Source: Eubacterium sp.
GTDB lineage: Bacteria > Bacillota > Clostridia > Lachnospirales > Lachnospiraceae
Direction: 5' to 3'
DNA: 57,955 nucleotides
NCBI GenBank assembly: GCA_024681515.1
Contig: JAILAR010000048.1
Span: 1 to 57,955, forward strand
Of this stretch, positions 1 to 57,955 are shown in pieces. Both the position numbers and the translations under genes were made by a program. The notes under the pieces are model-generated. The model was not told where the DNA came from. It did no database searches and was given only the letters and a program-made list of their open reading frames with translations. How positions within the stretch are numbered: position 1 is the first letter of the stretch; each line of letters opens with the position of its first letter.

Positions 1-100
1 TCCTCCCATGCTCATAATAAACATACTTGGTTCCTTTGATGGGTTTGTGCGAAATGCCGTTCCCAACCGGCGGTGTGGCTACTGTTATATTCAGATACAT
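1..100 (-). CDS. Transposase, N-terminal fragment cut by the window edge
   Basis: The first 33 codons of a gene that continues past the left edge. It starts at an ATG seven bases after AGGAGG. The visible protein begins MYLNITVATPPVGNG and continues with KPIKGTKYVYYEHG. From memory this resembles the start of IS4/IS1634-like transposases (MFLNITVP... then YVLYQYG). Too little is visible to tell whether the element is intact. Together with the IS630 scar near 3600 it suggests that the AT-rich left end is an accessory island. Confidence 0.55.
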   Translation of the reverse strand, partial: MYLNITVATPPVGNGISHKPIKGTKYVYYEHGR

Positions 101-111
101 GGCGCCTCCTA

Positions 112-230
112 ACGAGTGTTAATTAACTCGTTAATATCGTACCACATATCAGGTGCAAAATCAATAGAAACCGCTTATTTATTTGCGTTTTCAAGAAAGA
201 TAACGCCTGTCTCATGACGAGTGTTAATTA
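112..230. repeat. Repeated ACGAGTGTTAATTA motif beside the transposase start
   Basis: The 14-mer ACGAGTGTTAATTA occurs at 112-125 and again at 217-230. At the first site it forms an inverted repeat, ACGAG/CTCGT, around TTAATTAA. It lies directly upstream of the transposase start, so it may be part of the element's end or an operator. I see no gene between here and 360; the region is AT-rich. Confidence 0.45.
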
Positions 231-360
231 TCGTGGAAGTTCACAATTAAATAAATATTGTTTTGGGGGAGTTTACCTGGAAAACGTCATCAATAAACGG
301 TTAAAATAGCCACGACGTAATACCTCTCCCCATGTAGTAGCTCGCCTATTTGTCTATACA

Positions 361-1449
361 TCAGATGTTAATACGTTTATTTGATAGTATTCTAAAACAA
401 ACAACCACAATAGATAGAATATTCAAAAATACAACAATTAAAGTTAGCAATATCGACGATATTTGTATATTCCATACAACACTCTGTGTCAAATATAGTT
501 TAATATAAAGCCAATACGTCAAAACCCCAACTGGAATTGCAATAATTATACTTTTTATGTTTTCAACAATTAACACACGACATAACCCAAAGAATGACAT
601 TCCAAAAATAATTCTCACAAATATCTCTTGCTTCCTTCGTCGCACCATAAGGGCTGAAGAAAACACTATCAATGCTATTGCAAAACAAAATAGTAAACAT
701 GAGATTGTTTTTTGTATTGGTGAATAAAATCCTTGAATTCCATAAGATTGCTCTTCCGATTTTTTATATGCAAGCTTTTCAATTTGAAGGAATTCATATA
801 ACTCATTCAAATCTATTGATTCTATATAATCATCTCCTAATACAACACGAATCCTGGCACCGTTCAGTTCTTCCTTTATTATTTTTTTTAATAAATTTAG
901 CACATCCATATTTTGAGAATGATAAGGAAAAACTATTTCCGGTATCTTCTTACCTCTATCTACATATACTCCCTTTATCGGAACCGGGACTTCCGCAAGA
1001 AAAACATAGAATAATTCTCCTTTTTTTTCCATCAAATATTTAATGCTCGAATCTACATATACTCCGTTTGCTTTATCCCCCATTTCATATATTTCATCCA
1101 AAAAGGGAGCAAAATTCTCAGAAAAATCTATAACGCCATTTATTTGTTCTTCTACTCCATCTATTCTTTTATTCGTAATACAAAAGCATATTTGCCTTTT
1201 CTTAATAGATTGTTTATCCATCAAAAAAAACAGACGGTCACTTGTATCTTCCGATACAGAAACATCTGATTCACTCATCCAAACATCGATTGCCATTTCA
1301 TCTAAACACTTATCATTAACTCTCTCAAAGTAAGTCTCAGCAACATCAATATAATTCAAAAGCAAAAGAGAGAATACTGCTATAATAAAAGCAAGGAACT
1401 GTAGCCAAAAAGAAAGCGGTTCCCGGATCATTTTTTTTCTATATTTCAA
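361..1449 (-). CDS. FtsX/MacB-type ABC transporter permease
   Basis: A 362-residue membrane protein with one transmembrane segment near residues 14-32, a long extracytoplasmic domain (about 35-245), then three C-terminal segments (about 247-268, 278-312 and 328-355). This is the MacB/FtsX half-permease layout. The family works with a LolD-like ATPase in export or mechanotransmission rather than uptake. It is the last gene of a three-gene minus-strand unit, 35 bases after the ATPase stop. Base composition is much more AT-rich than the genes right of 4400, which fits transfer. The substrate is unknown; peptide export or self-protection is the usual role of such small sets. Confidence 0.75.
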   Translation of the reverse strand: MKYRKKMIREPLSFWLQFLAFIIAVFSLLLLNYIDVAETYFERVNDKCLDEMAIDVWMSESDVSVSEDTSDRLFFLMDKQSIKKRQICFCITNKRIDGVEEQINGVIDFSENFAPFLDEIYEMGDKANGVYVDSSIKYLMEKKGELFYVFLAEVPVPIKGVYVDRGKKIPEIVFPYHSQNMDVLNLLKKIIKEELNGARIRVVLGDDYIESIDLNELYEFLQIEKLAYKKSEEQSYGIQGFYSPIQKTISCLLFCFAIALIVFSSALMVRRRKQEIFVRIIFGMSFFGLCRVLIVENIKSIIIAIPVGVLTYWLYIKLYLTQSVVWNIQISSILLTLIVVFLNILSIVVVCFRILSNKRINI

Positions 1450-1484
1450 TAGACTATAACTCCCTCTTCATCAATCAGCATATC

Positions 1485-2177
1485 CTAATTACCAATCCGA
1501 ACAACCCGGTCACAATAATCAGAGATTTTAGGATCATGTGTGGCGATAATAATTGTATGCCCCAACTTTTTCAACTCACAGAACAATTCCATAATCGATT
1601 TTGAATTGTCCCAATCAAGCGAACCCGTTGGCTCATCAGCTAAAAGTAATGGTGCATCCGTAACGATTGCCCTTGCAATTCCACATCTCTGCATCTCCCC
1701 CCCCGAAAGATTTGACGGAATCCGGTGGCTCTTTTCAAATAAGCCTACGATTTTCAATGCCTCTTCCACTTTTTTTCGCTGCTCATCCGCAGGGACTTTA
1801 CGAATTATTAGCGGTAGTGCTACATTCTCATACACCGTATAATGATCCATCAAGGCATAGTTTTGAAAAACAAATCCAATGTTGTTTTTTCTAAATTCTC
1901 TTCGGGCAGATACTGATAATCGAGATACATTTTGTCCATTATAATAATAATCTCCACTTGTAAGAGTTTCTATTCCTCCCAAAATCTGCAACAAAGTTGT
2001 CTTACCTGATCCGGAAGCTCCCATAACAGAGACCATCTCTCCGTGGCACGCTTCAAAAAACACATCCGCCAAAGCATAAACAGCTTTGTTATTAATATCC
2101 TGATACACCTTAACTCCATGTTTCAACTCAATTATTTTATTCAAACTATTACCAGTCACCTCACTCACGCAATTCAT
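1485..2177 (-). CDS. ABC transporter ATPase, LolD/MacB type
   Basis: A 230-residue nucleotide-binding subunit, the standard length for the family. Visible motifs are Walker A (GASGSGKTT, about 53-61), Q-loop (FQNYAL), signature LSGGEMQRCGIARA, Walker B with catalytic Glu (LLLADEPTGSLD) and the switch His (ATHDP). All key residues are present. The start overlaps the preceding permease by 17 bases, which suggests translational coupling. It probably energises the two flanking permeases. Confidence 0.9.
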   Translation of the reverse strand: MNCVSEVTGNSLNKIIELKHGVKVYQDINNKAVYALADVFFEACHGEMVSVMGASGSGKTTLLQILGGIETLTSGDYYYNGQNVSRLSVSARREFRKNNIGFVFQNYALMDHYTVYENVALPLIIRKVPADEQRKKVEEALKIVGLFEKSHRIPSNLSGGEMQRCGIARAIVTDAPLLLADEPTGSLDWDNSKSIMELFCELKKLGHTIIIATHDPKISDYCDRVVRIGN

Positions 2178-3420
2178 TCAATAAATCCTTTTCCTGTTTT
2201 TTTAACAACTTAATCATAGGAACAGCATTGGACAAAAATAGGATAAACAAGCCAATAACAAACGCTTGCAAATATGTATATTTAATCATAACCATATGAA
2301 TCAGTGATTCATTTGAATCTGTTCCAATCACAATTCTCAGCACAAAAAAACTAATCCCGAGCGACAATAGAAAAGCGATCAAAAAACGAATTATCATGTC
2401 AATCATTGCAATAAAGCACACCCCTGACATTTTCATTCCATTAATAAGAAAGATGCCATAATCATAATTCTCTTTTTTTGACAAATAATACTGTAAATTA
2501 ACCATTATAATGATACAGATAATACCTACAATAATGAACACTGAGGTAAACGTTTCCCTTTGTGGCATTCTTTCACCTGCAACCATACCAAGATGCTCAT
2601 CCATCCCCGAGGTTTTGATTCTTATATTATAATCAGCTTGAATAGATTCCATGTATTCATTAATATCTTTGCAGTCAACACCATCTTTCGTAATAAACAC
2701 ACCGGGAGACCCTTCAGGCATTGAATCCAAAATCACAATTGAATTATCCAATGAAAACTTAGGGTCACTATTTAACAAATATTCATCACCTGAACCAAAA
2801 CACATTTCGAAATCCAACATAGCGCTATCTTTCTCGAGAATTCCAAGAATATAACCTTTGTGAGATCCATTTGGAGATTCTATAATATCCCCTTCCTTAT
2901 AGTAATCTCTGAAATTATAGCCGAGAAGAATTGCCATGTCACCATTTTCTTCTATTTCACACACTCTCTCTTCATCAACTTCTTTTCCTGATACTGTTTG
3001 TATTCCAATCAATTTCAAAATAGATACTGTAGCATATCTGGCCATCCAAAACGAACGCGGATAATATTTACGTTCCGGATCTTCTCCCGGCAATCGGTTC
3101 TGTGCATTAACCAAGTCTGGAAAATAATCAGAGCCTCCAACTGATATAGTACCTATTGCCTCAATCAACCCACTGTCTGATAGCTTAGAATAAAATTCCC
3201 TTTCTTCTTCTGGAGATTCCGGATATTCCTCGACGTAATAAACCCCAATTTGAATAATATCCTTTCCAAACGTGCTCTCCACTCTGAGTCTGAACAAATC
3301 CATATAATGCCAGAAAAAAGCAGTACATTCAAACAGAACAAGTACGATAGTCATGAAGAGAATAACAAGCCAAAAAAAAATCGGCCGCTTCACCAATTGT
3401 CGAATTGATAAACGTATCAC
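2161..3420 (-). CDS. FtsX-type ABC transporter permease, second copy
   Basis: About 419 residues if translation starts at the GTG at 3418-3420, which has AGGAAGG six bases upstream. A longer in-frame ATG at 3486 has no ribosome site. One N-terminal transmembrane segment is followed by a large extracytoplasmic domain and three C-terminal segments, as in the 361-1449 protein. It is the first gene of the transporter unit, so the complex probably holds two different permeases and one ATPase. Composition is AT-rich like its partners. Confidence 0.75.
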   Translation of the reverse strand: MIRLSIRQLVKRPIFFWLVILFMTIVLVLFECTAFFWHYMDLFRLRVESTFGKDIIQIGVYYVEEYPESPEEEREFYSKLSDSGLIEAIGTISVGGSDYFPDLVNAQNRLPGEDPERKYYPRSFWMARYATVSILKLIGIQTVSGKEVDEERVCEIEENGDMAILLGYNFRDYYKEGDIIESPNGSHKGYILGILEKDSAMLDFEMCFGSGDEYLLNSDPKFSLDNSIVILDSMPEGSPGVFITKDGVDCKDINEYMESIQADYNIRIKTSGMDEHLGMVAGERMPQRETFTSVFIIVGIICIIIMVNLQYYLSKKENYDYGIFLINGMKMSGVCFIAMIDMIIRFLIAFLLSLGISFFVLRIVIGTDSNESLIHMVMIKYTYLQAFVIGLFILFLSNAVPMIKLLKKQEKDLLNELRE

Positions 3421-3590
3421 AACAGCCCTTCCTTTTAAGCATAACATTGTTGTTTCGATAAAAATGACAATCAAACATAAACTCAACGTACGGTATTAAT
3501 TAATCAGGCCAAACCTCTGGAAAAGAGAATCGCTCTGAATCAAGTATAGCATCTATCAATTAGATGCACATTTTGAAAATGTTTCTACAT

Positions 3591-3860
3591 TTACCGTTTC
3601 GTTGACGTCAATGTCATCCAGATTCCAGTCCAATGATAAACTACTGGTCCCTCATTAATTTCATCGAAGTATTTGTAGATTCGATTAACCAGTTCCTTTT
3701 TGGTTTTAACACGAATGCGTCGTAACATCTGCCTTGTCATCTTACTGAGGAAGCCATCCACCAGATTGAGCCAGAACGCATGTTTTAAAGTGAACACATA
3801 CTCAAAGCGTTCGGGGACGATGTTCAGATATTCCTGAACCTTTTCATACATCATAACAAA
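3591..3860 (-). pseudogene. IS630-family transposase, C-terminal remnant
   Basis: About 85 residues match, from memory, the C-terminus of IS630-type DDE transposases: RFEYVFTLKHAFWLN, then a Lys/Arg-rich helix, then IYKYFDEINEGPVVYHW. The catalytic N-terminal part is missing. The open frame extends upstream to 3917, where it overlaps the secreted-protein gene in another frame, so the junction lies near 3860-3917. This is a dead insertion-sequence scar. Confidence 0.75.
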
Positions 3861-3864
3861 CAAA

Positions 3865-4278
3865 TCAATCTTCGCCAAAGCAATTAGCGACAGCATTCGC
3901 ATATATTGTTGATCCATGTGACACTTTCGCCGCAGCTACGTAATATAGCGAAGAAACATACTTATTCACAGAAATGGATTTTTTCCCATAGTATAGCACC
4001 GATGACGTATCCGTACTCAAATTATTTACGGTAACTCCCTTTGAAATAATACCCATTATTTTGTCTGATTTCGGCACTTCATTCGAATCAGCGCCACCAA
4101 TAGCACAACTACAACTCATGTACTTTCCACCATTTGCACTCTGAATGTTTGCGCTAGCAGTGCAATATAACTCACTTGTTATCTGTGTACGTTGAAAAGC
4201 CGACGCTGCAAACGCAGCGCAATTGACAAATAATACCATTGCCACACATATCAACAAACTAATTTGTCTTTTCTTCAT
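3865..4278 (-). CDS. Small secreted protein of unknown function
   Basis: A 137-residue protein with a clear signal peptide: MKKR, a hydrophobic stretch to about residue 20, and a likely cleavage after AAFA. The mature part has three Cys (SELYCTAS, SCSCAI) plus one near the end. The start is supported by GGAGGG seven bases upstream. It is followed by the IS630 scar, so its last 15-20 residues may come from the insertion junction. It precedes the FtsX-type transporter on the same strand and could be its substrate or partner; this is only positional. I do not recognise the family. Confidence 0.6.
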   Translation of the reverse strand: MKKRQISLLICVAMVLFVNCAAFAASAFQRTQITSELYCTASANIQSANGGKYMSCSCAIGGADSNEVPKSDKIMGIISKGVTVNNLSTDTSSVLYYGKKSISVNKYVSSLYYVAAAKVSHGSTIYANAVANCFGED

Positions 4279-4371
4279 ATTATCCCTCCATAATAATGAT
4301 TATTAATCTGTAACAACACTCACATGATACCACACATAGAACACCCTTTCAACTCAAACACAAATAATCCG

Positions 4372-4399
4372 AAAAAAAAGCTCAACATATCATCTGAGC
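4372..4399 (-). terminator. Intrinsic terminator of dusB
   Basis: On the minus strand, a GCTCA/TGAGC stem with a 10-base loop is followed directly by eight T. It lies just after the dusB stop. It also marks the border between the AT-rich island and the conserved genes. Confidence 0.8.
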
Positions 4400-4403
4400 C
4401 ATG

Positions 4404-5357
4404 TCATCGCCCGATCCGTTCGATCAACTGCAGCAGACCTTCCCGATCCGTCACCTGATTCACTTCTCTCCGGAGGCCTGCTGAACCCGGAAGTCCCTGT
4501 GTGTACCAGGCCACATGCTTCCGCATCTCACGGATCCCGATGTACTCGCCCTTTTCCTCGAACATCCGAAGGCTCTGACGGGTCAGGAAATCTCTCCGCT
4601 CCTCTGCCGTAGCCGGAGGCAGAACCGTACCATCCTTCAGATAAGCTTTCACTTCCCGGAAGATCCAGGGATTTCCCTGCGCAGCCCGGGCGATCATCAC
4701 GCTGTCGCAGCCGGTCTCCTGCTGCATCCGTGCCGCATCCGCGCCGCAGCGTACGTCTCCGTTCCCGATCACCGGGATCTGCACCGCTTCCCGCACTTCC
4801 CGGATCACGGACCAGTCCGCTTCCCCCTGATAGTACTCCTCCCGGGTTCTGGCATGGACCGCCACAGCCGCGCAGCCGGCCTGCTCCAGCCTTTTTGCGA
4901 TCTCCGGGGCCGTCCGCTCTCCCCGCGCAAAACCTGCCCGAATTTTTACAGTCACCGGTACGGGGAGACGCTCCGTCATCACACGAACGATCTCTGCCGC
5001 CAGCTCCGGCTCCTTAAGCAGTGCGCTCCCTTCGCCGTTGTTCACGATCTTCGGCATGGGGCAGCCCATGTTGATATCCACAAAGTCAAAGGGATATGTC
5101 TCCAGCAGTTTCTCCGCCTCCGATGCCATCAGCTCCGGTTCCCGCCCGAAGAGCTGCACTCCCACCGGCCGATCTCCCGGTTCGGTAGCCAGAAGCGGCG
5201 GAGTATTCTTGCTGCCGTAAAAGAGACCCTTGGCGCTGATCATTTCCGTGGTGACAATGTCCGCGCCGCATTCCCTCGCAAGCAGACGAAATGGCAGGTC
5301 GGTTACGCCTGCCATTGGTCCTAAAAATAATTTTCCTTTAAAATCTGTCGTATTCAT
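4404..5357 (-). CDS. dusB: tRNA-dihydrouridine synthase (DusB type)
   Basis: A 317-residue FMN enzyme that reduces uridine to dihydrouridine in tRNA D-loops using NADPH. The TIM-barrel starts with LGPMAGVTD (about 12-20). The catalytic Cys is in NMGCPMPKIV (Cys99). The FMN/substrate motifs HARTREEYYQG and VIGNGD follow, and the C-terminal helical tRNA-binding part begins near 245. Length is normal. It is the last gene of the coaX/dusB stretch and has its own terminator. Confidence 0.95.
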   Translation of the reverse strand: MNTTDFKGKLFLGPMAGVTDLPFRLLARECGADIVTTEMISAKGLFYGSKNTPPLLATEPGDRPVGVQLFGREPELMASEAEKLLETYPFDFVDINMGCPMPKIVNNGEGSALLKEPELAAEIVRVMTERLPVPVTVKIRAGFARGERTAPEIAKRLEQAGCAAVAVHARTREEYYQGEADWSVIREVREAVQIPVIGNGDVRCGADAARMQQETGCDSVMIARAAQGNPWIFREVKAYLKDGTVLPPATAEERRDFLTRQSLRMFEEKGEYIGIREMRKHVAWYTQGLPGSAGLRREVNQVTDREGLLQLIERIGR

Positions 5358-5376
5358 AATGTATGCTTCATAGTCA

Positions 5377-5439
5377 GGGGATCCTTCGTCGTGCTATGCA
5401 CTCCTCAGGATGACATGGACTGTGCCTTTGGATGACAGG
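5377..5439. repeat. REP-like intergenic sequence between dusB and coaX
   Basis: A short stretch with the GGATCCTTCGTC...TCAGGATGACA pattern and a second GGATGACAGG. It resembles the GATTCTTC...CAGAATGACA repeats at 7573-7616 and 41185-41262. Such repeats are common between genes in gut Firmicutes. It may form an imperfect hairpin. Confidence 0.4.
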
Positions 5440-6204
5440 TTACTGCTTGTCATAGATGATCCGGAGGCCCTGCAGTGTCAGTTCCGGATTATAAATGTCG
5501 ATCTCTTTTGTGGAGTCGGAAATGAGCTTGCCCAGACCACCGGTGGCAACCACCTTCAGTCCTTCCAGCTTCGACTCTTCCTTCAGTTTCCGGATGATGT
5601 ACTCTGTCTGACCGATGTAACCGTAATAGATACCGGCCTGCATACTGGAAACCGTGTCCCGTCCCAGGATCGTATCCACCTTCCGGATCTCAACCTCCGG
5701 CAGCTTTGCGGTTCCGGTCCAGAGGGCATTTGCCGCAAGACGGATACCGGGAGAGGTAACGCCTGCATAGAAGGTTCCGTCTGCCAGCACCAGATCGTGG
5801 GTCGTTGCGGTTCCGAAATCCACAACGATCACCGGGCCGCCGTACATTTCATATGCAGCCACAGCATCCACCAGACGGTCCGCACCCAGTTCCTTCGGAT
5901 TCGGGATGGATATCCGGATTCCTGTCCGGATGCCCGGCGCCACGATCAACGGCTTCACATCAAAGTACTTGATGATACCGCTGACCAGTGAGTGCATGAT
6001 ATCCGGCACAACGGAGGAGATCACACAGTCCGTGATGTCCGACATCTGAAACCCGTTCAGAGACAGCCATTCCCCCAGGAACACACCGTACTCATCGGAG
6101 GTACGGGAGGTCTGGGTGATCATACGGAACTGCTTCTCCAGAACCTTTTCCCGGAAAAGACCTACCGTAATATTCGTATTTCCTACATCGATTGCAAATA
6201 ACAT
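5440..6204 (-). CDS. coaX: Type III pantothenate kinase
   Basis: A 254-residue CoaX that phosphorylates pantothenate, the first step of coenzyme A synthesis. Motifs are [10 protein letters not shown] (phosphate loop, 6-15), GADR (107-110) and DFGTATT (129-135). The start at 6204 gives the canonical [11 protein letters not shown] beginning and has AGGAG upstream; an open frame reaches 6252 but lacks the family N-terminus. A GGA/GAA hairpin (6221-6247) lies immediately upstream of the ribosome site. The gene follows the 6249-6578 gene closely, likely in one transcript. Confidence 0.95.
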
Positions 6205-6220
6205 TGATAATCTCCTGTTC

Positions 6221-6247
6221 CACACTTCGCGCCCAAAACGCTCCGTG
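6221..6247 (-). promoter_or_regulatory. Leader hairpin (GGA/GAA family) upstream of coaX
   Basis: Reads CACGGAGCG, a short loop, then GCGCGAAGTGTGG on the minus strand. CAC/GTG and GCG/CGC arms flank a purine internal loop. It ends about 7 bases before the AGGAG of coaX. It matches copies at 8653-8740, 26506-26534 and 38491-38519. Confidence 0.65.
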
Positions 6248-6248
6248 A

Positions 6249-6578
6249 TCAATCTGTCTTTCCAAGGATAAAGAGCGAGTAATACTGCTCCAGCTGATTA
6301 AAAAGCTCCGCCTGCTCTTTTCGGATCCGCTTCACCAGAAGATGACTTCCGATCTCGTCATATGCCGGATCATCCTCCTGGGCTTCCGTGGTGATCACCA
6401 GATTTCCGGGCTTATCAAAGAAGAGCAGAATGACGCCTCCCACCTCTTCGGTAAAGAGCACGCACATGATCTGCAGCTCCTGCCGAACCCGCTCCGGAAG
6501 TCCCTGAAAAACGGGATTCAGATAATATTTTTTCGTGTATCCGGAAGCGCTGCAAAGCACCGTCATGTCCTGATCCAT
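6249..6578 (-). CDS. Small conserved protein of unknown function (DUF6145-like)
   Basis: 109 residues starting at the ATG at 6578, with AGGAG eight bases upstream. An open frame reaches 6683, but the extra part is a structured leader. The sequence has [16 protein letters not shown], then [16 protein letters not shown] and a helical C-terminus ending [12 protein letters not shown]. From memory this matches a Lachnospiraceae family called DUF6145, which I could not verify. No enzyme motif is visible. The conserved MCVLFTEE strand suggests a soluble alpha/beta protein. The stop overlaps the hairpin leader of coaX. Confidence 0.7.
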
Positions 6579-6602
6579 TAAACTAACTCCTATATCTATA
6601 AT

Positions 6603-6669
6603 ATGAGCCATGCCTCCCTCTCCGATTGCTCCGCAATCGTCGATGTCGCGGCATTCGCCGCTCCGTAAC
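6603..6669 (-). promoter_or_regulatory. Long leader element upstream of the 6249-6578 gene
   Basis: On the minus strand: ACGGAG, a CGGC/GCCG hairpin, CGACATCGA, a CGATTGC/GCAATCG hairpin with a GGA loop, GAGAGG, then GGCATGGCTCAT. The same order of parts occurs at 31981-32036 (before gltS) and 16235-16298. The stem bases differ between copies while pairing is kept. The ATG in GGCATGGCTCAT is in frame with the downstream gene here. Confidence 0.6.
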
Positions 6670-6679
6670 GAATCTTGTT

Positions 6680-6727
6680 GCACGTGTTTACCGATTATAC
6701 GTTTAATTTTGACTATACAGTCCGTGC
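6680..6727 (-). repeat. 48-bp leader repeat, copy 1
   Basis: Bounded by GCACG and CGTGC, which can pair. A second 48-bp copy with about 34 identical positions lies at 38532-38579. Both sit directly upstream of an ACGGAGCG leader element. This copy contains TATAAT on the minus strand, a possible -10 box for the downstream gene. Confidence 0.55.
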
Positions 6728-6743
6728 TCCATGATTCTGATTC

Positions 6744-7508
6744 TTACTTCTGCATGGCTGCGATGACGTCGTTCATGTCGTACATTCCCGCCTCACGGCC
6801 TGCCAGATATTTCGCTGCGCTGATGGCACCGTTTCCGAAAATGCTTCTGGAATACGCCACATGACGGATCTCGATCAGTTCATCCGGTCCCGCGAAAATG
6901 ATCTCGTGGGTACCGGGGATATTTCCGCCGCGAACCGCGGAGATCCCAAGTTCCTTCTTGTCACGCTTCTGCATTCTCTGGCTGCGGTCATAGATGTATT
7001 CGTACTGTCCGTCCGCCGCCGCATTGATAGCATCCGCCAGCATGATGGCGGTTCCGCTGGGTGCATCCAGCTTCTGATTATGATGCCGCTCCACGATCTC
7101 GATGTCGAAGCCTGCACCGCCGAACACCTTGGTGGCATCCTTCAGCAGTCCTGTTATGGTATTGACACCTAAGCTCATATTTGCGGACTTCAGGATCGGG
7201 ATCTGCCGCGAGATCTTTCGGACATTTGCCAGCTGCTCCTCGGAAAGCCCCGTGGTGCAGAGTACTACCGGCAGTTTCCTTGCCGCTGCCGCATCCAGTA
7301 AATGGTCCACAACCTTGGCAGAGGAGAAGTCAATGATCACATCGGCTTCTTCCTTCACATCCGCAAGATCGGTATAGATCGGAAATGCCGCATCTCCCGG
7401 TGCGATATCCACGCCGGCTACGATCTCTGCATCCGGATCGGAGGCCACCAGACCTGCGATCACTTTTCCCATACGGCCGTTTGCGCCGTGCATGATGATT
7501 CTTGTCAT
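6744..7508 (-). CDS. dapB: 4-hydroxy-tetrahydrodipicolinate reductase
   Basis: 254 residues. It reduces the DapA product with NAD(P)H in the diaminopimelate/lysine pathway. The Rossmann motif GANGRMG is at 8-14. The catalytic block ERHHNQKLDAPSGTA is at 140-154, with the proton donor His and Lys present. RGGNIPGTHEI follows. It lies downstream of dapA on the same strand, separated by a hairpin, so it should share the lysine riboswitch unless that hairpin limits read-through. Confidence 0.96.
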   Translation of the reverse strand: MTRIIMHGANGRMGKVIAGLVASDPDAEIVAGVDIAPGDAAFPIYTDLADVKEEADVIIDFSSAKVVDHLLDAAAARKLPVVLCTTGLSEEQLANVRKISRQIPILKSANMSLGVNTITGLLKDATKVFGGAGFDIEIVERHHNQKLDAPSGTAIMLADAINAAADGQYEYIYDRSQRMQKRDKKELGISAVRGGNIPGTHEIIFAGPDELIEIRHVAYSRSIFGNGAISAAKYLAGREAGMYDMNDVIAAMQK

Positions 7509-7572
7509 ATTTCTTTCCCCTGATTGTATTAGTCTTGATTCGTTACCTGTTTAAATGACAGGCATTGTTCAA

Positions 7573-7616
7573 GTGAAGGGATTCTTCGCATTCCATGCGA
7601 CGAAGAATCCTTTCAC
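7573..7616. repeat. Long hairpin between dapA and dapB
   Basis: GTGAAGGGATTCTTCG pairs with CGAAGAATCCTTTCAC around a short loop. No T run follows on either strand, so it is not a classical terminator. It resembles the REP-like GATTCTTC repeats elsewhere in the window and may tune dapB expression or protect the dapA mRNA end. Confidence 0.6.
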
Positions 7617-7626
7617 TCAGAATCAA

Positions 7627-8517
7627 CTAAGCAAGCTTTATACCATATTCCGTCATAGCCTTCTTCAGACGCTCTGCATTCTTCGGCTCCATCTCGGTCA
7701 GCGGCATACGAACATATCCGCCGCAAAGACCCATCAGCTCGACAGCCTTCTTTACCGGGATCGGATTCACTTCGCAGAACAGTGCATGGCAGAGTTCCAT
7801 CGCCTTCAGCTGCAGTCTGCGGGACTCCTCGATATTGCCCTCCAGGAAGCTGTGAACCAGACGGGAAGTATCCTCCGGAATGATATTTGCCGTTACGGAG
7901 ATAACGCCGATACCGCCAAGAGAAAGGAGCGGAAGGATCTGATCATCATTTCCGGAATAAATGTCGATGCAGCCGTCTGCCATGGAAGCGAGATCAGCGA
8001 TCTGGGAGATATTCCCGGAAGCTTCCTTGATAGCTACAATGTTGTCTACGTTCTTTGCAAGTTCCACAGCGGTTGCCGGCTGAATGTTGCAGCCTGTACG
8101 TCCGGGCACATTATACATGATGATCGGTGTGCTGACTGCTTCAGCGATCTCCGTGTAATGACGGATCAGACCCTGCTGGGTTGCTTTGTTATAGTACGGA
8201 GTTACGATGAGTAGGCCGTCCACGCCGCTCTGCTCTGCTTCCTTTGAAAGCTTTACTGCGGTATAGGTTGCGTTGGAACCGGTTCCTGCGATAACAGGAA
8301 TACGTCCGTGAACCTGTTCAGCCACCACTGCGATACATTCGGAGTGCTCCTCCTCTGTCAGCGTGGATGCTTCGCCGCTGGTACCGCACACGATGATGGC
8401 GTCCGTACCATGCTCTACATGCCAGTCAGCCAGCTGTCTGAGCTTTTCGTAATCTACCTCCAGATTCTCCTTGAACGGGGTAACAAGTGCAACTCCGGAT
8501 CCCTTAAAAATAGCCAT
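7627..8517 (-). CDS. dapA: 4-hydroxy-tetrahydrodipicolinate synthase
   Basis: 296 residues. It condenses pyruvate with aspartate semialdehyde, the committed step to diaminopimelate and lysine. Motifs are GTSGEASTLT (45-54), YNVPGRTG (Tyr135) and IKEASGN with Schiff-base Lys164. The start has AGGAGG upstream. The 5' leader is a lysine riboswitch with terminator and a consensus promoter, so transcription should fall when lysine is high. Confidence 0.97.
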   Translation of the reverse strand: MAIFKGSGVALVTPFKENLEVDYEKLRQLADWHVEHGTDAIIVCGTSGEASTLTEEEHSECIAVVAEQVHGRIPVIAGTGSNATYTAVKLSKEAEQSGVDGLLIVTPYYNKATQQGLIRHYTEIAEAVSTPIIMYNVPGRTGCNIQPATAVELAKNVDNIVAIKEASGNISQIADLASMADGCIDIYSGNDDQILPLLSLGGIGVISVTANIIPEDTSRLVHSFLEGNIEESRRLQLKAMELCHALFCEVNPIPVKKAVELMGLCGGYVRMPLTEMEPKNAERLKKAMTEYGIKLA

Positions 8518-8567
8518 TTTCTCTTCCTCCTTTTTTGAAAACGATTCTTCTAAATAGATTTTCTCAA

Positions 8568-8602
8568 ATAAAAAATCGGGATAGCAAAGCGCCTATCCCG
8601 AA
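8568..8602 (-). terminator. Riboswitch-controlled terminator before dapA
   Basis: On the minus strand CGGGATAG and CTATCCCG form a GC-rich stem, followed by a run of six T. It lies between the lysine aptamer and dapA. This is the expression platform. Confidence 0.85.
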
Positions 8603-8629
8603 ATAAATCCCATAATAGCTGATAAGATT

Positions 8630-8892
8630 TACTTCGAGTAGCACTCCACCTATTCCACACTTCGTGCTTTCGCACTCCGTGATCCACACTTCGTGCTCTC
8701 GCACTCCGTGATCCACACTTCGCGCTTACGCGCTCCGTGATATCCAGGTGACAGTCCTGCAGTTGTTTACTGCAGACCCAGCAAGAACGTTCCGACCCAC
8801 GAACTCACTTCGGCGGCATCCCCTTTTGCGCACTCTCACCGGACCGTCAGTGTCCTCAAATGCGTGACTCTTGTCTGCCGCGCCTCTACTCA
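8630..8892 (-). ncRNA. Lysine riboswitch (L-box) aptamer upstream of dapA
   Basis: Conserved L-box blocks are visible in order on the minus strand: GTAGAGGCGCG, CAAGAGTCA, GAGGACACTGACGG, AAAAGGGGATGCCGCCGAAG, GCTGGGTCTGCAG, GGACTGTCACC and GGTGGAGTGCTAC. GTAG/CTAC closes P1. The blocks match the B. subtilis lysC leader from memory. The P5 arm (CACC/GGTG) is about 100 bases longer than normal because three GGA/GAA hairpins fill it (8653-8740). Ligand binding should favour the downstream terminator. Confidence 0.92.
8653..8740 (-). repeat. Three tandem GGA/GAA hairpins in the riboswitch P5 arm
   Basis: Three head-to-tail units at 8653-8682, 8682-8711 and 8711-8740, spaced 29 bases. On the minus strand each reads CACGGAG, a GC arm, a tetraloop (GAAA, GAGA or GTAA), the return arm and GAAGTGTGGA. 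Two of the loops (GAGA, GAAA) and the third (GTAA) all fit GNRA. Differences between units are paired changes in the arms, such as GTGC/GCAC versus GCGC/GCGC. Confidence 0.8.
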
Positions 8893-8903
8893 AAACTACG
8901 TGC

Positions 8904-8932
8904 ATTATAGCACCGCCCTCTCGGGCTGTCAA
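8904..8932 (-). promoter_or_regulatory. Consensus promoter of the dapA leader
   Basis: TTGACA (8927-8932) and TATAAT (8904-8909) on the minus strand with a 17-base spacer and TG one base before the -10 box. This is a perfect sigma-70 family promoter. The riboswitch begins about 12 bases downstream. Confidence 0.9.
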
Positions 8933-9034
8933 CGATAACTTCTGCAGTGTTTCTGTCAAGTAATCGTTGACACAATTCCTATCACATAAATTATCCTCGG
9001 CACTATGGCCTGGCCACAGATGCTTTTTGCCGGC

Positions 9035-9436
9035 TCACTCGCCGTCCGGATTTTTTCCGGTGACACATACATCCAGCGTCGCCCGCACCTCTCTGGCCTG
9101 CTTTCTGGTAAGATGCTCCCCCTCAGCCACTGCCTTCAGCGCACCGGCAGCATCTCCGTTAAACCAAAAATTCACCAGCTTCTTTGCCATTTCCTTCTTG
9201 TAGCTTTCCTCATCCACCAGCGGAATATAATACGTCACGCCCTGACGCCGTGTTTCCACAAAGCCCTTCTCCCGCAGTTTCTTCAGGAATGTATACACCG
9301 TCGTCTCCTTATACTGCATGCCGTAATCTTCCGCAAGCATATTGATCACATTAAATGCTGTCGCGCGTTCCTTCAGGTTCCATACACACCGCATGGTAAC
9401 CAGCTCACACTCCGACAAAGCACAACGTTCGTACAT
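9035..9436 (-). CDS. BlaI/MecI-type transcriptional repressor
   Basis: 133 residues from the ATG at 9436, with GAAGGCGG upstream. The winged helix covers about 5-75: LSECELVTMRCVWNL, then ATAFNVINMLAE, then TTVYTFLKKLREKGFV. The C-terminal dimerisation region is like BlaI. These repressors usually sit beside a BlaR1 sensor protease, but none is visible here. A palindrome, GATACATATTGTATC (9567-9581), lies about 130 bases upstream and could be its operator. Confidence 0.85.
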   Translation of the reverse strand: MYERCALSECELVTMRCVWNLKERATAFNVINMLAEDYGMQYKETTVYTFLKKLREKGFVETRRQGVTYYIPLVDEESYKKEMAKKLVNFWFNGDAAGALKAVAEGEHLTRKQAREVRATLDVCVTGKNPDGE

Positions 9437-9536
9437 GATACCGCCTTCTTTCCAAACATAAATCAAACATAATACAGATACAATCATCGAAACTGTCTTC
9501 AAAGCAATCATTGATATAATCTTTGATATAATGATG

Positions 9537-9562
9537 CTGGGGTCAAAAGGTATTTTGCCCCC
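9537..9562. repeat. Short intergenic repeat GGGGTCAAAAGGTATTTT, copy 1
   Basis: The 18-mer is shared exactly with 34784-34811. Here GGGG/CCCC and TCAAAA/TTTTG arms form a small hairpin. Both copies lie upstream of transcription regulators (BlaI-type here, AraC-type there), but on different strands. Confidence 0.5.
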
Positions 9563-9566
9563 GTCT

Positions 9567-9581
9567 GATACATATTGTATC
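9567..9581. promoter_or_regulatory. Perfect palindrome, candidate BlaI-type operator
   Basis: GATACATATTGTATC consists of six-base arms around TAT. BlaI/MecI operators centre on TACA...TGTA, which fits. It lies upstream of the repressor gene and downstream of the methyltransferase stop. Confidence 0.4.
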
Positions 9582-9641
9582 CGAAAGAGCGGCAGATTAC
9601 ATAGACAATTCTCTAAAAACGTAAAAAAACTATAATAAAAC

Positions 9642-10490
9642 TCAACTTCTTCCCTGCCGTCTCTGACGCAGGATCTCATACCCCACCACCGAACCGCTGA
9701 TGGCGGCATTCAGGGATTCCACCTGTCCCTCCATGGGGATCCGCACCAGAACATCCGCCGTCTCAGCCACTTCGTCTGAAAGGCCGTTCCCTTCATTTCC
9801 TATCAGGATCGCGATCGGGCCGGTGAGATCCGCGGCATAAAAATCCGTTCCGGACAAATGGGTTCCCACTACATGGACGCCGGATGCTTTCAATTTACTT
9901 AGTTCGCCTACCAGATCTTCCGTGATATAGATCGGCACCCGGAAGACAGATCCCATGGTGCTCCGAACCACCTTCGGACTGAAGGGGTCCGCCGAATTCG
10001 CTCCGATAAGAACCTCGGTTGCCCCATAGGCTTCTGCCGTACGAATGATGGTTCCCACATTTCCGGGATCCTGCAGACCATCCAAAACCACGATCAAAGG
10101 GTCACCCACATCAAGCCCTCCATCCATACATTGTTCTGTCTTCCGGGATCCCTGTTTCCGGGATGCATCCTGCTCCCCACGGATCTCCGCTGCCGTCCGG
10201 GTCTCCGGCATCCGTACCACCGCCAGCATACCCTGCGGAGTCTGCGTATCGGACAGCTTCTGCAGGACACCGTCCGACACCGTCTCTACCCGGTCACACC
10301 AGTTCGCCAACTCCGGATACTTTTTCAGGGATTCCTCCGTCACGAAAAGCATGCGTCGAAGACACACCGGAACCTCCCGGATCATTCGGATCCCCTCCAC
10401 AACAAAGCACTGTTCTTCCCTGCGGAAAGAGGATTTCTTCTTCAGTTTATCCACGTATTTCACCGTGTCATTCGTAAGAGATGTGATCAT
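9642..10490 (-). CDS. SpoU-family rRNA 2'-O-methyltransferase
   Basis: About 282 residues. The N-terminal substrate-binding domain starts ITSLTNDTVKYVDKL and contains CFVVEGIRMIREV. The C-terminal SpoU knot holds LDGLQDPGNVGTIIRTAEAYGATEVLIG (read in two parts), IAILIGNEGNGLSDE and the closing SLNAAISGSVVGYEI. These are the three SAM/knot motifs of TrmH/RlmB proteins. The exact RNA target cannot be told. A low-complexity insert (about 120-150) separates the domains. It follows dnaE closely and may share its transcript. Confidence 0.9.
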   Translation of the reverse strand: MITSLTNDTVKYVDKLKKKSSFRREEQCFVVEGIRMIREVPVCLRRMLFVTEESLKKYPELANWCDRVETVSDGVLQKLSDTQTPQGMLAVVRMPETRTAAEIRGEQDASRKQGSRKTEQCMDGGLDVGDPLIVVLDGLQDPGNVGTIIRTAEAYGATEVLIGANSADPFSPKVVRSTMGSVFRVPIYITEDLVGELSKLKASGVHVVGTHLSGTDFYAADLTGPIAILIGNEGNGLSDEVAETADVLVRIPMEGQVESLNAAISGSVVGYEILRQRRQGRS

Positions 10491-10556
10491 GAACATTTCT
10501 CCGCTTTTTTATGATGCCGGGAAGAGCGAACATTCGTCCCCGGCGTATGATGCGCC

Positions 10557-13500
10557 TCACTTCGTTACATTCCGCACCAGTACACTGGTCTCACCATACT
10601 CCAGCTGCAGCCGCTTCATCAGTGCGTCATCCACATGCACCATCCGGCGCATCTGCACGGCTTTATGCTCCTCCTTCAGCTGGACGTAGACGCAGGTACT
10701 CCCGGGATATTCCGTAAGCAGGGATTCCAGCTCCTTCTGAACCGTCGCCAGCGCCTGATGATTCTGCACCAGAAGCCACAGCTGCTTTCCTTCATCCTCC
10801 ATCTGCCGCATGATACGGTCAAAGGGAAGGATCTCGGATGCCAGAAGCTTTCCTTCCTCTTCGGAAATGGATGCGCGCCCGCGTACCAGGATCCCTTTGT
10901 TGATCTCCAGATACATCCGCGCCGATTCATAGACCTTCGGGAAGACCACCACCTCGATCTGGCCGTACAGATCCTCCAGTGTCACAAAGGCCATGGCTTC
11001 GTTATTCCGGGTCATCTTCACGTTGATCTGCTCTACCATCCCACAAAGTGTATAGTTCCGGTTATCCTGCGCCACCGTATGACGGGTCTCCTCCTCCGGT
11101 ATGAAATCCAGAGTGTTCGCCGTTGCGTATTTTCCGATCAGATCCTTATAGGAGTCCAGCGGATGTCCGCTGACATAGATCCCCAGAACCTCCTTCTCCT
11201 TCTGCAGGATCTCCTGCTTCGGAAATTCCGGCATGTTTGGATATGCGATCTTGGATTTCTTTACTTCCTCTTCTCCGAGAAAATCCATCAGCGACAGCTG
11301 GCCCGACATGCTCTGCTTCTTCTCTGCTGCCGCCTGGTCCAGGATCTCCGGGTACATCAGGATCATCTGTCTCCGGTTCTGTCCGAAGCTGTCAAAAGCC
11401 CCCGCGTAAATGAAGCTCTCCACGGTTCTCTTATTGGCCTCTTTGTTTGAAAGCCGTCTCACAAAATCCGAAAGGTCCGTATAGGGGCCGTTTGCCTCCC
11501 GTTCCTTCAGGATCTCCTCCACCACGATATCACCCACGGATTTCACTGCTGACATGCCGTAGCGAATCCCTCCGCTGTCCACGGAGAACTCGCTGCGCCC
11601 CACATTTACGTCTGGCGGCAGAAGGCGGATGCCCATCCGCTTCACTGCCTCGATGTAGTTGGCCAGCTTCGGGCTGTTGCTCCGCACGGACGTAAGAAGC
11701 GCCGCCATAAAGTCCAGCGGATAATAACATTTCAGATAGGCCGTCTCATAGGCCACCACCGCATAGGCCGCAGCATGAGACTTGTTAAAGGCATAGCTGG
11801 CAAAAGCAGCCATCTCATCGAAGATCTTATTTGCGATCTTTTCCGGCACGCCGTTTTTGATACATCCCGGGACACCCAGCTCCTCATTTCCGTAAACGAA
11901 ATACTCCCGCTCCTTGGCCATGACGTCTGCCTTCTTCTTGGACATGGCGCGGCGCACCAGATCGGACCGTCCGAGGGAATACCCGGCCAGCTTCATAACG
12001 ATCTGCATAACCTGTTCCTGGTATACGATACAGCCGTAGGTAGGCCTGAGGATATCCTCCAGCAGCGGAGTATCATAGGTCACACTCTCCGGATGGGACT
12101 GGGCGCTTACGTACTGCGGGATAAAGTCCATGGGGCCCGGGCGGTACAGCGAGATTCCCGCGATAACATCTTCCATGTTCCTCGGCCGCAGCTCCCGCAT
12201 GAAGCTCTGCATCCCGCTGGACTCCAGCTGGAAGACACCGGAAGTCTTGCCTTCGGAGATCATCTCATACACCTTCGGATCATCCATGTTCAGCCGGTCT
12301 ATGTCGATTTCGATTCCGAGCCTTTTCTTCACGGACGCCACAGCATCCTGGATCACAGTCAGTGTCCGGATGCCCAGGAAATCCATCTTCAGAAGTCCCA
12401 GTTCCTCGATGGTGGTCATGTTGTACTGCGTCGTAACCGCATCACTGTTCTTGCAGAGCGGCACGAAATCCACGATGGGTTCCCGGCCGATCACGACACC
12501 GGCCGCATGCATGGAGGCATGCCGCGGAAGCCCTTCCAGCTGACGGGCAATATCCACCAGATATTTTACATCTTCATTTTCGTCGTAATACTTTTTGAAA
12601 TCCGCACTCTTCTCCAGTGCCAGACCGATGGTCATGCCAAGCTCCATGGGGATGGACTTTGCCACCAGATCACAGGTCTTGTAGGAGATGTCCAGTGCAC
12701 GTCCCACGTCACGGATACAGTTTCTGGCCGCCAGCGTACCGAAGGTCACGATCTGGACCACCATCTCCTCTCCGTATTTCCGTGTAACGTAATCGATCAC
12801 CTCCTGTCGGCGCACGTCGGCGAAATCCACGTCAATATCCGGCATGGTGACACGCTCCGGATTCAGGAACCGTTCGAAAAGAAGGTCATACCTGATCGGA
12901 TCGATATTGGTGATCTTCAGCGCATAGGACACGATGCTGCCGGCCGCGGAACCACGTCCCGGTCCTACCATGATGCCCACGCTGCGGGCGTATTTGATAA
13001 AGTCCCATACGATCAGAAAATAATCCACGAAGCCCATGCTGGTAATGACGGACAGCTCGTGTTCCAGACGTTCACTGAGCTCCGGCGTTACCGGATCGTA
13101 ACGTTCTGCCAGTCCCGTCTCACACAGCTCCCGCAGATAGCTCTCCGCGGTATATCCCTCGGGCACATCAAACCGCGGGATCTTCTGCTCGCCGAAAACG
13201 ATATTCACATTGCAGCGCTCCGCGATCTTCTGCGTGTTCTCCAACGCCTCCGGCGCATAGGGGAACAGGGCCGCCATCTCTTCTTCGCTCTTCAGGTAGT
13301 ACTGTCCACCCTCATAGCGCATACGGTTTTCTTCCTGCACTTTCCGGCTGGTCTGAATACACAGCAGCACATCGTGCGCCTCCCAGTCCTCGGCATGAAT
13401 ATAGTGGGAATCATTGGTGCAGACCAGCGGGATCCCCGTCTCCTGCGAAAGCCGCATTACGCCCTGATTCACCATGGCATCTTCGGAAAGTCCGTGGTCC

Positions 13501-14027
13501 TGCATTTCCAGGAAATAATTGCCTTCGCCGAAGGTATCCCGATGCCAGAGGGCCGCCTTCTTCGCCTCGTCGTACAGGCCCCGCCGGATATTTACCGCCA
13601 CTTCTCCCTGCATGCAGGCAGACAGGCAGATCAGGCCCTCATGATACTTTTCAAGGACCTCATGATCCACCCTTGGCTTATAGTAAAAGCCTTCCGTAAA
13701 TCCCTTCGATACGATCTTACAGAGATTGCGGTAGCCCTCATCCGTCTCCGCCAGAAGGATCAGATGGAAATATCGTTCGTCATCCCGGCTGAGTTCTCTG
13801 TCAAAGCGAGATCCCGGTGCCACATAGACCTCACAGCCGATGATCGGACGGATCCCCTCCGCACGGCAGGCCTTATAGAAATCGATGGCTCCGTACATGA
13901 CGCCATGGTCCGTGATCGCAAGCGAATCAAAGCCAAGCTCCTTCGCACGCTTCACCAGCGGCTTGATCTTGGCCGAGCCGTCCAAAAGGCTGTATTCCGT
14001 ATGAACATGTAAATGCGTAAATGCCAT
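10557..14027 (-). CDS. dnaE: DNA polymerase III alpha subunit (DnaE type)
   Basis: 1156 residues, normal for DnaE. The PHP domain starts FTHLHVHTEYSLLDGSAK with metal-site His residues and DHGVMYG. The catalytic aspartates are in PDIDVDFAD (about 395-403). FQLESSGM, SLYRPGPM and the helix-hairpin-helix region with AAFASYAFNKSHAAAYA follow. The C-terminal OB fold (about 990-1080) includes GMVEQINVKMTRN. It is the replicative-type polymerase of the DnaE branch; Firmicutes also have PolC. The ATG lies 17 bases from the stop of the upstream gene. Confidence 0.97.
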   Translation of the reverse strand: MAFTHLHVHTEYSLLDGSAKIKPLVKRAKELGFDSLAITDHGVMYGAIDFYKACRAEGIRPIIGCEVYVAPGSRFDRELSRDDERYFHLILLAETDEGYRNLCKIVSKGFTEGFYYKPRVDHEVLEKYHEGLICLSACMQGEVAVNIRRGLYDEAKKAALWHRDTFGEGNYFLEMQDHGLSEDAMVNQGVMRLSQETGIPLVCTNDSHYIHAEDWEAHDVLLCIQTSRKVQEENRMRYEGGQYYLKSEEEMAALFPYAPEALENTQKIAERCNVNIVFGEQKIPRFDVPEGYTAESYLRELCETGLAERYDPVTPELSERLEHELSVITSMGFVDYFLIVWDFIKYARSVGIMVGPGRGSAAGSIVSYALKITNIDPIRYDLLFERFLNPERVTMPDIDVDFADVRRQEVIDYVTRKYGEEMVVQIVTFGTLAARNCIRDVGRALDISYKTCDLVAKSIPMELGMTIGLALEKSADFKKYYDENEDVKYLVDIARQLEGLPRHASMHAAGVVIGREPIVDFVPLCKNSDAVTTQYNMTTIEELGLLKMDFLGIRTLTVIQDAVASVKKRLGIEIDIDRLNMDDPKVYEMISEGKTSGVFQLESSGMQSFMRELRPRNMEDVIAGISLYRPGPMDFIPQYVSAQSHPESVTYDTPLLEDILRPTYGCIVYQEQVMQIVMKLAGYSLGRSDLVRRAMSKKKADVMAKEREYFVYGNEELGVPGCIKNGVPEKIANKIFDEMAAFASYAFNKSHAAAYAVVAYETAYLKCYYPLDFMAALLTSVRSNSPKLANYIEAVKRMGIRLLPPDVNVGRSEFSVDSGGIRYGMSAVKSVGDIVVEEILKEREANGPYTDLSDFVRRLSNKEANKRTVESFIYAGAFDSFGQNRRQMILMYPEILDQAAAEKKQSMSGQLSLMDFLGEEEVKKSKIAYPNMPEFPKQEILQKEKEVLGIYVSGHPLDSYKDLIGKYATANTLDFIPEEETRHTVAQDNRNYTLCGMVEQINVKMTRNNEAMAFVTLEDLYGQIEVVVFPKVYESARMYLEINKGILVRGRASISEEEGKLLASEILPFDRIMRQMEDEGKQLWLLVQNHQALATVQKELESLLTEYPGSTCVYVQLKEEHKAVQMRRMVHVDDALMKRLQLEYGETSVLVRNVTK

Positions 14028-14043
14028 AAGTTTTCTCCGTATC

Positions 14044-14724
14044 TTATTTCTTTCTCCTCAGGTATTTGCGATAGGCGCGCATATACCGCCGCACATACGC
14101 GAAAGTCTTCTCTTCCCCTTCCTCCGCCAGCATGGTAAGAAGCATCTCCAGCTTCTTCGCGGTGTAGGGATGCAGCATATGGTGGCTTCTGCCATTATAA
14201 TAATACTTCAATGCGGACTCGTCCGTGTAATTCACGCCCTGATAGATCTTGCTGGCTGCCACGCGGTCGCAGAACATTTCCACGATGTAATTATCCGGCA
14301 TCTTCATGCCTACCATTCCGATCACGCTCCGGTCCGCAGAGTAGTCCACCCAGTATTCCAGATGGTGCTTGTTCCGTCCCTTATGATGTAACCAGGCGGT
14401 GGTAACACCCTTAGCTTCCCGCTCCGCATCGTTGGGGCTTCTGGTCCCCTGATAATATTTCACGCCCATCAGGAATTCAGCCGGACTGTATTTTGACAGG
14501 TCATGCAGCAGCCCCTGCCGATAGAGGCCGCAGCGAAAGCAGTTTTTCCCCACTTCCAGCTTGTGGCGATTGATGGTGGACAGGTGGTGGTACACATTTG
14601 ACAGATACCCCTTCAGTCCCTGTTTCCTGTTTTGCTCCTGATCATGTTTTTGATTTTGATTCTGACTCATTCCTGTTATCTTCCCCGACATTTTTATATA
14701 TAGATCTGAATGATTATACGCCAT
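14044..14724 (-). CDS. DUF5662-like protein
   Basis: Up to 226 residues. The core has HLSTINRHKLEVGKNCF, LLHDLSKYSPAEFLMGVKYY, WLHHKGRNKHHLEYWVDY and a C-terminal helix. The HD and HH pairs resemble an HD-domain metal site; from memory the family is DUF5662. Starts at 14691 and 14670 are also possible. The 14670 ATG has GGGGAAG upstream, and a TATAAT at the far 5' end argues for a shorter protein. The first 40 residues are Gln/Asn/Lys-rich. It lies just before dnaE on the same strand. Confidence 0.7.
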   Translation of the reverse strand: MAYNHSDLYIKMSGKITGMSQNQNQKHDQEQNRKQGLKGYLSNVYHHLSTINRHKLEVGKNCFRCGLYRQGLLHDLSKYSPAEFLMGVKYYQGTRSPNDAEREAKGVTTAWLHHKGRNKHHLEYWVDYSADRSVIGMVGMKMPDNYIVEMFCDRVAASKIYQGVNYTDESALKYYYNGRSHHMLHPYTAKKLEMLLTMLAEEGEEKTFAYVRRYMRAYRKYLRRKK

Positions 14725-14754
14725 TATTGTAACACGATTGTTTGCTCGTTACCG

Positions 14755-14828
14755 ATACTAAAAAAACGATACAAAAAAACGGTACAAATTATTGATACAA
14801 ATTATTGATACAAAATACAGATACAAAA
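14755..14828. repeat. AT-rich tandem GATACAAA repeats
   Basis: Five to six imperfect repeats of GATACAAAnnATT occupy the gap between the DUF5662-like gene and the terminator at 14824. No gene is visible from 14725 to 15017; the rest of this gap holds the terminator and plain AT-rich sequence. Confidence 0.5.
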
Positions 14829-14868
14829 AGAGCCGTTCATAATCACACAGAATCAGGCAGAACAGCTC
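14824..14868 (-). terminator. Intrinsic terminator of the 15018-16205 unit
   Basis: On the minus strand GAGCTGTTC pairs with GAACGGCTC (one G-T pair), followed by TTTTTG. It lies about 150 bases after the stop of the membrane-protein gene. Confidence 0.7.
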
Positions 14869-15017
14869 CTCTTATATTTCTTTCATAGCCGCTTCACAGC
14901 TACTTTTATTATAACATAGATTTCAAAAAACTCAACCATGAAATCGAACAAATGTGCGACATTATGTGAACCACATACAGGCGCACTCTAAACCATAAAA
15001 CCAAATGCCGCTGAGCT

Positions 15018-15767
15018 CTACATCTCCGCTTCACGCGCACGTTTTCTCTCCAGATATCCACGGACCACCAGACCGACCTCGTTGAGTCCGCTGACGATCA
15101 GAACAAAACCCGAGATCTGATAGATCGGTGCGGTATCACTGAAACGGGATGCCAGCATGACGAATGATACTATGATCAGTGCGAGGTTCAGGATCACCTG
15201 TCCCCACAGTGTGGCATCCGCCTTCTTTTTTATCTTCCCGACAACGTGGATCAGCTCTCCGTTGTATTTTTCGAAATCCTCCTTCACAGCCCGGTCGACA
15301 CTCTGAATGACCTTATCCCGGTTCTTTTTCGCACGGCGCGCCTCGATCTTAGCATGAATATCATTCAGATCTCTGAGACATATAAGATTCGTGATACTGT
15401 TCACGATGACCGCCACAAAAAGGACCTCCTGCAAAACCGCACCGAAATCCCAGTCAAAAATGATCATACACGCTCCCAGGATCGTAAATGCGATGGTTTC
15501 CAGGATCGGTACCAGATTCTCGCGGTTGAAGCTTTTCGTGGTGATATAACCGATCAGCAGACCCACCGTGGCGATCAGGATGGCAAGTCCGAGCCCCCAG
15601 GCGATCTTCTTCGGTGCGCTGTTCGGGTCGATCACGATCCGGACACCGAGAAACATCAGAAGACCTCCGTAGACAAGGCGTCCGCCGATCAATGCCGTGA
15701 TCTTCTTTACAAGCCCGCCAAGGCCGGATTTTTTATTTGCTTGTTCTATCTCTTTTTCATTTCCCAT
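15018..15767 (-). CDS. Multi-pass membrane protein, possibly HdeD/DUF308-like
   Basis: 249 residues from the ATG at 15767 (MGNEKEIEQ); an upstream in-frame ATG at 15827 has no ribosome site. Six to seven hydrophobic segments come in two groups (about 30-135 and 190-235), separated by a charged cytoplasmic helix with RRAKKNRDKVIQ. The paired short-helix layout resembles HdeD-type proteins, but no diagnostic motif is seen. It is the last gene downstream of the phosphatase cluster. Confidence 0.55.
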   Translation of the reverse strand: MGNEKEIEQANKKSGLGGLVKKITALIGGRLVYGGLLMFLGVRIVIDPNSAPKKIAWGLGLAILIATVGLLIGYITTKSFNRENLVPILETIAFTILGACMIIFDWDFGAVLQEVLFVAVIVNSITNLICLRDLNDIHAKIEARRAKKNRDKVIQSVDRAVKEDFEKYNGELIHVVGKIKKKADATLWGQVILNLALIIVSFVMLASRFSDTAPIYQISGFVLIVSGLNEVGLVVRGYLERKRAREAEM

Positions 15768-15836
15768 AGTTCTGATTCCAGACAATGCGCTCCCGCAAGG
15801 CAAATACAGCGTCTGCGCATGGCGCATACCGCTTAG

Positions 15837-16205
15837 CTATAATAACGGCGCCAAAAGCCGCAGCAGATTATCTACAAACTTATGCCACTTTCCATGATTC
15901 AGGCTTTCCAGCGTCACCTCCCGGCACTCAGACAGCGTTGCTATATAATCAGCCTTAAGCGCCTGCAGGATATCCGCTTTATAGAAGATGGAATTACATT
16001 CGAAATGCAGGAACAGGCTTCGGTAGTCCAGGTTTACCGTTCCCGTAATTGTCGGATTCATTGCATCCGTAACCGAATATATGGACGGGATCTTCATCGG
16101 ATCTTCCTTTCCCGCATAGGAAAAGGCCGTCGCAACATTATAAAGTGTCCTTGCGATGTGCTTGTAATTGGGGTCTTTTGTCTTCTGATACAGTTCCGGA
16201 TCCAT
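15837..16205 (-). CDS. Hypothetical 122-residue protein
   Basis: Start is supported by AGGAGG eight bases before the ATG. The sequence is soluble and mixed alpha/beta: YKHIARTLYNVATAFSYAG, then TVNLDYRSLFLHFECN, then a C-terminal helix ending WHKFVDNLLRLLAPLL. I do not recognise the family. It is not an evident STAS domain, although a STAS partner for the upstream phosphatases would be expected somewhere. Its leader (16235-16298) belongs to the long leader family. Confidence 0.6.
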   Translation of the reverse strand: MDPELYQKTKDPNYKHIARTLYNVATAFSYAGKEDPMKIPSIYSVTDAMNPTITGTVNLDYRSLFLHFECNSIFYKADILQALKADYIATLSECREVTLESLNHGKWHKFVDNLLRLLAPLL

Positions 16206-16234
16206 GCTATAATCCTCCTAATTTTTAAATATAT

Positions 16235-16298
16235 GGGCCATGCTTCCATCTCCGCCCGCTTTACAGGCCGAACCTGTCGGTCTGGTCGATGCGGCGCA
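16235..16298 (-). promoter_or_regulatory. Long leader element upstream of the 15837-16205 gene
   Basis: The most divergent copy of the family seen at 6603-6669 and 31981-32036. On the minus strand it has GCATCGA, an ACAGG/CCTGT hairpin, GGAGATGG and AAGCATGGCCCAT. It contains a small reading frame, MAHIFKN, whose stop TAG overlaps the AGGAGG of the next gene. The rest of the 16206-16517 gap shows only AT-rich spacer with no gene. Confidence 0.5.
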
Positions 16299-16517
16299 TA
16301 GAGTCCCCCACAATCATAAGGAAATCATAACACACCGGTGATAACAAATCCGCAACAAATAATGAAAAAACGCCCGAAAAAACCGCCCTAAACAAAGAGA
16401 TCGACGCCCTGAAAAATCCAGGACACCGGTCTCTCAATTCATTTATACTCAGCTATAAGCAGACTCGCTCATACAGGTTGAATTAAAAATCTCCGATCAT
16501 AAGCCATTTTCCGTATT

Positions 16518-18266
16518 TCAAGCAGACGGCGTATTATCTCCGCCATCCTGCTTTCCCTTGAAATCGAAGGCCAGCATGGTGATGTCATCGAACTGCGGGA
16601 AGGCACCCACAAACCGGTCGATGGCTTTCCGGACTGCCGGAAGGAGTTCCTGCGGAGTTGCATCCGCATTCTTGTTCAGGGCCTCCAGCATGCGTTCCGT
16701 TCCGAAGAGTTCATTCCGTGCATTCGTTGCTTCCGCCACACCGTCGGTGTATACGAAGATACGGTCTCCCGGATGCAGCTCAAATTCATGCTCGCGGAAC
16801 CGAAGTCCTTCCATGGTCGCCACTGCCGGTGAATGCTTGTAAACCACCAGCTCGTACTGACCGCCGGCTCTCCGGAGCACCGGATGCTCATGACCCGCAT
16901 TTGCTGCCAGACCCTTACCGGTGGTAAGATCAATGATCGCAAACCAGACGGTTACGAAAAGCTCTGCTCCGTTGCCCTCACAAAGCTGCTCATTTGCATA
17001 GGCAAGCACCTCGGACGGGGTACCACCCATCAGGGCACGGTTCTTGATCAGCGTCTTGGCGATCACCATGAAGAGCGCCGCGGGGACACCCTTTCCGGAC
17101 ACGTCCGCCATGACCAGACCGATATGATTCTCATCGATCAGGAAGAAATCGTAGAAGTCGCCTCCGACTTCCTTCGCCGGATCCATGGTGGCATACAGAT
17201 CGAATTCCGTCCGATCCGGAAAAGCGGGGAAGGTACTGGGAAGCATGTCTGCCTGGATCTCGGTGGCGATGTTCAGCTCCGCACCGATACGCTCCTTCTC
17301 CTTTGCCAGACGCTTGACATTATCGATATACTCGTTGATACCGATCTCCATGTGCAGGAGACTCTCACTGAGCACCTGGATCTCATCGCCGGTCTTGATG
17401 GTCTTCAGCTTCTCGGATACCTGGGTGTTGTTATCCACAAATGCCCGTGCCTCGGAAGCCGACAGCTTGATCGGTGCAATGACGATCTTGTAGAACAGAA
17501 CGCTGGCCACCAGCATGTTGAAAAGCACCACGATACCGGTGATCAGGGAGATCCGGACAACAAACTTGGTCAGGTTGTCATCCAGCGTACGCATGGGGAT
17601 CTCCACGCCGATAAATGCAACCGTCTTCCCGTCCTTTACGATGGGGAGCATGGCCGTCAGGTTATAGCCGAAGCCGCCGTCCGCCAGATAGAATTCCTCA
17701 TATCTTTTTCCGCTGGTGAAGGAATTTGACACTGCTTCCCGGAACTCCGAGAGGATCATACCCTTATCTCCCAGCAGGAAGTTATCCTCCGGAACCTCGT
17801 AGCAGTCCGCGATATAAACCAGCGGCGTCCAGGTCTTGTCCTCGTAAGACGCGTCCGTATAGGCGTTCATAACGTCCATATCTACCGTGCAGACGAACAC
17901 ATCGTTGGCATCCATATTCTCACGAAGATCCCGCATCAGATTCAGAATACGCTTATATTCCGCGTCCTCCGTAACCTTCGCCAGTTCCTCTTCTCCGACC
18001 TTTCCCTCAGCGTAATCCATGGCCAGCGCAGAATACTCTGCCAGCCGGTCCTCGCCGAAATAATCCGCCGCGATCTCTGCCGCATCGTAAGCCATCATGT
18101 CATAGTATTCCTTGATGGAGCGTTCATAGAGTCCGCGGCCGACAATCAGGACGCCGGCATAGATGAGGAGTCCCATACAGAAGAGCACCGTCATGAATTT
18201 GACGGACAGCTTTCCTGTCTGCGTCTGCACTTCCATCTTTTCATTTACTTCGTAATCAACACTCAT
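16518..18266 (-). CDS. Membrane-anchored SpoIIE/PP2C phosphatase, copy 4
   Basis: 582 residues. Two transmembrane segments (about 20-42 and 235-258) flank an extracytoplasmic sensor domain. A HAMP-like linker and coiled coil lead to a C-terminal PP2C/SpoIIE domain (about 340-570). Metal-site motifs are intact: VGGDFYDFF, MADVSGKGVPAALFM, YTDGVAEATN and QFDDITML. The family removes phosphate from Ser/Thr of STAS anti-anti-sigma proteins. It has the SGKG motif variant like copy 1 (28908), unlike copies 2 and 3. It is the last enzyme of the cluster, 52 bases after GH3. Confidence 0.92.
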   Translation of the reverse strand: MSVDYEVNEKMEVQTQTGKLSVKFMTVLFCMGLLIYAGVLIVGRGLYERSIKEYYDMMAYDAAEIAADYFGEDRLAEYSALAMDYAEGKVGEEELAKVTEDAEYKRILNLMRDLRENMDANDVFVCTVDMDVMNAYTDASYEDKTWTPLVYIADCYEVPEDNFLLGDKGMILSEFREAVSNSFTSGKRYEEFYLADGGFGYNLTAMLPIVKDGKTVAFIGVEIPMRTLDDNLTKFVVRISLITGIVVLFNMLVASVLFYKIVIAPIKLSASEARAFVDNNTQVSEKLKTIKTGDEIQVLSESLLHMEIGINEYIDNVKRLAKEKERIGAELNIATEIQADMLPSTFPAFPDRTEFDLYATMDPAKEVGGDFYDFFLIDENHIGLVMADVSGKGVPAALFMVIAKTLIKNRALMGGTPSEVLAYANEQLCEGNGAELFVTVWFAIIDLTTGKGLAANAGHEHPVLRRAGGQYELVVYKHSPAVATMEGLRFREHEFELHPGDRIFVYTDGVAEATNARNELFGTERMLEALNKNADATPQELLPAVRKAIDRFVGAFPQFDDITMLAFDFKGKQDGGDNTPSA

Positions 18267-18318
18267 AGAAATCCCGGGATCTACCTCGCAGAGCCCTCTC
18301 CCTTCTCATGTTTTTTAA

Positions 18319-19923
18319 TCACTCGTTCCTCCAGATGTGCTGGGGCTTGGTCTGCCCGCTCATCTGCCGCCTGCCTGCGCTGATCTGCATAAATGTACTC
18401 TTATCCACGAAGGACAGTTCCACGCCCGAGATGGATCCCAGATCCCGCAGTTCATCGTAATCCCGGCTGAGTAGTCGGAGCAGACGGTCAAAATGCCTTT
18501 CCTCCACTTCCTCATCTACCGACAGGTCTCCCGCGTCCGGCGCGATCACGCCGTGATACCTGGCAGGAACGGACTGATAATCCTCACAGAAGAAATACTG
18601 CCATACCGGGATCTTCCGGTCTCTGGCCCAGTACCGGACCGCCCGGTCCAGGATCTCCATGTCCAGCTTCTCGCCTGCGATGTTCATAACCAGATTCCTG
18701 CGGTGCAGGAACCGGAACACCGGCAGCTCGCCGTAGAAGCCCTTCAGTTTCAGTACATCTCCCATGGAGTAACGATACAGCCCGGAAAATGTGGTCAGAA
18801 CCGGTTCATAGGATCCTCCCACCGTCAGCTCCGACGCTTCCAGGATCCTGCCGTTATCCGTATCCGCTTCCCGAAACTCATAATACGCAGTCCCGGGGTA
18901 CAGCACATAATCATAACTGTCCGGTTCCACCGGAACCCCCATCACACATTCCGAAGCCGCGTAGATATAATGCCACACCGGCAGCTCGCCGATATATTTC
19001 CGGATAGAGATCTCCTCCACCTGAAAGGCCTTGCTCCCGATCCCGCTGATCAGCCGGACCTTCTTCCAGAGCCGCTGCACGATATTCAGAAAGCCCTTCT
19101 CACACTCCGCTTTGACTTCCCGGATCCTCTCCTCACTGACCGGCAGTTCCGGCAGCGCCTTACGCACTGCCTCGGGGAAGTCCTTCTCCTCCGGGATCCT
19201 GCCCGCTTCCATATCGGAAAGCACCTCCAGGTAATGATCCTCCATGTACTGGAAAAAGATCAGGAAATCATAGAGATAGACGGACTCCATGGAGGTCAGC
19301 TCCGCATCCGCAAAAGCCAGCCACAGCTTCACATACAGATAATCGCAAGGTTTGGGGAAGAAGTTTAAATATCTTCCTCCGGATATCTTTCCGATATCCA
19401 GATTTCCCTGTTCAAAGAGGAACCGGTAGTAGGCAGATGTAAAGAGCATCACGTCTTCCTCTCTGCATTTCCGGTCCGTGTCCGCCACCAGGAAGGACAG
19501 AAAGAACCGTCTTCCTGCCTCGTCCGCCGACTGCATCGCCGGATACCGGTCCATCACATCCCCATAAATCCGCAGCGCCTCCGTGGTAATGGGGAAAAGC
19601 TTGCCGGCTTCCGTGGAACCCGAGGTCTCCAGATAACAGTAGACCGGGTCTGCGGTGATAAGCGCTTTTTCGCCGTTCCGCATCCGCTGCACCGGATTCC
19701 GATAATCCGAATAAACACTGACGGGTACAGATTCCCTGTACTGCTCCTTCGTTTCGATCTGGGAAAATCCGTGTGCCTCGCCGAATTCCGTAGCCGCATT
19801 CCGGCGGAGAATATCCCGGAGAACCGCTTCATTCTTCGAAGCAAAGTCTTCTCTGAACCTCTCCGATTCCGGATAGATCTGTGATTCATTATTTATTTCC
19901 GCGTTCAGATCTGTATACTTCAT
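18319..19923 (-). CDS. GH3-family acyl-adenylating/amide synthetase
   Basis: About 534 residues. GH3 enzymes activate a carboxylic acid with ATP and join it to an amino acid or amine. ATP-binding motif LETSGSTEAGKLFPIT (about 100-115), the EPVLTTFSGLYRYSMGD motif (about 375-392) and AGEKLD in the C-terminal lid are visible. Start is the ATG at 19923, inside the end of the ATP-grasp gene with a 35-base overlap and AAGGA upstream, so translation is probably coupled. The coupling with an ATP-grasp ligase and a MATE exporter suggests a shared product. Confidence 0.88.
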   Translation of the reverse strand: MKYTDLNAEINNESQIYPESERFREDFASKNEAVLRDILRRNAATEFGEAHGFSQIETKEQYRESVPVSVYSDYRNPVQRMRNGEKALITADPVYCYLETSGSTEAGKLFPITTEALRIYGDVMDRYPAMQSADEAGRRFFLSFLVADTDRKCREEDVMLFTSAYYRFLFEQGNLDIGKISGGRYLNFFPKPCDYLYVKLWLAFADAELTSMESVYLYDFLIFFQYMEDHYLEVLSDMEAGRIPEEKDFPEAVRKALPELPVSEERIREVKAECEKGFLNIVQRLWKKVRLISGIGSKAFQVEEISIRKYIGELPVWHYIYAASECVMGVPVEPDSYDYVLYPGTAYYEFREADTDNGRILEASELTVGGSYEPVLTTFSGLYRYSMGDVLKLKGFYGELPVFRFLHRRNLVMNIAGEKLDMEILDRAVRYWARDRKIPVWQYFFCEDYQSVPARYHGVIAPDAGDLSVDEEVEERHFDRLLRLLSRDYDELRDLGSISGVELSFVDKSTFMQISAGRRQMSGQTKPQHIWRNE

Positions 19924-22498
19924 CAAGGATCCTTCTTGTATATTTTCCGAAAAACGGCCCGTTTAATACCTGGACATCATCGCTTCCGCCCAGGGACAGA
20001 TTTGCTTCGATCAGTACCGCATCTCCTTCGCTGTCCACCGCCACATCCCAGGAGATCAGCCGGTGATGGCCCATAAAGGGATGGATCCGCTTCACCAGAT
20101 CCATGCATTTGTCCAGGCAGGGAACCGGGATTCCTTCGATCCGGTATCCAAGACTTGGATGCACCTGGGACGTTGCACCGTCATCCAGCGCCCCGAACCG
20201 TTTCAGCCTGCCCTTCTCATCGATCCCGCAGTAGATTCCCTTAGAGCATCCGTTATCCACTCTGCGGTTCCCGGCTCCGATCTTTAACGTCCGGCTGAGG
20301 ATCACCACCTGATCATCCACCAGCAGGGAAATGATCCGGTACGTATTCACGGACTCCGGATGGAGCCTTGCCAGATCCGGATGCTGCCGGACCGGTTTCT
20401 GGATCACGATATCCCGTTTCAGGGTTCCGATCACTTCCGAAAGCCGGGACAGATTCTCCCGCCGGAGCGCCGCCCGCTTCGATTTATTGATTGATTTATT
20501 GATTGATTTATTGATCGATCCGCCTTCCGCCTTGACTCTGCCTGATTGGTCGGCAGAATTCACATCTCCGTACATTTTGTCCGAATGAGTCTGACGCTCG
20601 ATCTCCGACATTCCATCCACCGGTGTCGGATCATCCTCCATCGTTCTGTCCGTCAGTGTCGGATCATCCTCCGGAACGATGTCCGCCAGCGTCTGACAGT
20701 CGTCATCCTCCTGCTTTATCTTCAGGAAATGCACGTCCGCACCGCCTTCCGATCCCTGGGCGCCCTTGATCACCACTTCCGGCTCAGCAAAGACCCGAAG
20801 GGCGACTTCCCGCTTTGTGATGGGCTGATAATCCCCGTCCACCCAGACGCCACCGATCCGCATGGCCACGGCCTCCGGCTGCTTTGCCTCCGGGAAGAGA
20901 CGGTAGTACAGACATTTGTTATCCAGATCATAGGACAGCGCCCGGTCACTGAGGTACCGGTCGATGTCACACATGTACATATCCTCGGGAATGTAATCCA
21001 CGCAGAACTTCCCGGACTTTGCGGTATACATCCGGTGGGAGGCGGTATTTGCCTTCCGTACATAGGGGCGGTAATATTCCCGGACGTCCCGGGTCTGTTC
21101 CTTCGTGAGCCGCGGATAATGATACTTATCCGTGGACTCCCGGATCAGCTTCCGGTCGATCCTGCGGAGTGCAGGATTCCCCAGGAGCACGATGTTGGTA
21201 TAGCCCTGCCGGTAATACGACGCCAGAATCCCCAGCAGATTGTCCCGCACCCGGAGCCGGTCCCTCTCATTGATCCCGATCCTGCCTGCAAGACCCGCCA
21301 TGGTGGGCAGATAAAGCGTATCCGGCAGTCCGGCCTTTCCGATCAGACCGGACAGACCGGGCAGCCTGAAACCAAAGCGGTATCTCTGCACGCCCTTCCT
21401 GTTATAGTATACCTCATTTAAGACCTTTTGTGTATCTTTTCCGAAAAGCGGTCCGCAGCAGACCTGGATACAGTCGATGGATCCCAGGGCCAGATTGGTT
21501 TCGACCAGCACTGCCTCTCCGGTCTCGTCCACCGCCACATCCCAGTGGGCGATGCGGTTATGCCCCATGATCCCGTGAGCACGTCGAACCAAGGCAAGTG
21601 CCTTTTCATGATGGGGAAGCCGGATATCCACAAATCGGTAATGCAGATCCGGGTGCTCAAAGACTACACTTCCGTCATTCGTAACACCGATATCCCCGAG
21701 CCTGCCGCCCTCTCCTACGCCGACCAGAACGCCGCCGTTATAGAGATTATCCACGCGGCTGTCTCCGCCTCCGATCCGGATCACCGATGCCAGGATCTTC
21801 ACGCCCTCATCCTTCGTAAGCATGGAAATGATCCGGTACGTATTCACGGAAGCCGGATGCAGCGCGGCATATGCCGGATGCTGCCGGATCTCTTCCTGCA
21901 CCACCAGATCCTGCGTGGCCTGCTTTGCAAGCCTGCGAAATGTTTCTGCCCGGTCAGTTCCTTCCAGGAAGAACACCCCATGCCCGCATTCGGAGAAGAC
22001 CGCGTATTTCAGAACGGAGCGCTCCTGCTCCGCAACGACAGATACTGCTTTCTCAAAACTGATCAGGCGGAAATCCCTGTCCAGCCAGAAGCCTCCGATC
22101 CGCATGACACGAAGCTCCGGCTGACGTACATTGGAGAAAAGCCGGTAGTAGAAGCATTTGTTGTCCAGATATTTGGAAGTCAGCCGATCCGTATAGAAGG
22201 GCTCGATCCGGCGATAGAACATGTCCTCGGAGATATACTCCGGATAAAACTTCCCCGAACGGCCGGTATTCACCCGGTGACAGAGTGGATCCACCTTTTC
22301 GTAGGCACGATAAAAGTCCCGGATCTCCCGCTTCTGTTCTTTCGTAAGCTCCGGGTACCGGAATTTCTTCCGGAACCCTTTGGTCTTCTTCCGAAAGATC
22401 TTCAGGATCGCCGGGTTGATCAGACGGTCCAGGTCCGTCACCCCTTCTATGTACTCTCCCGTGAGGAGTGTGTAAAGACTGTTGGTGATAAAGTTCAT
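19889..22498 (-). CDS. Tandem sugar-transfer-associated ATP-grasp protein
   Basis: 869 residues holding two copies of one ATP-grasp domain. Copy 1 is about 55-410 and copy 2 about 470-865. Matching blocks are DNKCFYYRLF/DNKCLYYRLF, MRIGGFW/MRIGGVW, HPASVNTYRIIS/HPESVNTYRIIS, WDVAVDETGEAVLVETNL/WDVAVDSEGDAVLIEANL and GPLFGK/GPFFGK. The Glu/Asn metal ligands are kept in both. From memory the family is ATPgrasp_ST. Copy 2 carries an acidic insert of about 95 residues with three KSIN repeats. Single-domain proteins are usual, so this is a duplication-fusion. It starts 14 bases after the MATE stop. Confidence 0.88.
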   Translation of the reverse strand: MNFITNSLYTLLTGEYIEGVTDLDRLINPAILKIFRKKTKGFRKKFRYPELTKEQKREIRDFYRAYEKVDPLCHRVNTGRSGKFYPEYISEDMFYRRIEPFYTDRLTSKYLDNKCFYYRLFSNVRQPELRVMRIGGFWLDRDFRLISFEKAVSVVAEQERSVLKYAVFSECGHGVFFLEGTDRAETFRRLAKQATQDLVVQEEIRQHPAYAALHPASVNTYRIISMLTKDEGVKILASVIRIGGGDSRVDNLYNGGVLVGVGEGGRLGDIGVTNDGSVVFEHPDLHYRFVDIRLPHHEKALALVRRAHGIMGHNRIAHWDVAVDETGEAVLVETNLALGSIDCIQVCCGPLFGKDTQKVLNEVYYNRKGVQRYRFGFRLPGLSGLIGKAGLPDTLYLPTMAGLAGRIGINERDRLRVRDNLLGILASYYRQGYTNIVLLGNPALRRIDRKLIRESTDKYHYPRLTKEQTRDVREYYRPYVRKANTASHRMYTAKSGKFCVDYIPEDMYMCDIDRYLSDRALSYDLDNKCLYYRLFPEAKQPEAVAMRIGGVWVDGDYQPITKREVALRVFAEPEVVIKGAQGSEGGADVHFLKIKQEDDDCQTLADIVPEDDPTLTDRTMEDDPTPVDGMSEIERQTHSDKMYGDVNSADQSGRVKAEGGSINKSINKSINKSKRAALRRENLSRLSEVIGTLKRDIVIQKPVRQHPDLARLHPESVNTYRIISLLVDDQVVILSRTLKIGAGNRRVDNGCSKGIYCGIDEKGRLKRFGALDDGATSQVHPSLGYRIEGIPVPCLDKCMDLVKRIHPFMGHHRLISWDVAVDSEGDAVLIEANLSLGGSDDVQVLNGPFFGKYTRRILDEVYRSERGNK
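20480..20521 (-). repeat. 12-bp tandem repeat coding for KSIN x3
   Basis: GATTTATTGATT (plus strand) is repeated three times in frame inside the insert of ATP-grasp copy 2. Repeat-number changes would keep the frame. The composition is AT-rich against a GC-richer gene. Confidence 0.8.
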
Positions 22499-22512
22499 GA
22501 TGTTTCTCCCGC

Positions 22513-24255
22513 TCAGAACTCCACCGTCAGGATGTTCATTCCGAGTGTATATGTGTAATGGCAGTCCTTGGACAGTTTCTCGATCATCTGCACGCCCATA
22601 TTAAAATCATCCTCACTGTCCATGGCTTCCTGAAAGAGGTTATACCTTTTTCCGGAGCACATGATGGACACGCCGATGGTTTCCTCCATGGAATAGATCC
22701 GGACATCCACAGGATCATCATCCTTCTCCAGAGATTTACGGACCATAACGGTCATGACCTCCTCCAACGCAAGGCCGAGACGCATCCCCTTCTTCCGATC
22801 CATTCCGTTTTCCGTGCAGAACAGACTGATATCCTCGCTGGCTTTGCAGATCCCTTCATTGGAGGACATGATGGAGAAACCCTTCACCTTGTTATTCTTC
22901 TCCAGATAATCGTCCAGCAGAAGGAAGGAGGAAAGCTCATGTTCCTTTCCTTTGGTCTTTGCCGCCATCAGCCGGGTGATCAGAACCGTAACCAGCAATG
23001 TCAGCAGCATACTGAGGGGCAGGAACAGCCAGATCAGCCACTCCTTGATATACATGATATGGGCAAGAACCAGTTCAAATACAAACGTCCGCATGAACAT
23101 GACCAGATTGGACAGAAAGACCTTCTTTGCCACATTATAGTAGGATCCCAGGACGGAACATGCGGTCTCCAAAACAACCGCTATTCCCAGGCAGATAAAG
23201 GGTACCAGAACCGACTGCTCCAGCTTGAATAATAATCCGATGGGCTGATGGAATACAATGATGATGATCGCAAAGATCGTGGACTGCGCAATCCCTGCCT
23301 GCATCTGCAGCCCCATCAGGCCCCGGACGCCTTCATTGTCATGCCCTCCCAGATAGATACCCAGCATGGGCGCCGCCGTCCGCGGAACCCCCGCGGTGAT
23401 GGCCAGAGAGAGTTCCAGCATGGAATTGATCACCGCCCAGAGAGCCAGAGCCGGCGTACCTCCCACCGCATAAATTATCATGTTCAGGACCAGCATCCGG
23501 ACCACATCCAGCAGACTTCCGAAAGCCGAAGAGCTTCCGAACAGAAGGATATTCTTTACCTGACGAAACCGAAAATGCCTGAGACTGAACCGGAAGATCG
23601 AGCTTCTGCTCTGCAGGATGCAGAGTCCGTAGAGCGTTGCAAACAATGTGGAAAGCACACTCGCCTCCGCCGCTCCCGCGATCCCCATATCAAACACATA
23701 CATCATCAGCCAGTCAAACAGGATATCCGTACCGATCATGATCGCCATCATGACCGTCATGGCCTTCGACCGCCCGTTCAGCTGCAGAAAATAGGTCGGA
23801 ATATAGACCAGGATATACGGAAGCGCCCCCAGCAGAGTGATCTTGCAGTAATCCTCCACCATATCCTGAAGATTGTCGTCCCGGCACAGAAGATCTGCCA
23901 CCTGGCCCGAAAAAAACAGACCCGCCGCAATGAAAAAGATGCTCACGATCACCGACAGGAGAAATGCCGTATGATAATAAGCCTTTGCTTTTTCTTCATC
24001 GTTATGTCCGAGAGATCTGGATGCCGCCACAAAAGAGCCGACGCCAAAAAGGCACCCTACCATGCAGAGCACCAGAAAGAGCGGCATATTCAGACTGACC
24101 GCCGCCAGCGCGTCCGCGTCCAGCCTTCTGGACACGAACGCGGAGTCGATCAGTGTATTTACGGTTCCTCCCAGGACGGAAAGCATCACCGGGAAGAGCG
24201 CCCGCATAAACTCTCTTCTTAAAAACAGACTGTTTCTTTTAAGGGATGATTCCAT
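22513..24255 (-). CDS. MATE-type flippase fused to an RsbW-like ATPase domain
   Basis: 580 residues. The first 445 or so are a 12-segment MATE exporter with the usual duplication (VMLSVLGGTVNTLIDSAFVS; AITAGVPRTAAPMLG). After a linker, residues about 470-580 look like an HATPase_c_2 anti-sigma kinase domain: GLALEEVMTVMVRKSLEKDDDPVDV and a final beta strand. The Asn of the N box and the Asp-Gly of the G1 box are not evident, so ATP binding may be lost. MATE proteins export small molecules or lipid-linked precursors. The fusion ties export to the partner-switch logic implied by the nearby SpoIIE phosphatases. Confidence 0.85.
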   Translation of the reverse strand: MESSLKRNSLFLRREFMRALFPVMLSVLGGTVNTLIDSAFVSRRLDADALAAVSLNMPLFLVLCMVGCLFGVGSFVAASRSLGHNDEEKAKAYYHTAFLLSVIVSIFFIAAGLFFSGQVADLLCRDDNLQDMVEDYCKITLLGALPYILVYIPTYFLQLNGRSKAMTVMMAIMIGTDILFDWLMMYVFDMGIAGAAEASVLSTLFATLYGLCILQSRSSIFRFSLRHFRFRQVKNILLFGSSSAFGSLLDVVRMLVLNMIIYAVGGTPALALWAVINSMLELSLAITAGVPRTAAPMLGIYLGGHDNEGVRGLMGLQMQAGIAQSTIFAIIIIVFHQPIGLLFKLEQSVLVPFICLGIAVVLETACSVLGSYYNVAKKVFLSNLVMFMRTFVFELVLAHIMYIKEWLIWLFLPLSMLLTLLVTVLITRLMAAKTKGKEHELSSFLLLDDYLEKNNKVKGFSIMSSNEGICKASEDISLFCTENGMDRKKGMRLGLALEEVMTVMVRKSLEKDDDPVDVRIYSMEETIGVSIMCSGKRYNLFQEAMDSEDDFNMGVQMIEKLSKDCHYTYTLGMNILTVEF

Positions 24256-24341
24256 GACAGTAACCTTACACTTTCAAATATCGCAAGTGTTTCGACAGAC
24301 GATCTGCACAGCGTCAGATTGCCTGCCCATAGCATTCCATC

Positions 24342-24467
24342 CTACTGCTTGTCATCATTCTTGTGCCAGTGCCAGAAGATAAATCCCAGCAGGAATACAT
24401 AGATCCCTATCGCATAGAAAAATGTGAACGCCAGCAGCGGAACGGATACTTCTCTGTCTTTCTTCAT
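24342..24467 (-). CDS. 41-residue membrane protein
   Basis: MKKDREVSVPLLAF, a single transmembrane helix, then FWHWHKNDDKQ. GAGGAAG lies four bases before the ATG. It sits between phosphatase copy 3 and the MATE fusion on the same strand. The WHWH tail is distinctive. Its position suggests a small partner of the exporter or phosphatase. The 24468-24644 spacer is T-rich with no gene. Confidence 0.6.
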   Translation of the reverse strand: MKKDREVSVPLLAFTFFYAIGIYVFLLGFIFWHWHKNDDKQ

Positions 24468-24644
24468 GTTTCTTCCTCACTTTCCTTTATTACATGTTTT
24501 TTTGACTTTTTTTGCGCAACATATCATTTTGTTTTACGTCATGCCACGTTGCGTCACTTCATGTTTCTTTACGCCGTTTCATGTTACTCCGTGCCGCCTC
24601 TTATTCCTGCATCACTCAGAATTCTTTGCGTTACCTGTATCACC

Positions 24645-26489
24645 TCAACCTTTTTGCAGAAATGAAAAGCTCAGCATGGTCATATCATCAAACTGCGGTT
24701 CATCGCCGGCAAAGCTCTGTACCGCAGCAGTTACCGCTTTCAGGATCTCCTCATCGCTCTTATCTTTATTTGCGTTCAGGACCTCCGCCAGGCGTTCCTT
24801 GCCGAAGCGCTCCTCATCCGACCGCTTGGCATCCGTAACACCATCGGTGTAAAGCAGGATCCGCTCTCCCGGAGCCAGCGTGATCTGAGATGCCGTATGG
24901 GGCAGTCCCGGGAAGAAAGCCACCGGAGAACCATGTGGCATCTTCCGGATGGAGTAACCCTCGCCGTTCCGGCAGATCGCAGGATATTCATGGCCCGCAT
25001 TGCAGATCTCCACATTTCCTGTGGTAAGCTCTACGATGCCCAGCCAGACAGTAACGAAATGACTGGTGGGATTGTTCTCCTCCAGGATCTTCTCCACATA
25101 ATCCAGGATCTCCGCCGGGCGTCCACCCATGGCAGCGCGGGACTTGACCAGCGTCTTGGTAATGGCCATGAAGAACGCAGCCCCCATGCCTTTATCCGAT
25201 ACATCCGCGATAAGGATCACCAGATGATCCTCGTCCAGAAGGAAGAAATCGTAGAAATCTCCGCCCACTTCTCTGGCCGGATTCATGGAGGCCTGCAGGG
25301 AGAAGCGATCGGTCTTCATACTCTCCGCAGGAAGCAGGGACCTCTGGAAGTTGGTCGCCATTTCCAGCTCTGCATCTGCCCGTGCCTGCTCTGCGTAAAG
25401 CTCTGCATTTTCCCGGGTGAACAGATTCATCTCGATGGCCAGGTAGGAGAAATCGTCCGCCAGTGTTCCCAGTTCGTTCCGTTCCTTTACCTGATGCATG
25501 GCCTTCACTGCCGCCTTATGATCCTTGTTATCCGTATATTCCCGGACACCCTTCTGGATGACCAGCGCAGGCCGGACTGCCTTCCGGCTGATCAGCATCA
25601 GAAGAACGACAGCCGCAAACAGCAGATTGAAAATCATGGCCGGCAGCAGTCTGGAATAGGTTGCCTGCTGGCTTCTCGTCTGCTCCGTCCAGTCATAGGC
25701 GATACCGATGGCCAGCCGCGGCTCACCACCGACAGAGATCGGGAGATACCCCACCAGGTACTCACTTTTCGTTACATTTCCGTCCATATCCCTGTTTTCG
25801 GCGGACGTGGAATCGAACTGTATCTCGTCGGAGGTCTGCAGCTTTTCCAGCACCCTGGCATTCGGTTCCAGCCCCGGGTGCTTTGCCCCCAGCTGATAAC
25901 CGTAATCATTTCCGCCTTCCACGATACCGGACTTGTCCTGTCCCATGTAATAATAAAAGTATCCGGCCCGTTCCTTACTGATATCCACCAGGAAGATCTC
26001 CTTCCCCTGATACATCATATATTCCGTGGCCATGAGCAGGTCCTGAGCGATCTTCATATACAGGGACGCCGCACTGATGTGCTGCTTTTCCTCGGTCAGG
26101 GCATTCAGGTCTTCCTTGCCGGCCTTCTCCAGCATATACTCACCGGTCTTACCGTCATAAAGAAAACTGTAATCTCCGTCCGAGGCTTCCGGCACATCCT
26201 CCATAAAGGTATCGTACTTTTCATACACATAGTCCAGTGTCCATTCTATGGGTTCACCGTTACTTGATGCATTTTGGGCAACCAGAAGATCGTCCCGGAT
26301 CATATCCTCACAGGTATTCATATAGGAGGTTCTTCCGCTGATCACCACGAACAGATCCACCACCAGGATCACGAAAAAGAAGACCACCGCGATGGCGATA
26401 CCCATCTGAACCAGCAGCTTCTTCTTTTTCTTATTTTTCGTCGGAGTTTTTATCGTCTCCTTTGTTTCCTTCGTTTCCTGTTCGGCCAT
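24645..26489 (-). CDS. Membrane-anchored SpoIIE/PP2C phosphatase, copy 3
   Basis: 614 residues. A short basic cytoplasmic N-terminus (NKKKKKLLVQMG) precedes a transmembrane helix, an extracytoplasmic sensor of about 230 residues, a second helix near 275-297, a HAMP-like segment and the PP2C domain. Motifs intact: VGGDFYDFFLLDEDH, IADVSDKGMGAAFFM, NAGHEYPAI, YTDGVTDAKR and QFDDMTML. It shares the SDKG variant and close similarity with copy 2, pointing to a recent duplication. A GGA/GAA hairpin (26506-26534) lies just upstream of its ribosome site. Confidence 0.93.
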   Translation of the reverse strand: MAEQETKETKETIKTPTKNKKKKKLLVQMGIAIAVVFFFVILVVDLFVVISGRTSYMNTCEDMIRDDLLVAQNASSNGEPIEWTLDYVYEKYDTFMEDVPEASDGDYSFLYDGKTGEYMLEKAGKEDLNALTEEKQHISAASLYMKIAQDLLMATEYMMYQGKEIFLVDISKERAGYFYYYMGQDKSGIVEGGNDYGYQLGAKHPGLEPNARVLEKLQTSDEIQFDSTSAENRDMDGNVTKSEYLVGYLPISVGGEPRLAIGIAYDWTEQTRSQQATYSRLLPAMIFNLLFAAVVLLMLISRKAVRPALVIQKGVREYTDNKDHKAAVKAMHQVKERNELGTLADDFSYLAIEMNLFTRENAELYAEQARADAELEMATNFQRSLLPAESMKTDRFSLQASMNPAREVGGDFYDFFLLDEDHLVILIADVSDKGMGAAFFMAITKTLVKSRAAMGGRPAEILDYVEKILEENNPTSHFVTVWLGIVELTTGNVEICNAGHEYPAICRNGEGYSIRKMPHGSPVAFFPGLPHTASQITLAPGERILLYTDGVTDAKRSDEERFGKERLAEVLNANKDKSDEEILKAVTAAVQSFAGDEPQFDDMTMLSFSFLQKG

Positions 26490-26505
26490 AAAGGATTCCT
26501 CTATT

Positions 26506-26534
26506 CGACACTTCGAGCCTTACGGCGCTCCGTT
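26506..26534 (-). promoter_or_regulatory. Leader hairpin (GGA/GAA family) upstream of phosphatase copy 3
   Basis: AACGGAGCGCC, GTAA loop, GGCTCGAAGTGTCGAATAGAGG on the minus strand. The arms match the family with one mismatch, and it is followed immediately by the GAGGAA ribosome site. It fills the whole gap after phosphatase copy 2. Confidence 0.65.
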
Positions 26535-26539
26535 AATTT

Positions 26540-28528
26540 CTATAAAAATGTGAAGCTGAGCATGGTCATATCATCAAACTGCGGTGCATCTCCCGCAAAC
26601 TCACGGATCGCCCGGGTGATGGCAGCCAGAAGCTCCACATCCTCCAGGTTCCGGTTGTCATTCAGAACCTGCTGCAGACGCTCTGCCCCGAACCGCTCTC
26701 CGTCCGCCCGCATGGCATCCGTGATCCCGTCGGTGTAAAGCAGGATCCGTCCGCCGTGAGGCATCGTAAAGTCATAATCCACAGGTGCCGCACCAAGTCC
26801 GAAGGCGATAGGCGTTCCATGAGGCATCTTCTCGATCACATATCCCGCATCACTCATGCAGAAGGCCGGATAATCATGCCCTGCATTGCAGGAATTCACT
26901 TCGCCCGTCCGAAGATCGATGATCGCGATCCAGGATGTAACGAAATGCCCTTCCGGATTGTTCTCCTCCAGCATCTCGTTGACATACGGAATGATCTCGG
27001 AGGCCTTTCCTCCCATCCGCGCCCGGGATTTGATCATGGTCTTTGTAATGGCCATGAAGAAGGCCGCGCTCATTCCCTTGTCGGATACGTCCGCGATCAG
27101 GAACACTAAATGATCCTCATCCAGCAGGAAGAAATCATAGAAGTCTCCGCCCACTTCTCTGGCCGGATCCATGGACGCCGCCAGCCGGAAGCGATCCGTC
27201 TGCATAGTGCCCTTTGGCAGAAGTTCCCTCTGGAAATGGGTTGCCAGGGAGAGTTCCGTCTCTACCCGGTTCCGGGCCTCGGAAAGAGCTGCATTTTCTG
27301 CGGTATACCGGTCGATCTCGGTCACCATGTCCGCGATATCATCTGCCAGCACACCCAGCTCATTTTTCTTTCTTATGGTCTTCATCTGATCTACAACTGC
27401 CCGGCTGTCCTTATTCTTCGCATAATCCCGGACACCCTTCTGGATCTTCACCGCAGGATCCACAGCCGCACGATGAAGGAAGATCAGCAGCACGCCTGCC
27501 ACCAGAACAAATCCGGCAAACAGGGAATTCAGAACCTGATAGAGGGTACTGTCCTGAAGCGACTTCTGCTGGGTCCAGTCGACGCCGATACCCAGGATCA
27601 GGCGGTTTTCACCGTCCACCTTCAGTGGCGCATAGCCGATCATGTAATACTTCCCGTCTTCGGTCTCTTTCTCCTCATAAAACTGCATTTCATCCGAAGC
27701 AGCCGAACGGAGCTTCTTCCGTGTGTCCTCCGAAGGCGCCAGATCTTTCCGGATCATCCCCAGTTCCGTGAACTGATATCTTTTCTCCGGATCCATGTAG
27801 GAAGGGTCGGCATACTGATACAGAAAGCCTTCCCGACCGTCCCGGATATCCATGATGAATACCGTCTTCTGCTGAATGAACAGATATTCCGCAGAGACCA
27901 TAAAATCCCCGTAAACCTTATAAAACATATGATATGCATACAGCTTCTGCTGAAGCGGAGTAAACGTCTCCAGCTGCTCCCTTGGAAAGGTATCCGCTAT
28001 GAGCAGCATCTCATCATCGAACAGGAAATCGCTCTGCTCCATCTCCTCATCCGTAACGCTGTCCATAAGACCGACGCCGTGTTCATAATAATAATCCACC
28101 AGCCAGCCATGCTCTGCCAGGAAAGCATTTCCGGCCTGCATATCACGGATATCCTTCTGGAGAAGTTCCTCCGCCGTATCCATGGTACTCTTCTTTCCGC
28201 CAATGAGCACCGCGAAGTCAGCGATCACGATCAGAACAGCAAAAGAAAGGGTAATGACCAGCGCCACCTGGAGCAACAACCTTCCCTTCCGACGTTTCTT
28301 TTTGGGCAGATCCGGATCCACAGATGAATCCTCTTCTGCGTTGTCCACGGAATCGGAAGAACGGGCATCTTCTTTCTTCAGACCGGATAAGCTTTGGTCC
28401 TCGATCCTGAACTCCTCGATATTCAATTCCTCGACGCTCGATTCCTCGGCATTCGATCCTCCGATGCTCCATTCTTCGAAAACGGATTCATCTGTATCAG
28501 AGGATTTTTCAAGATCGTTTTCACTCAT
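26540..28528 (-). CDS. Membrane-anchored SpoIIE/PP2C phosphatase, copy 2
   Basis: 662 residues. Compared with copy 3 it has an additional acidic N-terminus (about 1-75) with degenerate EESSVEELNIEE-type repeats, then KKKRRKGRLLLQ before the first transmembrane helix. The sensor domain, second helix, HAMP-like segment and PP2C domain follow. Motifs intact: VGGDFYDFFLLDEDH, IADVSDKGMSAAFFM, YTDGITDAMR and QFDDMTML. The acidic tail may bind a cytoplasmic partner. It probably dephosphorylates a STAS protein encoded elsewhere. Confidence 0.93.
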   Translation of the reverse strand: MSENDLEKSSDTDESVFEEWSIGGSNAEESSVEELNIEEFRIEDQSLSGLKKEDARSSDSVDNAEEDSSVDPDLPKKKRRKGRLLLQVALVITLSFAVLIVIADFAVLIGGKKSTMDTAEELLQKDIRDMQAGNAFLAEHGWLVDYYYEHGVGLMDSVTDEEMEQSDFLFDDEMLLIADTFPREQLETFTPLQQKLYAYHMFYKVYGDFMVSAEYLFIQQKTVFIMDIRDGREGFLYQYADPSYMDPEKRYQFTELGMIRKDLAPSEDTRKKLRSAASDEMQFYEEKETEDGKYYMIGYAPLKVDGENRLILGIGVDWTQQKSLQDSTLYQVLNSLFAGFVLVAGVLLIFLHRAAVDPAVKIQKGVRDYAKNKDSRAVVDQMKTIRKKNELGVLADDIADMVTEIDRYTAENAALSEARNRVETELSLATHFQRELLPKGTMQTDRFRLAASMDPAREVGGDFYDFFLLDEDHLVFLIADVSDKGMSAAFFMAITKTMIKSRARMGGKASEIIPYVNEMLEENNPEGHFVTSWIAIIDLRTGEVNSCNAGHDYPAFCMSDAGYVIEKMPHGTPIAFGLGAAPVDYDFTMPHGGRILLYTDGITDAMRADGERFGAERLQQVLNDNRNLEDVELLAAITRAIREFAGDAPQFDDMTMLSFTFL

Positions 28529-28647
28529 GTTTCGTCCCCTTCTATCCTAACCCTTCTATCCCAATCCCTATCCTGACCACCAACACCCCATTATATTATA
28601 CAATCCGAATGGTAACAAAAGCGCAACAACGCCAAATCCCATCCGAA

Positions 28648-28890
28648 TCAGACAAGCTCCCCGTCAATATTCTCATACAGCCAGTCCATGCCAATGATAC
28701 AGGCTAAGGAAAAAAGCGCATTGGACTTATCCATCTTCCCGCATCCGATGGCCTTGCTGCATTGATTCAGTGTCCCGTTTGCAACCACACCGGAGATCAG
28801 CTCGATGAATTTGTTATATGCAGAACCGATGGCAAGTGCTGCGATCAGAAATATCACCAATGACCCTCGGAACGACTTGGAAACGATCAT
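28648..28890 (-). CDS. 80-residue membrane protein
   Basis: An N-terminal hydrophobic segment (about 8-26) and a weaker one near 58-68, with the central sequence NGTLNQCSKAIGCGKMDKSNALFSL. AGAGG precedes the ATG. It lies 17 bases after phosphatase copy 1 stops, so the two are probably co-transcribed. I do not recognise it; no homologue is visible in this window. Confidence 0.6.
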   Translation of the reverse strand: MIVSKSFRGSLVIFLIAALAIGSAYNKFIELISGVVANGTLNQCSKAIGCGKMDKSNALFSLACIIGMDWLYENIDGELV

Positions 28891-28907
28891 TACAAAAGAA
28901 CCTCTAT

Positions 28908-30782
28908 TTATTGTCCGTTATAACGGACGCACAGCATGGTCAGATCGTCGAACTGCGGTGCCTCTCCGACGAACTCCGCTATGGCCCGGTCAAGCGCTTC
29001 GATCACATCCCGCGGATGCTCGCACTCATGAGAATTCAGCACCTCCAGCATACGGTCGGTACCGAAGAGTTCCAGACCGGCATTGGTTGCTTCCGGTGCG
29101 CCGTCGGTGTAGACCAGAAGCGTGCCGCCCTTTTCCAGTTCCAGTTCATATTCCCGGTATCTGGTCATTTCCATTCCGCCGAGGACAAATCCATGGCGGT
29201 CCTTGACAAGCCGGAACTCACCGCCTGCGGTATGCAGGATCGGGAATTCATGTCCGGCACTTGCCGCGAGCACTTTTCCGGTGGTCCGATCCAGGATACC
29301 AAACCATGCAGTAACAAACATGTCATGCTTATTATTGGCGCAAAGCGTCTCATTTGTTCTGGCAAGCACCTCCGCAGGAGAGGTCCCTGTCTTTGCGTAC
29401 TCACGGATGAGTACCTTCGCGATCATCATGAACAGGGAAGCCGGGACGCCCTTTCCGGACACATCACCGATGACCAGTCCCACATGCGTCGCATCAATAT
29501 CGAAAAAGTCATACAGATCACCGCCGACCTCTTTGGCGGGATCCATGGAAGCATAGAGCTCATAATCCGGAACATCCGGGAATTCTCCGGGCAGGAAATC
29601 CTGCTGGATATCCGATGCAAGTGCAAGCTCCGTCTCCACTCTCTCCCGTTCTCCGGTCAGCCGTGAGACTTCCTCGGTATAGTTGTCGATCTCCACAGCC
29701 ATCTTCGTCACGTCATCTGCAAGGGCACCGAACTCGTTCCGCTGTTTGATGTCCTTCATATGCTCATACGCTCTCAAGCTGTCTTTGGTCTCCATATATT
29801 CCCGGACACCCCTCTGCACCTTGCCCACCGGCCGGATCGCGGAGCGGTTAATGAAGAACAGCAGAAGAACCGCCGCCAGCGCCAGCGTAAGTGCACTGAC
29901 ACCTGCGATCCATATTACATCCTTTACGACCGAAGAATGAAAGCGGCTCCAGTCATATACAAGAAGCTGTACGGCCCGCACGACTCCTTTGTCCCTGTCC
30001 CAGATGGGCGTGATATAGATATAATAATAATTCCCGTTTTTCGGAGAATCATAACGTTCGAACACGGAGATGCCGCTTGTCTTAACTTTTTTTACCCCAT
30101 CCAGTCCATCCAGCAGTTCGCTGAGATCCTCTCCCAGATACGGATTGTAGTCAAGCCCTTGCAAGTCCTCTTCAAAAACATCTCCCACCACCATGATCGA
30201 TGTTCCCCAGTGTTCATCGCTGACATCGATGATTAAGGATGTCAGATTCTGCATCAGGACATAACTCATCATCTGTTCCATATAAAAATCCGAATAAATA
30301 TATGCAGCAAGAATGCGTCGTGCACGCTCGGGTGCTGCCTGAATCTTCTCCAGGTCAAAAACGGGAGAAGTGGTGCCTTCTTCCAGCGGAAAGGTCTCGA
30401 TCATTTCCATGAAATTCTTGTCCTCCGGATCCGCTGCAACATATGAGTAAGCAACAACCGGATTTGCTTCCCACTCATCGAAGAACCATCCAAGTGCATT
30501 CAGATCATCAAAATTGATTGACTGACGCGCCGCCAGCGGCTGCATGTACTCTTCCTTGGATTCCAGATAGGATCTCACATATCCTTTTTCAAGAAGCAGA
30601 GCCATGATCAGGATCAGCACCAGAAAAATAGCGGAAATGATCAAACCGACCTGTACCAGAAGTTTCCGGTTCCGCTTGATCTTCGGAAGCCGGATCTTTT
30701 TCCGCCCTTTTCCGTCTGTCTGCTCTTTTATCTGTTCCTGTGTCCGATCTTGTGCCTGATCTTGTGTCTGAACCGGTTCCAT
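28908..30782 (-). CDS. Membrane-anchored SpoIIE/PP2C phosphatase, copy 1
   Basis: 624 residues from the ATG at 30782, with GGAGG six bases upstream. A Gln-rich N-terminus and basic patch precede the first transmembrane helix. An extracytoplasmic domain of about 250 residues follows, then a second helix, a HAMP-like segment and the PP2C domain. Motifs intact: VGGDLYDFFDIDATH, IGDVSGKGVPASLFM, YTDGAPEATN and QFDDLTML. It is the first gene of the cluster; a TATAAT at 30827-30832 on the minus strand could serve as its -10 box with a poor -35. Confidence 0.93.
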   Translation of the reverse strand: MEPVQTQDQAQDRTQEQIKEQTDGKGRKKIRLPKIKRNRKLLVQVGLIISAIFLVLILIMALLLEKGYVRSYLESKEEYMQPLAARQSINFDDLNALGWFFDEWEANPVVAYSYVAADPEDKNFMEMIETFPLEEGTTSPVFDLEKIQAAPERARRILAAYIYSDFYMEQMMSYVLMQNLTSLIIDVSDEHWGTSIMVVGDVFEEDLQGLDYNPYLGEDLSELLDGLDGVKKVKTSGISVFERYDSPKNGNYYYIYITPIWDRDKGVVRAVQLLVYDWSRFHSSVVKDVIWIAGVSALTLALAAVLLLFFINRSAIRPVGKVQRGVREYMETKDSLRAYEHMKDIKQRNEFGALADDVTKMAVEIDNYTEEVSRLTGERERVETELALASDIQQDFLPGEFPDVPDYELYASMDPAKEVGGDLYDFFDIDATHVGLVIGDVSGKGVPASLFMMIAKVLIREYAKTGTSPAEVLARTNETLCANNKHDMFVTAWFGILDRTTGKVLAASAGHEFPILHTAGGEFRLVKDRHGFVLGGMEMTRYREYELELEKGGTLLVYTDGAPEATNAGLELFGTDRMLEVLNSHECEHPRDVIEALDRAIAEFVGEAPQFDDLTMLCVRYNGQ

Positions 30783-30897
30783 ACTCAACCTCCGAATGTA
30801 ATAAAAGCCTCTGCACATCCTCTCCCATTATACTATTTTTTCAGACTCAGAAAAATGTTTTTTTGATTTCAAATCATTATCATTTGCTGTCCTGTGG

Positions 30898-30926
30898 TTG
30901 TCTCTCTCTCCGAAAACAGATATAAT
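30898..30926 (+). promoter_or_regulatory. Promoter of the TAXI-gltS pair
   Basis: TTGTCT and TATAAT with a 17-base spacer on the plus strand, 42 bases before the TAXI start codon. Confidence 0.7.
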
Positions 30927-30967
30927 AGATGACAGGGTCAAACGTTATTTTAACCAGGAGTCCTTAT

Positions 30968-31942
30968 ATGAAAAACAAGCTTAAATTTACCGTCCTCATA
31001 ATCCTTCTGCTCTCGCTTACCTGCTGCGGCAGGAAAACGGAGCTTCATTTTGGTTCCGGAAATCAGGAGGGGATGTACTATGCCTACGCAGAGCAGCTAA
31101 GTTCTCTGATGAACGAGGATCTCACTCTTCGGATCCGCACCACCACCGGTTCAGCGGCGAATATCCGCCTACTGCAGAAGGGATATCTGGATGCGGCGAT
31201 CGTTCAGAATGACAATCTGTATGAGACGGCCGAGGCCACGGAGGATACTCTCGGCTTCAGTGCGGTCGGCGGTCTGTATACGGAATCGATGCAGATCCTG
31301 GTACGCTCCGATTCCGATATTCACTCCCTGGAAGATCTGACGGGAAAAACGATCTCCGTAGGGGAGCAGGATTCCGGAACCGAGCTGAATGCCAGAGCAC
31401 TCCTGCAGCTTCACGGAATCCCCTTTGAGGATCTGAATGTAAGATATCTGTCCCTTTCAGATGCAGCCGACGAACTTCGGGAAGGGCACATCGACGCCCT
31501 CTTCTACACCGCAGGTGCACCGACGCAGGGACTTTCCCAGCTTGCAAAGGAGACGTCCCTCAGGTTTCTTTCGATCTCTGATGAGGACGCACGCCGGATG
31601 CGGAACTTATATCCGGATTACGTGGAATGCGTGATCCCGGCAGGAACCTACCAGGGACAGACGGAGGACATCCATACCCTGGGCGTACGCGCCGTACTTC
31701 TGGTGTCAAACAGTCTGGACGATGAGACCGTTCGAAAACTGACACAGTATATCTTTCAAAACGCAGAAACGCTTCGCGCAGGGATTGTTTCGGAAGGGTC
31801 TTATACCGCAGCCTATGCCGCAGAGTCCATCCGGATCCCGTTTCATCCGGGTGCAGCGGCCTATCTGAAGGAACAGGGGATTGAAGTAAGAACGACCACC
31901 AATCCGGGAAGTGCACCGGTGATCGGCGGCCAGGATGATTGA
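30968..31942 (+). CDS. TAXI-family solute-binding lipoprotein
   Basis: 324 residues from the ATG at 30968, with AGGAG upstream. A lipoprotein signal ends LLLSLTCCGRK. The mature protein follows the TAXI pattern: FGSGNQEGMYYAYAEQLS, RTTTGSAANIRLLQKGYLDAAIVQND, LEDLTGKTISVGEQDSGT and DALFYTAGAP. TAXI proteins deliver substrate to TRAP transporters, but no TRAP membrane gene is present. The next gene on the strand is a GltS-type glutamate carrier, so this protein may work with GltS; glutamate is a known ligand of some TAXI proteins. Confidence 0.88.
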   Translation: MKNKLKFTVLIILLLSLTCCGRKTELHFGSGNQEGMYYAYAEQLSSLMNEDLTLRIRTTTGSAANIRLLQKGYLDAAIVQNDNLYETAEATEDTLGFSAVGGLYTESMQILVRSDSDIHSLEDLTGKTISVGEQDSGTELNARALLQLHGIPFEDLNVRYLSLSDAADELREGHIDALFYTAGAPTQGLSQLAKETSLRFLSISDEDARRMRNLYPDYVECVIPAGTYQGQTEDIHTLGVRAVLLVSNSLDDETVRKLTQYIFQNAETLRAGIVSEGSYTAAYAAESIRIPFHPGAAAYLKEQGIEVRTTTNPGSAPVIGGQDD

Positions 31943-31980
31943 TCATAATAAGCACGCGCTCGAACAGTATTATAAAAAAA

Positions 31981-32036
31981 CGGCGAAAGCCGCGACATCG
32001 ACGGATACGAAGTATCCGAAGATGTGGCATGGCTCA
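31981..32036 (+). promoter_or_regulatory. Long leader element upstream of gltS
   Basis: CGGC/GCCG hairpin with GAAA loop, CGACATCGA, CGGATAC/GTATCCG hairpin with GAA loop, AAGATGT, then GGCATGGCTCA. Third and best-paired copy of the family (also 6603-6669 and 16235-16298). It contains a small reading frame MAQNTKW that ends just before the gltS AGGAG. Confidence 0.6.
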
Positions 32037-32070
32037 AAATACGAAATGGTAAATACAGGAGTAACTTGGA

Positions 32071-33255
32071 ATGTTAGTTGAACTTAATATGTACCAGACA
32101 CTGGGTATCGCAGTACTGGTACTTCTGTTCGGAGAACAATTGAAGAAGAGGATTGCTCTGCTGGAGCGTTTCTGTATTCCCGCCCCCGTAGTGGGAGGTC
32201 TGATCTATGCCATCGTGATGACGGTGCTCTATGCCCTGAACCTGGTAGAATTCTCCTACGACAAAACCCTGAAGGATCTCTGCATGGTCATCTTCTTCAC
32301 GTCTGTGGGATTTCAGGCAAATATCCGCATCCTGAAACGCGGCGGCGTAGGACTGCTGATCTTTCTCGGGATCGTTATCGCCATGATCTTCGCACAGAAT
32401 CTCCTGTCCATCGGACTGGCAAAACTGGTGGGGGTGGATAACGGCATCGGTCTGTCAACCGGATCGATTCCCATGGTGGGCGGTCACGGTACTTCGGCAG
32501 CTTTTGGGCCGATCCTGGAAGATTTCGGCTTCAAAGGCGCCACTACCATCTGCTCTGCAGCTGCCACCTTCGGACTTGTCATGGGTTCTCTCATGGGCGG
32601 GCCTCTGGCGCAGCGCCGGATCCGGAAACACAATCTGACGCAGAATTACTCTGTCATGGAGAAGGAATCCGAAGCAGACGAGGAAGCACACCACCCTCTC
32701 CCCGGAAAATACGCCACAGCCACGTACCAGCTGGCCATTGCCATCGGTCTCGGCACGATCCTTTCCTGGCTGCTGTCCCTGACCGGTCTGACATTTCCGG
32801 TCTACATCGGCGGCATGCTGGTGGCTGCGATCATGCGGAATCTGAGCGAGCACATTTCCGGTATGGAAATGCGTATGGGGGAGATCAATGAGATCGGTGA
32901 TATCTGTCTGACACTCTTTCTGGGGATCGCCATGATCACGCTGAAGCTCTGGCAGCTGGCGGATCTTGCCCTTCCTCTCATCCTGCTGCTGACAGGCCAG
33001 ACCGTCCTGATGTTTATCTTTGCTTACTTTATCGTCTTCAACCTGATGGGCATGGATTATGACGCCGCGGTGCTCTCCGCGGGTTTCTGCGGTTTCGTCA
33101 TGGGAGCAACCCCGAATGCCATGGCAAATATGCAGGCCATCACGCAGAAATATCACCCTTCCATCAGGGCCTATATCATCATCCCCATCGTCGGAAGCAT
33201 GTTTGCGGATTTTATCAACAGCCTGGTGATCACCATGTTCATCAACTCCATCTGA
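32071..33255 (+). CDS. gltS: Sodium/glutamate symporter
   Basis: 394 residues, normal for GltS. Ten or more transmembrane segments in two inverted halves. The two pore signatures are visible: STGSIPMVGGHGTSAAFGP (about 129-147) and GFCGFVMGATPNAMANM (about 340-357). It imports glutamate with sodium. It is preceded by a TAXI binding lipoprotein and a structured leader. The protein carries the central loop expected between the halves (about 185-215). Confidence 0.93.
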   Translation: MLVELNMYQTLGIAVLVLLFGEQLKKRIALLERFCIPAPVVGGLIYAIVMTVLYALNLVEFSYDKTLKDLCMVIFFTSVGFQANIRILKRGGVGLLIFLGIVIAMIFAQNLLSIGLAKLVGVDNGIGLSTGSIPMVGGHGTSAAFGPILEDFGFKGATTICSAAATFGLVMGSLMGGPLAQRRIRKHNLTQNYSVMEKESEADEEAHHPLPGKYATATYQLAIAIGLGTILSWLLSLTGLTFPVYIGGMLVAAIMRNLSEHISGMEMRMGEINEIGDICLTLFLGIAMITLKLWQLADLALPLILLLTGQTVLMFIFAYFIVFNLMGMDYDAAVLSAGFCGFVMGATPNAMANMQAITQKYHPSIRAYIIIPIVGSMFADFINSLVITMFINSI

Positions 33256-33320
33256 TCCGTATTGTCTGCTCACACTCCGGCCCCCCGCCGCTCACATGCT
33301 TTGCGTATCATTTTCTCTCA

Positions 33321-34481
33321 TCAGGTGTGCTCACCGCGGCTATGCCTACGATCCTTCAGCAAAAATCCGTCCACCTTCGAAAGGATCCATGCCGAAATGA
33401 CAGAGAGTATATAGACATGCCCGATATAAAGAAAATCAGGCATACTGCCACCGACGCCTCCGGGAAGGAGTCTTCGGAACAGCTCATGGATCAGATAGAC
33501 CTCCAGACTGATACTCCCCAGAAAAGTAAGCACCGGATTCTTAAACTCGATCCTTAAATTGATCAGCAGCAAAACGAAGACGAAAAGCGCGCAGAAGATC
33601 ACCTGCGCCGGAAGCGTCAGGAATTTCTCCAGATACCCCGGATGTCCCTGCCATTCCTGATAATAACCGAACCTGCCCTGCATGAACTGCTCGAAAAAGT
33701 ACCATCCCACCAGGAGCAGGATTGAAACGGGAAGCAGCCATTTCCTGCATCTGAACAAGGCCGCCTTCAGGCGGTCTTCATTTTTTGCAAATAATACCCC
33801 CATGATAAAAATGAGTGTGGAATTGTACCACCACTCTCCCATAAACCATCGTCTGCCGCCCTCCGAAGAACCATGTCCCAGAAGAAGGGCAAAGACCACC
33901 AGAAGCAACGTAATACCGGCAAGCAGAGCTATGGAAAGTCTTTCCGACTTTGACCATCGAAAGCAAAGATAAAAGGCGATATACAGAAAGATGATTTCCA
34001 CAATGAACCATGCATTTCCGTTCAGAAGCGGATAGCCGAGGATCCGGGCACATACCTGCCAAAAGCCATGGACACTGGTTTTTGAAAAAAGGGAAAACAG
34101 CGCCACATAAAGAATATTTGTAAGAAAGTAGGGAACCAACAGCTTCGGAAGCCGCCTCATCAGAAAGCCTTTCAGATAGTGATCTTTGGTCCTGTAGCTC
34201 TTAAACAGGCCAAATCCCGAGAAGAAAAAGAAAACCGATGTAAACAGGATTCCAAAGGAATTCCACAGCGTTATGGGGCCTTTTCTTACAGCACCGTAAT
34301 TGGTAACGGTCTGTGCCATATGATGCAGGATCACCATGAGCGCAGCAAAAACCTGCAGTGCCTTCCCCTGCTCCAGACTCCAGGCACTGCGGAGAAAGTC
34401 ATCCGTCTTATGCTTCCTCGCCCCGGCCACAAGGATCGAAACGATGGTCACCGGATACAGAAGCAATAAAAAATCTGACAT
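33321..34481 (-). CDS. Membrane acyltransferase, family 3
   Basis: 386 residues with about ten transmembrane segments. The N-terminus holds LQVFAALMVILHHMAQT, the segment carrying the conserved His of PF01757 proteins, and SVFFFFSGFGLFKSY. These enzymes acetylate or acylate sugars and peptidoglycan-linked molecules at the membrane. It stands alone, convergent with gltS. Confidence 0.85.
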   Translation of the reverse strand: MSDFLLLLYPVTIVSILVAGARKHKTDDFLRSAWSLEQGKALQVFAALMVILHHMAQTVTNYGAVRKGPITLWNSFGILFTSVFFFFSGFGLFKSYRTKDHYLKGFLMRRLPKLLVPYFLTNILYVALFSLFSKTSVHGFWQVCARILGYPLLNGNAWFIVEIIFLYIAFYLCFRWSKSERLSIALLAGITLLLVVFALLLGHGSSEGGRRWFMGEWWYNSTLIFIMGVLFAKNEDRLKAALFRCRKWLLPVSILLLVGWYFFEQFMQGRFGYYQEWQGHPGYLEKFLTLPAQVIFCALFVFVLLLINLRIEFKNPVLTFLGSISLEVYLIHELFRRLLPGGVGGSMPDFLYIGHVYILSVISAWILSKVDGFLLKDRRHSRGEHT

Positions 34482-34900
34482 CGTATCTCCCCCGTTATCT
34501 CTTAATGATCTCTCATAAGATCATTTTCTGTTTAGAATCCTCAATTGTCATACTACCACAATCTCAGAATACTCTTTCACCGTAGGTTCGGTCTTCAGAT
34601 TAAATCTTGCGATCGTGGAAGTGATCCGGATCTTTATAGATCTGATCGTAAGTCGTTCTTGTATAGGCTTGATCATATGTATCAGATATTGTACCATAAT
34701 GAACGATGATCTGTCATCCTGATATCATAACTGCTGAATGACATTTGGGATTAGATTTGGTACATTCATTCATATAGATGATGCCGGGGTCAAAAGGTAT
34801 TTTTCCGCCGGTTGATCACCCTGACAAAAAGAGCAGAAAAAGTCGGGATCGGAATGCCCTGATGTGAAATAATGAATTTAGGCGAAATGAGGTGGCCGTT
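34482..34900. other. 419-base gap with possible gene remnants
   Basis: Contains short hairpins, the GGGGTCAAAAGGTATTTT repeat (34784-34811) and, on the minus strand, a stop-ended frame reading TYDQIYKDPDHFHDRKI without a start codon (about 34600-34660). A 49-codon frame also exists at about 34550-34698. Neither has a ribosome site. This looks like decayed coding sequence plus the promoter region of the AraC gene. Confidence 0.35.
34784..34811. repeat. Short intergenic repeat GGGGTCAAAAGGTATTTT, copy 2
   Basis: Shares the 18-mer and the preceding GATG with 9537-9562. CCGG arms flank it here. It lies 90 bases upstream of the AraC-type gene. Confidence 0.5.
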
Positions 34901-35734
34901 ATGAAAGACTGGATCGAAGGATTTCAGGCTTCCATTGATTATATCGAGCAAAACCTGACAGAGGAGCTGGATATCGGGAAGATTGCAAAGGAGGCAGCGC
35001 TTTCTCCGTTTTATTATCACCGTATGTTCGGTGCCATGTGCGGCATGACCGTAGGCGAATACATCCGTGCACGCCGTATGACACTGGCAGCCCAGGAGCT
35101 TTCCTGCTCCGATCATAAGGTGATCGATATCGCCGTGAAGTACGGCTATGATTCTCCGGACAGCTTTGCAAAGGCTTTCCAGCGCTTTCACGGCATCACC
35201 CCCACCCAGGCAAGAGAATCGGGGGCGAGCCTGCGGTCATTTGCTCCGCTGCATATCAAGATCACATTGGAGGGCGGAACCATGTTGGATTATAAGATCG
35301 TAGAAAAGGCACCCTTTACGGTTGTTGGCATAAAAAGGAGATTTGATGCCGAGACCAGCTACCGGGAGATCCCGAAATTCTGGGGTGAGTGGGCATCAGA
35401 TATGATGGGTTTAAAGGGAATATTCGGCATATGCACGGACATGGACGGCAAAACCTTTGACTATTGGATTGCGGACCTGTATCTGCCGTGGGAAGATATC
35501 CCGGAAGGCTGCTCTGCTCATCAGATCCCCGGTGGACTCTGGGCCCTGTTCAGATGCGAAGGAGCATTACCTGACAGTATGCAGAAGGTCAATACTCAGA
35601 TCTGGACGGAGTGGCTTCCCGCTCTGAAGGATTACACCCTGGCCGGCAATTATTCATTGGAGTATTATCTGCCGCCGGCGAAAGATCCTGCCGATACGGT
35701 CAGCTATATCTGTATCCCACTAAAAAAAGTATGA
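34901..35734 (+). CDS. AraC-type regulator with GyrI-like effector domain
   Basis: 277 residues from the ATG at 34901, with GAGGTGG five bases upstream. Two helix-turn-helix units (about 20-105) include LDIGKIAKEAALSPFYYHRMFGAMCGMTVGEYIRARR (read in parts) and IDIAVKYGYDSPDSFAKAFQRFHGITPTQAR. Residues about 130-277 form a GyrI-like small-molecule-binding domain (YKIVEKAPFTVVGIKRRF; GLWALFRCEG). This is the Rob/BltR-like arrangement used for sensing hydrophobic ligands or drugs. It is followed by a MutS-like gene on the same strand. Confidence 0.9.
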   Translation: MKDWIEGFQASIDYIEQNLTEELDIGKIAKEAALSPFYYHRMFGAMCGMTVGEYIRARRMTLAAQELSCSDHKVIDIAVKYGYDSPDSFAKAFQRFHGITPTQARESGASLRSFAPLHIKITLEGGTMLDYKIVEKAPFTVVGIKRRFDAETSYREIPKFWGEWASDMMGLKGIFGICTDMDGKTFDYWIADLYLPWEDIPEGCSAHQIPGGLWALFRCEGALPDSMQKVNTQIWTEWLPALKDYTLAGNYSLEYYLPPAKDPADTVSYICIPLKKV

Positions 35735-35806
35735 TCATCATGGGAGAACGGACTCAAATAACCGGATTAAGCAGATAATCTGTAAATATGTGCATCGTGG
35801 TGATTT

Positions 35807-35828
35807 ACGGATCACGTAAGCGTGAAGC
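35807..35828 (+). promoter_or_regulatory. Degenerate leader hairpin upstream of the MutS-like gene
   Basis: ACGGA, a TCACG/CGTGA stem with a TAAG loop, then AGC before AAGGAGG. The layout and place (directly before the ribosome site) match the GGA/GAA hairpin family, but the outer arms are lost. Confidence 0.4.
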
Positions 35829-35841
35829 AAGGAGGAAACAA

Positions 35842-37569
35842 ATGGATAAGAAAACCGGATTCAGTCTGATGCAGCCCGTCGGAACAGACATCGAATATCA
35901 CAAACTTCCGGAGCATGTGATGCATGATCTCGGTCTGGAGGCATTTTGCAATGCAACATCAGACGATGCCATAGAGCGCCGTATGATCACAAATGTTCTT
36001 TCACAGATCACGGAGGATGCAAATGTCGCCGCCTACCGCCGACAGATCTTCGTGGATATTCTTCACCTGCCGGAACTGCGGAAAACTCTGATGGAACTGT
36101 TCGATAAGATCCGGTTCATGAAGGATTTTTCCTCCATGCACAGGACTTCTGATGAGGAGCTGGGCCTTTCCCATCTCTTCCGCCGTCTCGATGAACTGGA
36201 CAGCTATATCCAGACCGTAGAAACCATGAGGGACTGCCTGTCCGATGAGAGGATCCAATCCGAAGGGCTAAAAGGGCTTCGGGATTACATTTCCGGACTG
36301 TATGAGGATGCCTGCTTTGCCGAAATGAAGAAGGACATCGCAGCCTTGAAAATGAATGCATCTGATGTGCAGAGCGTTACCCTCGGCGTCAATGTCAATC
36401 AGCGATTCGAAGCAGTCAGCATCGGACTGGTCTCCATCAACAAAAAGCCGTTTAAGAAGTCAGGTATCGTCAGCAATTTCGCCGATGCCATTGCGTCCAG
36501 AGACAAGCTGAGTGATACCGCCGACTGGGACGGTGATCTGCATTATCAGCTCATTGACGCAGATGAAAAGAGCGGCATCATCGGCCGCATGAAGAACCAG
36601 GTAGACACGCTTGCGGGAAAATCCGTCTTTGAAACCGCTTCCGGAAGGAGTTCCACGCTGGTGAATACGAAGACCGATGCCGTAACATCCGGTTCCACCT
36701 ACTATCTGGATACCGTAGTAAATAAAATGCTCGGCTCCCTTGTGAAGAAACTGAGGGACACCCTTACCAAATACGCAAATGTAGCTATCGTAAATGTGTC
36801 CGGACTGGTACCGGAATTCCTTTACTACATCCGATGTGCGGAGTTTATCAGCCGTCTGATGGAAAAGGGATGTGTATTCTGCGAAGCGCAGCCGGAAAAA
36901 GAGGGCGAGACTTCCATGTCGGCAAAAGGCTTCTACAATCTGAAGCTGGCCATGAATATGGAAAATGTCAGCGAGATCGTGCCCAATGATCTCACCTTTG
37001 ATGAGAAGCATACCGTCTATATCCTTACCGGGGCAAACCGGGGCGGAAAGACCACCATCACGCAGGCGGTGGGCCAGCTGTTCGTTCTGGCTCAGGGAGG
37101 ACTCTTCGTTCCTGCGGAGAGCTTCCGCTATGTACCCTGTGACTGTATCTGCACCCACTTCCCGGCTGACGAGGATAAGACCATGAATCTCGGAAGACTC
37201 GGAGAGGAATGCGTCCGATTCAAGGAAATGTTCTCCGCGGCTACAGAAAAAAGCCTCCTGCTGCTGAATGAGACCTTCTCCACAACCTCGTTTGAGGAAG
37301 GCTACTACATCGCAAGAGACTCCGTGAAAGCGCTCCTGACAAAATCAGTACGGACGATCTATAATACCCATATGCACAAGCTGGGCGAGGACGCAGATGA
37401 ATTTACCCGCGAAAGCACCGGAGCCGGAGCCGCCTCGCTGATCATGCAGACAGAGAATGGAAAGCGTTCCTTTAAGGTTGCTCTGGCGCAGCCGGAGGGT
37501 TCCTCCTACGCAAAGGATATTGCTGAGAAGTACGGCGTAACCTATGAGATGCTCGTCAGCGGCTCGTAA
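35842..37569 (+). CDS. MutS-like ATPase (no mismatch-binding domain)
   Basis: 575 residues from the ATG at 35842, with AGGAGG six bases upstream. The N-terminal half is a helical core/clamp region. The C-terminal ABC-type ATPase has Walker A GANRGGKTTITQAVGQ (about 397-412), the CTHFPADE segment and Walker B LLLLNETFSTTSFEEG. The usual MutS1 N-terminal mismatch domain is absent, as is an obvious Smr domain of MutS2. Signature residues differ from MutS1 (NETFSTT for DExxxGT). It probably belongs to a MutS-related subfamily of unknown role. Length is short for MutS1 (about 850). Confidence 0.8.
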   Translation: MDKKTGFSLMQPVGTDIEYHKLPEHVMHDLGLEAFCNATSDDAIERRMITNVLSQITEDANVAAYRRQIFVDILHLPELRKTLMELFDKIRFMKDFSSMHRTSDEELGLSHLFRRLDELDSYIQTVETMRDCLSDERIQSEGLKGLRDYISGLYEDACFAEMKKDIAALKMNASDVQSVTLGVNVNQRFEAVSIGLVSINKKPFKKSGIVSNFADAIASRDKLSDTADWDGDLHYQLIDADEKSGIIGRMKNQVDTLAGKSVFETASGRSSTLVNTKTDAVTSGSTYYLDTVVNKMLGSLVKKLRDTLTKYANVAIVNVSGLVPEFLYYIRCAEFISRLMEKGCVFCEAQPEKEGETSMSAKGFYNLKLAMNMENVSEIVPNDLTFDEKHTVYILTGANRGGKTTITQAVGQLFVLAQGGLFVPAESFRYVPCDCICTHFPADEDKTMNLGRLGEECVRFKEMFSAATEKSLLLLNETFSTTSFEEGYYIARDSVKALLTKSVRTIYNTHMHKLGEDADEFTRESTGAGAASLIMQTENGKRSFKVALAQPEGSSYAKDIAEKYGVTYEMLVSGS

Positions 37570-37644
37570 ACTCTTTATTCAAACCATTTATTCAAACTCT
37601 TCATTCAACTCTTCATTCGTCATATTGAATGCATAATTGTCGAA

Positions 37645-37668
37645 GCAGATTTCAGACCAGAAATCTGC
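37645..37668. terminator. Inverted repeat between convergent genes
   Basis: GCAGATTTC and GAAATCTGC form a nine-base stem. It overlaps the stop of the phosphatase gene and lies about 75 bases after the MutS-like gene. T runs are weak on both sides, so it is at best a modest bidirectional terminator. Confidence 0.45.
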
Positions 37669-38476
37669 CTCGAATTATCTTTTGCTCCTCTTCACCGACT
37701 CCCAAAGCTCCCGCCAGATATCCTTCTACGGAACCGAAATGCTCGCATATGGCCTTAATGCCATTCTCCAGATAACACCGGCTTACACCACCGGACAGGA
37801 ATAACAGCAGATCCGTCTTATCCGGTGTCAGATGATAAGGCTCTGCCTTCTTTCGAACTGCCTCCAGGGCAGCTGCGTGGTATTCATTTGTCAGAAGGTA
37901 ATCCGCATAAATGGTTTCCTCCGATGCACCAAGGGCATATAAGAGCAGCATAGCCGCACAGCCGGTCCGGTCTTTTCCGTCCGTACAGTGCCACAGAATA
38001 GCCCGCCCCTCCTCCAAAGAGAGAACCGCCTGAAAGAACAACCGATATGCCCGGATCCCGCGCTCGCCTAAAATAAATCCGGCATACACCTTGTCATTGA
38101 TCATTCCCGTATCCGACATCAACTGAAAGAACCGAAAAGGATCCTTCTTTGGATCGTTGTACATTTTCAGCAGGTCAGGGAACTCCTTTGAGTACTGTTC
38201 GATGGGGAAATCCTCCACTTCAACCACCGAAAGTCTAAGGTTCTCGCAGTCCGCGATGACCGGATCCGGCAGCCGGCTTTGCTGCACGCTCATCCGAAAA
38301 TCGATGACCGTCTGCACATGGTAATCGTCCTGCAGCCGCTGCAGGCCTTCCTCACTGATCTGATCCAGAGCCGCAGTACGGATGAACACTCCCTTCCGAA
38401 TGGTCCTGCCTCCCGCGGGATAGCCCCCAAGTTCCCGGGCGTTCCTGACACCCGGAAGGATGATTTCCTGTTTCAT
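37652..38476 (-). CDS. Tyrosine-protein phosphatase (PF13350-like)
   Basis: 274 residues. Begins with the family pattern GVRNARELGGYPAGGRTIRKGVFIRTAAL. The P-loop HCTDGKDRTG (about 164-173) holds the catalytic Cys and Arg. It is a dual-specificity or phosphoinositide-like phosphatase as in LipA/MptpB. The gene has a two-part leader: the 48-bp repeat (38532-38579) and a GGA/GAA hairpin (38491-38519), then AGGAGG. Confidence 0.9.
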   Translation of the reverse strand: MKQEIILPGVRNARELGGYPAGGRTIRKGVFIRTAALDQISEEGLQRLQDDYHVQTVIDFRMSVQQSRLPDPVIADCENLRLSVVEVEDFPIEQYSKEFPDLLKMYNDPKKDPFRFFQLMSDTGMINDKVYAGFILGERGIRAYRLFFQAVLSLEEGRAILWHCTDGKDRTGCAAMLLLYALGASEETIYADYLLTNEYHAAALEAVRKKAEPYHLTPDKTDLLLFLSGGVSRCYLENGIKAICEHFGSVEGYLAGALGVGEEEQKIIRGRFLV

Positions 38477-38490
38477 TAACTCCTCCTATT

Positions 38491-38519
38491 CCACACTTCG
38501 CGCCTTCCGGCGCTCCGTG
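38491..38519 (-). promoter_or_regulatory. Leader hairpin (GGA/GAA family) upstream of the phosphatase
   Basis: CACGGAGCGCC, loop GGAA, GGCGCGAAGTGTGG on the minus strand, followed at once by AATAGGAGG. One of the best-formed single copies: CAC/GTG and GCGCC/GGCGC arms with the GGA/GAA internal loop. Confidence 0.7.
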
Positions 38520-38531
38520 GATTATCACGTC

Positions 38532-38579
38532 GCACGTATTTACCGCGCATATGCTTTACATCACTCATACAGTCCGTGC
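38532..38579 (-). repeat. 48-bp leader repeat, copy 2
   Basis: About 34 of 48 positions match copy 1 at 6680-6727, with both ends conserved (GCACGGACTGTAT and TAAAnACGTGC). The start of the repeat codes for the last residues (EARTV) and stop of the diguanylate cyclase. Confidence 0.6.
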
Positions 38580-39749
38580 TTCCTGATAATCCGCTTTCAG
38601 CTGCATTTTTCTTTCGTACATGCGTCTGTCCGCTTTGCGGAACACATCATTGTAGCTGGTATCCACGTCCGGCTGATAGACCGCCATCCCACTGGCCACG
38701 ACAACTCTTCCGTCCCTCATATTCTCTTCCACGCTACGTTCAAATGCGCCCAGAAGCGAATCGCGGTTCTCATAATCACTGCCTTCCAGGATCGCCGCGA
38801 ATTCATCCCCGCCGATACGGAATACCGGGCTGTGATCGTAGTTTCTGCAGATCAGCCGGCATGCGATCTTTATATATTCGTCTCCTTCATCATGGCCCTT
38901 CGTGTCATTGACCTCCTTCAGTCGATTCAGGTCAAAGACCACCACGCCATATTCGGTAAGACTCCCTTCGTGAACGCGAACCTCCAGATCCTTCAGAACA
39001 TCCAGATAGGCCAGCTTGCTCTTTACTCCGGTAAGAGCGTCCCGATACGCCATCCGCTTTGCCTTCTGTGTTTCAAGATAACTCTCCAGCATTTCATCCT
39101 TGTAGATAAAGGAATGGATGAGGCAGGTAGTAAGCAGACATCCTACGGAATATAACGGCATCAGCGGGTACAATGATTGAAGCAGGATAAACAGAGACAT
39201 AACGATCCCCGAAAAACCGATAGTCCGATGATGTGCTCTTGCCTCTCCAAGGGCGCTCGAAGCTATGGTCAGCGTATAGATCGATGCCGTAAGGAAGAGG
39301 ATCATCTGGAGCATAAGCGTTACGAATCTTGTAACTCCCGGCTGGTATTCCTTACCTTCTCCGAATCCGAACACGATGGGCACAAAACAGTTAATGATCA
39401 GTGCGATGATCTGAAACAGAAAAATGGTCCATCCACCGCCAATGAGAAATTTTCCGAACCTGCCGTTATTATCGATAAAGGCAACAACAAATCGTGTCCA
39501 CATTAGCACGGACGATACCATGGACATAAAAAACAGCACGGTGTCCGCGTAAGTCAGTGCGATCCACCCGTTCTCATAAAACAGTCCCCAGCAAATATCC
39601 GTAGCATAATAGATCATCACTCCATACAGGAAATGACGATATCTGCTGCGGGCGACTTTTGTGTCCGTCTTATATCTTTTTCTTAATGCCGCATAGTTGA
39701 TGATGACATGAACAACCAATGACAGCATTCCTATACTTGCGTAATACAT
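38565..39749 (-). CDS. Diguanylate cyclase with multi-pass membrane sensor
   Basis: 394 residues. Seven to eight transmembrane segments (about 1-210), a short coiled coil, then a GGDEF domain (about 230-385): LTGVKSKLAYLD, VVVFDLNRLKEVNDTKGHDEGDEYIK and the active-site RIGGDEFAAIL (about 310-320). It makes cyclic di-GMP from GTP. No RxxD inhibitory site is evident five residues before GGDEF. Its promoter carries the shared operator at 39814-39828, and TACAAT at 39786-39791 is the likely -10. Confidence 0.92.
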   Translation of the reverse strand: MYYASIGMLSLVVHVIINYAALRKRYKTDTKVARSRYRHFLYGVMIYYATDICWGLFYENGWIALTYADTVLFFMSMVSSVLMWTRFVVAFIDNNGRFGKFLIGGGWTIFLFQIIALIINCFVPIVFGFGEGKEYQPGVTRFVTLMLQMILFLTASIYTLTIASSALGEARAHHRTIGFSGIVMSLFILLQSLYPLMPLYSVGCLLTTCLIHSFIYKDEMLESYLETQKAKRMAYRDALTGVKSKLAYLDVLKDLEVRVHEGSLTEYGVVVFDLNRLKEVNDTKGHDEGDEYIKIACRLICRNYDHSPVFRIGGDEFAAILEGSDYENRDSLLGAFERSVEENMRDGRVVVASGMAVYQPDVDTSYNDVFRKADRRMYERKMQLKADYQEARTV

Positions 39750-39813
39750 TGAAGTCTCCTCTGATCCGGCTTGATGTCATGGCTTATTGTATCACGAAAT
39801 CACGAAAAAAAAT

Positions 39814-39828
39814 GTTCCAAATTGGCAC
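39814..39828 (-). promoter_or_regulatory. Shared operator, copy upstream of the diguanylate cyclase
   Basis: GTGCCAATTTGGAAC on the minus strand: near-palindrome GTKCCA-N3-TGGMAC. It ends 22 bases before the -10 box (39786-39791), at the place of an activator site. Same motif at 46461-46475 and 48189-48203. Confidence 0.6.
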
Positions 39829-39846
39829 ATTGGGCCGGTCCGCTTT

Positions 39847-40422
39847 TTATTGGGTAAACGTACCATATGCGGCAACCGCCTCACGCAGGATTTCTTCCAC
39901 GTCAGCACCGATAATGTCCAGGCCCACCGCCTTGATCAGAGATACCCTTTGTATCCCGTAAAAGTTCTCCGCAAGCGCTTTGATATATCCGAAGCCATAA
40001 TCTTCCGGACAGAAGGCTCCTCCCGCCGTCATCACATAATAGAGTTCCTTTGCCCGGCAAAGCCCCTCAGGAGTGCCCTCAGGCGTGTAAGAAAACGTGA
40101 TCCCGAGAACATTGATCTGCTCTATGTACTGCTTCAGTGACGCCGGGAAGGACAGGTCCCAGTACGGCGCAGCGATCACGATCTTCTCTGCCCCTGCAAA
40201 CTGCCTCGCCGGAGCAAACATGGGATCATCAAATGCCTCCGCGGCGATCAGAGAACCCCTTTTAACAAGAAACGCCTCATCCACCGTCGGAAAGGAGATC
40301 TCAGACAGCTTCACTTCTTCAATCGGCTCTTCCCCCTGCTCTCCGATACGGGCAAGCAGATGATCCGCAAGCCGCTTTGTTCTCGAATCCTTACGCACAC
40401 ACGCGTTAACGAATAAAATCAT
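39847..40422 (-). CDS. Flavodoxin-fold NAD(P)H oxidoreductase (azoreductase-like)
   Basis: 191 residues from the ATG at 40422, with AGGAGG seven bases upstream. Begins MILFVNACVRKDSRTKRLA (FMN phosphate loop), with APYWDLSFPASLKQYIEQINVLGITF and a GGAFCPEDYGFGY loop matching AzoR-type enzymes. It likely reduces quinones or azo compounds with NAD(P)H. It lies downstream of the two-component operon but has its own leader. Confidence 0.85.
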   Translation of the reverse strand: MILFVNACVRKDSRTKRLADHLLARIGEQGEEPIEEVKLSEISFPTVDEAFLVKRGSLIAAEAFDDPMFAPARQFAGAEKIVIAAPYWDLSFPASLKQYIEQINVLGITFSYTPEGTPEGLCRAKELYYVMTAGGAFCPEDYGFGYIKALAENFYGIQRVSLIKAVGLDIIGADVEEILREAVAAYGTFTQ

Positions 40423-40438
40423 GCCGAATCCTCCTTGC

Positions 40439-40460
40439 TTCACAGTTCGTGTTCCGTGAA
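40439..40460 (-). promoter_or_regulatory. Degenerate leader hairpin upstream of the oxidoreductase
   Basis: TTCACGGAACACGAACTGTGAA on the minus strand spans 22 bases; TTCAC/GTGAA arms remain and the inner GC arm is lost. GCAAGGAGG follows directly, as in the other family members. Confidence 0.4.
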
Positions 40461-40476
40461 TATTTATCCTGTCTGC

Positions 40477-41124
40477 TCATTTCTTTCCCGTAAGATAATA
40501 CACTGCCAGTGCCGTGCGGTGGGACAGATTCTCCCTGGACAGGATCGATGTAATATAGTTCTTCACCGTTCCCTCGGAAATATAAAGGCGCGACGCGATC
40601 TCCTTATTGGAAAGCCCGTCGGCAACCGCACGGACGATATCCAGTTCCCGCTCGGAATAGCCCGTGGGATCAAAGCCTGTACTCTGTCCGGAGCCACTCT
40701 CCTTCCCGCCCGGCTTTGCGGCCAGCGATGAAAGGATCCCCTCCTCCATAACACCGGTACCGAAATACACCGATCTGATCATCTGTTTCAAATGCTCCGG
40801 GGTATGATTCTTGATCAGATACCCCTTTGCTCCGCTGCCGAGAGCCTGCCGCACCAGCTCGTCATCGTCAAAAGTGGTCAGGATCAGCACCTTTCCCAGA
40901 TCATGTTCCACGATGTATTTCGTAGCCTCGATCCCGTCCATCACCGGCATCTGGATATCCATCAGGAACACATCCGGTTTCTGTTTTTCCGCGATCTCTA
41001 TCGCAGCCTTTCCGTCAGCCGCACATCCCAGCACTTCAAAATCATCATCCACATCCAGGATGATCTTCATTCCGTCCCGGACAAAATCACTGTCATCCGC
41101 GATGATCACCTTTATTTTTTCCAT
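40477..41124 (-). CDS. LuxR/NarL-type response regulator
   Basis: 215 residues. The receiver domain (1-120) has the acidic pocket IIADDSD, phospho-acceptor Asp56 in DVFLMDIQMPVMDG, and the Lys in GYLIKNHTPEH. The C-terminal helix-turn-helix (about 150-210) reads YSERELDIVRAVADGLSNKEIA and SEGTVKNYITSIL. It is the partner of the adjacent kinase in one transcript and the natural candidate to bind the shared operator. Confidence 0.94.
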   Translation of the reverse strand: MEKIKVIIADDSDFVRDGMKIILDVDDDFEVLGCAADGKAAIEIAEKQKPDVFLMDIQMPVMDGIEATKYIVEHDLGKVLILTTFDDDELVRQALGSGAKGYLIKNHTPEHLKQMIRSVYFGTGVMEEGILSSLAAKPGGKESGSGQSTGFDPTGYSERELDIVRAVADGLSNKEIASRLYISEGTVKNYITSILSRENLSHRTALAVYYLTGKK

Positions 41125-41184
41125 ATACCTTCTCCTCTTTCATATGTGATTCTGTGCCGGGAGTGAGCGACCGGATGTCCTTAC

Positions 41185-41262
41185 TCAGTCACAAGATTCT
41201 TCACCCCTTCGGGGTTCAGAATGACAGGTTTCACTTCGGGGTTCCGAATGACAGGTTTCGGA
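41185..41262. repeat. REP-like GATTCTTC...CAGAATGACA repeat
   Basis: Two partial units: AAGATTCTTCACCCC...GGGGTTCAGAATGACAGG, then CACTTCGGGGTTCCGAATGACAGG. They lie between the kinase and response regulator genes and form a CCCC/GGGG hairpin. This kind of repeat is common in gut clostridia. Confidence 0.5.
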
Positions 41263-41267
41263 ATGTA

Positions 41268-42416
41268 TCAGTTTATCGGCAGCAGCATGTTCACGGTAAA
41301 TCCTGCCTCCGTCTCCAGATCGATGGTTCCGCCGGCGGTGCGGACCCGCTGCCGCATGCCGGAAATCCCCATGCCGTCCTTCACTTCCTTACATCCGATC
41401 CCGTTGTCCCGGATGCTGCACCGGACCATACGGTTCATGATCACGATACGGATATCGATCCTCGTGCAGCGCGCGTATTTCATGGCGTTGGACACCGCCT
41501 CATAGGCATTATCCAGGATCACCTCCCACAGAGTATCCGGGATTTGGGCGATGTCTCCTTCCTTCTCAAACTCGGTCTCCACGCCCTTGTTGTTGCAATC
41601 CTCACACAGCTTATATAACTGCAGGAGCGCCAGATCCTTCTTCTCCGGCCGTTCTTTTCGGAGGATCGCCCGAATCTCATCCATACCTGTGCGCAGCTGG
41701 TCGATCACGGCCTGCACCATCGCAGTCGCCCTCTCCGGATCCTTCTCCATCAGCACCTTCACCGCTTCCAGCTGATACACGGATCCGTTGATATTATGCC
41801 CCAGTTTATCATGCAATGTCTGGGAGAGCGCCGCCCGTTCCTCCAAAATCTGGTTTTCCGCGATAAGGGCGCTTCGCGCAAGTTCAGCCTTTGTGGCCAC
41901 CTCCCTCTCCCGCATATCCCGCTTCAGGCTTTGTTCCGTCAGTACATCCTCCTTCATCCGCCTCCGGTAGTCTGCCACCACATAGTTATGCTGGACATAG
42001 AGGATGGCCAGCATAAGGATCAGTACCAGCCGCAGGGGTAAGGCCGCCGGCGTCTCCACGAAAACACCGATCAGCAGTGCAAAGTACCATTTATGATCTA
42101 ATTTAGGAAAAAGGGAAAGGAATTCGAAGCCGCAGAAAAAGCCTAACACCCAAAATGCCTTTCCCTCCAGAGATATGAGCAGTGCCCAGACGAGCATTCC
42201 TGCCGCCGTAAGATACCGCCGCACCGGAATACTAAAAAGCTCCTTCACGGCCATAAATCCGATAAAAAACGAAACAAGCAGGAGTACCCGAATGGATACC
42301 CCTGTTGTTTTTACATCGCTCATTTCCATGTGGCTCATAACGCTGTAAGCTACAAGAGCCAGAAGGATCGCGAGCCGTGCGAATACAAAATAATTGTCCT
42401 TGATCCGATCATTCAT
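41268..42416 (-). CDS. Sensor histidine kinase, HisKA_3 type
   Basis: 382 residues from the ATG at 42416, which overlaps the permease stop by 8 bases. Five or six transmembrane segments (about 8-140) with almost no extracellular domain. The phosphorylated His is His202 in ALSQTLHDKLGHNINGSVY. The ATPase domain has DNAYEAVSNAMKYA (N box), DNGIGCKEVKDGMGISGM and a final strand. This DesK-like, intramembrane-sensing layout is typical of kinases linked to ABC exporters. Confidence 0.92.
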   Translation of the reverse strand: MNDRIKDNYFVFARLAILLALVAYSVMSHMEMSDVKTTGVSIRVLLLVSFFIGFMAVKELFSIPVRRYLTAAGMLVWALLISLEGKAFWVLGFFCGFEFLSLFPKLDHKWYFALLIGVFVETPAALPLRLVLILMLAILYVQHNYVVADYRRRMKEDVLTEQSLKRDMREREVATKAELARSALIAENQILEERAALSQTLHDKLGHNINGSVYQLEAVKVLMEKDPERATAMVQAVIDQLRTGMDEIRAILRKERPEKKDLALLQLYKLCEDCNNKGVETEFEKEGDIAQIPDTLWEVILDNAYEAVSNAMKYARCTRIDIRIVIMNRMVRCSIRDNGIGCKEVKDGMGISGMRQRVRTAGGTIDLETEAGFTVNMLLPIN

Positions 42417-43659
42417 TATTCCTGAACTTGATCCCCACACTTCCCAGACTCAGGATGATGACCATATAAGCGGCCGTTACCCCCAATATCATTATATAGC
42501 CTTTCCCGTCTCCTGTCATCAGGTATTCCGTAATCCTGAGGAACCATTTCTGGGGCATAAGATAAGAGATCGTCTTAATCGTGTCAGTGGTGGAATCCAG
42601 AGGGAAATACATTCCCGCCAGCATCGCCGAAAGACTCCAGAGGGTAAACGCCGCAATATTTGCACTCATGACATTGTCAAAAAGAATTCCAAGCAGCAGA
42701 CTGAGGGAACAGAAGATCAGTCCCAGAAGGAAGATCATCAGGATAAATGAAAGGCGGTCGATCCCCAGTTTTTCCTTTGGGATCAGGAAGCTGCAGCCCG
42801 CCATAATGGCTGTCTGCATTGCAGATACAATGGCGCCGGAGATGAACTTGGCCGTGAAGTACTGCACATTGCTGAGCCTGGTCAGCCGGATCCGTGTCAG
42901 TACCATGTCTTTCTTTTCATTGATGGCGGTATGCGCGATAAAGACTCCGGTGAACACAAACCCCAGTGTCATGATGGCGAAGGCATAGCCGATCAGGGTT
43001 CTGTGATCGACCTGTTCATTCGTCAGACTGACCTCATCCTTATCTGCCAGAGTTTCCACTGTCTTCTTCGGCAGATTATCGTTCATGCTCCTCAGGGCTA
43101 TGAGGATATCTCCTCCGCCCTGCGCTGCCCTGCGGATCTGTCCGAGGATCATGGTAAGTTCACCGTTCATCAGCGTCTTTCGTTCATCCTCCGACAGGAT
43201 AAAGACCTTTATTCCGTCTTTCACGGTTCCTGCGGCCGCCTCCGCATCGAAGTCTTTGCCGAGGAAGAGCGCTGCGCCCATTCTGTCCTTCTCCGCATCC
43301 AGTTTGATACGTTCAGCCAGTTCCTCCCCAGTCATACCGGAAGCCTTCACCCTGCAGACCAGGAAAGCGCCGCTCTCCGCCATTTTGGAAAGCAGATACT
43401 CCGAAAGCTCACTGCCTGAGGCGTCATAAACCTTGATCACATAACGGCCTTTTCCGCTGTAGTAGGCCACTTTCTCGTCGGCAGAATCGACCTCCACCAC
43501 CTGGGATGCGGCAGCCGAACCATCCAGCTCATAGGATGAGAGATTCGTCTGTTCCACCTTCAGAATCAATGTGGAAAGGATCGGAGTAATGATCATGAAG
43601 AACCAGAAGCCGGCATTCCGAAACAGAAGTTTTATGGTTGAATTGATAATGCTTTTCAT
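42409..43659 (-). CDS. ABC-2 type transporter permease
   Basis: 416 residues. A first transmembrane segment (about 14-30), a large extracytoplasmic domain (about 35-225), then five membrane segments. Typical ABC-2 membrane subunit (NatB-like), e.g. GFVFTGVFIAHTAINEKKDMVLTRIRLT (read in parts). It overlaps its neighbours by a few bases on both sides, so it is part of a tight operon. It pairs with the 43656-44720 permease and the 45426-46178 ATPase. Confidence 0.88.
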   Translation of the reverse strand: MKSIINSTIKLLFRNAGFWFFMIITPILSTLILKVEQTNLSSYELDGSAAASQVVEVDSADEKVAYYSGKGRYVIKVYDASGSELSEYLLSKMAESGAFLVCRVKASGMTGEELAERIKLDAEKDRMGAALFLGKDFDAEAAAGTVKDGIKVFILSEDERKTLMNGELTMILGQIRRAAQGGGDILIALRSMNDNLPKKTVETLADKDEVSLTNEQVDHRTLIGYAFAIMTLGFVFTGVFIAHTAINEKKDMVLTRIRLTRLSNVQYFTAKFISGAIVSAMQTAIMAGCSFLIPKEKLGIDRLSFILMIFLLGLIFCSLSLLLGILFDNVMSANIAAFTLWSLSAMLAGMYFPLDSTTDTIKTISYLMPQKWFLRITEYLMTGDGKGYIMILGVTAAYMVIILSLGSVGIKFRNNE

Positions 43660-44720
43660 GCTCTGTCCTTTCTCCGAATGGATCCTGCAAAGATTGCGAT
43701 CAGGGAGCAGATCACAGTGATCGCTCCAAGGAAGATCACGGAACTTAAGATGTAATCACTGTGTCCCGTACTTGACAGTTCCACCAGTGCCCGGTTGGTG
43801 TGATACAGCGGTGAGATCAGCTTTACTGACTCGGACCAGGCGGAAAACATATAGGTTTCAAAGGTCCCGCCGATATAACCCATCCACCATACGATACCGA
43901 AGGAAAGGATGATGGTTGCGATCATACTGTGGGTGATCTCGTAGATCATCATCTCGAAGGATGTGGCCGCTATGATGGAAAGCAGAAGCAGCATTCCCGA
44001 GATGAGGATATTTCCCCAATGTACCCCGAGTAAAGCCGCCGAGATCACCGCAGCAAGTCCGATGCCAATGGATACCACGGTTACGATGGGGATCGCTCTT
44101 CCGAAATAGATCCGGGCGGATGACAGATCCGATATACGGAACCGGTCCAGGATCTGATGCTTTTTCTCCTGGGCAAACAGGCCTGCGGCACAGACGATGG
44201 CGCACCAGCCGAAGTAAACCATATAGACCAGTCCGTAATAATCCGTGGCATTCACAGCAGGCGCCACCTCCGGAGATTCGGTGGGGATCTCTAGATCCGA
44301 TACATCCCCGCTGATCATGCCGTTATAAACTGCAGAGATCATATACTCCAGCTTCGCACCTTCTGCCTTCCGCGACTTTGATTCATAGATGGTGTAGCCT
44401 TCAGCTGTAAATGTGATAAATCCGCCCAGCTCGTGGGACTGCATCAGCTCCTCCGGCGTTCCTCCGTCATAACGGTTAAATGTGATCCCATTCTCTTTTC
44501 CGACAGAATCAAGAGCCGTGACAGCGCCTGCGTAGGGGCTGTCTGCCTGAACGGTGTAGCCTACCTCAAATTCCCCAGGCGCCTCATAACTCGCCATCAG
44601 AGAAGAGAAGGCACTGATCAGGAACGCGGAGATCAGGATCGGGCAGAGCACGTAAAGCAGGATATTTACCGGATTCCGGAACATGATCTTGAAGTTGTTT
44701 TTAATCAAATATCTAATCAT
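43656..44720 (-). CDS. ABC-2 type transporter permease
   Basis: 354 residues with the same one-plus-five segment layout. It has YFGWCAIVCAAGLFAQEKKHQILDRFRISDL, which is the conserved ABC-2 cytoplasmic loop. The stop overlaps the next gene's ATG by 4 bases. It likely forms a heterodimer with the 42409-43659 protein. Confidence 0.88.
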   Translation of the reverse strand: MIRYLIKNNFKIMFRNPVNILLYVLCPILISAFLISAFSSLMASYEAPGEFEVGYTVQADSPYAGAVTALDSVGKENGITFNRYDGGTPEELMQSHELGGFITFTAEGYTIYESKSRKAEGAKLEYMISAVYNGMISGDVSDLEIPTESPEVAPAVNATDYYGLVYMVYFGWCAIVCAAGLFAQEKKHQILDRFRISDLSSARIYFGRAIPIVTVVSIGIGLAAVISAALLGVHWGNILISGMLLLLSIIAATSFEMMIYEITHSMIATIILSFGIVWWMGYIGGTFETYMFSAWSESVKLISPLYHTNRALVELSSTGHSDYILSSVIFLGAITVICSLIAIFAGSIRRKDRA

Positions 44721-44765
44721 CGTATCATCTGCACTTTCTTGTCACTAAGTAATATGTGCCGTATT

Positions 44766-45374
44766 TCATCTTTTTTTGAAATGAAGAAGCGAGAGTATTC
44801 CGACGGGCAGAAAATATACACACCACGCAACCAAGGCGAGCCTTCCGCCGAGACCATCGCCGCCGGAGGACATCTTTGCGAACATTCCCGTAATCGGCAT
44901 AAACGTGCAGCTGAAGTAGAACACTCCGTGTATCATAAGCAGTGCTCTCAGCCACTTGTCCGTCCGGTTCCTGGGATTCATCGAAAGTCCCGTGAAGAAT
45001 GTGGAAAGTGCCATCACACCATAGCCGAGCAGATCGTAGTTGAAGATAAGCCCGAACTTATCGAATCGTAACAACTTTGCCGCCTGTTCATTCAGCTGTT
45101 CGTTATTCACCGTAGTCAGCTGTGAAAAATAAACGAGCATGATAAACGTGGCATATACCGCCGCAAGGATCAAACCGATATTCGCAGCGACTTTGCGGTC
45201 ATCTTCGCACTCGCCATGCAGACCTGCCGTCATCATGATAAATCCTATCGGCAGGATCAGGCAGACAAAGTAGCTGCACATGGAATAATCAACTATCAAA
45301 AAAAATGCAAACAGAAATACGGTCACTGTTACGATCACTGATCCTGCTTTAGACATCATCTTGTTCAGATTCAT
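44766..45374 (-). CDS. Six-segment membrane protein in the exporter operon
   Basis: 202 residues, largely hydrophobic with about six transmembrane segments and a charged C-terminus HFKKR. GGAGTG precedes the ATG. It lies between the ATPase and the first permease. I do not recognise a family. Its place suggests an accessory or sensory membrane subunit. Confidence 0.65.
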   Translation of the reverse strand: MNLNKMMSKAGSVIVTVTVFLFAFFLIVDYSMCSYFVCLILPIGFIMMTAGLHGECEDDRKVAANIGLILAAVYATFIMLVYFSQLTTVNNEQLNEQAAKLLRFDKFGLIFNYDLLGYGVMALSTFFTGLSMNPRNRTDKWLRALLMIHGVFYFSCTFMPITGMFAKMSSGGDGLGGRLALVAWCVYFLPVGILSLLHFKKR

Positions 45375-45425
45375 AATCTCACTCCTTCAGATTCCTTATC
45401 TCCTGTCTCTTTCGTAGTTCCATCA

Positions 45426-46178
45426 TCAGACATCTCTCAGTTTCTTTCCCGTCAAGGTCAGGAAGACCTCTTCCAGGGTTATGGATTCCGTGTCATCCAC
45501 CACCAGTTTCTTCAGCTCCTCCGAGGTTCCGCTGGCAATGATCTTGCCGTTATCCATGATGGCGATGCGGGTACAGATGGCCTCCACCTCTTCCATGTAA
45601 TGACTGGTGTAGATCACCGTTGCGCCGTTTCTGTTGGATTCCTTGATCTTCTCCAGGATGAAATTTCTGGACTGAGGATCGATTCCCACCGTCGGTTCAT
45701 CGAAGATCAGAAGGTCCGGATGATGGCCGATGGCACAGGCGATGTTCAATCTCCGCTTCATACCGCCGGAGAAATTCTTGGCATAATCATTTCTTCGTTC
45801 CGAAAGTCCCACATACTCAAGAGACTCATCAATCCGCTCCTTTAACTCGGCTCCTTTGATGCCGTAGAGGGAAGTGAAGAGTTCTACATTTTCCCAGGCT
45901 TTCAGACTACCGTGGATCGCCAGGTGCTGGGGGATATATCCCAGCTTCGCGCTGAGCTCTCTCCTGTTCTTCCGGAAATCCTTTCCTTCAAATTCCACAC
46001 TTCCGAAATCCGGCTTTACCAGATTGCAGATCATGTTCATGGTGGTGCTCTTTCCTGCTCCGTTCGGACCCAGAAGGCCGAAAACTTCGCCTTCTTCGAT
46101 CTCGATGTTCAGGTTATCCACCACAACCTTATTGTCATATTTCTTTGTAAGATCTTTGGTCTTAAGAATGATTCCCAT
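45426..46178 (-). CDS. ABC exporter ATPase (NatA/CcmA type)
   Basis: 250 residues from the ATG at 46178, with AAGGAG six bases upstream. Walker A GPNGAGKST, signature NFSGGMKRRLNIACA, Walker B LLIFDEPTVGID and switch His in YTSHYMEEVEA are intact. First gene of the operon ATPase - membrane protein - two permeases - kinase - regulator. A hairpin leader and the shared operator lie upstream. Confidence 0.93.
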   Translation of the reverse strand: MGIILKTKDLTKKYDNKVVVDNLNIEIEEGEVFGLLGPNGAGKSTTMNMICNLVKPDFGSVEFEGKDFRKNRRELSAKLGYIPQHLAIHGSLKAWENVELFTSLYGIKGAELKERIDESLEYVGLSERRNDYAKNFSGGMKRRLNIACAIGHHPDLLIFDEPTVGIDPQSRNFILEKIKESNRNGATVIYTSHYMEEVEAICTRIAIMDNGKIIASGTSEELKKLVVDDTESITLEEVFLTLTGKKLRDV

Positions 46179-46322
46179 ATGTCGCTCCTTCATAACAGCT
46201 TTGCAGCAGTATTTCCATCAGACAAACTCATTATAGGAATTTCTTCTCAGATTCAGTAGTGAAAAAAGATATATTTCGGATATGACTTTCGTCATGTTTT
46301 GCATGTGGCCGCTCGCGCACAA

Positions 46323-46358
46323 AAGCGGAGACGGTTCCTTACGGAACTGCCCCCGCTT
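46323..46358 (-). terminator. Terminator-like hairpin in the exporter operon leader
   Basis: On the minus strand AAGCGG pairs with CCGCTT and GTTCC with GGAAC around a GTAA loop, followed by TTTGTG. It lies downstream of the predicted promoter (-10 at 46432-46437) and 145 bases before the ATPase start, so it may act as an attenuator. Confidence 0.45.
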
Positions 46359-46460
46359 AATTGGATTTTTATTAGGAGTTTTTTTGTTCAGGATTATTGT
46401 TTGGAATTATTAATCACGATTCTTCTATGACATTTTAGCATATAACAATCGTTTTGGGGC

Positions 46461-46475
46461 GTTCCATATTGGCAC
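46461..46475 (-). promoter_or_regulatory. Shared operator, copy upstream of the exporter operon
   Basis: GTGCCAATATGGAAC on the minus strand, 23 bases upstream of a TAAAAT box (46432-46437). The rest of the 46179-46577 divergent region holds the leader hairpin and, on the plus strand, a TTGACA at 46486-46491 for the phosphoesterase. Confidence 0.6.
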
Positions 46476-46577
46476 ACTTTTTTGCTTGACATACAATCTG
46501 TATACTTTTTACTCTATCTCTGATACAATTCTATCGATTCGTATTCAGGAAGATGAACCGGAGAGGAGAAACAAGAA

Positions 46578-47678
46578 TTGACGACATTTCACTATATCTT
46601 ATGGTTTGCACTGACGCTCACGTTCTTCGTGCTCCTGCAGCTGGGTGACCTTTTTTATCGCCGGAAGAGCAAAGCGTGGGTCTACATTATAGCCTTTGTC
46701 CTGAAAATGCTCGTATCTGTGGGACTTGCCTTCTGCAGCATGGCCCTGTCCATTCCCATTATCTGGAAAACCGGTTATCTCTCCATGGCGATCAGCATCG
46801 CTCTCTTCGCAGATGCCTGGACGGACCTTTTCGCCGTGATCTTCCGACTCATCCGAAAGAAAATGCCCGGCAGAAAATGCATGATGGTGATCAGTCTGTG
46901 CCTTACGGCAGTTTACCTTACCTACGGCACTGTCAATATGCAGATCATCCGTCCGAAGGAGCATACCTATACCTCGGATAAGCTGACCCACGAATATACA
47001 TTTGTCTTTCTTTCGGATCTGCATTACGGATCCGCCCAGAGTGAACAGACCGTGGATGATGCCCTGGCGGAGATCGCCGAGCTGAAACCGGATTTTGTCC
47101 TGTTGGGCGGGGATATCACCGATGAGAACACTACCGCCGAAGAGATGCAGAGCATTTACCGGAAGCTGGGAGCACTTCCCGTACCGGTGTACTTTATCTA
47201 TGGAAATCACGACCGTCAGGGACTCGGAGACTATATCGGCGGTGCAAAATATACGCCTGAGGAACTAACCGCCGCCATCGAAAGAAACGGGATCACGATC
47301 CTGCAGGACGAGACTGTAAAAATAGGGGATGATCTGACCCTCCTCGGACGGGAAGATGTCAGCGCGGGAGACCGTCGGTGCAAGGTAACTGATCTTCCGT
47401 CCATCTCCCGGGATTCTTATATGCTTACCGTGGATCATAATCCCTTTCTGGAAGAGGACATTCTGGAAACGGGCGCAGACCTTCAGCTCTCCGGCCACTC
47501 TCATGCGGGACAGTTCTTCCCTCTGCAGTATATATACCACTTCGGAGAAAAACACGTCTATGGGGATTATCAGGTCGGCAACACCCGGCTCTATGTCAGT
47601 TCAGGAATCACCGGCTGGTACTACCCCTTCCGGACTGTCGCCCACTGTAATTACGAGGTGATCCATCTGGTTCCGTAA
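46578..47678 (+). CDS. Membrane-anchored metallophosphoesterase
   Basis: 366 residues starting at a TTG, with GGAGAGGAG upstream. Four N-terminal transmembrane segments (about 1-125), then a calcineurin-like domain: LSDLHYG, LLGGDITDE, YGNHDRQG and SGHSHAGQF. All five metal-site blocks are visible. YkuE/YaeI-like proteins of this type act at the membrane, often on lipid A-like or nucleotide substrates; the substrate here is unknown. Confidence 0.9.
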   Translation: MTTFHYILWFALTLTFFVLLQLGDLFYRRKSKAWVYIIAFVLKMLVSVGLAFCSMALSIPIIWKTGYLSMAISIALFADAWTDLFAVIFRLIRKKMPGRKCMMVISLCLTAVYLTYGTVNMQIIRPKEHTYTSDKLTHEYTFVFLSDLHYGSAQSEQTVDDALAEIAELKPDFVLLGGDITDENTTAEEMQSIYRKLGALPVPVYFIYGNHDRQGLGDYIGGAKYTPEELTAAIERNGITILQDETVKIGDDLTLLGREDVSAGDRRCKVTDLPSISRDSYMLTVDHNPFLEEDILETGADLQLSGHSHAGQFFPLQYIYHFGEKHVYGDYQVGNTRLYVSSGITGWYYPFRTVAHCNYEVIHLVP

Positions 47679-47724
47679 CGCTTCGCGTAGCACCTGACTG
47701 ATATGATCCACCTGGCAGGCGTTC

Positions 47725-48090
47725 TTACTCCGACACCGGTGCATCAGCCATCCACAGCTTCATAGCACGATATTCATCCGCTCTTCGTTCAGGGCTATTG
47801 TAATTGTACTTTTTGTGCCATCCGTCACAACTCATCGTCGTAAATGCACCGCATTCATTTACTTCCCGCACAAAACAGGCTATATAGTCCGTGACTTTGA
47901 CATACGGGATCGTCGGAAGTTCCTCCCTGAATGCCAGGGTCATTTCCGTCTCATGATCCTTGTCATAAAGATACGTAGTCACTTCCTGGGTATCGTATTC
48001 CCCTTCTGCCTTCACCGCCATAGGGAACAACATCCCCACACATAGCGTTGACAGGATGGCTGCGCATTTTAAACTTCGTTTTCGTTTCAT
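47725..48090 (-). CDS. Small secreted protein of unknown function
   Basis: 121 residues. Signal peptide MKRKRSLKCAAILSTLCVG...MAVKA, likely cut after VKA. The mature part has two Cys pairs (IACFVREVNECG; TMSCDGW). GAGGAGGAG precedes the start. Its promoter has TATAAT and the shared operator 22 bases upstream, so it should belong to the two-component regulon. I do not recognise the family. Confidence 0.65.
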   Translation of the reverse strand: MKRKRSLKCAAILSTLCVGMLFPMAVKAEGEYDTQEVTTYLYDKDHETEMTLAFREELPTIPYVKVTDYIACFVREVNECGAFTTMSCDGWHKKYNYNSPERRADEYRAMKLWMADAPVSE

Positions 48091-48188
48091 ACACTTCTCC
48101 TCCTCTTCAAAGTAGTTTTCTCAATTCACGCTTTCGGAGATCATTCACTCCCATAAAATCATTATATCAAATCCCTTCTTCTTTGGAC

Positions 48189-48203
48189 GTTCCATATTGG
48201 CAC
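48189..48203 (-). promoter_or_regulatory. Shared operator, copy upstream of the secreted protein
   Basis: GTGCCAATATGGAAC on the minus strand, ending 22 bases before TATAAT (48161-48166). Identical in all 15 bases to the copy at 46461-46475. Confidence 0.65.
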
Positions 48204-48241
48204 ACTTTTTCTGATGTTTTGCTTGACACATCTAAGAAAGA

Positions 48242-48274
48242 GAGGGCGGCTATATCCTTGTATAGCTCGCCCTC
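48242..48274. terminator. Terminator hairpin shared with 56761-56797
   Basis: GAGGGCG...CGCCCTC with an inner CTATA/TATAG arm. On the minus strand TTTCTTAG follows. It lies after the cell-wall-binding fragment. The sequence is almost the same as the terminator of the GNAT gene. Confidence 0.65.
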
Positions 48275-48326
48275 CCGGATTACTTGTTTATTCGTTTACT
48301 TGTCTAATTGCCGGAAATGATTTGCA

Positions 48327-48455
48327 TTACCTTTCGTTGCAGTATCCGTTCTTGCTGAACTTGTATGCCTTGCCGTCAATGGTGTAGGTTTTGCTCTTTG
48401 CGTACCAGCCGTTTGCCGTGCCATACCACCAGCCCTTAGATGTCCATTCATGCTT
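48327..48455 (-). pseudogene. Cell-wall-binding repeat fragment
   Basis: An in-frame stretch with no start codon, right after a TGA: KHEWTSKGWWYGTANGWYAKSK, then TYTIDGKAYKFSKNGYCNER and a stop. This is the pattern of choline/glucan-binding (CW_binding_1) repeats that end surface proteins in Firmicutes. It keeps its terminator, so it is the 3' scar of a lost surface-protein gene. Confidence 0.65.
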
Positions 48456-48466
48456 TCAGACACATT

Positions 48467-49558
48467 TCATTCCGTGATCCTGCAGATAAATGTATTCGCG
48501 AAGTCCTCTCCCTTCTCGGCAGAGAAGACCAGTTCCTTCGCCGTCCCCTTCAGAAGCTTATAAGACAGCTGGTTTTCCGTATTCGCGGGATCAAAGGATT
48601 CTCCGTTATATAAGGTCCTGATCTCCGCCTGCTTCTCCTTCTCGGAATACTCAATGGTGATCCTGATCTTCGGATCCTTCAGAACCGGAAGCAGGATCTG
48701 CTGAACAAGTTCCTCAAACACCAGATGGATCCGTTGCTTGATCCGGGGAGAAACATCATTCCGGAAGCAGAATCTGTCGATCTCCGCGTCGGCCGCCGGA
48801 TAATCGAATCTGTCACCGTCTACGGCGATCTCCAGTACCTTCAGTCTTCGGATGAACCGCCGGGTCAGTTCCTTCTCCGGATGATCGAAGATCTGCTCCG
48901 GTGTTCCGTCCTCATAGATCCCGCCCTCATCCACATAGAATACACGGTTGCAGATGGCGCGGGCGAAGGTCATTTCATGTGTCACGATCATCATGGTCTT
49001 GCCGGTTTTTGCCAGATCGCGGATTACCGCCTGCACCTCTCCCACCATGGTGGGATCCAGTGCGCTTGTGGGCTCATCCAGCAGGATCACGTCCGGATCC
49101 ATGGCCAGTGTCCTGGCTATAGCCACCCTCTGCTTCTGTCCTCCGGAGAGTTCATCCGGATACCGGAACTCCCTGCCGGAAAGTCCGACTCTCTTCAGAA
49201 GCTCGATTCCCTTATCATACGCCTCCTGCTTTGAGCGTTTCAGGATATCGATCTGCGCCAGCATCAGATTCTCGATCACGGTCAGATGACCGAACAGATT
49301 GAAGGACTGAAATACCATTCCCATTTTGCGCCTGGCCTGTGAGATGTCATAGCCGGAGGCGGTGATGTCCTCCCCATCCAGAAGGATCTGCCCGCCGGTG
49401 GGACGCTCCAGCATATTGATGCAGCGGATCAGCGTGGATTTGCCTGCACCGGAGGGCCCGATCACGGAGATCACGTCCCCATCTTGGATCACTGCATTTA
49501 CATCCTTCAGAGGTGTTGAATTCCCGTAACTTTTCTTTAAATTCTTCAGTTCGATCAT
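48467..49558 (-). CDS. Polar amino-acid ABC ATPase with C-terminal RsbW-like domain
   Basis: 363 residues from the ATG at 49558, which overlaps the upstream stop (ATGA). Residues 1-240 are a GlnQ-type ATPase: GPSGAGKST, ELSGGQKQRVAIARTLA, VILLDEPTSALDP and VTHEMTFA. The usual length is about 240. The extra 120 residues resemble an HATPase_c_2 fold: RIHLVFEELVQQIL, IRTLYNGESFDPAN and a final strand. The canonical Asn and first Asp are missing, so it may be a non-catalytic relative that senses or binds. It works with the SBP-permease fusion upstream. Confidence 0.88.
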   Translation of the reverse strand: MIELKNLKKSYGNSTPLKDVNAVIQDGDVISVIGPSGAGKSTLIRCINMLERPTGGQILLDGEDITASGYDISQARRKMGMVFQSFNLFGHLTVIENLMLAQIDILKRSKQEAYDKGIELLKRVGLSGREFRYPDELSGGQKQRVAIARTLAMDPDVILLDEPTSALDPTMVGEVQAVIRDLAKTGKTMMIVTHEMTFARAICNRVFYVDEGGIYEDGTPEQIFDHPEKELTRRFIRRLKVLEIAVDGDRFDYPAADAEIDRFCFRNDVSPRIKQRIHLVFEELVQQILLPVLKDPKIRITIEYSEKEKQAEIRTLYNGESFDPANTENQLSYKLLKGTAKELVFSAEKGEDFANTFICRITE

Positions 49559-51135
49559 TTCGTCTTCACCCCCTTCAGCATGGCGCTCTTCTTCCGCTTC
49601 TTCGGATTGACACATCGTTCGATCCGGTTCACGATCCAGGTAAGCACGGCAGCGAGGATGAAGTATATAACAGCCACCGCGATCAGTGGGAAAAAGGCTT
49701 CATAGGTACGGCTTCGGATCAGATCACCCGTCTTCGTCAGGTCCTGTACGGCAACATATCCGACGATGGCCGTAGCCTTGATGAGTTCGATGATGGATTT
49801 CTTATAGCCTGGCATGAAATGCGGCAGTGCCTGGGGGAAAACCACCCGGAAGAACGCCCGCCGATCCGTATATCCTAAGGCATAGGCCGCTTCCGTCTGA
49901 CCTTTATCTATAGCCCCGACACCCATCTTCAGCATGCCGAAGGCACCTGCACCAAATACCAGCGTAAAGCCTACGATGGATACAGCGGTTCCGGAAATGT
50001 CCACTCCGCTGAAAATGATGTAATAGAGGATCATGAGCAGCACGACCACCGGCATTCCCTGAACAAGCCAGATACAGAATCCGGCGATACCGTTTGCCGC
50101 CCGATTCCCCTTCCTGCAAAGCATAAACACAACAAAGCCCAGTGCCGTACCGAAAAGGATGGACAGTATCGTGATGAGCAGTGTGGTTCCGATTCCTTCC
50201 AGGAACAGCTTCCAGCGGTCATCACGGATGAAGGTCTTCTCGAAGCTTTCGGCGATGGAGGACCAGAAACCGCCGGAGGATGCTTCCTCCGCCTCTGCCG
50301 CTGTGGTACGTACCATGAGGACAAACGCGGCGGGATAGTAATCCACAAAGTCCACCGACTCTCTCCGCTCATCGGTCGCTATGATGGATCCGATTCCGAT
50401 GTCTGCCTTATCCGCCTGTACGGAGGAAAGGATCGCGGCGAATTCCATTCCCGTGAACTCCACATGAACATCCAGCTCCTTCGCCAGGAGCAGGATCATT
50501 TCCACATCAAAGCCCTTCAGCTCACCGCCTTCTCCGACGTAGCTCATGGGTTCCAGGGTATCGCATGCGGCCACCCGCACGGTTCCGTTCGTTCCCGGCC
50601 AGTCCTGTTCCGGAAGAGTTTTTGCAGCTTCATCCGATCCGGTCCATTTCTTCCAGAGCTCCTCCTTCGTTTCCTCCGGGATCCTGTCATAGGCTGCCTG
50701 CCATTCATCCCTGAGGGGACTGCCCTTGGCAAAGGCAAACCCGAAGACACCGTCCTGCAAGTTCTGCGGGAACAGGATGATCCCCTTGTTCCGGTTCACC
50801 GCCAGGGTTCCCACGGCATTGTTCGAAAGCGCCGCATCCGTCTTCCGGGATTTGAGTGCCAGGATCATATCCGGATTGTTGTTATATGTGGTAAACTCCT
50901 TCACATCGGGCGCCTTGCTTTTTACCAGCTCCTCGAAGGGCGCTCCCGTCAGCATGGATACAGTCTTCCCGTTCAGATCGGAAAACTCCGTATATTCCGG
51001 CGTCTCCTCGCCCTGCTGACCGGCCGATGTGGTATCTTCGTCCCTATTCTTACCACAACCCGCCAGAACACAGAGCATCAGGATCAGCAGTATCCAAAGA
51101 CATCGCTTCCTTCGTTTCGTCTGATCATTCAACAA
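49555..51135 (-). CDS. Amino-acid ABC transporter, binding protein-permease fusion
   Basis: 526 residues. Lipoprotein signal ending LCVLAGCGK. Two partial binding-protein regions follow (about 45-160 and 185-275, with AACDTLEPMSYVGEGGELKGFDVEM), then a GlnP-type permease (about 305-510: GIGTTLLITILSILFG, VQGMPVVVLLMILYY). Such fusions import glutamine, cystine or other polar amino acids. Start is one of two TTG codons (51135 or 51132) after GGAG. Operon with the ATPase (4-base overlap). Confidence 0.9.
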   Translation of the reverse strand: MLNDQTKRRKRCLWILLILMLCVLAGCGKNRDEDTTSAGQQGEETPEYTEFSDLNGKTVSMLTGAPFEELVKSKAPDVKEFTTYNNNPDMILALKSRKTDAALSNNAVGTLAVNRNKGIILFPQNLQDGVFGFAFAKGSPLRDEWQAAYDRIPEETKEELWKKWTGSDEAAKTLPEQDWPGTNGTVRVAACDTLEPMSYVGEGGELKGFDVEMILLLAKELDVHVEFTGMEFAAILSSVQADKADIGIGSIIATDERRESVDFVDYYPAAFVLMVRTTAAEAEEASSGGFWSSIAESFEKTFIRDDRWKLFLEGIGTTLLITILSILFGTALGFVVFMLCRKGNRAANGIAGFCIWLVQGMPVVVLLMILYYIIFSGVDISGTAVSIVGFTLVFGAGAFGMLKMGVGAIDKGQTEAAYALGYTDRRAFFRVVFPQALPHFMPGYKKSIIELIKATAIVGYVAVQDLTKTGDLIRSRTYEAFFPLIAVAVIYFILAAVLTWIVNRIERCVNPKKRKKSAMLKGVKTK

Positions 51136-51152
51136 TTTTCTCCAGCCTCCAG

Positions 51153-51215
51153 TTACTTATTCAGCAAATTCATATCTGTTTTATCATCGTAGCACGTTTT
51201 ACCTGTTCTGTGAAG
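51153..51215 (-). pseudogene. 3' remnant of a HipA-like gene
   Basis: On the minus strand it reads HRTGKTCYDDKTDMNLLNK and stops. The intact gene at 57718-57955 ends HRTGKTCYDNNTDATLKKRG. About 29 bases in a row are identical between the two places. Here it also carries a TTCACA...TACGAT promoter-like pair with 17-base spacing in front of the amino-acid transporter. Confidence 0.55.
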
Positions 51216-51255
51216 TATGTGAAGTGGCCGAAAGAGCGTGGCAGGGGAGCGCCAG

Positions 51256-51331
51256 CGTGACAACGGGGACAGTCCCGCTTGTCACGTTTTCGCGAGAAAA
51301 CGTGACAATGGGGACTGTCCCCGTTGTCACG
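51256..51331. repeat. 76-bp nested palindrome, copy 1
   Basis: Outer arms CGTGACAACGGGGACAGTCC/GGACTGTCCCCGTTGTCACG and inner arms GTCACGTTTTC/GAAAACGTGAC. It lies 18 bases after the M13 peptidase stop. The copy at 55154-55229 differs almost only in the central loop. It can form one long hairpin and may work as a terminator. Confidence 0.8.
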
Positions 51332-51349
51332 TTCCAATCAGTTGTCTTT

Positions 51350-53569
51350 TTATTTTTCTTCCATGTAGAAATGTATCCTCTGATCCTCCGGAAGGTACAT
51401 ACCATCTCCTTCCTTGAGATCGTATGTGGAATAAAGTTCTTTAAACATCTGAACATTGACATTGGTCCGAATATAGTATGTCGGATGTGCGTCTGCATAC
51501 AGATACATACGCATTACAGCATCGGAAGGCAAAACCTGTGCATATGCATACGCTGTATTTTCGAAAAACTTTTCGTAATCGAAGCTGCTGTTCTTCCTGA
51601 CTGTCTGCATAACAGCCTCCAGGCCGATCAGATCGGCACCTGCCTCGGTTTTCCATCCATTACCCAGTCCCTGGATTCCCGGAAGGATCTCCATGGTATC
51701 GAGGTAGGCCACCAGCTTCTTTACCTTTTCCAGATATGCATCAAGACTATTCCCGATAAATATGCTTTCTCCCCTTCCATAAGCGTTATACTGCGAACCC
51801 AGGAAGTCGAAACCATGCCCGATCTCGTGACCGATCACCCAGCCGATCTTTGCCATCAGCTCTTCTTCGGACATATCGCTTCGATACATGCCCGAAGCAG
51901 TAAAGCCCGGCAGAATATTGATGGAGTTGGTGAAGGGATCATAGAAACAGTTTACGGTGTCCGGAGTATAGTAATTCCATGAGCACTGAGCCACGGAAGG
52001 CTGCCCGATGGTCTTGTTCATGGTTTCATTCATCCATGCTTTCATCTTCAGATAGTTCTGGAAGAGTGTTCCTCCATCCTCACTCTTTGTCAGAGAGAGC
52101 GTACTGAAATCCACGTAACCTCCATCCGGAGCAAGGATGCATAACCTCATTTCCTTAAGCTTAAGAAGCATGGCTTCTTTTGTTTTTTCATCGATCCATG
52201 ATGACTGCTCTATCATTTCCTTATAGGATGCGATCAGATCACTTGTAACACGGTTCAGTTTGTCAATATCTTCCTGTGCATAATGATCGGCTATGTACAT
52301 TTCCGAGATCAAATGTGCAAATGTAGTCGTCTGATCACAGACTGTAACCGCATTTGTTGCAGCATCCATGGCCGGCTGACCTATACTTGCTCTCATACTG
52401 TCATAGAGTGCCGGATCCAGGTAGAGATAGCACTCGTCGAGAACCTTGACCATGGTCATCGTCTTAAGCAGTTCAAGGTTTTCTTCTGTCCAAACCGAAT
52501 TAAATGTATTTAACCAGTTCTTTTCAAATACGGAATATGAGGGTGATCCTCCCTTTCCGAACTTTAAAACCGTCTCCTTCACAGGATAATTCGGGCAGAG
52601 TGCCGCAAGTTCATCAAGAGACATCTGCTCCTCACATTTGGAATATGCGCCGTATTCCGAGTCCTGATAGCGATAACTGAAATAAGCATCCTTGCCATAG
52701 CTTTTTTCAAAGCTAAACAGTTCCGCTATCTTCTGCTTCGCCTCATCAGCCCCACAGCCCAGCAGCTGAAGGTGCTGCAGCGTCTTCATCTGTGCCTCGG
52801 TAAGGCTCTGCAGTCTTGCATTCGTCACATTTTCATCTTCGGAATCCTGAAAATTCATCGCGCCTTCCATATTATCCACAAACTGAAATTCCGGATATAC
52901 CACTACCGTATTCACGCCGGAGAGATCAGCGGTGCTGACCAGCAGATACAGATACGGACTGAACGGAAAATCTTCGGCAGCAAGAACTTCATTCAATTCG
53001 GAAAGACTCTTCACATTTTTAATTCTGTCCAGATAGGGCTGAACCTCGGAGAGTCCCGTCTTGCCCAGTGTTTCCAGATCGGAGGCCTGCTGATAGAGGA
53101 TAGACAACTGCTCCAGTTCCGCCTTCTTATAGCTGCCATCCTTGGCATCGGTCAGATTGCCGGATGCCATATATTGCGCGAAGTAGGTTTTTATCTCGGC
53201 CATTTTCTCCATCACAGGAACATACTGCTGACCCTGATGCTCTGCGATCACATCATAGTTATAATGCAGATACAGATTGTCCTTCGCTTCCGGCTTCTCC
53301 GCCGGCAGATTCCCGGTCACGATACCGTCGATCCAGGGAGAACCATAGAGCTCTGCCTGTCCGCTTTCCGTCGACCCGCTCTCCGCTGACGCGCTCTCTG
53401 TCGACCCTTTCTCTGTCGACTGGCTCTTCTGTCCACTCTCCGTCGATACATTTTCTGTCTGTCCGCTTTCCGTAGTTGCATCCTGGTTCTCTTTACATGC
53501 TGTCAGACCAAATGCCAGTGAAAGAATCAGCATGAATGAAGCGATCCGGATCTGTCCTTTCTTTCTCAT
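51350..53569 (-). CDS. M13-family (neprilysin-like) zinc metallopeptidase, lipoprotein
   Basis: 739 residues from the ATG at 53569, with AGGAGG six bases upstream. Lipobox LAFGLTAC. A Ser/Thr/Glu-rich spacer with STESG-type repeats (about 30-75) links the anchor to the peptidase. The zinc site is VIGHEIGHGFD (near 580), the third ligand is in GADLIGLEA (near 645), and substrate motif CFYDPFTNSINILPG precedes it. M13 enzymes cut short extracellular peptides. Length is normal. Confidence 0.93.
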   Translation of the reverse strand: MRKKGQIRIASFMLILSLAFGLTACKENQDATTESGQTENVSTESGQKSQSTEKGSTESASAESGSTESGQAELYGSPWIDGIVTGNLPAEKPEAKDNLYLHYNYDVIAEHQGQQYVPVMEKMAEIKTYFAQYMASGNLTDAKDGSYKKAELEQLSILYQQASDLETLGKTGLSEVQPYLDRIKNVKSLSELNEVLAAEDFPFSPYLYLLVSTADLSGVNTVVVYPEFQFVDNMEGAMNFQDSEDENVTNARLQSLTEAQMKTLQHLQLLGCGADEAKQKIAELFSFEKSYGKDAYFSYRYQDSEYGAYSKCEEQMSLDELAALCPNYPVKETVLKFGKGGSPSYSVFEKNWLNTFNSVWTEENLELLKTMTMVKVLDECYLYLDPALYDSMRASIGQPAMDAATNAVTVCDQTTTFAHLISEMYIADHYAQEDIDKLNRVTSDLIASYKEMIEQSSWIDEKTKEAMLLKLKEMRLCILAPDGGYVDFSTLSLTKSEDGGTLFQNYLKMKAWMNETMNKTIGQPSVAQCSWNYYTPDTVNCFYDPFTNSINILPGFTASGMYRSDMSEEELMAKIGWVIGHEIGHGFDFLGSQYNAYGRGESIFIGNSLDAYLEKVKKLVAYLDTMEILPGIQGLGNGWKTEAGADLIGLEAVMQTVRKNSSFDYEKFFENTAYAYAQVLPSDAVMRMYLYADAHPTYYIRTNVNVQMFKELYSTYDLKEGDGMYLPEDQRIHFYMEEK

Positions 53570-53715
53570 TTTCAACCTCCTAATTTTGAAAAAGTGCATT
53601 GCTCTTACACTCTCTTTAAAAGATATATAAGATCCATACAGGGAGAATATATTATATCACATTTTCTACAGTTTTTTTGTTTTATGCACGAACAGTATAA
53701 TAATATGCACCAATC

Positions 53716-53755
53716 GAAAAACCGCACGCTCACAAAAGAAACGATACGGTTTTTC
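53716..53755 (-). terminator. Possible terminator of the zinc-ribbon protein gene
   Basis: GAAAAACCG and CGGTTTTTC arms separated by about 22 bases, just after the stop at 53765. T-rich on the minus strand. Confidence 0.5.
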
Positions 53756-53764
53756 ACACTTGCT

Positions 53765-55021
53765 TTACTTCAGCCGGATCATGCACGCATCATCCTTGCT
53801 GTAAACTTCATAGATGTACTTGTCGGCAACACTTCCGTTCCGGACACCGGCCACCAATCCGTCATAGGTTGCAGGAACAAGCAACGTGTACTGCCCTTCG
53901 GCGGTTATGCTATTGCTTGTGTGCTTATACTCGACATTGTGCCATTTGTATACATATTTTTCCTTGCCCTTCACAAGGATCTTATGTCTGGAATAGCTGG
54001 CGTCATAGGTATCGGTAAAATCCTCTCTGCTGTCATCAAAAAGCTTGATGTTGTTGTAGTCGTTGAGCGTCGAGTAGAAATGCACGCCATTATCCAAGAA
54101 CACCTGATCCGTGAAAACCAGCTTGAACTTGATAACCTTTCGAACATAGCCTTTGAGGTTCATCCCATTTTCCTTACCGAACTTCAGCATCTCATCTGTC
54201 ACCGGTTCGGAGGAATACTCGGTAAATGTGACCTTTACCTTTCCTGTCACATCCCGCTTCTGATCTGTGTTTGTGGTAAACGTGTAAGCTTTGTTCAGCT
54301 TGCAGTCTGCCTTGATCTCGTACTTCTCAAAATCCGGAAGGTTTGACCTGTCTTCGGTCCCGGCTTCTGTTTTCGCTTCTGTAACCTTTGACGCGGTGGC
54401 CTCTTCCGTCGGAAGAGCCGTTCTTTCTTCCGTCTTCTGCGTTGTCACCGACTCTGTCGGAGCCTCGGTCCACGCCTCTGTCCTTGCCACGGTATCAACT
54501 TCCGTCCTTCTTTCCGACCAGTCCTCCGTCGGCTTGATGAAACCTGTAGAAGTCTCCGTAGATCCGGTGGCGCTCTTTCCGCCATCCTCCTTCTTATCCC
54601 TGAGGAATCCCGGCCACAGGAAAAGCATCACAACCACAGCAGCGATCACAACAATCGCAGAAATGATCCCGATGATCAGGCCTGTATGTGACTTTTTCTC
54701 TCCACCGCCTCCCGGTCCGCCGGGACCGTTCTGCCCGTAAGGCGGCTGATACTGACCAAAGGGCTGCTGGCCCTGACCATACGGCTGCTGACCCTGACCG
54801 TACTGCTGCTGACCCTGGCCGTACTGCTGCTGGCCCTGGCCGTACTGCTGCTGGCTCTGGCCGTACTGCTGCTGGCTCTGGCCGTGCTGCTGCTGACCCT
54901 GGCCGTACTGCTGCTGACCCTGGCCGTACTGCTGCCCCTGCTGCGTCATAGGTGCTCCGCAGACCGGGCAGACCGTCGAACCGTCCGGAACCGGTGCTCC
55001 GCAATAATGACAAATACCCAT
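53765..55021 (-). CDS. Zinc-ribbon membrane protein with QYGQGQQ repeats
   Basis: 418 residues from the ATG at 55021, with GGGAGG six bases upstream. Order: a CHYCGAPVPDG...CPVCGAP zinc ribbon (3-25), about ten QYGQGQQ-like heptads (30-100), a Pro/Gly linker, one transmembrane helix (about 112-135), a Thr/Glu-rich extracellular stalk with TEAWTEAPTES repeats, and a C-terminal globular domain (about 245-418). The cytoplasmic ribbon with an outside domain is a common clostridial layout of unknown role. Repeat number may vary between strains. Confidence 0.8.
   Translation of the reverse strand: MGICHYCGAPVPDGSTVCPVCGAPMTQQGQQYGQGQQQYGQGQQQHGQSQQQYGQSQQQYGQGQQQYGQGQQQYGQGQQPYGQGQQPFGQYQPPYGQNGPGGPGGGGEKKSHTGLIIGIISAIVVIAAVVVMLFLWPGFLRDKKEDGGKSATGSTETSTGFIKPTEDWSERRTEVDTVARTEAWTEAPTESVTTQKTEERTALPTEEATASKVTEAKTEAGTEDRSNLPDFEKYEIKADCKLNKAYTFTTNTDQKRDVTGKVKVTFTEYSSEPVTDEMLKFGKENGMNLKGYVRKVIKFKLVFTDQVFLDNGVHFYSTLNDYNNIKLFDDSREDFTDTYDASYSRHKILVKGKEKYVYKWHNVEYKHTSNSITAEGQYTLLVPATYDGLVAGVRNGSVADKYIYEVYSKDDACMIRLK
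54739..54941 (-). repeat. 21-bp tandem coding repeats (QYGQGQQ)
   Basis: Nine to ten copies of a 21-base unit, CCGTACTGCTGCTGACCCTGG on the plus strand in its most common form (shown here only as a 21-base length; variants change GACC to GGCC or GGCT). All units are in frame. Confidence 0.85.
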
Positions 55022-55153
55022 CGTCCACCTCCCTGGTATAACCATCTTATTACGGTTATACAGATATAACCATTCAATTTCAGAAAATCTCATCTTAAAT
55101 TATATCAAATGTCCGCGCTTCAACATAGCTCAAATTCGCACCATTTCCCGAAG

Positions 55154-55229
55154 CGTGACAACGGGGACAGTCCCGCTTGTCACGTTTTCCTGGGAAAACG
55201 TGACAATGGGGACTGTCCCCGTTGTCACG
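55154..55229. repeat. 76-bp nested palindrome, copy 2
   Basis: Same arms as 51256-51331 with loop CCTGGG instead of CGCGAG. It lies nine bases after the stop of the DUF998-like gene. Confidence 0.8.
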
Positions 55230-55237
55230 CTGCTCGT

Positions 55238-55906
55238 CTATGCCGCCTTCTTCTCCCCGTCAAACCGGATGTACCAGTACACACCCAGAACTGCGGTGAA
55301 GATCACTGCGCTGTAGGTGCTGAAACGCTCCACGATCCCGAATACAGCCTTCGGAAGTGCGCCCGACCCGACGGCTCCGAAGAACATGCATCCCAGGAAT
55401 ACCAGTGCCAGGATCCCGAGCTTCTTCCGCTGATCCCTGAAGCTTCCCACGGCGATCACAATAAGGGATGCGATGGAAAGAACAACAACAGCGATGGTGA
55501 TAACATACACATGCATAAAGGACTGGAAGGTTCCGTCATAGCCCTTTCCGGTAAGCGGGAACAGATCGTATCCCACATTCGATATCGTATGCATGGCGGT
55601 GAAAAGGTAGATACCGACTCTGAGAGGTTTTCTAACATATTTCACCATGATGCAAAGCAGTACGCAGGTGATGATGGAGCACTTTCCGTGCAGACCGGTA
55701 AAGATCTTCGCGATCTCCCTGGCCGGAGAATCCACTGCCGTAAGATCACTCACGGCCTGCTCCATCCAGTTGTAGCCCGGATAATTCAAGCCTCCGATGA
55801 TGTCATGCAGTAGATAAAAGACTGCATTTGCGATCCCAAGGATCATTGTCCATTTACCGATCCTTTTGATCAGACCGGTATATTTTGCATCTGAAACACT
55901 TTCCAT
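55238..55906 (-). CDS. DUF998-like membrane protein
   Basis: 222 residues from the ATG at 55906, with AGGCGG upstream. Six transmembrane segments and the family pattern HDIIGGLNYPGYNWMEQAVSDLTA, NVGYDLFPLTGKG and a C-terminal helix pair. Function unknown. It is downstream of a TetR gene on the same strand and probably under its control. A short tandem of TATTTCCTTCCG units fills the spacer (about 55985-56020). Confidence 0.8.
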   Translation of the reverse strand: MESVSDAKYTGLIKRIGKWTMILGIANAVFYLLHDIIGGLNYPGYNWMEQAVSDLTAVDSPAREIAKIFTGLHGKCSIITCVLLCIMVKYVRKPLRVGIYLFTAMHTISNVGYDLFPLTGKGYDGTFQSFMHVYVITIAVVVLSIASLIVIAVGSFRDQRKKLGILALVFLGCMFFGAVGSGALPKAVFGIVERFSTYSAVIFTAVLGVYWYIRFDGEKKAA

Positions 55907-56013
55907 GATCTGTTCCGCCTTTCTCAATGATATCTGCGTTACCCTGTATAACCTTATCTCCTGCTTTTATTCCCGGCTTTTTCCCCGCCGTATTTCCTTC
56001 CGTATTTCCTTCC

Positions 56014-56673
56014 TTATCTCCTGCCGTATATCCTGCAGAATTCATCGATGTATTCCTGCATCATATCCGGTTTTTGGGGATCTGAATCTGTCTTTTCTGA
56101 ATCATTTCCTGACACGAGATGCTGCAGGTCACATTCATAATCAATGATGGAATGTACCGCCATGGCGAAGGAAAATGCGGCAGCGTCTACATTTTCAAAT
56201 GTGGCGATCCCCTTTACCTGAAGCGCATAAAAGAGTGTCTTTGTCGCCCGGATCATGGTCTCGGTTTCCTTTACCATGATCTCCGCCGCTGCAGGGTTGA
56301 TCGACCGCTCGGACATGATCACCTTGTAGAAACGGTACATTTCCGGATCATTTACCAGATTCCGATAGGAACTGACCGCGCCGCTCAGGATCACGGAAAG
56401 AGGGATGTCCGGAGTGAGCCTGTCGTAATCCGGCGGATCGGCTGCAACCTTTTCACGAGAAGTCTTTCGAAGGATCTCATACATAGCCTCCACGATCTCC
56501 TCCTTGGAGGAAAAATGATTATACAGTGACGCCTTCGTGATCCCTACCTTCGTTGCGATCTGCTGCATCGAGACCGTTCCCAGACCTTTTTCTGCGGCAA
56601 GATCCAGCGTGGCATATACGATTTCATTTTTTCTGTTAGTTGTGCTTCGACCATTCATGTCTCTTTTCCTCAT
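56014..56673 (-). CDS. TetR-family transcriptional regulator
   Basis: Up to 219 residues; a start at 56658 with GAGGAAAAG upstream is equally likely. The helix-turn-helix is IVYATLDLAAEKGLGTVSMQQIATKVGITKASLYNHFSSKEEIVEAMYE (read in parts). The ligand domain contains SERSINPAAAEIMVKETE. Its promoter spacer holds a perfect TetR-type inverted repeat, so it should repress itself and the DUF998-like gene. Confidence 0.92.
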   Translation of the reverse strand: MRKRDMNGRSTTNRKNEIVYATLDLAAEKGLGTVSMQQIATKVGITKASLYNHFSSKEEIVEAMYEILRKTSREKVAADPPDYDRLTPDIPLSVILSGAVSSYRNLVNDPEMYRFYKVIMSERSINPAAAEIMVKETETMIRATKTLFYALQVKGIATFENVDAAAFSFAMAVHSIIDYECDLQHLVSGNDSEKTDSDPQKPDMMQEYIDEFCRIYGRR

Positions 56674-56712
56674 TTGTTCTCACTCAAAGTCATTAACTAT
56701 CCTTCGTTCGTG

Positions 56713-56741
56713 ACAATACTACCGTTCGGTAGTTTTGTCAA
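56713..56741 (-). promoter_or_regulatory. TetR promoter with operator in the spacer
   Basis: TTGACA (56736-56741) and TATTGT (56713-56718) with a 17-base spacer. ACTACCG-N2-CGGTAGT (56718-56733) fills the spacer: seven-base perfect arms, a typical TetR operator. Confidence 0.85.
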
Positions 56742-56760
56742 TACCCTAATTTAATAATAA

Positions 56761-56797
56761 GAGAGGGCGGCTATACCCTGTGTATAGTCGCCCTCTC
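56761..56797 (-). terminator. Intrinsic terminator of the GNAT gene
   Basis: GAGAGGGCG/CGCCCTCTC stem with inner CTATA/TATAG arm, then TTATTATTAAATT on the minus strand. Near-identical to 48242-48274. Confidence 0.75.
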
Positions 56798-56809
56798 TGG
56801 TTTCTTTAT

Positions 56810-57562
56810 TCATATCCTGATAACAGTGTTTACCCTGTCCTGAACAAACCCACATTTCAGGGCAGTGCTCATGGAGCCTTTATTCGTAGTTGAGCAGGCC
56901 CACACCGGCCTTTTCCCAATTGCAGCGATATGCTCGCACATTCTGCCTGTCAAAATCGCCGCAAGTCCTTTCCTTCTGTAATCCTCATGCGTTTCAACAC
57001 CTATATCGATCTCCATGGAACTGACCGCTGCTGAAAATGCCACGGCACATACCCGTTCCTGATCAAGTGCTATATATCCGAAGCCTTCTTTCAGAAACTG
57101 CTCTGAAGATTCCCAGGAAAAGGACGGAATGATCCTGCCCTCAATCATGGATACATTTTCCCGGGTGATCCGCTCTATCCGAAATTCACTTTCATCTGCG
57201 ACATCGCATCCGCCATGATGAGGATAAGCATATTCTGCTCTGGAATTAATTACAGTGTTCTTATCTTGGAAGAATGCTGTTACATCGTCATCTGCTGTGA
57301 TCAGCACCAGGCGTCTTCCATTCCGACTTGAAATCATTTCGGAATAGATATCCTGCAAAAATGTATCCGACGCATGTCCTGAGATGTATCCAAACCCGCA
57401 ATAATGCCAAAAGAACACCGCCTCCACATCAGGCCCGTCATTCACATATACTTCTCCCGACTGGAAGCCTTCGGTTATGGAGCAGGGATAAACCCTGTTG
57501 GCGGTATTTTCCCTCGCCCAGGAACTGTATTCCTTATAATCTTTTTCATCTGTTTTTCTCAT
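56810..57562 (-). CDS. GNAT acetyltransferase (GNAT_acetyltran-like)
   Basis: 250 residues. The N-terminal half has FWHYCGFGYISG and a Rossmann-like part. The C-terminal half has the acetyl-CoA loop GVETHEDYRRKGLAAILTGRM (about 198-218) and WACSTTNKGSMSTALKCGF. From memory this matches the PF12746 group. Substrate unknown. It follows a 39-codon frame and the HipA-like gene on the same strand. Confidence 0.85.
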   Translation of the reverse strand: MRKTDEKDYKEYSSWARENTANRVYPCSITEGFQSGEVYVNDGPDVEAVFFWHYCGFGYISGHASDTFLQDIYSEMISSRNGRRLVLITADDDVTAFFQDKNTVINSRAEYAYPHHGGCDVADESEFRIERITRENVSMIEGRIIPSFSWESSEQFLKEGFGYIALDQERVCAVAFSAAVSSMEIDIGVETHEDYRRKGLAAILTGRMCEHIAAIGKRPVWACSTTNKGSMSTALKCGFVQDRVNTVIRI

Positions 57563-57592
57563 GTTCAGGACAGACCTCCATAATACACTTCC

Positions 57593-57712
57593 CTAACTGT
57601 CGCGCCACTCCTGTGCTTTCATCAGAATCTCCCGAATCATTTCATCTGCAAAGAAATCCTTCACGAACTGATTCCATTGCAATGCGGACTTATCATATTC
57701 CGGTCTTTGCAT
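57593..57712 (-). CDS. 39-residue hypothetical protein after the HipA-like gene
   Basis: Reads MQRPEYDKSALQWNQFVKDF, then ADEMIREILMKAQEWRDS. It starts five bases after the HipA-like stop with GAGGG upstream. Probably helical. It may be a small partner or a truncated gene. Confidence 0.45.
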   Translation of the reverse strand: MQRPEYDKSALQWNQFVKDFFADEMIREILMKAQEWRDS

Positions 57713-57717
57713 GTCAA

Positions 57718-57955
57718 TTACCCTCTTTTTTTCAGAGTCGCATCTGTATTATTATCGTAGCACGTTTTACCTGTTCTGTGAAATAAAGAAAGCGGACGGC
57801 CGTACATCTCCTCTGCAATATCCAATTGTTCGGTAAAGCTGTCGCAGAAGGTTTTCGGCCTGGCCTTGCTGACGAGAAGCACCGGATCCTGTCCCATGGG
57901 ATAATCCATCTTCGTATCAGACAGAAGTCCCGCCCCATGATCAAAGAGCGGCGCA
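57718..57955 (-). CDS. HipA-like kinase, C-terminal part cut by the window edge
   Basis: 79 residues are visible, beginning APLFDHGAGLLSDTKMDYPM, then ARPKTFCDSFTEQLDIAEEMYG. FDHGAGLLSD resembles the Asp-containing metal segment (FDNGxxL) of HipA/CtkA kinases from memory. The rest lies beyond the edge. Its last 20 residues are duplicated as a scar at 51153-51215. Confidence 0.55.
   Translation of the reverse strand, partial: APLFDHGAGLLSDTKMDYPMGQDPVLLVSKARPKTFCDSFTEQLDIAEEMYGRPLSLFHRTGKTCYDNNTDATLKKRG

Follow-up and report, generated by a model that had tools for sequence, protein, structure and literature searches.

Gene organization of the locus

The window, the whole 57,955-nucleotide stretch of Eubacterium sp. 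DNA that was analyzed, contains a run of nine co-directional open reading frames (ORFs) on the minus strand. Four of them encode SpoIIE-type (PP2C) phosphatases and two encode small products; the other three encode a fusion of a MATE transporter with an RsbW-like domain, a protein with two ATP-grasp units, and a GH3-family protein. In the direction of transcription, the run comprises phosphatase 1 (28908..30818, 636 aa, with an alternative ATG at 30782), an 80-aa ORF (28648..28890), phosphatase 2 (26540..28528, 662 aa), phosphatase 3 (24645..26489, 614 aa), a 41-aa ORF with a single hydrophobic segment (24342..24467), the MATE fusion (22513-24255), the ATP-grasp protein (19889..22498, 869 aa), the GH3 protein (18319..19926, 535 aa), and a fourth phosphatase (16518..18266, 582 aa), hereafter the core phosphatase. 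An ORF check placed all the ORFs named in an earlier note on this DNA at the positions it gave, on the minus strand. The overlap that it reported between the ATP-grasp and GH3 genes is 35 bases with the ATG start and 38 bases with a TTG just ahead of it.

The 80-aa ORF is present as described, and its description as a membrane protein was corrected: it weakly resembles the N-terminal region of MATE transporters (E 0.015 against NCBIfam matE; E 1.5e-4 in blastp against the fetched ORFs) and may be the remnant of a MATE gene. The 41-aa ORF had no convincing relative among the fetched loci. Promoter-like hits in the region were not in excess (18, compared to 13.4 ± 4.9 in shuffles), and one 10-of-12 promoter-like site lies within the gene run at 28618-28590. 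Terminator-like hits were in excess (24, compared to 11.4 ± 3.3), with many of them inside genes. The one with the longest stem, a 12-pair hairpin found by pattern match only, is located 3' of the last gene (16402..16428).

Phosphatases

SpoIIE (PF07228) was detected by Pfam in all four phosphatases, with E-values from 1.9e-39 to 1.1e-49. In agreement with the earlier note, each keeps metal-site motifs (GGD, DVS, and FDD). Each also has two hydrophobic segments flanking approximately 180-220 residues; the probable sensor region of phosphatase 1 spans approximately 210 residues. A sporulation SpoIIE identity was rejected (TIGR02865, 14.7-33.1 bits against a cut-off of 490.8), as was a SiaA equivalog identity (best 74.8 bits against a cut-off of 700). 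The best NCBIfam models were SiaA or RssB, both far under cut-off.

The earlier note had the four phosphatases converge on one partner switch, a reading that found no support in that form. Only the core phosphatase is conserved, with 78% PP2C identity to its equivalent in G160, the genome with the closest gene order, and the other 24 loci of the clade described below had no second SpoIIE in the examined stretches. The G160 contig reaches only 284 bases upstream, and extra phosphatases may lie beyond its end. Phosphatases 2 and 3 are sisters (66% PP2C identity), and the PP2C domain of phosphatase 1 groups not with the core one but with C14, C186, and C184 of the same genome and two phosphatases of G079. 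This genome contains 12 or 13 strong SpoIIE genes, compared to 1-5 in seven relatives. All four window phosphatases may act on one STAS protein.

GH3 and ATP-grasp enzymes

The GH3 protein contains the N, M, and C domains (Pfam) and the three nucleotide-binding motif regions of GH3 acyl acid amido synthetases, and it matched the plant enzymes of this type with an E-value of 6.7e-39. Its product is presumably an amide. Identity with the lyso-ornithine lipid synthetase OlsH was rejected (40.5 bits against the curated cut-off of 620). In the ATP-grasp protein, ATPgrasp_ST (PF14397) matched two stretches with 213.3 bits, above cut-off, and each half retains the Lys, Asp, and Asn residues shared by all of nine aligned rows.

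GH3 is not confined to the MATE-fusion operon. PF03321 matches were found in 15 of 120 genomes, four of which (G000, G116, G057, and G079) had a MATE-HATPase nearby in the fetched stretch, and the G076 gene lies near a plain MATE only. No MATE was seen in the fetched stretches of nine other PF03321 genomes; the G060 gene begins at a contig end, and for G073 no longer stretch was covered. In a preprint dealing with fatty acid amide synthesis in the gut (PMC13142362), the part consulted mentions no transporter.

Conservation of the operon in relatives

The clade of the MATE fusion comprised 25 loci, namely the window and 24 relatives, and includes the near-identical pairs L082/L094, L090/L103, L091/L092, and L084/L100. 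GH3 lies beside the fusion in 24 of them, and in the remaining one the contig stops 45 bp on. Among the 20 loci with at least 3 kb downstream, SpoIIE accompanies the fusion in all and a stand-alone RsbW kinase is found in 18. A STAS gene lies within 4 kb of the fusion in 17 of the 25 loci, and ATP-grasp occurs in five. The co-occurrence that the earlier note had suggested looking for is thus conserved for MATE-HATPase, GH3, and SpoIIE, whereas ATP-grasp was seen in the subclade of the window only. Chance grouping of the core gene set was rejected because it recurs in 24 other loci. The run in the window is a lineage-expanded form of an operon with the order STAS - (ATP-grasp) - MATE::RsbW-like (predicted dead) - GH3 - SpoIIE phosphatase - RsbW kinase, and the carriers of this gene set are gut and rumen Lachnospiraceae and close relatives. 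Lachnospiraceae bacterium AC2028 and Petralouisia muris NM01 are commensals in which the operon is complete.

Three further loci were excluded from the 25: L194 of G391 (truncated gene), L167 of G277 (STAS, RsbW, and a fusion that has lost the Asn and keeps the Asp of the ATP site, with no GH3 hit in the next 1.2 kb), and L035 of G079 (STAS, GH3, two SpoIIE, and an Asn-intact fusion outside the clade). Beyond the clade, relatives with the switch and no nearby GH3 were L198, L058, L059, and L061.

Other neighbors were also observed. In L083, L084, L100, and L102, the operon is preceded by radical SAM and repeated small ORFs, and a GGDEF protein is encoded immediately upstream of STAS in L082. 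Non-ribosomal peptide synthetase (NRPS) genes adjoin other MATE-HATPase proteins, as would be expected for natural-product exporters. The products of gut NRPSs with the A-T-C-A-T-R architecture are peptide aldehydes or pyrazinones. No sigma factor was recognized among the scanned recurrent neighbor families, and the genome may carry one elsewhere. A search of the viral collection with P0005 gave no match, and a literature search, mainly of open-access papers, listed no publication that describes a partner switch with a MATE-HATPase protein.

The RsbW-like domain fused to MATE

The transporter part of the fusion (residues 9-433, 22957..24231) belongs to the MatE family (Pfam) of the MOP transporters and has the MATE fold. 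It was modeled by AlphaFold2 with a pLDDT of 90.8, and its top Foldseek hits were solved MATE structures (best TM-score 0.85 by target). The C-terminal domain (residues 457-580, 22516..22887) scored 21.4 bits against HATPase_c_2, under the cut-off of 27.4. Profile-profile comparison using hhalign matched it to stand-alone RsbW with an E-value of 3.3e-10, compared to 0.35 and 0.097 for the controls. By our reading of the model, its strands and helices are ordered as expected of the RsbW fold. None of the 50 Foldseek matches listed for the fusion was RsbW, and all were MATE/MOP proteins.

The ATP-site boxes are referred to here by their customary names, N, G1, and G2, and are given their customary roles. 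Of the 25 MATE-fused domains, none keeps the Asn of the N box and none keeps the Asp of the G1 box, and Glu-Glu is kept in all 25, which could mean a residual non-canonical activity. Stand-alone RsbWs of the clade loci keep both Asn and Asp in 18 of 18 cases. That the fused domain works as an RsbW kinase is therefore implausible, and an active fused kinase was rejected as unlikely. The operon is predicted to encode one live stand-alone kinase and one dead kinase domain fused to an exporter. Among other MATE-HATPase rows, a few of which are proteins fetched twice, 59 keep the Asn and 58 of these also keep the G1 Asp, which makes a catalytic ancestor of the fusion probable. In G079, STAS, GH3, and SpoIIE adjoin the Asn-intact fusion, and GH3 thus does not need the dead domain.

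SpoIIE was found within 2.5 kb of 26 of 43 Asn-lost and 5 of 57 Asn-kept fusions (Fisher 3.8e-8; raw counts, with the distance picked after seeing the loci), and within 6 kb of 28 of 43 and 13 of 57, respectively (raw counts). For these counts, 7 of 107 rows were removed: three came from L033/L038, whose genomes are those of L082/L097, and the other four were truncated or poorly aligned. The 17 Asn-lost proteins without SpoIIE within 2.5 kb include contig ends. Only four contrasts were phylogenetically independent, leaving the sign test powerless (median p 1). Because such contrasts are too few, we do not claim that Asn loss evolved with SpoIIE linkage, strong as the raw counts are.

STAS and RsbW partners in the genome

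A STAS profile built from relatives matched none of the window ORFs of at least 40 aa at E ≤ 1, in line with the earlier impression that no STAS gene is visible here. A hidden RsbW was likewise rejected: among the window ORFs, the RsbW profile matched the MATE fusion alone (E 0.0021). The genome-wide search for a STAS partner was successful, with STAS C176 and RsbW C63 found on other contigs. C176 keeps the motif SSAGLRVLL. Its identity to the module STAS is 60-69% for those of L082, L094, L097, L103, L085, and L093, and 44-47% for the more distant ones of L193 and L035. C63 retains both the Asn and the Asp, and its identity to five of the module RsbWs is 54-63%. A second STAS in the genome, C21 (98 aa), is 35-54% identical to the eight module STAS. 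The components of a partner-switch module were thus found: PP2C metal-site residues, STAS with a phosphorylatable Ser, and RsbW with intact Asn and Asp.

C176 and C63 are candidate partners of the window operon; since both are unlinked from the window, the pairing rests on similarity only. G160 has the gene order of the window and no RsbW in the operon, and on a different contig it carries a STAS gene next to an RsbW gene.

Discussion

These findings point, with a slight leaning on our part, to a partner switch with a transporter as its output, in which STAS would shuttle between a live kinase and a dead-kinase dock, gating export of an amide made by GH3. RsbW would phosphorylate STAS on its conserved Ser, and the membrane-anchored phosphatases would strip this phosphate in response to a signal sensed by their outer domains. 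STAS in its unphosphorylated form would then dock on the RsbW-like, kinase-dead part of the MATE fusion, the target that we propose it binds in alternation with the live kinase, and alter transport activity. The switch output would be the exporter itself rather than a sigma factor. GH3, joined by the double ATP-grasp protein in the subclade of the window, would make the exported molecule, probably an amide of the acyl-amino-acid type that a second ligation lengthens. The STAS and RsbW of this genome would act from elsewhere and the phosphatases would have multiplied, and therefore many sensors could feed one switch.

An ordinary biosynthesis and export cluster, with the switch acting elsewhere on a sigma factor or an enzyme such as GH3 and the fused domain a functionless vestige, would explain why MATE and acyl-activating enzymes co-travel (the NRPS and radical SAM neighbors above) and would leave the L082 GGDEF protein as another possible target. 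We consider it improbable, because the dead domain has kept its length across clade fusions whose identity to the window protein goes down to 31%, and in the window protein it has a confidently modeled fold, neither of which would be likely for a vestige. Somewhat less probable still is that the fused domain remains a kinase or anti-sigma factor, with MATE as a sensor reporting flux into an ordinary sigma-factor switch. The probably catalytic ancestor and the retained Glu-Glu favor this explanation, whereas the loss of both Asn and Asp throughout the clade, the separate intact RsbW, and the lack of a recognized sigma factor among the scanned neighbors argue against it. Decay of the window operon, with partners lost, phosphatases gained randomly, and a switch that no longer works, would fit the probable MATE remnant and the absence of STAS and RsbW from the window, but is very unlikely given that the core ORFs are all full length with GH3 and ATP-grasp motifs kept, that STAS and RsbW are still present in the genome, and that RsbW is unlinked in G160 as well.

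More tentatively, and at slightly less than even confidence, the export switch suggested here may represent a class in which an anti-sigma-factor-like kinase was fused to MATE, lost its ATP site, and became a docking gate for STAS. If so, the amide product would be released upon outside signals without new transcription, and in the lineage of the window one or two such STAS proteins may receive input from approximately a dozen phosphatases. The main known role of partner switches is to regulate sigma factors. A conserved switch centered on a transporter would then have an output of a new kind and give this superfamily a clear example of a pseudokinase. The gene set also points to an uncharacterized family of molecules, probably of the amide type, that Lachnospiraceae of the gut and rumen would export.

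Comparison with known systems

The RsbU-RsbV-RsbW and SpoIIE-SpoIIAA-SpoIIAB switches of Bacillus likewise consist of a PP2C phosphatase, STAS with a conserved Ser, and an RsbW-type kinase with intact ATP-site residues; here, in contrast, no sigma factor was found among the scanned neighbors, and a second RsbW-like domain, which lacks the Asn and Asp of the ATP site, forms part of a MATE exporter. Rv1364c (3ke6), to which the core phosphatase showed a structural match, is also a fusion of partner-switch domains (RsbU-RsbW), but has kinase and phosphatase in one chain and no transporter. OlsH joins a fatty acid to ornithine with ATP, according to the part of the source consulted (PMC12493201). 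OlsH and the plant GH3 synthetases share domains and motifs with the window GH3, which falls far below the OlsH cut-off. Natural-product exporters of the MATE type, such as ClbM (4z3n), are similar in fold, for the MATE part only, and in their amide-forming enzyme neighbors, and differ from the window protein in lacking its RsbW-like C-terminal domain. In the sections consulted on SiaABCD of Pseudomonas aeruginosa (PMC8457831, PMC7647112), a phosphatase/kinase/partner system has a diguanylate cyclase as its output. There too the output is not a sigma factor, while the candidate output here is a transporter carrying a dead kinase domain. SulP/SLC26 transporters, as far as the portion of the source consulted describes them (PMC8256260), carry a STAS domain and so resemble the fusion in bearing one half of a STAS/kinase pair, the half present here being RsbW-like and the fold that of MATE.

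Gene organization of the run

ORF calling and Pfam searches of the window revealed nine minus-strand ORFs between 30818 and 16518, in the order that the earlier note had claimed. In transcription order, these were SpoIIE phosphatase 1 (28908-30818), an 80-aa ORF (28648-28890), phosphatases 2 and 3, a 41-aa ORF, a MATE transporter extended at its C-terminus by a HATPase-like domain (MATE fusion), a protein in which ATPgrasp_ST occurs twice, GH3, and phosphatase 4 (16518-18266); all except the two small ORFs were assigned by Pfam. The ORFs were separated by 14-177 bases, and the sole overlap was between ATP-grasp and GH3. No recognised gene belonging to the run was found in its flanks: ORFs of 122, 226, and 269 aa (the last without a match in a Pfam scan) followed by DNA polymerase III alpha lie on the 3' side, and an NMT1-like binding protein and a glutamate symporter lie on the opposite strand on the 5' side. 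Weak similarity links the 80-aa ORF to the N-terminal region of MATE proteins, and it is probably what is left of a MATE gene. A second, decayed transporter copy may once have been present between phosphatases 1 and 2.

Recurrence of the gene set in related genomes

Among 120 same-family genomes, GH3 matches were found in 15 (14 over the cut-off) and ATPgrasp_ST over the cut-off in nine; the two occurred together, adjacent in each case, only in the window's genome and G116. Full-length relatives of the MATE fusion adjoined GH3 in genomes G116, G057, and G079, and STAS, SpoIIE, and a stand-alone RsbW surrounded the fusion in the first two. The gene order of G116 was STAS - ATP-grasp - MATE fusion - GH3 - SpoIIE - RsbW, and that of G057 was the same minus ATP-grasp (STAS - MATE fusion - GH3 - SpoIIE - RsbW).

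Genome contigs were scanned more widely with a profile of the three-row MATE-fusion alignment. The best 80 of 372 relatives included 22 full-length group loci (L082-L103, of which L082 is that of G116 and L097 that of G057) with E below 1e-100, and the remaining 58 started at E 7e-25. These loci came from Lachnospiraceae, Eubacterium, Ruminococcus, and other Clostridia; two more, in G160 and G136, emerged when 392 genomes from the order were surveyed. The proposed association of MATE-HATPase, GH3, and SpoIIE recurred in these relatives: GH3 was adjacent to the fusion or one gene removed in 24 of 25 loci, the window being the 25th (in the exception, the contig stops 45 bases on), and SpoIIE was present in all 20 loci with at least 3 kb downstream. 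A stand-alone RsbW was present in 18 of the same 20, being absent from the window and G160 operons. Of the 25 loci, 17 had a STAS gene no more than 4 kb away and one more had it at 9 kb, some of the other seven having short flanks. All these figures are locus counts, not independent events, as the 25 include near-identical pairs. This co-occurrence is not circular because the queries contained none of GH3, SpoIIE, STAS, or RsbW.

ATP-grasp, which the earlier note had counted as a cluster member, proved to be one in five of the 25 loci; none was seen within the stretches covered of the other 20. In the MATE tree, the window clusters with G160, L101, L082, and L094, and all five carry ATP-grasp, single in L082 and L094 and double in the window, G160 (58% identity to the window protein), and L101 (49%). 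G160 also has its genes arranged as in the window (MATE - double ATP-grasp - GH3 - SpoIIE). Both halves of the window's double ATP-grasp look competent, because Lys114, Lys164, Asp320, and Asn335 (window first-half numbering), invariant among nine ATP-grasp rows, are kept in each.

In G136, the operon (STAS-GH3-MATE fusion-SpoIIE-RsbW) sits among contractile-injection-system genes (L193, G136:C23; 5501-6607, 12464-16940), with Tail_P2_I upstream and eCIS_core and an AAA ATPase downstream.

An altered RsbW-like domain on the exporter

Profile-profile comparison of the fusion's C-terminal domain with the stand-alone RsbWs gave E 3.3e-10 over 122 columns (controls: STAS, E 0.35; SpoIIE, E 0.097), indicating an RsbW-like domain. 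In the AlphaFold2 model of the whole fusion (pLDDT 90.8), residues 457-579 showed on inspection the strand/helix order expected of the RsbW fold; the 50 Foldseek matches listed for the whole fusion were all MATE and other MOP proteins, none to the RsbW fold. In all 25 operon fusions, the G1 Asp is replaced and Val, Leu, or Ile stands in place of the N-box Asn, with the Glu-Glu pair retained. The stand-alone RsbWs of the same loci kept both Asn and Asp (18/18). These patterns suggest two RsbW-like partners, one free and live, the other dead and part of the exporter.

Elsewhere, 59 MATE-HATPase rows, including a few duplicate entries, have Asn, and 58 of these also keep Asp; Asp was kept in 10 of 20 additional Asn-lost rows outside the clade. 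A separate SpoIIE-adjacent group (L058, L059, L061, L218, L231, L242) also lacks Asn. Among 100 proteins, SpoIIE lay within 2.5 kb of 26 of 43 Asn-lost versus 5 of 57 Asn-kept proteins, but just four independent contrasts could be drawn on the tree, too few for this comparison; the apparent association of Asn loss with SpoIIE proximity is a lead, not proof. The MATE-HATPase proteins of L057, L205, L211, and L229 (approximately 884-889 aa) extend at the C-terminus by roughly 300 further residues that look HD-like on inspection.

Phosphatases

As had been claimed, all four window phosphatases keep the PP2C metal-site motifs, and each has two hydrophobic segments flanking 180-220 residues. The predicted model of phosphatase 4 (pLDDT 80.9, pTM 0.48) resembles the phosphatase domains of RssB, Rv1364c, and SiaA; its outer domain had no match of its own among the structure-search matches listed. 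The PP2C domain of phosphatase 4 is 78% identical to its G160 equivalent and is the sole conserved one of the four, phosphatases 2 and 3 being sisters (66%) and phosphatase 1 falling in a different group. Strong SpoIIE genes number 12 or 13 in the window's genome versus 1-5 in seven relatives. The former figure derives from 16 Pfam matches: one gene accounts for two of them, two others are weak, and a further two, partial and at contig ends, may be halves of a single gene. The other 24 loci showed no second SpoIIE over the stretches covered, some of them short, above all G160 upstream. The single core phosphatase of these loci suggests that many sensors feeding one switch would so far be a feature of the window's lineage only.

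STAS and RsbW partners

No STAS turned up among the window ORFs when they were searched with a STAS profile built from the relatives, as the earlier note had observed; the genome search it proposed found a solitary 98-aa STAS on another contig (C176), 60-69% identical to the operon-borne STAS of L082, L094, L097, L103, L085, and L093 and 44-47% to those of L193 and L035. A second 98-aa STAS on C21 was less similar (35-54%). The RsbW profile found a solitary gene on C63, 54-63% identical to five operon-borne RsbWs and, judging from translations, flanked by glutamate dehydrogenase-like and FeoB-like ORFs, one on each side. In G160, STAS and RsbW are adjacent to each other on a separate contig. 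Therefore, the STAS/RsbW pair lies apart from the operon in the window's branch, and we infer that it serves the operon.

The window's genome has a second partner-switch locus (G000:C26; L073 7422-11267) with STAS and a SpoIIE-HATPase fusion; a 444-aa protein upstream of this STAS on the same strand reads, from its translation, like a thioester reductase. Directly 5' of STAS in L082 is a gene for a GGDEF protein, with a relative in the same position in L094; the switch may have an additional target or input here.

Proposed mechanism and comparison with known systems

STAS proteins are phosphorylated by RsbW-type kinases, this is undone by SpoIIE-type phosphatases, and unphosphorylated STAS binds its RsbW-like partner. 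The most likely, and economical, reading is that the live RsbW kinase and the phosphatases would set the state of STAS and the dead domain of the MATE fusion would read it, so that the signal would end at the transporter.

GH3 enzymes form amides via adenylation, and solved-structure matches of the window GH3 include plant GH3 amido synthetases. OlsH joins ornithine and a fatty acid to give lyso-ornithine lipid (PMC12493201). NRPS adjoin other MATE-HATPase proteins (one fully scanned, A-T-C-A-T-R; others by similarity), which fits natural-product export. Large NRPS-like neighbours of Asn-intact MATE-HATPase occur in L038/L039, L050, L051, L087, L088, L090, L098, L103, L204, L206, and L237, and most end in a reductase domain, as judged from one Pfam-scanned protein and from similarity for the others. 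A radical SAM/SPASM enzyme lies immediately or a short way upstream of the operon in L083, L084, L100, and L102, and also occurs in L231; between one and nine ORFs of approximately 85-150 aa (one Pfam-scanned, no match) precede it, an arrangement that looks like a peptide-modification cluster.

A literature search, with subscription journals mostly outside its coverage, found no publication on the MATE-RsbW fusion or its operon. The components of the system are already known, and the operon appears to combine them in a new variant arrangement; SiaABCD is reported as a comparable system with a non-sigma output.
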